From a virus, in the IMG/VR virus record IMGVR_UViG_3300025009_000313, positions 1 to 30,548 of that record: a DNA stretch of 30,548 bases, one strand, 5' to 3'. Below the pieces are notes generated by a model that searched no databases, was not told the origin of the DNA, and worked only from the letters and a program-made list of their open reading frames with translations. The stretch's first letter is position 1; each line of letters starts with the position of its first letter. This document shows positions 1-30,548 of this stretch, one piece after another. Both the position numbers and the translations under genes were made by a program.

Positions 1-86
1 GGATAAAGAACTGTTACGGCTTTGGCCATTCCCGCGACCAAAAAGACTGACAACGCTATTCCTAAAAGATATTTAAAGTATTTCAT
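1..86 (-). CDS. secreted protein, N-terminal fragment (cut by window edge)
   Basis: Only the first 28 codons are visible; the rest lies beyond position 1. The start is the ATG at 86-84. The peptide begins MKYFKYLLGIALSV and continues FLVAGMAKA, a classical signal peptide: a Lys-containing n-region, a hydrophobic core and an A-x-A-like cleavage site. It follows the 75-residue gene at 88-315 by one base, so it belongs to the same structural operon. Its first codons resemble those of that gene (both ATG A(A/G)A TAC TTT AA), as expected if a duplication included the next gene's start. Function unknown; a host-surface or virion role is inference. Confidence 0.55.
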   Translation of the reverse strand, partial: MKYFKYLLGIALSVFLVAGMAKAVTVLY

Positions 87-87
87 A

Positions 88-315
88 TTAGTAATTTTTT
101 CTAAATAATGCTCTTAAAATTGAACCAGTCGGCGGAGCAACAATGAAAGATACGGTTAAACCAGAGAAAGTGTAGTCTTCGCCAAGCGTCTGCGGAGCGC
201 CGTTTAAAACAATAAACAACGAAACGGTCGGATCTGGCGCGACAGATAAAATAAAAGTTTTATTCACTCCATCTATTTCCCCCGACAATTCTATATTGTA
301 ATTAAAGTATCTCAT
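88..315 (-). CDS. small virion-type protein, duplicate of the C-terminal domain of the upstream gene
   Basis: This 75-residue protein is almost entirely one beta-rich domain. Its pattern is D-G-x-N-x-T-F, then P-x-P-T-x-S-L, L-N-G-x-x-Q, D-Y-T-x-S-G and S-F-I-V-A-P-P-T-G-S-I-L-R. That pattern is widespread in phage tail, fibre and neck proteins. The same domain closes the 565-residue protein just upstream, with a near-identical tail (SFIVAPPTGSILRA, then LFRKNY here and FFRYI there). The genes overlap by four bases (ATGA), so translation is probably coupled. The likely role is a free-standing copy of a virion surface domain; the exact place in the particle is unknown. Confidence 0.7.
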   Translation of the reverse strand: MRYFNYNIELSGEIDGVNKTFILSVAPDPTVSLFIVLNGAPQTLGEDYTFSGLTVSFIVAPPTGSILRALFRKNY

Positions 316-521
316 ATATATCTGAAAAATGCTCTTAAAATTGAACCGGTCGGAGGGGCAACAATGAAAGATACGGTCGCTCCCGAAAGCGTATAATCCT
401 CCGTAACAGTCTGCACCGAGCCGTTCATCGTCAAAAGTAGAGAGGCTGTCGGATTGGGAGTATAAGGCAGAACAAAAGTGAGATTTATTCCATCTATATC
501 TCCGGTTAATTCCACGCCATC
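107..521. repeat. tandem duplication of a virion-domain segment
   Basis: Two copies about 221 bases apart (107-297 and 328-521). The first ~56 bases of each differ at three positions; similarity fades further on but the encoded domain is retained. The copies encode the C-terminal domain of the 565-residue protein and the 75-residue protein. Confidence 0.7.
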
Positions 522-2009
522 GGCGAATTGATAAACCACATCGGTAGAAACCACATCGCTTGTCGTTTCTATGTCTAACTGCTCTTCGCCCAATCCGGAT
601 AGCATATCCTCTGCCAAAGGCGGTAAGGTGTTATACGAAAGAGGCATCTCGGAAGACGGATGTTTTCCCTCATACGACTCGTATTTCCTTTCCAACTGGC
701 TTATAAAATTCTCCAATTCTTTCGCGCTTATGCTGACAAAAGAAGAGTTTTGAGCGATAAGAACAACCGCCTCATAGTGAAGTATGCCGATTTCCGTCCG
801 GCCCAAGTTTATATTATCTCCTTTAACCGGAGTATCTTTCCAAGCTCCCGTCGTTCCGTCTGCGAACATTCTGTTGGAATAGTATTCCAAATTATAATGA
901 GAATTTTTTTGGACGGTTATTTTGTCCATTATGACAGTCTGCGATGTGGCCCCGCTATCTAAAATTACTCTAAGCCTCCATTTGACGATATTTGTTATAG
1001 AGGGACTTCCCGTTATATTGGCGCTGGCCATCCAAAAGCGAACCATATTCATTCCATCCACAAAACTATCCCCTATGCTGTCTTCAGTTGAAGTCAAGGT
1101 GTAATAATTTCCCGTATCTGTTTCTAAAACCAATTCCACCCTGTTCACATACGCCGCATTTTCAAAATTCAAAGGAACAACCGCTATTCCTTTTAAATAA
1201 TCCGTAATATCTATGGCCGTGATAGTCTTGCTGACTTCGTTTTGGGTCGCCGCATGCCACTTATGAGTCCCAGTCCCGTCATCCGTTAGGTTTATGGCCG
1301 AACCGCCGGAAGTAAGAGAGAGCTTAAAGGTATCGGTGGTTTTACTAACCACAAAATAAACCGTATTGGCCGACAAACCGGCCGGGAGTGTTGTCCCAGA
1401 AAAAACCATCACTCTGTCGCCGTTTGATAAGCCATGAGCGGCGGAAGTGAGAAAGTCAGTAGTGAAGTCAGTAGTGAAAGCTGTTCCCGATTCCTCCGAA
1501 AATGTCCTTTGGAGCGCGCCTGTTCCATAAACAAAGTCGTGTTCATTCAAAGAAAGAGTTTGGTCGCTTGTTATTCCGGTCGTTGCGTCCATTTCTTCAA
1601 CGGTAATACTGGCCGGAGTTTTAGTGTGGCGTATTATTATAAAACGAACTCCATTTATGTATTCAATGGTATATTTTGACTGGCTGGTGTTTATTTCATT
1701 TTCAACGGCGTAAAAAATCGCCGGAGGCACATACCGGAAAACCCGGCTGTTTTTTTGCTGATTGCCGAATCTTCCGTCATTTTCGTAAATATCCGACGGG
1801 ACTTCAAGGTCGGCCGGACAATAATATATCTGCAAGTCCTTGGCCAGCCCTCCATAAACGGATATTCGGCGCTTTAAAGTTTCCGGATTGATTTTGTCCA
1901 AAACATTATCCGCCGCGCGCCTTAAAATGGCGTAGTAATCAACCGAAAGAGCCGAACCTCCCTCAAATTCGCTCTTTATGTCCGAAATTGTTCTGGCGAC
2001 TGTAATCAT
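312..2009 (-). CDS. virion structural protein (neck, tail or receptor-binding type)
   Basis: 565 residues, no catalytic motif seen. The N-terminal ~120 residues look like a helical adaptor (IKSEFEGG, YYAILRRAADNVLDKINPETLKRR). Near residues 180-255 there is a beta module of the type AAHGLSNGDRVMVFSGTTLPAGL, T-x-Y-F-V, TFKLSL and GG-A-x-x-x-T-D-D-G-T-G-T-H, common in phage structural proteins. A jelly-roll-like middle follows. The last ~70 residues are the duplicated D-G-x-N domain also encoded at 88-315. It lies after the capsid and small decoration-like genes, as head-completion and tail genes do. Start and stop overlap neighbours (TAATG upstream, ATGA downstream). Structural assignment is fairly safe; the precise virion part is open. 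Confidence 0.65.
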   Translation of the reverse strand: MITVARTISDIKSEFEGGSALSVDYYAILRRAADNVLDKINPETLKRRISVYGGLAKDLQIYYCPADLEVPSDIYENDGRFGNQQKNSRVFRYVPPAIFYAVENEINTSQSKYTIEYINGVRFIIIRHTKTPASITVEEMDATTGITSDQTLSLNEHDFVYGTGALQRTFSEESGTAFTTDFTTDFLTSAAHGLSNGDRVMVFSGTTLPAGLSANTVYFVVSKTTDTFKLSLTSGGSAINLTDDGTGTHKWHAATQNEVSKTITAIDITDYLKGIAVVPLNFENAAYVNRVELVLETDTGNYYTLTSTEDSIGDSFVDGMNMVRFWMASANITGSPSITNIVKWRLRVILDSGATSQTVIMDKITVQKNSHYNLEYYSNRMFADGTTGAWKDTPVKGDNINLGRTEIGILHYEAVVLIAQNSSFVSISAKELENFISQLERKYESYEGKHPSSEMPLSYNTLPPLAEDMLSGLGEEQLDIETTSDVVSTDVVYQFADGVELTGDIDGINLTFVLPYTPNPTASLLLTMNGSVQTVTEDYTLSGATVSFIVAPPTGSILRAFFRYI

Positions 2010-2251
2010 TATTTATTGATGTGATCTAACACTCTGGTAAAAACTCTGGTATTTTCATTGAGTTGCCCCATAATGTTGTCCCTAATCTCCCGTTCCAGCG
2101 AACGAAAGGCTTTTTCGTCTTCCACTCTTTCTTTTCTTTCTTCTATACGCTCATGTTTGAGGTGTTTTAAAAAGGTCATTGTTACATAAACCAAAGCCAG
2201 TATTGACACGACCCCTATGCTTAAATTCGGAAGAATGGTTAATATGTCCAT
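2009..2251 (-). CDS. small single-pass membrane protein with coiled-coil tail
   Basis: 80 residues. Residues ~9-29 (LSIGVVSILALVYVTMTFL) form one hydrophobic segment. A highly charged, probably coiled-coil helix follows (HLKHERIEERKERVEDEKAF and onward). This plan resembles small phage holin-, spanin- or haemolysin XhlA-like proteins. However, the better holin candidate sits next to the amidase at 24365-24538, so this one may be a second lysis factor or a membrane-anchored virion assembly protein. The stop overlaps the next start (TAATG). No family recognised with certainty. Confidence 0.55.
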   Translation of the reverse strand: MDILTILPNLSIGVVSILALVYVTMTFLKHLKHERIEERKERVEDEKAFRSLEREIRDNIMGQLNENTRVFTRVLDHINK

Positions 2252-2256
2252 AAGAT

Positions 2257-2553
2257 TTAAAAATGATAAACAAAAACCACTCCGTCGGAAGACACATCCG
2301 CGTCAATCCACAGTTGGTATAAATCCTCAATTTTTATAGTGTAAGAAGCGCCCGGAACAAGCGGAACGCCCCGCCTGGTGGCGGCGGCCGCGACTACGGT
2401 AGAGTCCCCTATGACAATATCACCTGTGTTATCGGATTCGGCGGTAATAGTTACTTCCGAACACCTTGTATTGGCCGAAACCAGCCTTTCGGCCGTTCCC
2501 GCCGCGGCTACGACTTTTCGCCCGTCCCTTGTGTTTGCGTATGTTTCTTGCAT
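2257..2553 (-). CDS. small virion-like protein, paralogue of the 101-residue protein at 3197-3502
   Basis: 98 residues, predicted all-beta. It shares a clear backbone with the protein at 3197-3502: T-A-G-T-A-x-x-L-V-S-A-x-T, then V-x-I-x-A, N-T-x-x-x-V-x-G-x-S-T-V-V-A-A, T-R-R-G, L-x-P-G and S-x-G-V-x-(Y/F)-V-Y. Small beta proteins of this style, with a closing PG and a DA-x-x-S-x-(D/E)-G-V element, are common around phage capsid genes and are usually called hypothetical virion, capsid-stabilising or head-fibre-like. The leader contains ATTATCAAT about 20 bases before the ATG and has no Shine-Dalgarno sequence. A hairpin at 2588-2611 separates it from the preceding gene. Confidence 0.6.
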   Translation of the reverse strand: MQETYANTRDGRKVVAAAGTAERLVSANTRCSEVTITAESDNTGDIVIGDSTVVAAAATRRGVPLVPGASYTIKIEDLYQLWIDADVSSDGVVFVYHF

Positions 2554-2587
2554 AAAATTAAATTAAATTGATAATCTTGGTTCTTAT

Positions 2588-2611
2588 CTTGGCCCCTTTC
2601 AAGGAGCCAAG
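2588..2611 (-). other. intergenic RNA hairpin
   Basis: On the minus strand CTTGGCTCC pairs with GGGGCCAAG: 9 bp, one G-U, 6-base loop. It lies between the stop of the secreted protein (2623) and the start of the 98-residue gene. No U-run follows, so it is not a clear intrinsic terminator. An mRNA-end or processing hairpin is more likely. Confidence 0.5.
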
Positions 2612-2622
2612 TAAAAACCCGA

Positions 2623-3216
2623 TTAGTCGTGGAAGATATTGACAAGCAATACTTCAATGTCCGTGTTGGCTTTTCTGATTAAATTAAACTGCGCGTAATT
2701 TCCCCCATCCGTGTCGCCTATAATGACAGCCGAACTGGTAGCTTTCTTTAATAGCATGCCCGTTCCGCCGGTTAGGGTTAAATCCATGCTCGCCGTAGTA
2801 GTGGCGTTGCGGACGAAAAAAGTTCTCATCATTCCCGCCGTAGGCAAAAAGTTTGAACCCAAAGTGGTTGTAGCAGGAAAAGACAAGGTAGCGTCTTGGA
2901 CATTGAGAGTAACATCAATCATATTCTCGTTGTCAAAGTCCGCCGCCAAAAGAGGCACAACCGTCCCCGTGGTGGATGTGGCTCTTATGCCTCCGCCCTG
3001 CGTAACCGCTCCGCCGACAGTCAATCTGGCTGTGGTCGGGTAGGTAGAAATCACATTGCTTAATCTGGTTAAAAAGATAGGGTTGGTAATAGACGTAACC
3101 GCTTTCGCCAAATTTATCCCGCTTGTGAGCGAGGCAAAGGCGATAACAACGGCCAAGGCTATGAAAAACTTGTTGGTAGCGACAAGTTTTATCTTTTTAT
3201 AAATTGAAGTAAACAT
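2623..3216 (-). CDS. secreted or membrane-anchored Thr/Ala-rich protein in the structural operon
   Basis: 197 residues. The N-terminus (YKKIKLVATNK, then FFIALAVVIAFASL and NLAKAV) is a positively charged segment plus hydrophobic helix, i.e. a signal peptide or anchor. The rest is a predicted beta-rich extracellular domain full of Thr, Ala and Gly (e.g. GGAVTQGGGIRATSTTG, FPATTTLGSNFLPTAGM, ASMDLTLTGGTGMLLKK). The composition is like secreted proteins of Patescibacteria. The start overlaps the preceding gene by 20 bases. A signal peptide is unusual for a phage virion gene, so it may act on the infected cell's surface (e.g. superinfection exclusion) or be recruited to virions after export. Function unknown. 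Confidence 0.6.
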   Translation of the reverse strand: MFTSIYKKIKLVATNKFFIALAVVIAFASLTSGINLAKAVTSITNPIFLTRLSNVISTYPTTARLTVGGAVTQGGGIRATSTTGTVVPLLAADFDNENMIDVTLNVQDATLSFPATTTLGSNFLPTAGMMRTFFVRNATTTASMDLTLTGGTGMLLKKATSSAVIIGDTDGGNYAQFNLIRKANTDIEVLLVNIFHD

Positions 3217-3502
3217 AAGACACTCCCTCTCCGCTTACGACAGCGTCAAGGTATAGCACATTAAGGTCAGTAACACGGAGCGTAACCGACTGCCCCGGAA
3301 TAAGAGCGATGCCTCTTCGTGTTCCCGAAGCGGCGACTACCGTGGAAGCGCCGACTACTACCGTGTCGGTGTTTTCAGGTTTGGCGTTGATTATAACCAA
3401 CCGGCACAATGTGCTGGCTGATACCAAAGCAACTGCCGTTCCCGCCGTAGTAACAGCCTTATGGCCGTCCGCTATGTTTGGGTAAGAGTATTCTTGATCC
3501 AT
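3197..3502 (-). CDS. small virion-like protein, paralogue of the protein at 2257-2553
   Basis: 101 residues, predicted beta-rich, no transmembrane segment. It shares with the 98-residue protein the A-x-x-T-A-G-T-A core, N-T-D-T-V-V-V-G-A-S-T-V-V-A-A, T-R-R-G-I, L-I-P-G and V-S-G-E-G-V-S-Y-V-Y. It sits directly after the capsid gene behind a 14-bp hairpin, where decoration or head-stabilising proteins are often encoded. The start context is TTTAAAACAATTTT-ATG with no Shine-Dalgarno sequence, as in most structural genes here. The two copies flank the secreted protein gene, suggesting duplication followed by insertion or divergence. Confidence 0.6.
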   Translation of the reverse strand: MDQEYSYPNIADGHKAVTTAGTAVALVSASTLCRLVIINAKPENTDTVVVGASTVVAASGTRRGIALIPGQSVTLRVTDLNVLYLDAVVSGEGVSYVYFNL

Positions 3503-3534
3503 AAAATTGTTTTAAATTAACCAATAATCTTTCT

Positions 3535-3566
3535 TGCTCCATTCCGCTCAATAGCGGAATGGAGCA
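3535..3566 (-). other. 14-bp perfect hairpin after the capsid gene
   Basis: TGCTCCATTCCGCT pairs perfectly with AGCGGAATGGAGCA across a 4-base loop. It lies between the capsid gene stop (3575) and the next start (3502). No U-tract follows on the minus strand. It probably stabilises the 3' end of the capsid mRNA or partly attenuates read-through. Confidence 0.6.
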
Positions 3567-3574
3567 GTTGTTTT

Positions 3575-4582
3575 CTAGGAAGTAGCCTTGCTGACCAAGA
3601 TTCCTTTTCCGGAAACCGCGCCTATGCCAAAGCATGCGCGAGCCGTGTAGGACAGAATCCATTTGTCTTGATTGACTTCGGCCGGAGCAACCATCGGGGA
3701 CAGCCAGTTCACATAGTAAGCTTGGAATCTTTCTTCCGGCATTCCATTCAAGGAAGCCAAGAACCAGTAATAGGAAAGGGTGGAATCGGTGGCGTTAAGA
3801 GAAGTAGCGTCAAAATCAATGACAAGGTGCTGGTATTTATCTCGGTAGGTATTTTTGACCCCGGCGTTGGCGTTAGCCGTTCCGCCGATAGATTCTGGAG
3901 AAATTGAACCGAAGAGTCTGGCTACCTTGTTCATCACTACCGCTTTTCGGCTGGTGATAAGGGTGTCCGGCTTCATTTCAATTTTTTGGCCGTAATTGTC
4001 ATAGACATTGTAGCCGAAATAATCTTCCGCCGCCTCCAAAGCCACATTGGTCAAAGAGGGAGCGCCCGAAAGGATGTTGGAGTAAGTCGTGGAAGAACCT
4101 TTCAAGGTATGGGCGGTATCAAAGACGGACTTTGCGTCCCCGACAGTGAGGTCAATGCTGAACCCGCCGTTGTCGGTATAAGCGGTCGCTCCGGTGGCAT
4201 AGCCAAGGAAGTTCCTCATATCCAACTCAATCTTATCCACGATGTCTTTGGCGGTTTGAGAAGCGTATTCCGCCAACTTGTGAGCTTCAAGAGCCTTATA
4301 AGCCTCGCCCGACACCAATCTGGTAATTGATATTGTGCTTCGGACAATATCTTTGTAGTAACCTTGCGCGATGCCCCTTTGAGCCGAAGCTTGGCCCTGA
4401 ACCTTTCTTTCAGCGAATCTCTCTCTGTCCAGTTCGTGTATTCTTTTGGTATCAGATTCCCAACCGGCAGTTTCTTTAATGAATATCCTTCGGACATCCC
4501 CGCCCTTTTGGTGGGTTTCCTTGACGAAAGACTTTCTCACTAAATCCTGTATGGCCGGAACTGACATTGTTGAAATCAACAT
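3575..4582 (-). CDS. probable major capsid protein (HK97-fold type)
   Basis: 335 residues, a normal length for this family. It begins with a helical arm rich in charges (VRKSFVKETHQKGG, ESDTKRIHELDRERFAERK). A long alpha segment follows (YKALEAHKLAEYASQTAKDI, DKIELDMRNFLGY). Then come mixed alpha/beta parts including MKPDTLITSRKAVVMNKVARL, a typical capsid element in which an expected value or residue table precedes a helix, and SYYWFLASLNGMPEERFQAY near the C-terminus. It follows the scaffold and decoration-like genes and precedes neck-like genes, the expected place. It starts at 4582; an ATG five codons later is possible. The leader is A/T-rich without Shine-Dalgarno. Fold assignment rests on context and pattern. 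Confidence 0.75.
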   Translation of the reverse strand: MLISTMSVPAIQDLVRKSFVKETHQKGGDVRRIFIKETAGWESDTKRIHELDRERFAERKVQGQASAQRGIAQGYYKDIVRSTISITRLVSGEAYKALEAHKLAEYASQTAKDIVDKIELDMRNFLGYATGATAYTDNGGFSIDLTVGDAKSVFDTAHTLKGSSTTYSNILSGAPSLTNVALEAAEDYFGYNVYDNYGQKIEMKPDTLITSRKAVVMNKVARLFGSISPESIGGTANANAGVKNTYRDKYQHLVIDFDATSLNATDSTLSYYWFLASLNGMPEERFQAYYVNWLSPMVAPAEVNQDKWILSYTARACFGIGAVSGKGILVSKATS

Positions 4583-4628
4583 AATTAGTTTAAAATTTAG
4601 CTGTTAATAATAGGTCGTTGTCCTTGGA

Positions 4629-5429
4629 TTAGTCTACTTCAATCCAAACAAGAGTAATGACGGCTGAACCGGCTGTTACCAAACCCCAATCGGAACCGGA
4701 AGTAATCAAGACATCCGGAACGACTGCCGCCGTATGCCATTTTGTTCCCGACGGAACGCCTAAATCAACTCCCGCCGCCGCCGTAGTGAAGACTGACGGT
4801 GTGCCGGTAGAGTAGCGGTCTGTGTCGCCTCCTGTGTCGCCGATGATAATCGTCGCCGAAGTATCTCCCGTAAACCCGATAATATCGGTAATCAATGATT
4901 GAACGAATACCGCTCCGGCCGGAATGGTGCAACTAAGAGCAAGAGTCCCGGAAGTGCCTCCTCCATCCACAAAGTCAGTATAAGCGATAGATTGCTGATA
5001 AGTAACATACCGGGCCTTTTCCGAATCGTGGATTCTGAATTTGCCCCGGACTTTCGTGGTGGAAATAATCCTTAAAACTTCCACAGCTTTGGTAAGCTGG
5101 GCGCTGACGCTCAATTCATTCTCGTCTTTAAGGTCAAATTTCTTGTTAGCCATTGATTGAACGGCCGACCCTGTGCCGACATCAAAATCAAACTCGTCCC
5201 CGTCTTGCGGGACATCCACTTCAATCATTGTGTTTGAAGCGTAATCCGAATCGGTGGAAACCACAATTCTCTGGATAAGTCCGACTATTTCAGACCTCGG
5301 AGTAGTCGCGGTTGCTTTGGTTATATAACCCGAAGAATCCTTTGTTACGACATCATTCAAGGCAAACGCCTCCGATGCCGCCTTTTTGAAAGGGTGGATA
5401 TTCGGGCAACCTGTCATTCTTTTGATCAT
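4629..5429 (-). CDS. capsid decoration or cement-like protein
   Basis: 266 residues. The first half (FALNDVVTKDSSGYITKAT, EIVGLIQRIVVSTDSDYA, VDVPQDGDEFDFDVGTGSA) resembles the small beta-barrel of phage capsid cement or DUF2190-like proteins, with its use of value switches such as G-Y-I-x-x-A-T and V-G-L. The second half is a Gly/Thr-rich beta domain ending in a hydrophobic strand (ITLVWIEVD). It is the first gene behind the leader RNA at 5430-5715 and immediately precedes the capsid gene, as cement proteins often do. No Shine-Dalgarno (AAACTTTTTTATG). Role inferred from position and composition. Confidence 0.6.
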   Translation of the reverse strand: MIKRMTGCPNIHPFKKAASEAFALNDVVTKDSSGYITKATATTPRSEIVGLIQRIVVSTDSDYASNTMIEVDVPQDGDEFDFDVGTGSAVQSMANKKFDLKDENELSVSAQLTKAVEVLRIISTTKVRGKFRIHDSEKARYVTYQQSIAYTDFVDGGGTSGTLALSCTIPAGAVFVQSLITDIIGFTGDTSATIIIGDTGGDTDRYSTGTPSVFTTAAAGVDLGVPSGTKWHTAAVVPDVLITSGSDWGLVTAGSAVITLVWIEVD

Positions 5430-5465
5430 AAAAAAGTTTTGCTATTTAATAATGCCAACGCAAAA

Positions 5466-5485
5466 AGCGCCGGTTCTCCGGCGCT
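5466..5485 (-). terminator. terminator-like hairpin directly before the decoration gene
   Basis: Minus-strand AGCGCCGG pairs with CCGGCGCT (8 bp, 4-base loop), followed by TTTT. It lies only 37 bases before the start codon at 5429, so it would have to be bypassed for capsid expression. Confidence 0.6.
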
Positions 5486-5491
5486 ACCAAA

Positions 5492-5520
5492 AAGAGGCAA
5501 CACCGAATATGTTGCCTCTT
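5492..5520 (-). terminator. intrinsic terminator inside the leader
   Basis: AAGAGGCAAC pairs with GTTGCCTCTT (10 bp, 9-base loop), and the minus strand continues with TTTTT counting the stem end. The GGCAAC/GTTGCC core is the same hexamer that begins both upstream 22-base repeats, which allows alternative pairing. Confidence 0.65.
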
Positions 5521-5715
5521 GCTGTTCCGCCTTTCGGCTTGACCGAGGAGCAAACTCGGATTTGTTTAGAGGTGCGTTGCCCATAGGGGCGCGGATATTC
5601 TCCGCTTTAGCAGACCGCCACTGCAAATTTGTTTAAAGGTCGGTTGCCGTTTGAACTTATAGTGTTGAAGGAGTTTCGCCTTTTCAATCCGGCATACCTA
5701 CTTGTATCTGCTGTC

Positions 5716-5762
5716 ATTTTATCAAGCCGAGAATTGTTGTCAAATCCGCCCCCTGTGGATAA
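5716..5762 (-). promoter_or_regulatory. capsid-operon promoter with upstream DnaA-type box
   Basis: -35 TTGACA at 5743-5738 (perfect), 16-bp spacer, -10 TAAAAT at 5721-5716. A perfect TTATCCACA box at 5762-5754 lies 10 bp upstream of the -35. It drives the leader and the capsid, decoration and downstream structural genes. Confidence 0.65.
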
Positions 5763-5765
5763 CTT

Positions 5766-6293
5766 TTATTCCGTTTGAGTTTTATGCAATTTAATCCCTA
5801 GCTCTTTGGCTTTCACTCCGTAATACGAAGCCAAGTCTTTTAGTTTTAGCGGATCGCCGAACTTTTCTTTGGCTAATGTGGATAAAACAACGGCGCACAT
5901 ATTGTTCGCTCTTCGTCCGGCATTTTCCATTATGGCTTGGAATGCTGTCGCCAAGTTTTTACAAATCAAATCTATTTCCCGATACAAAATGCCGTTGTCT
6001 TCCAAGACTTTGGATATTTTCCACTCAATATCTTCATTGGCTTCATTCATTTCTCTTCTCTCGTCGTCGCTTATAAATGTCGGGACATATCGGAACTTGG
6101 ATAATTCGGCAAAAATCAACGGCAAGGCGTTTTGCACCCTCTCGTCGTGTTCTTGTTGGAAAAGATAATCTTCATACGCGCCCTCGGTTATAAGGTCAAA
6201 GTGGTTGAGATTGCAATACTCCGCCAAAACATTATTATTCACCGGCTTGCCCTTAAAATGAGCGAGGGCTTTTTTTATTTCAAGATATTTCAT
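5766..6293 (-). CDS. hypothetical protein, last gene of the terminase-portal-scaffold operon
   Basis: 175 residues, mostly alpha-helical and acidic, no motif recognised. The N-terminal part (KKALAHFKGKPVNNNVLAEY, CNLNHFDLIT) could be a small helical fold. The C-terminal part includes an Arg/Asn-rich helix (ENAGRRANNMCAVVLSTLAK). Its start overlaps the previous stop (TAATG), so it is probably translated with the 188-residue protein. Its stop lies 4 bases before the DnaA-type box of the capsid promoter. Position between scaffold and capsid modules suggests a structural or assembly role, but the sequence does not show it. Confidence 0.6.
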   Translation of the reverse strand: MKYLEIKKALAHFKGKPVNNNVLAEYCNLNHFDLITEGAYEDYLFQQEHDERVQNALPLIFAELSKFRYVPTFISDDERREMNEANEDIEWKISKVLEDNGILYREIDLICKNLATAFQAIMENAGRRANNMCAVVLSTLAKEKFGDPLKLKDLASYYGVKAKELGIKLHKTQTE

Positions 6294-6859
6294 TAGGCAT
6301 TGGCCGCGCTCCCCTCAATCTCTGCGATTGAGCCGTCCGGCAGTTTTATTTTAAAGAAGTAATTGACCATTTTTACTTCCATTTTCACTAATTTGCCCGT
6401 TTCTCTTTGGACAATTTCTCCCTCTTCCCGGATTTTTTCTTTTTGGCTGACGCTTAAAATTTCGCATTTCACTTTTTCGGCCGCCATAAAGTCGGGATAG
6501 ATGACATCCGTAAATTTATCCTCGCCATAAAATTTAACCGGGATTTTATGTGTTTCTATTTCTGTTAATCTGGCCGCGTCATACACCAAAGCTAAATAAG
6601 CCTTGCCGATAGCCACCGCATATTTGCCGTTGATTTGTCTTACTGTCGTTATCGGGTTGCCTTTCTTTTGAGTAATCCTCTCCGGCGTTACGGCCAACAT
6701 GGACTTTAACTGTTGTAATTGGTCGGGAGTCAATTTTCCCATATCAAAAGGTATGGATTCAATAGGTTTCGGTTCGCCCTCCGGGATTTTCTCCTGTTGG
6801 CCCTCGCCTCCCAGCCTCGCCCCTATATCCCCTACGACATCTTTATTTTCTTCTGCCAT
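6293..6859 (-). CDS. hypothetical protein of the head-assembly region
   Basis: 188 residues. An acidic, low-complexity N-terminus (MAEENKDVVGDIGARLGGEG, then EKIPEGEPKP) is followed by an ordered alpha/beta domain (residues ~65-180: TTVRQINGKYAVAIGKAYLA, YFFKIKLPDGSIAEIEG). It contains no catalytic motif I can name. It lies between the scaffold-like gene and the 175-residue gene with a TAATG overlap downstream. It might be a tail-assembly chaperone-like or head-associated protein; this is only positional inference. The leader is A/T-rich without Shine-Dalgarno. Confidence 0.6.
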   Translation of the reverse strand: MAEENKDVVGDIGARLGGEGQQEKIPEGEPKPIESIPFDMGKLTPDQLQQLKSMLAVTPERITQKKGNPITTVRQINGKYAVAIGKAYLALVYDAARLTEIETHKIPVKFYGEDKFTDVIYPDFMAAEKVKCEILSVSQKEKIREEGEIVQRETGKLVKMEVKMVNYFFKIKLPDGSIAEIEGSAANA

Positions 6860-6877
6860 AAATTTAAAATTATTAGT

Positions 6878-7669
6878 TTATAATTCAAAACCTTTGTTCT
6901 CTTTCTTGGCGTGGACTTCATCCACTATTTTATCCACTCCATACGGGTCGGTGTCGTTTCCTCCGCCCGCCGCCTTGCCTCCTTTCCCGCTCACTTGCTC
7001 TTTGGGTTTCTTGTAGGTAGGCACTAAAATAGCCGCCTCGCTCACCCTGGCGACAATTTCTTCTTCCGAAAGACCCTCCAAATTAAACTTCTTGACGCTG
7101 GCGATTATAAGATTAGCCGTGTCTTTGTCGCCTTTGGCCAACTCTTTGGCGGTTTCGCGCACAATGTTATTGACATCCAGTTGTCCGCCATCGCCCTTTT
7201 CTCCGCCCTTTTTAATCATACCGGCCAAATTATTCATTCCTTGTTTCAGCGCCGCTATTTCGTCCATCTGCTTTATTTCCGTGTCGGTCATCTCCTCTTT
7301 TTGTTCGGCGGTTAAATCCTTGGAAGTCTTGATGTCCTTAAACAACTCCTCGCCTTTTTCTTCGCCCTCGCCTTTTCCGCCCTTGATTTTGTCTTCCAGT
7401 CTTTTTATGGAATCTTTCATCGCCCGGATGTTATCATCTTTGGATTTTTGAGTTTCGCCCCACGACCTTTCCTTTTCGGCATATTCGCCGAGTTTGCGGG
7501 ACAACTCCGCCACTTGTTGAGTAGGAGTAAGCTTTTCCTTACCCTCTCCCTCTCCTCCCTTATCGCCCTCTTCTTTTTTATCTTCCACTTTCGGCGCTTC
7601 CTCTTTTTGAGGAGGCAATTCTCCGAAAGCGTCTGCTTGCGGCTGTCCGCCGTCTTTTTCTTCTGGCAT
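6878..7669 (-). CDS. probable capsid scaffolding protein
   Basis: 263 residues, extremely charged and low in aromatic residues. It has a Pro/Glu/Lys-rich N-terminus, a long coiled-coil centre (residues ~50-105: VAELSRKLGEYAEKERSWGE, RAMKDSIKRLEDKIK), a Gly/Glu/Lys linker and a basic Gly-rich C-terminal part (KKPKEQVSGKGGKAAGGG). This architecture, together with its place between portal and capsid genes, is typical of phage scaffold proteins, which bind the capsid protein during procapsid assembly and are then removed. No protease domain is visible. The family cannot be proved from sequence alone. Confidence 0.65.
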   Translation of the reverse strand: MPEEKDGGQPQADAFGELPPQKEEAPKVEDKKEEGDKGGEGEGKEKLTPTQQVAELSRKLGEYAEKERSWGETQKSKDDNIRAMKDSIKRLEDKIKGGKGEGEEKGEELFKDIKTSKDLTAEQKEEMTDTEIKQMDEIAALKQGMNNLAGMIKKGGEKGDGGQLDVNNIVRETAKELAKGDKDTANLIIASVKKFNLEGLSEEEIVARVSEAAILVPTYKKPKEQVSGKGGKAAGGGNDTDPYGVDKIVDEVHAKKENKGFEL

Positions 7670-7679
7670 ATATTTTATG

Positions 7680-8084
7680 CTAATTTATAATCGCTCCTTG
7701 TTCCTCGGCCGTTGTCCCGGCGTTGTCCTTTTGTTCAAGGCTTTTTTTCTCCACCCGCCTAAGGTGTTCACTGCTGTATTTCTCAAAATCATTCAGAATT
7801 TGGGAAAGTTCTAAAATCACTTGCCTTAAAACTATTGTTTCTTGGGGAAAAGCTTTTAATATCAATTCCGTGATATTTGACAAAATTCTCGCTTTTACCA
7901 CGGCAATTATAGCTTCCTTGCCGGATGTCCATGAGTTAGACACCTTTTCCAAAAGGTCATCATTGCTTAAAATCTCTCCGCCTATCGCGCCTTCTTGTCC
8001 CTCTATGATGTTTTGTCCTATTTGAGCCGGATTAAATAAGCCTCTGTTAAATAAATACTGCTCTAACAATTTTGATGTGTCCAT
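7680..8084 (-). CDS. hypothetical helical protein between portal and scaffold
   Basis: 134 residues, predicted all-alpha. It begins MDTSKLLEQYLFNRGLFNP and continues with amphipathic helices (AIIAVVKARILSNITELILK, VILELSQILNDFEKYSSEHL). No enzyme motif. It starts 3 bases after the portal stop and ends 10 bases before the scaffold start, so it belongs to the head-assembly operon. A portal-associated, head-vertex or scaffold-helper role would fit its place but is inference. Confidence 0.6.
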   Translation of the reverse strand: MDTSKLLEQYLFNRGLFNPAQIGQNIIEGQEGAIGGEILSNDDLLEKVSNSWTSGKEAIIAVVKARILSNITELILKAFPQETIVLRQVILELSQILNDFEKYSSEHLRRVEKKSLEQKDNAGTTAEEQGAIIN

Positions 8085-8087
8085 TTT

Positions 8088-10094
8088 TTATCTCATTGAT
8101 TCTTGTAATGCTCTTTTGACTTTCGGTTTTCCAAAAGACCCGGTGTTATTTGGAGCGATTCCTTGCTGATTGGCCAACATCTCATTAAGTTTCATTGCGT
8201 CCATTGGCATAAATAACTCGCTCGGCCGTCCGCTAACTTGCAAGTATTCATCCTTCAAGGTTTCAATGTTAAGAATTGAGCCGAATGTTTCCCTTAAAAA
8301 GCCGAACTCGTCCCTCATCTGCATAATTTGGAGTTGAGTATCCTTAATTCTTTCCGGTATCATTTCTATATCTATTCCGTATTTCTTATTCCTTAAACTG
8401 TCAGGGTTCACTAAATAATAAGCGGTCGGGAAACCCTCTTTTTTATCTTTAAAAGATTTGGTAAAAAGCTCATCTCTTTTCGCTCCTATGTCGTAAGTTT
8501 CTCCGCCCACTTCCTCGTCAAAGACAACGCTATTCTCCATTCCGCCCATTGATACCGTAAAGTTTTGATAAACATTTATTTTCTTTCCGTCCACGATTGT
8601 TTCTTTCTGCTTAATGGTGTATTTGCTCTCAATCGTTTCGGCCCGTCTTAAAGCCATATCCGCAAATCCATTGACTATCCCGTCCAATAAATAGCCCAAT
8701 TTCTCTATTTGGTTGGTTTGAGCGGCGTTTATAGCTGTGGCCGTGGCTTGGTCGGCTATCTCTCCCGTAGTTGTTTGATTGAGCGTTTGGCTTTCCAGTA
8801 TTTCCTTTAAAAGCTTAACAAAAGAAAACTCCGGCGCGGTTATGCCTTTGTTATCCGGATCGGCTTTCTCATAATCTGATTTGGTTACGCCGTGCGTTCT
8901 TTGCCCGCCTCGGAATATGTCCCTTGTGATGGTGTATCGTCCCTTGATAAGCAAGGCCGGGTCCAAGCCTTGTTCAAACTTATTGGCCAGTCCTTGTAAA
9001 GCCCAATCAACAAAATCGCCGTTAAACTTGGTCTTAGCCGGTATGGAGCGGGAATAAGCCGAGCCGGTCAGCCTCTCTCCCGACACTTTGGTCAAAGGAT
9101 AGTTGCCTCTCGGATAGAAAAGCGTCATGGGAGTTTTTCGCGGCAACATCATTACTCCGTTTAAAAATATATTAAATCGGTTTTTTTCTTTATCAAAATA
9201 TCTGTGAACGACTGTTTCTTTGCCGACATCAGCCACCCTGGTAGCGTCAAACAACGTTACCTTATCCTCGCCGGTTACATTGGTTATCCAGTCTTTCTCG
9301 TTGGGAACATTTTTCCATCGCTTTAAAGATTTGTAAATAAGTTCCGTGTCTTCCCGGCTTATCACTTCCTCTAAAGTAACGCGCGGTTGGTCTTGCAAAT
9401 CCTCAATTTCGGGATTGCCTAAAATTATCGTCCGGCCATCCAGCACCTTAGACACCGCTTGGCGAGTCTGTATCATCTCTCCGTCTTCATAGGAAAGGCC
9501 GTCCAAGAACTCGTAAGTATAGTCCATTCCGTCCGGCTTGATTATCTGGTCGTCTTTTTTGGCTATGCTTTGCGGAATGTTCCGGACTTGCCAGTCGTCC
9601 AAAACAAAAGCGTCCCCTTGGCTGAATACTTCCCAATATAAAAGGGCTATTTTTTTCTTAAATCTTTCTAGCCTATATGAATGTTCAATACCCAAATTAT
9701 AAATCTCTCCCATTCCCCGGACAATTTTACCGCTTTCGTCGTAGCATTTGACCCGGCGCTTATAAATATACTTCAAAAAGAAAGCGGCGAAAGATATTAT
9801 TTTTTCGTGGACAAGTCCCATTGACACTTCTCTTTCTTTGCCCGCTTGCCTCGGCGGAGAATAATTGATGGCTTTGCGCTGATTATATAAATATGATTGA
9901 GAATAAGACAAGCCATTGAAGACGAGTGTGTTTTTTTCCCGCAATTCCAAATCCTTGTTTATCTGTTGAATTACAGAAATGGCGAATTTCGCTTCTTCCA
10001 CATCGCCACTATACGCCTCATTGACTTTGGCGTGCATTTTATATTCCTCTTTTTTTGTTTCGTCCATTTTATTTATTATACACCTGTCAATCAC
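8088..10094 (-). CDS. portal protein
   Basis: 668 residues, within the range of large portal proteins. The portal forms the dodecameric ring at the head vertex through which DNA is packaged and ejected. Supporting features are its place immediately after the large terminase; an N-terminal alpha/beta wing (SMGLVHEKIISFAAFFLKYI, FSQGDAFVLDD); P-x-K-T-x-F-N-G-D and VDWALQGLANKFEQGLDPA; then a long stem-like region with ILESQTLNQTTTGEIADQAT and AAQTNQIEKLGYLLD, a layout common in portals. The longest frame starts with GTG at 10094, overlapping the terminase stop (GTGA). The ATG at 10067 (MDETKKEEYK), behind an A/T-rich leader, is an equally good start. Confidence 0.8.
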   Translation of the reverse strand: MIDRCIINKMDETKKEEYKMHAKVNEAYSGDVEEAKFAISVIQQINKDLELREKNTLVFNGLSYSQSYLYNQRKAINYSPPRQAGKEREVSMGLVHEKIISFAAFFLKYIYKRRVKCYDESGKIVRGMGEIYNLGIEHSYRLERFKKKIALLYWEVFSQGDAFVLDDWQVRNIPQSIAKKDDQIIKPDGMDYTYEFLDGLSYEDGEMIQTRQAVSKVLDGRTIILGNPEIEDLQDQPRVTLEEVISREDTELIYKSLKRWKNVPNEKDWITNVTGEDKVTLFDATRVADVGKETVVHRYFDKEKNRFNIFLNGVMMLPRKTPMTLFYPRGNYPLTKVSGERLTGSAYSRSIPAKTKFNGDFVDWALQGLANKFEQGLDPALLIKGRYTITRDIFRGGQRTHGVTKSDYEKADPDNKGITAPEFSFVKLLKEILESQTLNQTTTGEIADQATATAINAAQTNQIEKLGYLLDGIVNGFADMALRRAETIESKYTIKQKETIVDGKKINVYQNFTVSMGGMENSVVFDEEVGGETYDIGAKRDELFTKSFKDKKEGFPTAYYLVNPDSLRNKKYGIDIEMIPERIKDTQLQIMQMRDEFGFLRETFGSILNIETLKDEYLQVSGRPSELFMPMDAMKLNEMLANQQGIAPNNTGSFGKPKVKRALQESMR

Positions 10095-11788
10095 ATTGAC
10101 GAGTAAGAGTTATCCACAGGCGCTTTTAAGCTATTAAGATAATCATACACTTCTTTGTTTTCCATTTCCAGTTTTGTCAAGATAACCGGCTTGCTAGGCT
10201 CGTCTTTCCAAAATGTGCAGAGCGCCGCGTCAAACCTGTCCGGAGAAAAGCCGTGTTCTTTCTTAAATTCTTTTTTGCTCATCAACTGCATCCGGCCCGG
10301 CCTTACCCTTTTATACTTAATCTTACCCAATTCTTTCAGCCACGCCGCCTTGTTGTTGGTTATTATAATTCCGCCTTTGGCTATCCATTCCCTAAACTTC
10401 CAAGCCAATTCGTCCTTAAACGACACAAACAAGTCTTCCGTTCCCTCTCTCGGCTTATCCATAAGCAAAGCATTGACGCTCTCGCCCATTTTTACATTGA
10501 TATTAGCCACCACTTTGGCCCCGATTCCGAAAGCGTCCACTCCAATATCTCCACTCTTGGAATTATAAGCGTCCCGGATTATTTCCACTTTTCTTGCCAA
10601 GTCTTTCTCTTGCGAAGTCTTTTCGTTCAGCACTTCTTTCAGATAAACGCTGTCCCTTATAGCCACCACCGAATGGTCTTTGCCCATTCCGGCCGGATCA
10701 ACCCCGATTATTCCTCCGTTGATTATCTGTCCTCTTTCCGGCTCAAATAAAATGTTCAAATTGGCGAATAAAGGCATCCATCCTTTGTCGTCCATCTCGG
10801 TTACTCCGGCAAACTCGCCGTCCACCCGAATTTTAACCTCGTCCGAATGTTCAGAACCGTTGCTCGGATAATCTTCTTCCATTTTTTGGATGTAACCGGG
10901 CTTGACTATCGGACTTTCTCGGCTCGTGAATTTCAGTTTCGTGTAAGAACTACCCGCCTTGTTGCTTTCAAAGAACTCACCCTCATTCCTTGTGGGATTG
11001 CTCCAATAGCCCACAATATAGTTTTCGCCCGTCAGCGCCCCTTTCATAACCTCAAACACCTTATCGGCCACGCCGGAAGCCTCGTCCACCAGTATAAGGA
11101 CATACTCTCCGTGCAATCCGGCCAAAGCTTCCGGTCTTTCCGGTCTGGCCACTTGCGCCCGCAAAAACCAATCCTCGCTGTCTTCCATTTGAATATGGTC
11201 GGCGGTCTGTATCATTGAATTTTGCATAAACTCCGGCAATTTGCTCCGCCACACATAAAACTCTTTCATAAAAATATCCTCCACCTGCTGTTCGCTGTTG
11301 GCTGTCATACCTATTTGCGCGCCCGGAAAGCACCACAAGAAGTGAATGGCAATAATGCTCATTATGGAAGTCTTGCCTACTCCGTGTCCGCTTCTGGCCG
11401 TTATCCACCTCTTGGCCATATCAAACGAATCTTTCCCGAATGTCCTTACGGCCCGATTATATGCTTCCAGCATTATCGTCTGTTGCCAAGTGAATCTACT
11501 TCCCTCGTATTTTTTAAACTCTTGGGGCGTTTGTTTTTGGAACATATCCACCGAATAAAAACTCAAATCATTCCACACCAGCCGTCCGTCCGCGTCAAAC
11601 AGTTTGGCCGTTCTCTTGTTCCCCATCGGGTCAATGTAGGGAATATCTTTATCCAATAATTCCTTAATCGGTTCGGCCGGGAACATTCCCATAGTTTGCT
11701 CGGCAAACAAAAAGACATCCACCGCCCACTGTTGCAGGTGATAGATGTCTTCCAGCCACTCTTCTTTTACTTGTTTTTCATTCTCCAT
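10091..11788 (-). CDS. terL: terminase large subunit (packaging ATPase and nuclease)
   Basis: 565 residues with the full set of TerL motifs. Walker A is SGHGVGKT at residues 133-140 and Walker B is LILVDE ending D235-E236. A coupling-type motif YWSNPTR lies near 261-267. The RNase H-fold nuclease has acidic residues in GVDPAGMGKD (D364), GVDAFG (D418) and SPDRFDAAL (D517/D520). TerL cuts concatemeric phage DNA and pumps it into the procapsid through the portal encoded next. It is preceded by an 86-residue gene and the small subunit. A TTATCCACA sequence on the plus strand lies in its last codons (10110-10118); there it is part of the coding sequence. Confidence 0.92.
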   Translation of the reverse strand: MENEKQVKEEWLEDIYHLQQWAVDVFLFAEQTMGMFPAEPIKELLDKDIPYIDPMGNKRTAKLFDADGRLVWNDLSFYSVDMFQKQTPQEFKKYEGSRFTWQQTIMLEAYNRAVRTFGKDSFDMAKRWITARSGHGVGKTSIMSIIAIHFLWCFPGAQIGMTANSEQQVEDIFMKEFYVWRSKLPEFMQNSMIQTADHIQMEDSEDWFLRAQVARPERPEALAGLHGEYVLILVDEASGVADKVFEVMKGALTGENYIVGYWSNPTRNEGEFFESNKAGSSYTKLKFTSRESPIVKPGYIQKMEEDYPSNGSEHSDEVKIRVDGEFAGVTEMDDKGWMPLFANLNILFEPERGQIINGGIIGVDPAGMGKDHSVVAIRDSVYLKEVLNEKTSQEKDLARKVEIIRDAYNSKSGDIGVDAFGIGAKVVANINVKMGESVNALLMDKPREGTEDLFVSFKDELAWKFREWIAKGGIIITNNKAAWLKELGKIKYKRVRPGRMQLMSKKEFKKEHGFSPDRFDAALCTFWKDEPSKPVILTKLEMENKEVYDYLNSLKAPVDNSYSSM

Positions 11789-11839
11789 TTAGGACGACAC
11801 ATAGGCCGTCTTTGAAATTTAAACTTCTCTTAAACGATT

Positions 11840-12100
11840 TTACGAAGTCGTTTTTTGGCCAACATCCTCATTTTTCGGTATTCCTTGGGCTTCTCTCAAA
11901 ATATCCTTATCCAATTCTTCCACGCATTTTAATAAATGTTTTCGCAAAGTTTGCCTAGCTTGATTTTCACTGTTAGCCTCAATCGCAAAGCCATAAGCCC
12001 TATCATGAGGCTTGCCGTCTTTTTCGCCGTCTGCGAACCGAATTACCATTTTAAATTGCTTGCTTTCCAAAACCTCTACTCCGTTTTTTACATCTTCCAT
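11840..12100 (-). CDS. hypothetical protein between terminase subunits
   Basis: 86 residues, compact and charged. It begins MEDVKNGVEVLESKQFKMVI and contains RAYGFAIEANSENQARQTLR, a probable beta-strand pair followed by a helix, then KCVEELDKDILREAQGI. No family recognised. Its leader carries ATTATCAATAATAAT, overlapping the end of the terminase small subunit gene. It lies between the two terminase genes, so a packaging accessory role is possible but unproven. The 51 bases to terL hold only a weak short hairpin. Confidence 0.6.
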   Translation of the reverse strand: MEDVKNGVEVLESKQFKMVIRFADGEKDGKPHDRAYGFAIEANSENQARQTLRKHLLKCVEELDKDILREAQGIPKNEDVGQKTTS

Positions 12101-12105
12101 AAAAT

Positions 12106-12747
12106 TTAATTATTATTGATAATTTTTAATCCTTTCTCTTTCATTTTTTTCCGCAAATCGCCCATTGAGAAAATTCCTACTCGGTGATCGTGCTTACCCT
12201 CCACCTTTTTGGGCGCGTATGAACCCATAAGATTGAATATCATATCCGCCGCCTCTAATTGGGTCTTGTTATCCGGCGACCAAAAATATACATGTCTGGC
12301 CATATCCCCGTGGACTATTTTTTTGACGGTGCAATTAACACTATTCATCATCTCTATAATTTCTTTGTCGGTTAGTTGCTCTCCTTTTTTTTCGGCTGTG
12401 CGATGGTCTTGGCCATTGTCGGGCAGGACTGCCTCTTTATTATACGGCGGGAAAGTGAAATGTTCTATTTTTTTAGATTTCAAGTTTTGCTTAACAACAT
12501 TTGAAGCCAATTCTTCCGTAATTTCCAATCTGTCTAAAACTGCCAAAATAGACCTAGTAAACACCTTACTTGGGTCTGTTACCCTAGATTCCGGATAACC
12601 CGCTTCTCTGATTGCTTGTGCTTTTGATTTGCTTCCGTTAGCCATTATATAACCCTCCACCGCTCTTATCTGCCTAGTGCTGATAGGTCTTCCCCTGTTC
12701 CCTCTCTCTTTATAAATTTCTCTTATGAGTGTTGCCGGGATTTTCAT
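12106..12747 (-). CDS. terS: probable terminase small subunit
   Basis: 213 residues. Residues ~20-75 form a helix-turn-helix unit of the terminase small-subunit kind: TRQIRAVEGYIMANGSKSKA, then QAIREAGYPESRVTDPSKVF, where A-x-A-I-x-x-A-G-Y is the usual signature. LAVLDRLEITEEL follows. The C-terminal section (QLEAADMIFNLMGSYAPKKV, EGKHDHRVGIF) is also common in this family. TerS recognises the packaging site and loads TerL. It stands two genes upstream of terL in the same transcript and overlaps the preceding zinc-ribbon gene by four bases. Confidence 0.75.
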   Translation of the reverse strand: MKIPATLIREIYKERGNRGRPISTRQIRAVEGYIMANGSKSKAQAIREAGYPESRVTDPSKVFTRSILAVLDRLEITEELASNVVKQNLKSKKIEHFTFPPYNKEAVLPDNGQDHRTAEKKGEQLTDKEIIEMMNSVNCTVKKIVHGDMARHVYFWSPDNKTQLEAADMIFNLMGSYAPKKVEGKHDHRVGIFSMGDLRKKMKEKGLKIINNN

Positions 12748-12947
12748 TGGTGATTTTCCTTTTTCCAGTTATTTGGATGAAAGGGCGATTTTTGCTTATT
12801 TATCTCTTTTTTGCGGGCTTCTCTGTGTTGTTTGCACCTTTTGGGGTCAGGATAGCCTCTTTCGGCGTAGAAGCCTTGCTCTTTGGCCGAAAACTCAAAT
12901 TCTCCGCACCCTTTCTCAACACATTGGATTTTTTTAGGCTCGTTCAT
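12744..12947 (-). CDS. small zinc-ribbon protein
   Basis: 67 residues. It matches the pattern of the probable zinc-ribbon (zf-trcl-like) family: C9-x4-C14, F-E-F-S-A-K-E-Q-G-F-Y-A-E-R-G and P-K-R-C38-K-Q-H. Three Cys plus one His can bind one zinc ion. The basic C-terminus suggests nucleic acid or protein contact. It is translationally coupled to the terminase small subunit (ATGA overlap). Such proteins are common in phages and Patescibacteria; their function is not established. Confidence 0.7.
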   Translation of the reverse strand: MNEPKKIQCVEKGCGEFEFSAKEQGFYAERGYPDPKRCKQHREARKKEINKQKSPFHPNNWKKENHQ

Positions 12948-12948
12948 T

Positions 12949-13083
12949 TTACTTTTTCTTATTTTTAAAATAGACCACTTGTTTTTCGCGCTTTTCCGCT
13001 CCGGCGCGCGATGAGTATGTCCCCAAATTCTTCCCTGTATGGGACACTAACCTGTATTTGCCGTTAATTTTGCGAATTGTCAT
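12949..13083 (-). CDS. short basic phage protein
   Basis: 44 residues from the ATG at 13083-13081, one base after the IF-1 stop, so it is very likely coupled. The sequence reads MTIRKINGKYRLVSHTGKNL and then GTYSSRAGAEKREKQVVYFK. This fold-like unit of three short strands and one helix recurs as a tiny hypothetical protein in many phages. A longer frame begins at 13134 inside the IF-1 gene but offers no better start. Function unknown. Confidence 0.6.
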   Translation of the reverse strand: MTIRKINGKYRLVSHTGKNLGTYSSRAGAEKREKQVVYFKNKKK

Positions 13084-13084
13084 A

Positions 13085-13300
13085 TTATAATCTCCGCACA
13101 ATTCTGTTGCTGACCTTTCCTTGATACGGGTCAAGGATTACCAGCACCTTATCCCCGACTTGGACTTGAATCTTGTTAAACTTCATTTTTCCGGCCAAAT
13201 ATGCCAATTTTATCACTCCATCCTCCAATAAAACCTTGTAAAAAGTGTTTGGCAGTTTTTCTATTACTGTTCCTAAAATTGATTCTTCTTTGGTTTTCAT
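13085..13300 (-). CDS. infA: phage-encoded translation initiation factor IF-1
   Basis: 71 residues from the ATG at 13300, the normal IF-1 length. The whole protein follows the S1-type OB fold of IF-1: G-T-V-I-E-K-L-P-N-T-F-Y-K-V-L-L-E-D-G, then L-A-Y-L-A-G-K-M-K-F-N-K-I, V-G-D-K-V-L-V, L-D-P-Y and the closing R-I-V-R-R-L. The N-P-N-T-F, G-K-M and V-G-D-K-V positions are the most conserved in the family. IF-1 binds the ribosomal A site with IF-2 and IF-3 at initiation. It is the first gene behind the promoter at 13399-13436 and leads the packaging operon. A host origin is likely; codons upstream of 13300 look untranslated. Confidence 0.9.
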   Translation of the reverse strand: MKTKEESILGTVIEKLPNTFYKVLLEDGVIKLAYLAGKMKFNKIQVQVGDKVLVILDPYQGKVSNRIVRRL

Positions 13301-13398
13301 AATCCTAAGGCTTGAAAAAGATTGGCTATTGCTTCCGCGAATGTTCTCCCTATTCCCAACCTGCAATTATATTCCGCTACATATTTGCAGGCAATTCT

Positions 13399-13436
13399 AT
13401 TATACGATACTCTCATTTTTTTTGCTATGTGGATAA
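13399..13436 (-). promoter_or_regulatory. IF-1/late operon promoter with adjacent DnaA-type box
   Basis: A perfect -10 TATAAT lies at 13404-13399. At 17-bp spacing the -35 position (13427-13422) reads TAGCAA, a poor match. It abuts a perfect TTATCCACA box at 13436-13428. A weak -35 touching a protein-binding box suggests an activator-dependent promoter. Confidence 0.55.
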
Positions 13437-13438
13437 TT

Positions 13439-13469
13439 GGAGCGTTTGCGCGACCAACGCAAACGCTCC
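13439..13469 (-). terminator. 12-bp inverted repeat after the secreted-protein gene
   Basis: GGAGCGTTTGCG pairs perfectly with CGCAAACGCTCC over a 7-base loop, just after the stop at 13477. No U-run follows, so termination is probable only from stem strength. It also sits two bases from the DnaA-type box. Confidence 0.5.
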
Positions 13470-13476
13470 CTGTCCG

Positions 13477-13842
13477 TTATTGCGTGAATGTTTCAAACCC
13501 GACTACACGATACCAGCCCGAAAACTGCGGGAATATGCCGTAAGCATCGGCCCCGTAGGTTTGGAGCAAACCTTTCGCCAAGTTTATCATTTGATTTCGG
13601 TAAAAGTCTGTGTTCACTAAATTGAAACAGCCTCTGGGATACCATTTCGGGCAAGTGTCCGAAATTCCGGTTTCATCGGCGACACTAACACCGCTTCCGA
13701 TTATCGGGGTGGCATAGCCGGTCATTCCCCACGACTGCGTAACTCTCATCGGATCGCCGTTGGTTGTGGTTGTAGCCGACGCAAAAGCATTATTGGCGAC
13801 AATTAAACCCAAGAAAGCGACTAAAAAAAGTATTTTTTTCAT
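13477..13842 (-). CDS. small secreted protein with its own promoter
   Basis: 121 residues. It has a clear signal peptide (MKKILFLVAFLGLIVANNAF, then A-S-A cleavage-like). The mature part contains two Cys (C-P-K-W-Y-P-R-G-C) that could form a disulfide and several aromatic residues (SGWYRVVGFETF). No family recognised. It is a single-gene unit between the helicase stop and the IF-1 promoter, with promoter 13893-13919 upstream and a hairpin downstream. Export to the cell surface during infection suggests superinfection exclusion or envelope interaction; that is inference. Confidence 0.65.
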   Translation of the reverse strand: MKKILFLVAFLGLIVANNAFASATTTTNGDPMRVTQSWGMTGYATPIIGSGVSVADETGISDTCPKWYPRGCFNLVNTDFYRNQMINLAKGLLQTYGADAYGIFPQFSGWYRVVGFETFTQ

Positions 13843-13892
13843 CTTTTTATTATTTTTATTTTACGACCATTTTAATAATACACTTATACTAC

Positions 13893-13931
13893 ACTATACC
13901 AAAACACAATGCAAGTCAAGACTGTGGATAA
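13893..13931 (-). promoter_or_regulatory. promoter of the secreted-protein gene with DnaA-type box
   Basis: -35 TTGACT at 13919-13914, 15-bp spacer, -10 TATAGT at 13898-13893. A perfect TTATCCACA box at 13931-13923 lies 3 bp upstream of the -35. The spacer is short, as in the replication promoter at 23750. Confidence 0.6.
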
Positions 13932-13932
13932 C

Positions 13933-15345
13933 TTAAAAAAGAGCCCCAAATCCCAATGCAGAAAACTGCGCTCTATACTTGGCTTGGAGCGTTCTTATTC
14001 TCACCGGCATTTCGGACATCTCTTCGCTTGTGAGCGGTTCCATAAACTTATCTATCTTGCTTGTCTTGTCTTGGTTTATCCGGCGCACATGAGCATCCAC
14101 GACATCCTCCCCCTCGGTCAGATAATAAACTACGGTCATATCATTCTTCTGTTCCGGCCGATTGATTCTATTTTCAGCTTGGATATTATTAGCCGGGACA
14201 AAATCCATATCCACAAATAAAGCAACGCTAGCCTCCGGCAAGTTCGCTCCCTTGCCATGAGCCTTAATCCGGCCGACAAGCACCTGTTCTTCTCCGGTCT
14301 TCCATTCGCTCAAATCTTCAAAGGCGTGATAAGTGATACCAGATTCGGACAACAACCTCTGAATAAGCTCGTCTGTTTCCACAAAAACCGAGAAAACAAC
14401 AATTCTCTGGTCGCCATATACTCCGTTTTTTATGTCTTCCACCACTCTTTCGGCTTTCCACCGCGAATTAACTTGATAGACTTGGCCGTTTTCAATTAAA
14501 TTGCGGAGTTCAGCCACATTGTCCATATTCACATCTCGCTTGCGCGCTTGGATTAAATACTCCTCCCATGCGTTCCGATATTCCACCAGCCAAGGCAAAG
14601 TCATAGGCACTTGGACAATTCTCCTGTCCACCTTGCGATTGAATACGCCCGTATCCTCTTTCCGCTTGAAAAAGAAACTGCCTCGGACAAGGTAACGCAA
14701 TTCTCTCGTGTGATTGCAACCCTTGGCCCACCAGACATAATCTTGATACCAAATCCCTGTGTTCCTTATTTTCCTCCGGTGGCCTCCGGCGAATATGCTT
14801 TCAAAGGCTTCTTTCGCTTTCCGCGAACCCTTACTCGCCAACGGATGTCCAAGAAGTAATAATGGGGCGTAAAGTTCCGCCGCGCCGTTCATAAGCGGTG
14901 TTCCCGACAGAAGAACGACATAATTCATATCTTCACACACTTTCTGCACTCTTTTAAATCGCTTAGTGGTCGTAGTTTTAACCATTGTGCTTTCGTCCAC
15001 CACCACGAAATCAAAAAGTTCCTTAATCTGCTCAATTTTGAATTTTACCAACCTGTCGGGATTAACGGCGCATACAGTTTGGCAATTTGCTCCCATAACG
15101 AAATCCAAATCCTCATCTCTTAATGAGATATAATTCAACTCCAACAACTCCGATTCTTTTTTAAAATTTTGCGAGTTCATCACTTCATTCTTTTCAGCAA
15201 TGACAAGAATGTTTTTTTGGGCGTATTTTTGCCCGGCTGACAAAGCCGTTAAGGTCTTGCCTGTTCCCATAGACATTGCCAAATAGCCTTTTTTAACTCG
15301 GCCGATAAATTCTATCGCTTCTTCTTGATAGGGATAAAGTGTCAT
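13933..15345 (-). CDS. SNF2-type DEAD/DEAH superfamily 2 helicase
   Basis: 470 residues from the ATG at 15345 (MTLYPYQEEAIEF), which overlaps the previous stop by four bases; upstream in-frame codons are low-quality sequence. Motif Q/I region YPYQ and AMSMGTGKT (residues 24-31), motif II VVVDEST (D117-E118), motif III LLSGTP (145-150), C-terminal RecA-like domain with FSVF and VGRIKAHGKGANLPEA, and motif VI AENRINRPEQ (~390-399). This is the arrangement of compact phage SNF2 ATPases, which move on double-stranded DNA and help replication, recombination or repair. It ends the recombination operon and sits close to ERF and the PD-(D/E)XK nuclease. Confidence 0.88.
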   Translation of the reverse strand: MTLYPYQEEAIEFIGRVKKGYLAMSMGTGKTLTALSAGQKYAQKNILVIAEKNEVMNSQNFKKESELLELNYISLRDEDLDFVMGANCQTVCAVNPDRLVKFKIEQIKELFDFVVVDESTMVKTTTTKRFKRVQKVCEDMNYVVLLSGTPLMNGAAELYAPLLLLGHPLASKGSRKAKEAFESIFAGGHRRKIRNTGIWYQDYVWWAKGCNHTRELRYLVRGSFFFKRKEDTGVFNRKVDRRIVQVPMTLPWLVEYRNAWEEYLIQARKRDVNMDNVAELRNLIENGQVYQVNSRWKAERVVEDIKNGVYGDQRIVVFSVFVETDELIQRLLSESGITYHAFEDLSEWKTGEEQVLVGRIKAHGKGANLPEASVALFVDMDFVPANNIQAENRINRPEQKNDMTVVYYLTEGEDVVDAHVRRINQDKTSKIDKFMEPLTSEEMSEMPVRIRTLQAKYRAQFSALGFGALF

Positions 15346-15707
15346 TTTAAGTGGTGAATTATTGTGCTTCTGTCTTTCTTTTTTAAAAGAAGAGCAATTT
15401 GTATTATCGGGAATTTGTCTTTTTTCATTCCAACGATTATCGCTTTCAGCTCTTGAATTGTCGCTTTTTTCCGGTTTTGGGGCAAGCACAAATATCTGGG
15501 CTGATATTTAAAGGCCCACAAGCAACCGAGGTGTCCTTTTTTGAGGCATTTTTTGATTTTGGCGGTATCGCCATTCTCGATCCGGCTAATCAAAGCGTAT
15601 AAATAGCTCCGAGAAATGCGAAATTTCCTCAAAACAAACCCCACTTTTTCCTTAGCCGCTTTTGTTTCTTTCCATCGCCAATATATTCTGTATTCTTTAT
15701 TTGTCAT
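15342..15707 (-). CDS. DNA-binding protein with DnaA domain-IV-like helix-turn-helix
   Basis: 121 residues, basic (many Lys/Arg). The C-terminal segment KFPIIQIALLLKKKDRSTII (then HHLK) matches the core of the DnaA domain-IV signature, where a Pro-containing helix is followed by R/K-D-H-(S/T)-T-(V/I)-x-H. Here D-R-S-T-I-I-H-H replaces D-H-S-T-V-I-H. A second possible HTH lies near residues 29-46 (RISRSYLYALISRIENG). There is no AAA+ domain, so it is not a full initiator. Five phage promoters carry perfect TTATCCACA DnaA-type boxes, so a regulator or origin-binding role is plausible. It overlaps both neighbours (11 and 4 bases). Confidence 0.6.
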   Translation of the reverse strand: MTNKEYRIYWRWKETKAAKEKVGFVLRKFRISRSYLYALISRIENGDTAKIKKCLKKGHLGCLWAFKYQPRYLCLPQNRKKATIQELKAIIVGMKKDKFPIIQIALLLKKKDRSTIIHHLK

Positions 15708-16251
15708 ATCTTTTTTTTAATCTAGCCTGTAATTGCTCTATCGCTATTCTTTTGGCCTCTTCGTGGCCATACTTGCCGGACAACTCCCAAAAATTCTTGC
15801 TGTCGGGAAATTCATAACCGGACGGAATGAATATGGTTTCTTCCAAAGTTTTCAAAAAAGTATTCCACGCTTGAACATCCTTAAAGTCGGTAGTGCTTTT
15901 GCGCTTGCGGATTATCTTATTTGTGGTCTGCAAATTATATCCCAGCATTTCATCCAGTAATTCCTCCCTATAATTGTCCAATGTCTGACTATCCGGTGTC
16001 CCCTCAAACAAATCCATATCTTGAATGGCATAATACTCAACCACCGCGCCCTCAAAAAATCTCTTTTGGTTTTCTATTTCCGGGTCAAACAATTCATAGG
16101 TGTTTTTAATTATTTTAGGCTTCCATTCCGCCTCTACTGTTTTTTGCATTTCTTTGACCCACCTTTCCTTGCGCTCAACTTCTCTCTCGGCCGGTGGTAT
16201 AATCTGCGTCGGTGTCAAACTATAAAATAATGATATTTTGGATGTTTTCAT
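15697..16251 (-). CDS. hypothetical protein of the recombination operon
   Basis: 184 residues, charged and mostly helical, no motif recognised. The visible parts are an N-terminal basic/acidic helix (REVERKERWVKEMQKTVEAE), a middle with YELFDPEIENQKRFFEG and a C-terminal segment (YGHEEAKRIAIEQLQARLKK). It overlaps the 46-residue gene by four bases (ATGA) and the DnaA-like gene by 11, so it is translated with them. Its place between nuclease and regulator suggests DNA metabolism, without proof. Confidence 0.6.
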   Translation of the reverse strand: MKTSKISLFYSLTPTQIIPPAEREVERKERWVKEMQKTVEAEWKPKIIKNTYELFDPEIENQKRFFEGAVVEYYAIQDMDLFEGTPDSQTLDNYREELLDEMLGYNLQTTNKIIRKRKSTTDFKDVQAWNTFLKTLEETIFIPSGYEFPDSKNFWELSGKYGHEEAKRIAIEQLQARLKKRYDK

Positions 16252-16388
16252 TTTTCCGATTTACGCCTTTCTTCTATCCTTTCCGCCGGACAGTATTTGC
16301 ACCTCCAAAAAATAAAACGCCAATTATATTGAGGAGCGCCCCATTCGTGAAGTCCGAAATAACATAATGTTTTTTGTATGATAGACAT
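16248..16388 (-). CDS. 46-residue Cys-containing small protein
   Basis: The frame runs from the ATG at 16388, which overlaps the previous stop (TAATG), to a TGA overlapping the next ATG (ATGA). It fills the gap exactly, strong evidence for a real gene. The peptide includes LCYFGLHEWGAPQYNWRFIF and WRCKYCPAERIEERRKSEK. A C-x-x-C with the upstream Cys and His (C-Y-F-G-L-H) could bind zinc. Its basic tail suggests nucleic-acid binding. Function unknown. Confidence 0.65.
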   Translation of the reverse strand: MSIIQKTLCYFGLHEWGAPQYNWRFIFWRCKYCPAERIEERRKSEK

Positions 16389-17329
16389 TATTTTTTCTTT
16401 TTGGCTTTAAATGCCAACGACCTTGATATGCTCTTTGGCTCATTCTCCGTTTCAAATTTTGTTTTAGCCGCCTTAACTGCCGTCGCAATGTCTTCTGTGT
16501 CTTCCAGCATAAGACCGTAGTCTAAATAATTTATTTTAAGGGTTTTTGGATAATCGTATGTCTTCCGTTCAGTAAAATAAAAAGTTCCAAATTCCGTTTC
16601 CGCCGTCCTCGCTCCGCCAAAATCCAACTGCCCGGCGATCCGCTCCTTTATTTCGTCCATTTTAATTTCCAGTTCGGCTACTTGCGCATTGAGCCGGGCA
16701 TATTCCGCCGCATCCTCTTGGTTCACAAAATCAGCGCTGGATTCTAGCCATTTCGGGTATTCCTCGTTTACTTCGCCGATTATCGCCAAAATTACCGACG
16801 TAAAGGCCTCCAATTCCTCGCTAGTGTAGGTTATAGAGGCGGCCACGACACTTTCCCCGCCAGTAAGCTCAATCTCCCGCGTAACCTCATTCCAGCGCGT
16901 AGGGATGTATTCTATGTGTCCGACAACCGGAAGCATCCGCCCGTAAAAATTCCATACCAACCACGCCGTTGTTTTCATTTTTAAATCAGAGGCGAGTTTG
17001 TTTGCGTCCCAATTATTCTCTTTTCCGGTTTTATAATCCACAAAAACGGCAGTTTTCCCGTCTTCTTCCGTTGAAAAACTATCGGGGATACCCAAAACTT
17101 TATATTTTTCGGCAAAAAATTCCAAAACCTGTTCGTTGTTTGGGAATTTATGTTTTGCGTCCAATAACCCGCCCTCAATCAGAGCGTGTATTTGCTTGCC
17201 GGTTTTCATTGAGGCGGTTTCCGGTGTTTTTACTCCGGCAAAATAAGAACGAATGAATTGAGAACGGCTATTGACCCAATTATCCAGCGCTGACGGCGAA
17301 ATGTGGGGTTTAATATCGGGATAGAACAT
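16388..17329 (-). CDS. PD-(D/E)XK nuclease, Cas4/RecB-like
   Basis: 313 residues from the ATG at 17329 (MFYPDIKPHISPSALDNW), four bases after the ERF stop; a longer frame to 17392 reads back into ERF. It has the family pattern S-P-S-A-L-D-N-W near the N-terminus, M-K-T-G-K-Q-I-H49, G-I-P-D83, and V-D98-Y-K100-T-G as the metal-binding D-x-K. A coiled coil follows (EYARLNAQVAELEIKMDEIK) and a basic C-terminus. Such enzymes process DNA ends and pair with single-strand annealing proteins in phages; here the partner is the ERF gene immediately before. No four-Cys iron-sulfur cluster typical of true Cas4 is seen. Confidence 0.8.
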   Translation of the reverse strand: MFYPDIKPHISPSALDNWVNSRSQFIRSYFAGVKTPETASMKTGKQIHALIEGGLLDAKHKFPNNEQVLEFFAEKYKVLGIPDSFSTEEDGKTAVFVDYKTGKENNWDANKLASDLKMKTTAWLVWNFYGRMLPVVGHIEYIPTRWNEVTREIELTGGESVVAASITYTSEELEAFTSVILAIIGEVNEEYPKWLESSADFVNQEDAAEYARLNAQVAELEIKMDEIKERIAGQLDFGGARTAETEFGTFYFTERKTYDYPKTLKINYLDYGLMLEDTEDIATAVKAAKTKFETENEPKSISRSLAFKAKKKK

Positions 17330-17333
17330 AGAT

Positions 17334-18092
17334 TTATTTTTCTTCCTTATTATTACCTCCGACCTTTTCCGCAAATTCTTCCCCTTTGGCAATACACATC
17401 TCCATCAATTCATCATATTGCTCTTTGGTAAAACCCAATTTCGGGGCTTTGCCATCCTCAATCAGTTTAAGTTCGGCGCTCATAAATTCGGCTTGCTTGG
17501 CGATTTGTTCTTTCGTTTTCGCTTCTGCGATGTTTTTCTTGGCTTGCTTCAATGCAAATTTTTCAAGGCTTTCTTTTCGTTCCTCTTCCAGTTTTACATC
17601 GTTATCCTCTTCGGTGGCAATTCCCAAAACTAAGGCAAGCGTATATCGGCGAGCGTAGGTTATCTGACCACCAACATCTTTCATGTCGCCCTCTGTTTTG
17701 ATTTTAAGGACACCGGAGCGCAACTCATTCCTTGTCGTAAATTGTGGCTTTTTTTCGTGTTTTCTTTCCCCTGTTGGATTTTCAGTAATAATTTCAAGAA
17801 CACTAAGTTCTTGCAAATATGTTTCGTGCGTCAAAACACACTCCACGCCTTTTTCCGACAGTTCATGTCTTACCGACAACCCGTGCTTGCCAAGCAATGG
17901 GTAAAGATAATCCATAATTTCGTCCAAGGGCGCAAACCAAAAATTAACATCTCTCCCTTCTCTCGTTTTAAATTTGACTTCTTTCGTTCTCTTTACGGAC
18001 TTTAATTCACCTTGCAAAGCCGAGAGCGCCTCAAAAATACTCTCGTAAAAAATACTCTCGTGTTTTATTTTTTCTTCTTTTTTGTCTTCCAT
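17334..18092 (-). CDS. erf: ERF-family single-strand annealing recombinase
   Basis: 252 residues starting at the ATG at 18092 (MEDKKEEK). ERF hallmarks are F-W-F-A-P-L-D-E-I-M-D-Y-L-Y-P-L-L-G-K-H-G-L near residues 50-72 and G-G-Q-I-T-Y-A-R-R-Y-T-L-A-L-V-L-G-I-A-T, with E-E-D-N-D next, near 140-166. The C-terminal third is a charged helical tail. ERF proteins anneal complementary single strands in phage recombination and genome circularisation. The gene begins 17 bases after the tRNA-like RNA at 18110-18239 and has no Shine-Dalgarno sequence; the leader ends ATTATCAATAAAAAT plus an A-run. It is the first protein gene behind the promoter at 18251. Confidence 0.85.
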   Translation of the reverse strand: MEDKKEEKIKHESIFYESIFEALSALQGELKSVKRTKEVKFKTREGRDVNFWFAPLDEIMDYLYPLLGKHGLSVRHELSEKGVECVLTHETYLQELSVLEIITENPTGERKHEKKPQFTTRNELRSGVLKIKTEGDMKDVGGQITYARRYTLALVLGIATEEDNDVKLEEERKESLEKFALKQAKKNIAEAKTKEQIAKQAEFMSAELKLIEDGKAPKLGFTKEQYDELMEMCIAKGEEFAEKVGGNNKEEK

Positions 18093-18098
18093 TTTTTT

Positions 18099-18113
18099 AT
18101 TTTTATTGATAAT
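18099..18113 (-). repeat. 15-base leader element, copy 1
   Basis: ATTATCAATAAAAAT on the minus strand, seven bases before the ERF start codon and overlapping the base of the tRNA-like RNA. An identical copy is at 18884-18898 before the MT-A70 gene. Confidence 0.55.
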
Positions 18114-18239
18114 TATGATATTGGCTAAGGCCGTGGTGTCCATCTTTGCGAATATAAGGTAATTAACCCAGCTAGCTTTTATTCGCAAATGGCGGACTCG
18201 AACCGCCCCCACAGCCTTAACCAACATCCTTGATAATCA
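18110..18239 (-). ncRNA. tRNA-like three-way-junction leader RNA
   Basis: A closing helix pairs 18228-18209 with 18136-18117 (20 bp including three G-U pairs). It is extended by 7 bp (18239-18233 with 18116-18110) across a 4-base bulge. Inside is a perfect T-arm mimic at 18207-18191: 5-bp stem GGCGG/CCGCC with a TTCGAGT loop of 7. It is followed, with one base between, by an acceptor-like 9-bp helix, TTTGCGAAT (18189-18181) with ATTCGCAAA (18153-18145), closed by a 27-base loop. Seven unpaired bases, ATGGACA, take the D-loop position. On the plus strand the three G-U pairs would be A-C mismatches, so selection is on this strand. The predicted +1 (~18244) almost coincides with the helix base. 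Not a canonical tRNA. Confidence 0.7.
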
Positions 18240-18250
18240 CGACCAATTTA

Positions 18251-18305
18251 AGTATATACCAATTAAAAACAATGTCTAGGTTTTTTGTAGTATAACTGTG
18301 GATAA
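18251..18305 (-). promoter_or_regulatory. promoter of the tRNA-like RNA and recombination operon, with DnaA-type box
   Basis: -35 TAGACA at 18278-18273 (5 of 6), 16-bp spacer, -10 TATACT at 18256-18251 (5 of 6). A perfect TTATCCACA box at 18305-18297 lies 18 bp upstream of the -35. Confidence 0.6.
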
Positions 18306-18876
18306 CTTTTTTTGAATATCCATTCCGTCTACTTCGTTTCCCGCGCAATTCCAACCGCGTGTTCTTTGCCGGGCAAAAAGTTCTATACGAGGCAAGTCGC
18401 CCATAAGTTGAACAATTTTATCCCTTATGATTGCCGGTTTTGCCGAATGCCCCCCCCAAATGAGCAATAGTTAAGTTCGCCACGCAACAATTTTCTCTTT
18501 TTGGTTTCCCTTTGGTGGCCAATAGGCATATTTCCGGATTTCCTCTTGTCCAGTATCCAAGTCCGAAGTGAAATCCGTCTGATACTTTATTCTGTTTAAC
18601 CCAAGTAAAAGCAACTGTTTTGTATTGAAAGCCCCATGCTTTTATTGTTTCCAGCGCCTCTTGTAATTTTGGATATGTTGCCCAAAGAAAAAGAACGCAA
18701 TTTTTGTCAGCAATGTCTTTGACCGGTAATTTGTAAATGTCCTCGTTATTCATTACACCATATGGGCTTCTCCCGTTTCTTCTTGCCCATTTTTCTCCAC
18801 GAACTGCCAACTCTTTCATTGACCAGTTTTTAAATCGCCATGGCGGGTCGGCCAAAATAATCTGATATTTTTTCAT
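18276..18876 (-). CDS. MT-A70-type adenine DNA methyltransferase, frameshifted at a G8 tract
   Basis: The first part (18876-18418, 152 residues) starts MKKYQIILADPPWRFKNW with the catalytic D-P-P-W at residues 10-13 and runs to NPEICLLATKGKPKREN, a typical MT-A70 block. The frame then breaks at eight Gs (18457-18450). With seven Gs it would read on through HSAKPAIIRDKIVQLMGDL, PRIELFARQRTRGWNCAGNE and V to the stop at 18276, the usual C-terminal half of the family. As it stands the protein ends early with an unrelated tail. It could be phase variation by G-tract slippage, ribosomal slippage or a sequencing error. The enzyme class methylates N6 of adenine. Its start follows the tRNA-Lys-like gene and the 15-base leader element. 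Confidence 0.8.
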
Positions 18877-18883
18877 TATTTTA

Positions 18884-18898
18884 ATTTTTATTGATAAT
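18884..18898 (-). repeat. 15-base leader element, copy 2
   Basis: ATTATCAATAAAAAT, identical to 18099-18113. It begins one base past the discriminator of the tRNA-Lys-like gene and ends seven bases before the MT-A70 start codon. Confidence 0.55.
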
Positions 18899-18899
18899 A

Positions 18900-18968
18900 T
18901 CGGGGTTCAAGGAATTGCACCTTGCTTGTCTAGTAAAACTAAACCGTGCTACATCCACACCCACCCCG
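18900..18968 (-). tRNA. tRNA-Lys (anticodon TTT), divergent
   Basis: 69 bases with a tRNA cloverleaf. Acceptor CGGGGT/ACCCCG (6 bp plus a G-A mismatch), discriminator A at 18900. Short D-arm GTGT/GCAC with loop GGATGTA. Anticodon arm GTTTA/TAGAC with loop GTTTTAC, giving anticodon TTT with T33 and A37. A 3-base variable region, then T-arm CAAGG/CCTTG with loop TGCAATT, in which T55 is replaced by G. CCA is not encoded. Only one base separates acceptor and D-arm, and the D- and T-loop contacts are atypical, so it may be decayed or specialised. It lies between tiny Cys-rich genes and the MT-A70 gene. Confidence 0.55.
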
Positions 18969-19054
18969 TAAATGAGAGGAATTTGCCGTCCTCTCTTTCG
19001 GCTTTGACCATTTTCTGCGCTAACAGAAAATGCTTTTTAAAGAACAAAGACTTT

Positions 19055-19219
19055 TTAGGAAAGTTTGAGTTTGACGATTTTTATTCCTTGACTGCTGTTT
19101 TCTCTAACCGCAAAGTTTTTGCAAACGGCCTTATTCGTGCCGGCGGTAAGGCAATAATCGGAAACCTTGCGATCTTGGATTATTTCGTCTTTCTTTACAC
19201 AATACCCGTGTCTAACCAT
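19055..19219 (-). CDS. 54-residue hypothetical protein
   Basis: The frame from the ATG at 19219 overlaps the end of the preceding gene and ends with TAA at 19055. The peptide (MVRHGYCVKKDEIIQDRKVS, then DYCLTAGTNKAVCKNF) has three Cys and one His that might form a zinc site. Codon use looks like that of its neighbours. The 86 bases between its stop and the tRNA hold two hairpins (GAGAGGA/TCCTCTC at 18976-18997 approximately, and CATTTTCTG/CAGAAAATG near 19009-19032), and I see no further gene there. Function unknown. Confidence 0.5.
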   Translation of the reverse strand: MVRHGYCVKKDEIIQDRKVSDYCLTAGTNKAVCKNFAVRENSSQGIKIVKLKLS

Positions 19220-19394
19220 TGCGCCCGCCTTTCTCGCATTCCGGACATTTTACTCTCTCAATTTCAGCCGTGCCTTTTGCGACAAGCAATGAAATGTTGT
19301 GGCTTATTTCTTTGTCTATTCCAATAAATTCGCCGTGCTTTTTTATTCTTCCACAAAAACATTGTTTGATTGTGGCCCTGCCCTTAATCTGCAT
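19212..19394 (-). CDS. 60-residue zinc-ribbon protein
   Basis: The start is the ATG at 19394 because a strong Shine-Dalgarno sequence (AAAGGAGG) lies six bases upstream; the two codons before it are not needed. The protein has C-F-C-G near the N-terminus and C-P-E-C near the C-terminus, a four-Cys zinc-ribbon plan, with a helix between (GIDKEISHNISLLVAKGTAE). Possibly a nucleic-acid or protein adaptor. It is the second of four small Cys-rich proteins encoded in a row. It is one of the few genes here with a clear Shine-Dalgarno sequence. Confidence 0.6.
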   Translation of the reverse strand: MQIKGRATIKQCFCGRIKKHGEFIGIDKEISHNISLLVAKGTAEIERVKCPECEKGGRNG

Positions 19395-19415
19395 TTCCAA
19401 CCTCCTTTCTGTCGG

Positions 19416-19625
19416 TTAAATTTTTATTTTTCCGCAAAATAATTCACATAAACAACGAGGACAAATGGTAAGGGTGCTTTGTTTTTTCATTGAGAGAAAA
19501 AACGACAAAATGTATTCATTAGGTTTAACCCAAGTTTCGGAAAATACTCTAATCATTAAACAAATCTCGCAAATTTCTAAAACGACATTGTCGTCATAGA
19601 TTTCAAAAAGGTCAAAGACTTTCAA
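19416..19625 (-). CDS. 69-residue Cys-rich small protein
   Basis: It starts with TTG at 19625, behind AAAGGAG about ten bases upstream. Four metal-binding-like groups are visible: C-E-I-C in the first third, then C-P-R-C-L-C and C-G-K near the C-terminus, suggesting one or two zinc sites. The middle carries aromatic and hydrophobic residues (WVKPNEYILSFFLSMKK). It overlaps the preceding 57-residue gene by 14 bases. Function unknown. Confidence 0.5.
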   Translation of the reverse strand: MKVFDLFEIYDDNVVLEICEICLMIRVFSETWVKPNEYILSFFLSMKKQSTLTICPRCLCELFCGKIKI

Positions 19626-19785
19626 TTTTCGGCGCTCCTTTCTTGTGTTCTTCTATTTCTTTTGCGGAATAAAAATTAAGATGGATAACACCATTGAGAA
19701 ACGGACAAGCAAACGCTAAAACTTGATGACTTATTTTATAATCGTGAACCAAACCGCAAACAGGACATTGAATAACTCCTTTCAT
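19612..19785 (-). CDS. 57-residue C2-type zinc-finger small protein
   Basis: The ATG at 19785 has AGGTGA five bases upstream. The peptide begins MKGVIQCPVCGLVHDYKISH and then LAFACPFLNGVIHLNFY, giving a C-P-V-C-G knuckle and a later Cys with His residues, a plausible treble-clef or zinc-ribbon site. It is the first gene after the pseudoknot RNA at 19844-19941 and overlaps the next gene. The 58 bases between RNA and ATG hold a TATAAT-like hexamer (19843-19838) without a good -35. Function unknown. Confidence 0.55.
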   Translation of the reverse strand: MKGVIQCPVCGLVHDYKISHQVLAFACPFLNGVIHLNFYSAKEIEEHKKGAPKIESL

Positions 19786-19843
19786 ATTTCACCTGCCTTT
19801 CCTAAAAAAGTTTTAAAAAGAGCTACCCATTTAATTTATTATA

Positions 19844-19941
19844 TCATCATCCCCTCAAATTGGCAGGGGTGGAATTATCGGGAGCAAGCCCGCTGGCGGC
19901 CACCCTTGCCTATTAAATCCGCCAGTTTGAAAGGACGATGA
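19844..19941 (-). ncRNA. predicted pseudoknotted RNA
   Basis: On the minus strand an outer 16-bp helix (19941-19926 with 19859-19844; three G-U pairs) encloses a classical pseudoknot. Strand A CTGGCGG (19925-19919) pairs with CCGCCAG (19899-19893), 7 perfect bp. Strand B GGCAAGGGTGG (19910-19900) pairs with CCACCCCTGCC (19872-19862), 10 of 11. A 4-bp hairpin (19892-19879) lies between the two closing strands. The order A, B, A', hairpin, B' with no unpaired base at the A' boundaries suggests a compact folded RNA. It occupies the gap between the 156-residue gene and the small zinc-protein cluster. No known family assigned. Confidence 0.6.
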
Positions 19942-19953
19942 CGGCTAAATTTT

Positions 19954-20424
19954 TTAATTTCCCTCTCCCAATAAAAATCTTGGCATTGTTTTATCTTCTA
20001 AATTCTTTTCATACTGTGGCAGTAATGCCTCCGCCATTGTTGTAGATTTTCCTGCTTTGTCGGTTATAACAAGATGAGCCATAAATTCAGCTTCAAATTC
20101 TGTAAGTCCATTGCCTATTGCTACAAACTTTGCTTTAAGATGGTTTAGGAGTATGCGGTGGATTATATTTAATTCTTGATTTCTTTGGTTTTCATTCTCC
20201 TCTCCCTGTTTTGTTCGTAAGGGCGTGATTATTCTTACAGCTTTTGGAATACTTTTCTCATCAAGTTTTGCCATAAATTCAAGCACAAATCTATCGGGCA
20301 TTGAAGTAAAGCGAATTTGGTTTATGCCTAGTTGCCCCAGCATTTTCATTATATCTGCTTGTGATTTCGCCCAATAGACACTAGTATTTTTATACGCTCC
20401 TTCAATCCAATTTAATTTTTTCAT
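19954..20424 (-). CDS. hypothetical protein
   Basis: 156 residues, mixed alpha/beta. It begins MKKLNWIEGAYKNTSVYWAK and includes INQIRFTSMPDRFVLEFMAK, a strand-rich part, then LNIIHRILLNHLKAKFVAIG, EFEAEFMAHLVITDKAGKST and a C-terminal helix. No catalytic motif recognised. The leader is almost pure A/T without Shine-Dalgarno. Similar-looking small proteins are frequent among uncharacterised phage early genes. It follows a zinc-finger gene in the early operon. Function unknown. Confidence 0.6.
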   Translation of the reverse strand: MKKLNWIEGAYKNTSVYWAKSQADIMKMLGQLGINQIRFTSMPDRFVLEFMAKLDEKSIPKAVRIITPLRTKQGEENENQRNQELNIIHRILLNHLKAKFVAIGNGLTEFEAEFMAHLVITDKAGKSTTMAEALLPQYEKNLEDKTMPRFLLGEGN

Positions 20425-20439
20425 TTTATTTTTTTATTT

Positions 20440-20646
20440 TTATTTTCTAAAACTTTTTGCTTTCGGACAATCAAAGAAATGCGACACAAATTTCCCATTG
20501 CCCAGTTCCGATATTGGCATATTTTTTCCTGCTTTTGTTTTGCCCCAAAAAATTTCTTTTCCGCAACCCTCGCAAAAAGATGGGTTGCAAGATTCCGCAA
20601 TTTCAACTTCGGCAGTTCCTTTGGCTAATTGTAAGGTTAATTTCAT
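20440..20646 (-). CDS. 68-residue zinc-binding protein
   Basis: It has C-E-G-C-G-K-E-I-F-W-G-K-T-K-A-G-K-N-M-P-I and later S-H-F-F-D-C-P-K-A, a zinc-ribbon layout (Cys-Cys, then His-Cys) repeatedly seen in small phage proteins. The ATG at 20646 overlaps the previous stop (ATGA) and has AAGGA nine bases upstream. A role in DNA or protein binding is inferred only from the fold. Another ATG-initiated frame on the same strand gives a much less plausible peptide. Confidence 0.6.
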   Translation of the reverse strand: MKLTLQLAKGTAEVEIAESCNPSFCEGCGKEIFWGKTKAGKNMPISELGNGKFVSHFFDCPKAKSFRK

Positions 20647-21065
20647 TTTATTTTTTCCTTAATATATTTTTTTTCGTTTTCTGTGAAAAAACTTTCCAAC
20701 AGACCGAGAACGGGCGTATTTTTGGTGTCTATGATGTGCTTTATCAGTTCGTTTTTGCTATGGCTTTCTTCCGGCGCTGAAATTTTAGTTTCTTCCACTT
20801 TGTTTTCCGTGAATTTTGCAAAAAGTTCCATTGGTGTTCTTTTTATGTGCAGATCGCATTGGATATTGCCCGGTTCGCAACTTTTGCCGCTTGTGCTTTT
20901 AAGATACTCGGCAAAGCTTTTTTTGTGTATTTCAATTATGTCGTGAAAATCATAGCCGACATCAAGAACTAGCCTCACAACTCCCCCGTTTTGCATCAAA
21001 AAGACATACACGCTGGGTTCAATGGTTTTTTTTCTCAATCTTGATATAAATTCAAAAACATTCAT
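20643..21065 (-). CDS. hypothetical early protein
   Basis: 140 residues. A basic N-terminal helix (MNVFEFISRLRKKTIEPSVY) precedes a small beta-like part (VVRLVLDVGYDFHDIIEIHK). The middle is charged and the C-terminus is helical (LIKHIIDTKNTPVLGLLESF). No family recognised. It lies 4 bases after the methyltransferase stop and overlaps the zinc-binding gene, so it is part of the early operon. Function unknown. Confidence 0.6.
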   Translation of the reverse strand: MNVFEFISRLRKKTIEPSVYVFLMQNGGVVRLVLDVGYDFHDIIEIHKKSFAEYLKSTSGKSCEPGNIQCDLHIKRTPMELFAKFTENKVEETKISAPEESHSKNELIKHIIDTKNTPVLGLLESFFTENEKKYIKEKIK

Positions 21066-21069
21066 GGAT

Positions 21070-22038
21070 TTAAAATAATTTTTGTTGCGCCAATCTTCTT
21101 TTCGCTATTTTTATGTATTCGGGATTGATTTCAATGCCGATGTAATTTCTGTCCAGTTTTTTGGCGACAACGGCCACTGTTCCCGATCCCATAAATAAGT
21201 CTAAAACAATTCCGCCTTTCGGACAACCGGCTAAAACAATCGGCTCAATTAAGGCTTCGGGAAATGTCGCAAAGTGAGCCTCTCGTAGTGGCTGATTGGG
21301 AACTGTCCATACCGACCTTTTGTTTCTCATTTTTTCTCCTCCGACGGTTTGCCACCTCACATGTCCCCTTGAAGCGAAGGTGTGTGGAGTGTTGCCGGGA
21401 ACAATCTTTTTGTCGGTATATTTAGAGCTTCCCCTCATTTTTTCTTGTTTCCGGCCATCATAATTCGCTTTTTCTTTTATTGTTTCAAAATAGTATTTCG
21501 GGCTTTTGCTCATTAAAAAAATATACTCATGGCTTTTCGTGCATCGGTCAGTAACGCTTTCCGGCATAGGGTTGGGTTTGTGCCAAATAATATCTTGGCG
21601 GATATACCAACCATCGGCTTGTAAGGCAAAAGCAACTCGCCATGGGATACCAGCCAAATCTTTGTCTTTTAGAAATTTATGGTGTCGCAAATCTGGCTTA
21701 TTTCCATTAACCGGTTCCCCTCGTGTTTTACCAGATAATGTTTGCGCCCCGCTTGAATATCTGCTTTTCCCGCTTACATAACTATCTCCTAAATTCAACC
21801 AAAGCGTTCCTTCATTTTTCAGCACTCTTTTTGCTTCACGGAAAATTTTAACCATTTTATCCACATATTGTTCCGGTGTTTTTTCAAGACCTAGTTGGCC
21901 CGGCGCGCCGTAATCTCGTAACCCCCAGTAAGGAGGCGATGTAATAATTATATCTATGGACTCTATGGGAATTTTTTTCAATTCCAATAGAGCATCTCCA
22001 AACAAAATTGCGTTTTTTATATCATCGATTTGATACAT
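21070..22038 (-). CDS. site-specific DNA methyltransferase (N4-cytosine/N6-adenine type)
   Basis: 322 residues, a typical length. Motif IV TSPPYW at residues 33-38 in IDIIITSPPYWGLRDYG and the SAM-binding motif I LDLFMGSGT (residues 279-287) near the C-terminus place it in the beta-class amino methyltransferases (motif IV before motif I). Between them are TLWLNLGDSY and IIWHKPNPMPESV, which are also usual. The enzyme would methylate an exocyclic amino group at a short target; base and site cannot be told from sequence. No partner restriction gene is adjacent, so an orphan methylase protecting phage DNA is likely. Confidence 0.88.
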   Translation of the reverse strand: MYQIDDIKNAILFGDALLELKKIPIESIDIIITSPPYWGLRDYGAPGQLGLEKTPEQYVDKMVKIFREAKRVLKNEGTLWLNLGDSYVSGKSRYSSGAQTLSGKTRGEPVNGNKPDLRHHKFLKDKDLAGIPWRVAFALQADGWYIRQDIIWHKPNPMPESVTDRCTKSHEYIFLMSKSPKYYFETIKEKANYDGRKQEKMRGSSKYTDKKIVPGNTPHTFASRGHVRWQTVGGEKMRNKRSVWTVPNQPLREAHFATFPEALIEPIVLAGCPKGGIVLDLFMGSGTVAVVAKKLDRNYIGIEINPEYIKIAKRRLAQQKLF

Positions 22039-22053
22039 TTGTTTTCATTTGTC

Positions 22054-22443
22054 CTAAAATTCATCTTCTTCGCCATAATTTTCGTTATAAATCCCTGCCA
22101 AATTTTCATCTCTTTTTTTCCAAATTAAATTAAGTTTTTTGTTTTCAATTAAGTCTTTCGCTGTTTTTATTTTTTCATTTAAATCTGGCCTCGCTTTTGA
22201 TTTTCCTTTTCTTATCCAAAAAATAGTATTCATACTGTCGGTGATTATAATTCCGTTATTTTCAGATAATCCACAAGCCTTTAACACTCCCAATAATTCA
22301 GCCTCATTGTTGGTAAAATCTTTTTTTAAAATTCTTTCTCTTGATAAAACAATTCCTAAATTATCAGTTACAGTAAAACCGCCGCCAAAAGGAGAAGGAT
22401 TTTTTATTAAGCAAAAACCATCAGAGTGTAATTCTTTTGTCAT
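22054..22443 (-). CDS. RNase H-like (RVT_3-type) protein
   Basis: 129 residues. The RNase HI core is visible: D8 in the first strand (HSDGFCLIKNPSPFGGGFTV), E47 in N-N-E-A-E-L-L-G-V-L-K-A, and D69 in I-I-I-T-D-S-M. The fourth acidic position usually seen in R-E-x-N-x-x-A-D is a Gly here (R-D-E-N-L-A-G), so activity may be reduced or use another residue. RNase H removes RNA from RNA-DNA hybrids, which fits primer removal or origin control in a replication operon. Upstream is a helical unknown protein; downstream is the methyltransferase. Confidence 0.75.
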   Translation of the reverse strand: MTKELHSDGFCLIKNPSPFGGGFTVTDNLGIVLSRERILKKDFTNNEAELLGVLKACGLSENNGIIITDSMNTIFWIRKGKSKARPDLNEKIKTAKDLIENKKLNLIWKKRDENLAGIYNENYGEEDEF

Positions 22444-22447
22444 AAAT

Positions 22448-22918
22448 TTATAAATTAAAACTATCGTCTATATCTTCCGTTGTTATTTCTTCTTGTGGAT
22501 TTTCCCAATTAGAAACTTCCGGCATTGACTTGGCGATACTATCCCAACCTTCAAGTTTTTTCATATCGGCAAATTTTGCTTTTTGTTGGTTGCGGTATTT
22601 CCAGTCAAAGTATTGCCTCATTTTATTTTCGTGTTCCATATAATCATAATGCCTCGCAAAAATTATTCTCCAATTCGGCAAATCAGACATTGTTTTCATT
22701 TCGGGTTTTATTTTTTCAAAACTCTCAATTATTTTTTTATCCTGCAAATAAGAGTATTCGCCACCGACAGACAGATACTTTATTTTTTTATTCGGATCAA
22801 AAGGGTCTTTTCCCCATATCCGATATTTTTCCAGCTCGGCGGAAAAGTTTATTATCTCTTGCTCGCTGTATTCTCTTTTTTTCCAAACCGGAAACTCTGG
22901 CATTTTTATTTTTGGCAT
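22448..22918 (-). CDS. hypothetical protein beside the replication gene
   Basis: 156 residues, charged, probably helical. It contains KKREYSEQEIINFSAELEKY, FARHYDYMEHENKMRQYFDW and an acidic C-terminus (EEITTEDIDDSFNL). It carries no nucleotide-binding loop, so it is not a P-loop helicase loader. It starts two bases after the initiator-like gene. Its position suggests a replication accessory role, but nothing in the sequence identifies it. Confidence 0.6.
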   Translation of the reverse strand: MPKIKMPEFPVWKKREYSEQEIINFSAELEKYRIWGKDPFDPNKKIKYLSVGGEYSYLQDKKIIESFEKIKPEMKTMSDLPNWRIIFARHYDYMEHENKMRQYFDWKYRNQQKAKFADMKKLEGWDSIAKSMPEVSNWENPQEEITTEDIDDSFNL

Positions 22919-22919
22919 A

Positions 22920-23618
22920 TTAGTTTTTTATTTTTTTTAAATCCTCTGTGATATATTTTCCAACACTTTCAAGCACCCATTTGAATTTTGCATTTTTTGA
23001 CAGCCAATCCATTGTTTTCCAAATCTTCTCGTCTTCAAATGGTTCTAAATCTTTGGCCGCCCGCAAACTTCGCTTTAATTGCACTTCGGCCTGTTTTTTA
23101 TTTGTAAAACTAAATTTCTTAAATTTCCAATAAAGGGCGATTATAGACAAATCTCTTCTTGTTTGATTTTCCATTTCTTCTAAGTATTTTTTAAAATCCC
23201 ATTCTGCGGTTTCCGCAATATATTCTCCTCTATTCTCCTCTATTCTCCTCTCCTCTGGCTTAGCATCGGCTAAGCATTGGCTAAGCACATATTTTCTGCA
23301 ATCGTTTAATGTTAGTAATTTTTTCTCTTTTTGGTGTTGTGTCGGCTTAATTCTCCTTATATCTAGCCAGTTATTTTGGTGCCAATCAGTTATGACTACC
23401 ACCCCGCTTTTAAAAGGAATAATAAGTCCGGTGTCAATTAAATTTTTTAGATCGCCTTTTTCCCCGCCATAAAGCCGGAGTATTCTTGCCGGCGAAACAA
23501 ATCCCTCATCATCAGCCTCCATTCCAAGTAAAAAATAAAGAGCCTTTGCCGACAATGATATATTTAAAAAATTGTCAGTTTCTATTATCGCTTTATCAAA
23601 CATTCTTTTTTGGCTCAT
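22920..23618 (-). CDS. replication initiator-like protein (DnaD/replisome-organiser type)
   Basis: 232 residues. The first ~100 residues form a winged-helix-type domain characteristic of phage replisome organisers: MSQKRMFDKAIIETDNFLNI, SLSAKALYFLLGMEADDEGF, VSPARILRLYGGEKGDL and VVVITDWHQNNWLDIRRIKP. A variable Glu/Arg-rich linker follows, then a helical C-terminal part. The linker coincides with three exact 10-base repeats plus GCTTAGC/GCTAAGC repeats in the DNA (23221-23287), suggesting that the origin lies inside the gene, as in lambdoid O genes. It is the first gene after the promoter at 23750 and a 19-bp inverted repeat. Confidence 0.65.
   Translation of the reverse strand: MSQKRMFDKAIIETDNFLNISLSAKALYFLLGMEADDEGFVSPARILRLYGGEKGDLKNLIDTGLIIPFKSGVVVITDWHQNNWLDIRRIKPTQHQKEKKLLTLNDCRKYVLSQCLADAKPEERRIEENRGEYIAETAEWDFKKYLEEMENQTRRDLSIIALYWKFKKFSFTNKKQAEVQLKRSLRAAKDLEPFEDEKIWKTMDWLSKNAKFKWVLESVGKYITEDLKKIKN
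23221..23287. repeat. iteron-like repeats inside the initiator gene (candidate origin)
   Basis: Three perfect tandem copies of TATTCTCCTC (23221-23250) are followed by GGCTTAGC, ATCGGCTAAGC and ATTGGCTAAGC (to 23287). The latter form direct repeats and a GCTTAGC/GCTAAGC hairpin. The 10-base unit is not a multiple of three, so the repeats are kept at DNA level while the encoded residues differ. A T-rich stretch follows. Confidence 0.55.
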
Positions 23619-23629
23619 ATATTTTACAA

Positions 23630-23703
23630 ACTCAAAAGGAGTAATGATTGTGCCAGCTTATTACAACTGTTCTCTTGCGAGAAAATCATTACTCCTTTTG
23701 AGT
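23630..23703. repeat. 19-bp perfect inverted repeat upstream of the initiator gene
   Basis: ACTCAAAAGGAGTAATGAT at 23630-23648 is exactly inverted at 23685-23703, with a 36-base loop that itself holds TTCTC/GAGAA. It sits in the 5' leader, 12 bases before the start codon at 23618. Confidence 0.7.
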
Positions 23704-23749
23704 CAATAAAACTATTAAATTTTATGTGTAATAATTCGCACATACAGTC

Positions 23750-23794
23750 ATTATACCACTTTCAATACGGAGTCAAATACTCCCCTGTGGATAA
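23750..23794 (-). promoter_or_regulatory. early replication promoter with DnaA-type box
   Basis: -35 TTGACT at 23776-23771, 15-bp spacer, -10 TATAAT at 23755-23750. A perfect TTATCCACA box at 23794-23786 lies 9 bp upstream of the -35. It reads into the initiator, RNase H and methyltransferase genes. Confidence 0.65.
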
Positions 23795-23806
23795 CTCAAA
23801 ATGAAA

Positions 23807-23833
23807 CCGCCGGAAAAATGTTTAAACCGGCGG
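23807..23833 (-). terminator. second terminator after the NinG-like gene
   Basis: CCGCCGG pairs with CCGGCGG over a 13-base loop, followed on the minus strand by TTTCATTTT. It lies just upstream of the early promoter and insulates it from the late transcript. Confidence 0.55.
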
Positions 23834-23838
23834 CTTCT

Positions 23839-23867
23839 AAAAAATGCTGGCTTGGTCGCGAACCAGC
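23839..23867 (-). terminator. first terminator after the NinG-like gene
   Basis: GCTGG pairs with CCAGC around a GGT/ACC inner stem, followed by ATTTTTT. It lies 8 bases after the NinG-like stop at 23875. Confidence 0.6.
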
Positions 23868-23874
23868 TAATACA

Positions 23875-24267
23875 TCATACCACCATTGATAAATTTTTCA
23901 AAATACTTTTATTCTCTTTTATTTTTTCTTTCAACTCTTCATCGCTGAAATAGGCGACCTTCGCCGCCAATTCTTTTATTTCTTCCACTCGTTCTCCGCC
24001 TAAATCGTCAATTAAGGCCTCTTCAAAAGCGTCCGGCACCCCCCCCCGCTCTCTGTTGCATATTGAGCATTGAGCGGCGGCGTTATCTCTTTCCCATCTT
24101 GTCCCGTGGTGTCCGCGCCTCTGCCAATGTCCGCAATCAACCTCGTTCCATTTAAGCCTCGCCAAACAAGTAATGCAAGACACATAACCCGAAAAATCGG
24201 CGCTTTCCAAACGCACCCTCAAAGAAAAAACCTCGTCCAATTTTTGTTCCAGTTTTCTGTCCGCCAT
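23875..24267 (-). CDS. NinG-like HNH/zinc-finger recombination protein
   Basis: 130 residues. The core C-I-T-C-L-A-R-L-K-W, then V-D-C-G-H-W-Q-R-R-G-H-H, W-E-R-D-N-A-A-A-Q-C-S-I-C-N-R-E-R-G-G, matches the Cys/His pattern of lambda NinG (Rap-like Holliday-junction protein) and HNH-type folds. Two C-x-x-C pairs and a conserved N-x-x-x-Q-C are visible. The tail (EEALIDDLGGERVEEIKELA) also fits NinG. A G9 tract in the R-G-G-V codons is in frame here. It stands alone between a terminator at 24292 and two terminators below. Such proteins resolve recombination intermediates. Confidence 0.8.
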   Translation of the reverse strand: MADRKLEQKLDEVFSLRVRLESADFSGYVSCITCLARLKWNEVDCGHWQRRGHHGTRWERDNAAAQCSICNRERGGVPDAFEEALIDDLGGERVEEIKELAAKVAYFSDEELKEKIKENKSILKNLSMVV

Positions 24268-24280
24268 GTATTATTTATAA

Positions 24281-24314
24281 CACAAAAACAAAAGACGCGC
24301 ACGTTCCGCGTCTT
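24281..24314 (-). terminator. terminator of the giant-protein/lysis operon
   Basis: AAGACGCG pairs with CGCGTCTT (8 bp, 7-base loop), followed on the minus strand by TTGTTTTTGTG. It ends the lysis operon before the NinG-like gene. The bases between 24315 and 24364 hold a TTATAAT hexamer but no good -35. Confidence 0.65.
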
Positions 24315-24364
24315 CCGTTTGGACAACGACCCGGATTTCTCCGAGCTTGCCGTGATTATAACAC

Positions 24365-24538
24365 CTAGATAACCGGTTGGGAAGTTTTTACTCGCAACCC
24401 GACCGTTGTAAGGCCGAGCGTAAGCAAGGTGATAGATTCCGCCGGATCCATCAACCCGCTAAACATTCCGACCGCTCCGAGTAAGATTTGAAGCACTCCG
24501 AACCAAATTGTCCATGCTTTGAAAATTGGTTTTTTCAT
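24365..24538 (-). CDS. holin-like small membrane protein
   Basis: 57 residues from the ATG at 24538, which overlaps the amidase stop (ATGA). The sequence begins MKKPIFKAWTIWFGVLQILL and continues with a second hydrophobic part (SITLLTLGLTTVGLRVKTSQ). The pattern W-T-x-W-F/N-V-L-Q-x-L-L-G, D-P, T-L-G-x-T-x-V-G-L-R-x-K-T is known from small proteins beside phage endolysins and usually annotated as holins. It would sit in the inner membrane and release or activate the amidase. A longer frame to 24571 overlaps the amidase and lacks a convincing start. Confidence 0.65.
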   Translation of the reverse strand: MKKPIFKAWTIWFGVLQILLGAVGMFSGLMDPAESITLLTLGLTTVGLRVKTSQPVI

Positions 24539-25125
24539 TGTTTTTTTATTAAGCCAATAACTTTCCAACATAAGTCAATCAACCTTTTGATTATGCTTAT
24601 CTGTGTCTGTTTCATTTCAATTTCTTTGATGGCGGCGAAAAGCCCCGCCGCTATTTTAACTTCTCCCCCGTTCTTTAATTTTGCCACATCGCCCAAATTA
24701 GACAAGTAGCAACATTCAACAATTACGCTCCGGCAAGGCAAGTGGAGAAAACCGAGAGAGCCGAAATAAGAGTAACTTTCGTGTTTAGCCCCTAAATTGA
24801 CCGCAGAGAGGCTTTGAGCCACGCGGAAAGCGCAGATGTCGGCAAGGTCGGGTTTATCGCTGTAATAGGCCTCTGTGCCATTCAGGTAAGACTTTTCGTT
24901 GCTATTCAGATGTATCTCCAAGGCAAAATCGTCCGATTGGGCGTATTTTTTTAAAAATTCCAAAGTTTGGGCAAAATTCAAGTCATCGGAAAGATAAAAA
25001 ACACCCGGGCTTGCTGGCATTATTTTTTTAAGCTCGTCCCGAATGGCGATAACCGCTTCGCCCTCCTCTATTCCGTTTTTGGTAATGCCTTTCCCTTTTT
25101 GGTGTCCGGCGGATATGTAAATCAT
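24535..25125 (-). CDS. N-acetylmuramoyl-L-alanine amidase endolysin (Amidase_3)
   Basis: 196 residues from the ATG at 25125 (MIYISAGHQKGKG), overlapping the giant gene's stop by four bases. The zinc-amidase signature is complete: H8 in S-A-G-H, E in the following E-E-G-E (E20-E23), H72 in E-I-H-L-N-S and the catalytic E137 in V-I-V-E-C-C-Y. The C-terminal helix (IIKRLIDLCWKVIGLI) is hydrophobic and might act as a membrane or wall anchor. It cleaves the amide bond between MurNAc and L-Ala in peptidoglycan at the end of infection. Upstream in-frame codons to 25206 are coding for the giant protein in another frame. Confidence 0.87.
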   Translation of the reverse strand: MIYISAGHQKGKGITKNGIEEGEAVIAIRDELKKIMPASPGVFYLSDDLNFAQTLEFLKKYAQSDDFALEIHLNSNEKSYLNGTEAYYSDKPDLADICAFRVAQSLSAVNLGAKHESYSYFGSLGFLHLPCRSVIVECCYLSNLGDVAKLKNGGEVKIAAGLFAAIKEIEMKQTQISIIKRLIDLCWKVIGLIKKQ

Positions 25126-28100
25126 TGTTTTCTTTTTTCTATTTGATAATCTTTTAAAATTTTGCCCGAAACAAGACAACCTGTTCTGGCTCTCTCGTCG
25201 GCGCAAAGTTCCGAATCGCGATAAAGTTTTTTAAGTTTGGAATACACCTCCTCTTCCCCGATTGTCTTTCCCAATTCTAGCATGCTTTTTATTCTTTCCT
25301 CATTATTGTCGCCGTTTATCATAATTTCCGCCACCGGATCGTTGGGATAATTCTTTCGGGCGTTGTAAAGAATTTTTACACTGGCGATTTTTCTTTCTTT
25401 GGCTTCCGCATCCATCTTCTCCGGGTCGTTCCAGTCGGGCGAAATTTCTTTGGCTATTTCTTCGGCGTTGAAGACTCCTGTCTTTATGGCTTCTTGAATA
25501 AGACTTTCTTTGGCGTTTCCTTTTTCTTGGGGCATAAACTGCCTCAAAGCGGCGGGAGTGATAATCCTTTCTCCGCTTTTAATCCATTTCATGTCGCCTA
25601 TTTCATATCCCTTTCCGTCCCGTTTGTATTCTTCTAGGGTGAAAAGTTGAACCAAGGCGGTCGCCCACGAAGTTATTTCTTTAATCACCGGCGGAGTAAT
25701 TAAATGAACCTGCCCGTCATCCCCATATTGAAGAGTGAATGTAAGCGCTTGGACAAGCGTGTTGAGGTTGTTTTTGATTGACCGGATGGTTCGGCCCCAC
25801 AAAGTATAATCATCGTCGTCCACATCAATAAACGCCGTCAGCGCAAGAATTAAACCCGACATCACTCCGAATTTCAGCAACTTTTGAGCCTCTCTGCTGG
25901 TTATGGCTTTTTTAACATCTCTTCCGGCCAGCATTTTTATCACTTCCTGTCCGTCCGACAAAAAGGTGTTTAGAATGGCTATCGCCCACGAACCGAATTG
26001 GAAAGTGGCGGTTCCGGCTGTTGTATTCCCGGCTAAGGATTTGACATAAAACTTATTCGGCTTCACCCGCGACAGCGAAAGGGCGATGTCTTTCAAACGG
26101 GAATCTTCCAGCACTCCCGTTTTAAATTCCTCATCGGTCATTTTGGCGCGCAGAAAAAATTTATTGCTTTGGTAGGAAGTAAGGGACATCAGCACCATCA
26201 AGGCTTGTTTCAACCGGGCGGGTAAATGATACTTAGGGTCAAAAAGCTCTACGATTGGATTTCGTCCGGCAAAATAATTAAACTGCTTATTTATTTCATA
26301 CGACTGAATCGGATGGAAAATGGAACGAGTAACTCCTCTCGCTTGTTCTCTGATATTAAGTTCCCAAAATATGGCCGTAAAATCTCCGAACAAGTTGCCT
26401 ATGGCCGAAGCGATATTCAAACCGAGATATTTAATTGCCACCCACGAAATCATCGCCCTTAAAGCAATATCCGAAGACGAGCCTTGCCGGGTAATGAATT
26501 TGATATGGCGGCCTTTGGCATCATTTAAAAATTCCTTGACAAACTTTTCCAATGTCGGGTCTTTGGTTAATCCTTTGGCTGTCGTTCCCACCACCGCTTT
26601 GTGGGCTTGCACCGCCACCATGGCTTCCGGTATAAATCTGTCCATCGCTCTTTTTTTGGCAAGGGCGTGGAAATAGCCCAAGGAAGCCCGAACGACATTT
26701 TTAGACGGGACAAGCCTGCCGGTTCTTTGCAAAGCGTAGCCAAAAAACTTTTCAAAAGCGAGAATGTTGCCGGTTTCCTCGTCTAAGATTTTAAAGGCCG
26801 CCTCTTCTTCTTTTTGAGAAGAAAAAACCTCTCTTAGCCCGGCCATAATGCCTTCTTGTTTTAGAGCCTCAAAGAAAGACCGCCTTGTGTGGGTCATATA
26901 ATTTTGCCGCCCCGCCATTCCGTATTCCGAGTTCAGATATTCGTAAGCGTTCCAATACTGTCCGATTAAATAATAAGCGAAAGCCAGCTCCTCTTTGGTC
27001 ATTTTGTTTTTTTTCTCGTAAGATTCCTTGTCCGTCGCTTCCAAAAATCCGAAAACAATATCGTCAGTCGGCACCGCCACATCAACGGCTCTTTCTTTCA
27101 AGCCCATCAGTTTTCGGCGGGAAGCGCGGGCGGCGCGAGCAAGAGGATTTATTTCTTCTTCCAGTCTGATATATTCTCTTTCCGCTTGCACAGTAGCCTC
27201 CACTCTTTTACCCAAGAGCCAATTAAAGAAAGGATGTTTTCGGGCAAGCCTTACCCATGGGGTGTATTCACTCACCGCGCGGCCGGTCAGATTTTTTAAC
27301 TCTTCCCGGCTAAAACCCATTTTACTTTGCATTGCGTCCAAAAGTTCCCTCTCGGTTTTGATTTCGCCCCAATTCGTCCGGTGAATAGTTTCCAATTCCC
27401 GTTGAGTGAGAAAAACATCGCCGAATTGGTATTTTGACAACGCCGCCAAAAAACTCTCGGCCTGCTGTTCGGTCATTTTATCCACAGTCGGGAATCCCAT
27501 GGCCTTTTGCAAGTTTTCCCATTTAGAGAGCTGATTTTCCGCTATAAACGCTTTTAATTCGTCCTGCGCCGAAATTTGGCTTCTTATGTCCGCCGATTTA
27601 TTCATAAACTCAACCAAAAAATCGTTAAATTCCTGCTCGGTCATAAAATGGATTTTTCGTCCGCCTATTATTTCTTTGGCTTTTTTGTCCCCTATGGCGA
27701 AATTATCTTGAATATCTCTGACGGCACGCCCTCTTCGGCGGATCATTTTCATTTGTTCTTTTTTGCCCCGTCCAACTCCCATTCCGACATAATAATCTTT
27801 TTGCTCCAAGTATCTCTTTCGCATTTTTAGTTTTCTTTCTATGTCCCGAAGCGCCGGTTTGTTCACTTTTTTGTCTTGGCTGGCTTGGGAAATTTGCCGC
27901 CTTAATTCCCGGAGTTTGTTTCTAGTAGAAATAAGCTGGGCTTTGCGTTGGAGATAATCGTTAATTTCTTGCTGGGCTTCTTCAAGGTTGGCAAAACCCA
28001 GCGATTCCACTTCCTCTTCTCCCCGCGCGGTGATTGTCCCCGGAGGCGGAGTCGTCCTAGTGGTAAAACGAATCATTCCCGGTTCGCCGAATTTGCCCGT

Positions 28101-30458
28101 TATTCTCTCCGGCGTTTCCTCTACCAATTTGGCCGCCTCTTCCTTGGCCGCAATTTCTTTTATAAGGTCGGTTTTCCACGCCAAAGTGTTTTTTTCCAAT
28201 TCTTTTTGCTTGTTGGTGAGGTCGTTGAATCTTCCTTTGAGATTCTGCAATCTCTTGTCCGGCTCTTCTTTCAATTTAAACCTAGCCTCGCCTGTTATGA
28301 TATTCAAGTCTAAAATTTCCCCGTCCATTTCTTGGATGAACGATTCAACCACTCCGTTGTTTTCCAAACGGACATACTCTTCCTCCAAAGCCTCGCCCTC
28401 GTCTAAAATTTCGTAATAGTCTTTGATTATTTCCGCCCTTGTTCCGGTTATCACCCTCGCCAGCCTTATAAGAGCCTGTTTGAGAATGGCAAAGAACTTT
28501 CTGACCAGACCGGCCGGTAAATGCTTTTCGTCAAGATAGTTTTCAAAATCATAAGCTAGCGCCTCGTCAATTTTTTCATTAGTTTTTTCGTTCCATTCAA
28601 TACCCAACTGCTTGGCCTTGGCGTTCATAATCTTTTCGCGGGTCATTCCGTTCTTGGCGAATATCGGTATTTTATTTATGTTAGTCAGCGTAAGGTGGAC
28701 GACTTCGTGCGGAGCGGTGTGTTTGGCCAGCTCTTTGGCTAGCAGAATAGTATTATCCGTAACCGCGCCCCAGAGCTCCACCGGATTGCGCCGACGAGTC
28801 AAAGGATTTATTTTATAACCGGCCAAAAGCGAATCGGCGAAATAAACATCAAAATCAAGATTAAGCCTTTTTTTGACATCGGCCAGATATTTTCCGGCTT
28901 CGGTCATTGTAGTTTCCGGCTGTTCGTATAAAAAGTCGGCTAGCTTAAAACGGGCTTCCATTTCTCCTTTATAAGGATAACGGGCGGACAATTCTTTAAA
29001 TACTTCGTCAAAATACTTGTTAAATAGTTTTCTTTCTTCGCCTTGCGGATAAGCCTTTGCTTTTTCGTTTACGGTGGATCGGGTGAGGTAATTGTTTTTC
29101 ATCCCGCCCTCTATCATTTTGTCTTCAATATAGGCTTGTCCGGCCCTGGCCAAAAGTTCTTCCGGGCGCGCCCAATAAGAATCAGTCTTGTTGCCGCCTA
29201 AAACAATGGCATTTTTATAAAATTCCGTTTTTTCGTCATAGACTTCCGTTTCTTCTTTGACTGTTTGCCTATACACATCGGCGATGTCTTGAAAATGCCG
29301 ACCCGGATAATTATAGTGTTTGGCCGAGCCGACTGCGTCTTCAAAACTTCTCCCGTCGGCGCGGGCTTTCATCGCCCAGTTTTCTTTGTCGTCTAAGACG
29401 GAAGAATCCTCGCGAGGGATAAACTCTTTGACTTTCCTTATTCTCCTGCCGGTAAGAGCATCCACAAGGTTAAGAGAGGCGCTGTCAAGATTATTGCCCC
29501 TGCTGTATCTGTCTTTCCCGCTTGACCATTTTTTGCGATAGCCGCCCCTGTCGGTTGTGGAATCAAGGAAGTGAACAAACTCGTGGAAAAAAGAACCGTC
29601 GCCTTTTCCTTTGGTAAGATTGATGATATTCTTGCTCGGTTCGTAGTGGGCATTGGCTCGTCCGCCTCCGCGCGCTCCGAAAGCGATGGAAAGCCCCATT
29701 TTGTTCATCAGCAAGGGAAAATCAATGGTAAGGAGTTTGGACATGTCTTTTACCGCCCCGATGGTGTAGCGGATGTGTTCTTTGGCGGTCAAATCGTCCA
29801 TATAATTCCCCAACTGCACGCTTTTAAAGCCCATTTCTTTGGTTAAGGTTTCGGGTTTTATTTTTTCTTCGGCGATGTCCGGCTCGCTTCTTTCCACTCG
29901 TTCAAGCGGTTTGAAGTTGCCGTGGCTCATATCCGTCCCCTCCGCCGGAGCTTTCTTTTTTGGTAAATAATAATCGTAGTCGTTACTAAGCCGATTTTCT
30001 TTTCTTGTCAGATTTTCCTCTATCTCCTTTCTGTTCTCCGCGATTGAATCCTCCGCTTCTTTTTTTGTGTCAAAGGTTCGCGTGGAAAATCCATAGGAAA
30101 ACCCCTCCCATCGGATTTTATTATCTCTCCACCCCTCGCTTTTTTGCGCCCCGTTTTTCAAAATGTTTTTTATTTCCTTAATTTCCTCCAAAGAAAATTT
30201 AAAAGTTCTTATCTCGTCAATGGCCGATTTAATCGTCCGGCCCAAGACCTTGATATTAACGCCGGGAGCGTAATCGGGCTGGTCTTTGTCTATAACCGCA
30301 GGAACGATGCTGTCCACAAAATCATAGGCATATTTATCTCTAAATGCGGTCGCTTGCTCGTAGTTTTTTATTTCCGCCAACTCCTTGACGAAAGACCGCA
30401 AATAATCGCCGTAGTTAGTCAAAAACGGCAACATAATTTCTTCTGCGACATGTCGCAT
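25122..30458 (-). CDS. giant polyvalent protein with two zincin-type metalloprotease motifs (probably virion-injected)
   Basis: About 1,778 residues from the ATG at 30458; the frame is open to a GTG at 30518, but those codons read like intergenic sequence (RTPSLLSKEGRYGG). Numbered from that GTG: an N-terminal region; then an LPD5-like stretch (GFKSVQLGNYMDDLTAKEHI) followed by a zincin with FFHEFVHFLD (H312-E313, H316); a second zincin with PHEVVHLTL (H604-E605, H608); a long coiled-coil middle (~750-950); and a C-terminal third with hydrophobic segments (YLGLNIASAIGNLFGDF, FGVMSGLILALTAFIDV). Giant proteins of this kind are packed in virions and enter the cell with DNA. It begins the operon ending in amidase and holin. 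Cleavage targets are unknown. Confidence 0.75.
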   Translation of the reverse strand: MRHVAEEIMLPFLTNYGDYLRSFVKELAEIKNYEQATAFRDKYAYDFVDSIVPAVIDKDQPDYAPGVNIKVLGRTIKSAIDEIRTFKFSLEEIKEIKNILKNGAQKSEGWRDNKIRWEGFSYGFSTRTFDTKKEAEDSIAENRKEIEENLTRKENRLSNDYDYYLPKKKAPAEGTDMSHGNFKPLERVERSEPDIAEEKIKPETLTKEMGFKSVQLGNYMDDLTAKEHIRYTIGAVKDMSKLLTIDFPLLMNKMGLSIAFGARGGGRANAHYEPSKNIINLTKGKGDGSFFHEFVHFLDSTTDRGGYRKKWSSGKDRYSRGNNLDSASLNLVDALTGRRIRKVKEFIPREDSSVLDDKENWAMKARADGRSFEDAVGSAKHYNYPGRHFQDIADVYRQTVKEETEVYDEKTEFYKNAIVLGGNKTDSYWARPEELLARAGQAYIEDKMIEGGMKNNYLTRSTVNEKAKAYPQGEERKLFNKYFDEVFKELSARYPYKGEMEARFKLADFLYEQPETTMTEAGKYLADVKKRLNLDFDVYFADSLLAGYKINPLTRRRNPVELWGAVTDNTILLAKELAKHTAPHEVVHLTLTNINKIPIFAKNGMTREKIMNAKAKQLGIEWNEKTNEKIDEALAYDFENYLDEKHLPAGLVRKFFAILKQALIRLARVITGTRAEIIKDYYEILDEGEALEEEYVRLENNGVVESFIQEMDGEILDLNIITGEARFKLKEEPDKRLQNLKGRFNDLTNKQKELEKNTLAWKTDLIKEIAAKEEAAKLVEETPERITGKFGEPGMIRFTTRTTPPPGTITARGEEEVESLGFANLEEAQQEINDYLQRKAQLISTRNKLRELRRQISQASQDKKVNKPALRDIERKLKMRKRYLEQKDYYVGMGVGRGKKEQMKMIRRRGRAVRDIQDNFAIGDKKAKEIIGGRKIHFMTEQEFNDFLVEFMNKSADIRSQISAQDELKAFIAENQLSKWENLQKAMGFPTVDKMTEQQAESFLAALSKYQFGDVFLTQRELETIHRTNWGEIKTERELLDAMQSKMGFSREELKNLTGRAVSEYTPWVRLARKHPFFNWLLGKRVEATVQAEREYIRLEEEINPLARAARASRRKLMGLKERAVDVAVPTDDIVFGFLEATDKESYEKKNKMTKEELAFAYYLIGQYWNAYEYLNSEYGMAGRQNYMTHTRRSFFEALKQEGIMAGLREVFSSQKEEEAAFKILDEETGNILAFEKFFGYALQRTGRLVPSKNVVRASLGYFHALAKKRAMDRFIPEAMVAVQAHKAVVGTTAKGLTKDPTLEKFVKEFLNDAKGRHIKFITRQGSSSDIALRAMISWVAIKYLGLNIASAIGNLFGDFTAIFWELNIREQARGVTRSIFHPIQSYEINKQFNYFAGRNPIVELFDPKYHLPARLKQALMVLMSLTSYQSNKFFLRAKMTDEEFKTGVLEDSRLKDIALSLSRVKPNKFYVKSLAGNTTAGTATFQFGSWAIAILNTFLSDGQEVIKMLAGRDVKKAITSREAQKLLKFGVMSGLILALTAFIDVDDDDYTLWGRTIRSIKNNLNTLVQALTFTLQYGDDGQVHLITPPVIKEITSWATALVQLFTLEEYKRDGKGYEIGDMKWIKSGERIITPAALRQFMPQEKGNAKESLIQEAIKTGVFNAEEIAKEISPDWNDPEKMDAEAKERKIASVKILYNARKNYPNDPVAEIMINGDNNEERIKSMLELGKTIGEEEVYSKLKKLYRDSELCADERARTGCLVSGKILKDYQIEKRKQ

Positions 30459-30531
30459 TCCCCCATATCGCCCCTCTTTTGACAATAAGGACGGAGTTCG
30501 GCCGATAGAGTTAAACACTTTTTGTTTTAAA

Positions 30532-30548
30532 CCGGCTACAAAAGCCGG
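30532..30548 (-). terminator. terminator-like hairpin at the window edge
   Basis: CCGGCT pairs with AGCCGG over a 5-base loop, followed on the minus strand by TTTAAAAC. It probably ends a transcript from beyond the window, just upstream of the giant gene. Confidence 0.45.

What the first reader, a model, noticed from the sequence alone, without database searches (positions are those of the whole stretch)
18110..18244. tRNA-like three-way-junction RNA with permuted tRNA topology in front of the ERF operon
Seen: a 20-bp helix with three G-U pairs (plus 7 bp beyond a bulge) encloses a perfect T-arm (TTCGAGT loop of 7) and a 9-bp acceptor-like helix with a 27-base loop. In linear order the T-arm and 3' acceptor strand come before the 5' acceptor strand, as in circularly permuted tRNA genes. 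A long helix replaces the anticodon arm and an unpaired heptamer sits where the D-loop would be, which resembles a tmRNA tRNA-like domain. The G-U pairs are wobble only on the minus strand. A promoter starts at the helix base and ERF starts 17 bases after it. Inference: a leader riboregulator recognised by tRNA enzymes, or a precursor processed by RNase P into a tRNA mimic. I know of no described class with this layout.
Basis: partly seen in the sequence, partly recalled or inferred. Interest (0 to 1): 0.88.

Follow-up and report, generated by a model that had tools for sequence, protein, structure and literature searches.

The report
tRNA-mimic leader RNA before phage ERF
In front of a phage recombination gene lies a conserved folded RNA leader whose head is laid out like a transfer RNA turned inside out, the same layout as bacterial Y RNAs but without their partner protein gene, so it is probably a new variant of a known kind of tRNA mimic.

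Summary
On the minus strand, 18110-18244 folds into a 20-bp helix enclosing a perfect T-arm and a 10-bp closed acceptor-like hairpin (z about -6; arrangement matched by none of 1000 shuffled windows). A related phage contig carries a diverged copy before the same ERF gene: the outer helix has three double compensatory changes and two broken pairs, while T-arm and acceptor hairpin keep their sequence apart from a one-base bulge. Comparative folding recovers the same three-way junction. G-U wobbles fit only the minus strand, and a promoter lies about 20 nt upstream, so this is very probably a structured RNA leader of the ERF operon.

The claim that no described class has this layout is wrong: YrlA bacterial Y RNAs have exactly this order (outer stem, T-arm, closed acceptor hairpin, D region, outer stem). 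It is not a YrlA member: no Rfam match, no Ro60 gene, no Ro60-stem motif, no D-stem. Other leaders in these phages also carry long helices, and tRNAs or tRNA-like cloverleaves abut several of their genes. tRNA mimicry by the head is likely but unproven: only two distinct copies are known, one favouring another fold by 4.6 kcal/mol.

The parts
18297..18305 (-). DnaA-box-like TTATCCACA upstream of the promoter
   Evidence: identical in L003 and present before ERF in relative G003
18251..18278 (-). sigma70-like promoter TAGACA-16-TATACT
   Evidence: in the L003 alignment the -10 TATACT is kept and the -35 reads TGGACA
18209..18228 (-). outer helix, 5' strand (20 nt)
   Evidence: three double compensatory changes in L003
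18191..18207 (-). T-arm GGCGG-TTCGAGT-CCGCC with tRNA-consensus loop
   Evidence: inside a 28-nt block identical in L003 while the rest differs at 24 of 85 columns
18180..18189 (-). acceptor-like helix, strand that follows the T-arm (one unpaired A at 18190 between)
18155..18179 (-). closing loop of the acceptor-like hairpin, with conserved GCTAGCT
18145..18154 (-). acceptor-like helix, second strand
   Evidence: identical in L003
18137..18144 (-). unpaired D-like segment GATGGACA; the GG is conserved in L003
18117..18136 (-). outer helix, 3' strand (20 nt)
18093..18113 (-). A/T-rich start-codon leader ATTATCAATAAAAATAAAAAA, a similar one stands before the MTase gene
17334..18092 (-). ERF-family ssDNA annealing protein, first gene after the leader
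   Evidence: phrog_2324, E 3e-22
16388..17329 (-). PD-(D/E)XK exonuclease, next gene of the operon

Best explanation
It is a cis-encoded 5' leader RNA of the phage's ERF recombination operon. Transcription starts about 15-20 nt before the element. The RNA folds into a long, sequence-flexible helix that presents a conserved tRNA-like head: T-arm, closed acceptor-like hairpin and a GG-containing D-like strand. The layout is that of YrlA-type bacterial Y RNAs: the tRNA is opened at the anticodon stem and closed at the acceptor end. Most likely the head is bound by a host protein that recognises the tRNA elbow or acceptor (a tRNA-modifying or processing enzyme, or an exonuclease such as PNPase), and this fixes the stability or processing of the ERF mRNA. 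Shown: the predicted structure, its conservation with compensatory changes in the outer helix, the position between promoter and start codon, and the topology. Inferred: RNA rather than ssDNA as the acting form, binding by tRNA enzymes, and the effect on the mRNA.
For: Fold and z-score and shuffles of the arrangement. Diverged copy in contig 3300025015_000126 before a 99-100% identical ERF gene. In the outer helix each strand carries 5 changes, yet 18 of 20 pairs remain and 3 are double changes; random placement gives P 0.006 for the double changes and 0.003 for the pairing. RNAalifold on the two copies finds the three-way junction unaided, with 4 compensatory pairs. A 28-nt block with the T-arm and the start of the acceptor strand is invariant (P about 1e-4 given the divergence around it). 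All wobble pairs in both copies are G-U on the minus strand. Conserved promoter. Same order of elements as Rfam YrlA, whose head is reported to be modified by DusA and TruB and to bind PNPase (PMC8394870).
Against: Only two distinct copies are known, so covariation rests on one comparison; the shuffle control is weak with two sequences (60 of 500 reach it). In L003 the free RNA prefers an alternative head: -52.2 against -47.7 kcal/mol with the T-arm enforced. There is a 1-nt gap between T-arm and acceptor, no D-stem and no encoded CCA. Other leaders of these phages have long helices without any T-arm, so the helix may be a general leader feature. Relatives lack the element. No transcript data.
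Confidence: 0.5

Rival explanations
1. A generic structured phage leader: the long helix right after the promoter stabilises or processes the mRNA (RNase III site, 5' hairpin) or modifies the polymerase (as HK022 put RNA does), and the tRNA-like head is incidental.
For: Long helices lie between promoter and start codon of the DnaD gene in the window (23629-23748, 21 bp with two hairpins) and in relatives G003, L193 and L194, with unrelated sequences. The outer helix of the finding is the part that covaries.
Against: It predicts the head to drift, but the T-arm and acceptor keep their sequence while the helix changes. A T-arm falling by chance inside one such leader has odds near 0.1-0.2% (derived).
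Confidence: 0.3
2. A free trans-acting Y-RNA-like decoy or tether, cut out of the ERF transcript, that acts on host tRNA enzymes, PNPase or a host anticodon nuclease.
For: Topology equals YrlA. Salmonella YrlA lies inside an operon, and a decoy role against an anticodon nuclease has been suggested (PMC7790460).
Against: No terminator or separate 3' end. No Ro60 gene in any related phage record. The Ro60-stem motif is absent.
Confidence: 0.08
3. A circularly permuted tRNA or tmRNA precursor: RNase P and RNase Z remove the 25-nt loop to give a two-piece tRNA-like molecule.
For: Order of T-arm and acceptor strands; genuine tRNAs abut genes in relatives.
Against: No anticodon arm, tag ORF, G3-U70 pair or CCA; ARAGORN and Rfam find nothing; a 1-nt gap breaks the T/acceptor stack; the acceptor helix continues to 10 bp.
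Confidence: 0.04
4. A phage attachment site (attP) carrying the 3' half of a host tRNA gene.
For: T-arm plus acceptor strand is what tRNA-targeting attP cores contain (own knowledge).
Against: No integrase was seen among the window proteins scanned. A scan of 84,980 species genomes for the T-arm followed by ATTTGC found one match, not in a tRNA. The flanking pairing strands are unexplained. The host species may be missing from that collection.
Confidence: 0.02
5. A small insertion element: flanking ATTATCAA copies (18237 and 18113) would be a target duplication and the outer helix its terminal repeats.
For: The relative G003 has the promoter and start leader with nothing between. Direct repeats flank the element.
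Against: ATTATCAAT is a recurrent start-codon leader motif here. Compensatory changes are not expected in unselected terminal repeats. No other copies were found.
Confidence: 0.06

Closest known systems
YrlA bacterial Y RNA (Rfam RF02553; structure 6CU1 as cited in PMC8394870)
   Same: Order of outer stem, T-arm with UUCGANN loop, closed acceptor hairpin, D region with GG, outer stem; no free CCA end; similar length (about 115-135 nt)
   Different: No D-stem, 1-nt gap between T-arm and acceptor, 20-bp outer helix without the Ro60 motif (CGAAUGC / UUGUCG), no Ro60 gene, sits in an mRNA leader
tRNA-like domain of tmRNA, including permuted two-piece tmRNA
   Same: T-arm, acceptor and unpaired D-like loop over a long P2-like helix
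   Different: No tag ORF, G-U acceptor identity, pseudoknots or CCA; Rfam shows only a chance T-arm match at 7.8 bits
HK022 put RNA and RNase III leader sites of phages
   Same: Structured RNA just after an early promoter (from own knowledge)
   Different: No T-arm head; not tested by model here

Membership tests
YrlA bacterial Y RNA | matches the Rfam covariance model RF02553 | tested here: not met
   No match at E up to 10 in the window and two relatives. With a model built from nine YrlA copies the element reaches only 11.8 bits and ranks third in the search, E 0.39
YrlA bacterial Y RNA | order outer stem / T-arm / closed acceptor hairpin / D region / outer stem | tested here: met
   alignments
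YrlA bacterial Y RNA | D-arm with a 4-bp stem | tested here: not met
   8 unpaired nt GATGGACA; GG conserved in L003
YrlA bacterial Y RNA | Ro60-binding basal stem motif | tested here: not met
   CGAAUGC and UUGUCG, shared by the YrlA copies, are absent from the basal helix
YrlA bacterial Y RNA | Ro60 (TROVE, PF05731) gene nearby | tested here: not met
   No match in eight related phage records, which are fragments
YrlA bacterial Y RNA | modified by DusA/TruB, binds PNPase | not testable with these tools
   needs biochemistry; described for YrlA in PMC8394870
tRNA | cloverleaf with anticodon arm and free 3' end | tested here: not met
   ARAGORN and Rfam negative
tmRNA | tag reading frame and alanine identity pair | tested here: not met
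   no Rfam or ARAGORN tmRNA; acceptor lacks G3-U70
attP at a tRNA gene | host tRNA with identical 3' end, integrase nearby | tested here: not met
   no integrase among the window proteins scanned

The most novel reading that the evidence does not exclude
A class of Ro60-free, Y-RNA-like tRNA mimics that serve as 5' leaders of phage mRNAs, part of a wider habit of this phage group to put tRNAs or tRNA-like cloverleaves directly before start codons, so that host tRNA enzymes control phage mRNA ends.
Probability: 0.2. Interest if true: 0.75.

Novelty: new variant of a known kind. Interest (0 to 1): 0.55.

Why it matters
Inside-out tRNA mimics are known as free Y RNAs that tether Ro60 to a nuclease. 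Finding the same layout in an mRNA leader, without Ro60, would mean the tRNA-mimic head has a use of its own. It would also show a way for phages to have host tRNA enzymes act on their transcripts. It is testable with one short RNA in vitro.

Tried and rejected
Rfam at gathering and permissive thresholds: nothing for the element; only chance hits in L003. Pattern scans of viral contigs for T-arm+ATTTGC and for acceptor+GCTAGC found only the two known contigs plus L007, a marine podovirus-like contig with a T-arm between two genes but no permuted structure. Homology scans with ERF, exonuclease, terminase and DnaD found relatives but no third distinct copy. A genome scan with the exonuclease found nothing. 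A Phycisphaerae pattern match is not a tRNA and looks like chance. Rejected: coding function (frame broken in L003), terminator, attP, tmRNA. TROVE-guided search for phage or plasmid YrlA gave nothing useful, so YrlA copies were taken from the phylum of the Phycisphaerae genome.

Full report
WHAT IS THERE. The minus strand of 18110-18244 forms one of the two strongest local RNA folds of that strand. In order it holds: a 20-nt helix strand (18228-18209), a T-arm GGCGG-TTCGAGT-CCGCC (18207-18191), one A, an acceptor-like strand TTTGCGAATA (18189-18180), a 25-nt loop, the second acceptor strand TATTCGCAAA (18154-18145), an unpaired GATGGACA (18144-18137) and the second helix strand (18136-18117). 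Seven more pairs close the base beyond a 4-nt bulge; they are poorly kept in the homologue. A T-arm-like hairpin alone is expected about once in a shuffled window, but the full arrangement was never approached in 1000 shuffled windows (score 30 against a best of 21.5).

SETTING. The window is a linear phage contig of 30.5 kb. The main genes read on the minus strand: ERF annealing protein, PD-(D/E)XK exonuclease, helicase, terminase. The element lies between a sigma70-like promoter (18278-18251) and the ERF start codon at 18092. A DnaA-box-like TTATCCACA stands upstream of the promoter. An ORF in frame with ERF crosses the element in the window but not in the relative, so the element is probably noncoding.

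CONSERVATION. Contig 3300025030_001557 has the identical element. Contig 3300025015_000126 (L003, L006) has a diverged copy in front of an ERF gene that is almost identical. Its upstream gene differs, so a recombination boundary lies near the leader. In the outer helix each strand changed at 5 of 20 sites, yet 18 pairs remain: three changed on both sides, one on one side, two broken. Random placement of as many changes reaches this with P 0.006 (double changes) and 0.003 (pairing). RNAalifold on the two copies, with no structure supplied, returns the same three-way junction with four double changes, one of them in an inner extension of the acceptor hairpin. A 28-nt block that holds the T-arm and the start of the acceptor strand has no change, while the other 85 columns have 24 (P about 1e-4). 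The GG of the D-like segment is also kept. All wobble pairs in both copies are G-U on the minus strand. Structure and strand are therefore well supported. The picture is a flexible helix carrying a head that is held constant.

LIMITS. Only two distinct sequences exist in the collections searched. The column-shuffle control has little power with two rows (60 of 500 shuffles reach the observed values); sliding the partners destroys the signal. The diverged copy, folded alone, prefers another head by 4.6 kcal/mol, although its first 60-66 nt fold the T-arm, as they would during transcription. Folding energies ignore modification, tertiary contacts and proteins, so this is a caution rather than a refutation.

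RELATIVES WITHOUT IT. In phage contig 3300014208_000010 (terminase 70%, ERF 53% identical) the same DnaA-box, a promoter and an A/T-rich start leader stand before ERF with nothing between. L085 (ERF about 42%) also lacks the element. A covariance model of the two copies finds no further example in 28 phage records. The element is thus an optional part of the leader. ATTATCAA flanks it on both sides, which could mark an insertion, but that motif recurs before start codons in this phage.

WHAT IT IS LIKE. There is one. YrlA bacterial Y RNAs, read off the Rfam alignments, run: basal stem, T-arm with UUCGANN loop, acceptor hairpin closed by a loop, D-arm, basal stem. A review describes their head as similar to the D, T and acceptor arms of tRNA, modified by DusA and TruB and binding PNPase, with the basal stem holding the Ro60-like protein Rsr (PMC8394870). 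The element shares the order and the T-arm but fails membership. There is no Rfam match. A model made from nine YrlA copies gives 11.8 bits and only third rank. There is no D-stem, no Ro60-stem motif and no TROVE gene in eight related phage records, most of them fragments. It works like the head of a Y RNA at most; it is not filed as one.

CONTEXT THAT CUTS BOTH WAYS. Long helices also lie in the leader of the DnaD gene, here (23629-23748) and in three relatives with unrelated sequences. That favours a general role of leader helices and is the main rival. On the other hand tRNA structures before start codons recur in this phage group. Two real tRNAs abut genes in G003, a tRNA with an 8-nt anticodon loop precedes a gene in G400, and cloverleaf-like folds precede the MTase gene in the window, a gene in G401 and the terminase gene in L173. 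That favours a real use of tRNA likeness in leaders.

VERDICT. Structured leader RNA: about 0.85 likely. tRNA-mimic head recognised by host tRNA-handling proteins: about 0.5. The mechanism after recognition is inference. Novelty: new variant of a known kind.

Noticed in passing
18898-18969 (- strand); L202 2499-2576 (-); L204 about 3465-3580; L173 8737-8818: tRNA-like cloverleaves sit directly before start codons. In the window, G400 and G401 they occupy the same place after a conserved 54-aa gene, with odd T-loops (TGCAATT, TCCGATT, TGCAAAT) and in G400 an 8-nt anticodon loop. The window and G401 copies give no Rfam match.
   Followed up: partly
23629-23748 (- strand): Strongest fold of the minus strand: a 21-bp helix with two hairpins in the leader of the DnaD gene. 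Three relatives have leader helices there with unrelated sequences; some look like attenuators.
   Followed up: partly
18297-18305, 23794, 13931, 5762 (- strand); L172 5186, 7984, 11648, 16979; L178 2952, 4895: A DnaA-box-like TTATCCACA(G) stands just upstream of promoter-like sites again and again in this phage group.
   Followed up: partly
L172 7757-7838 and 11796-11869: tRNA-Tyr and tRNA-Met genes end 1 and about 10 nt before phage start codons, as if the tRNA were the leader of the mRNA.
   Followed up: no
L003 1-490 against window 18418-18876: The MTase gene of the window is replaced in L003 by two small ORFs between two conserved leaders, a cassette exchange with a boundary in the leader.
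   Followed up: no
L007 584-606: A perfect T-arm followed by ATTTGC lies between two ORFs (the second resembling a capsid gene) of a marine podovirus-like contig; no permuted structure there.
   Followed up: partly
19829-19948 (- strand): Another long imperfect helix (about 17 bp with branches) in an intergenic stretch.
   Followed up: no
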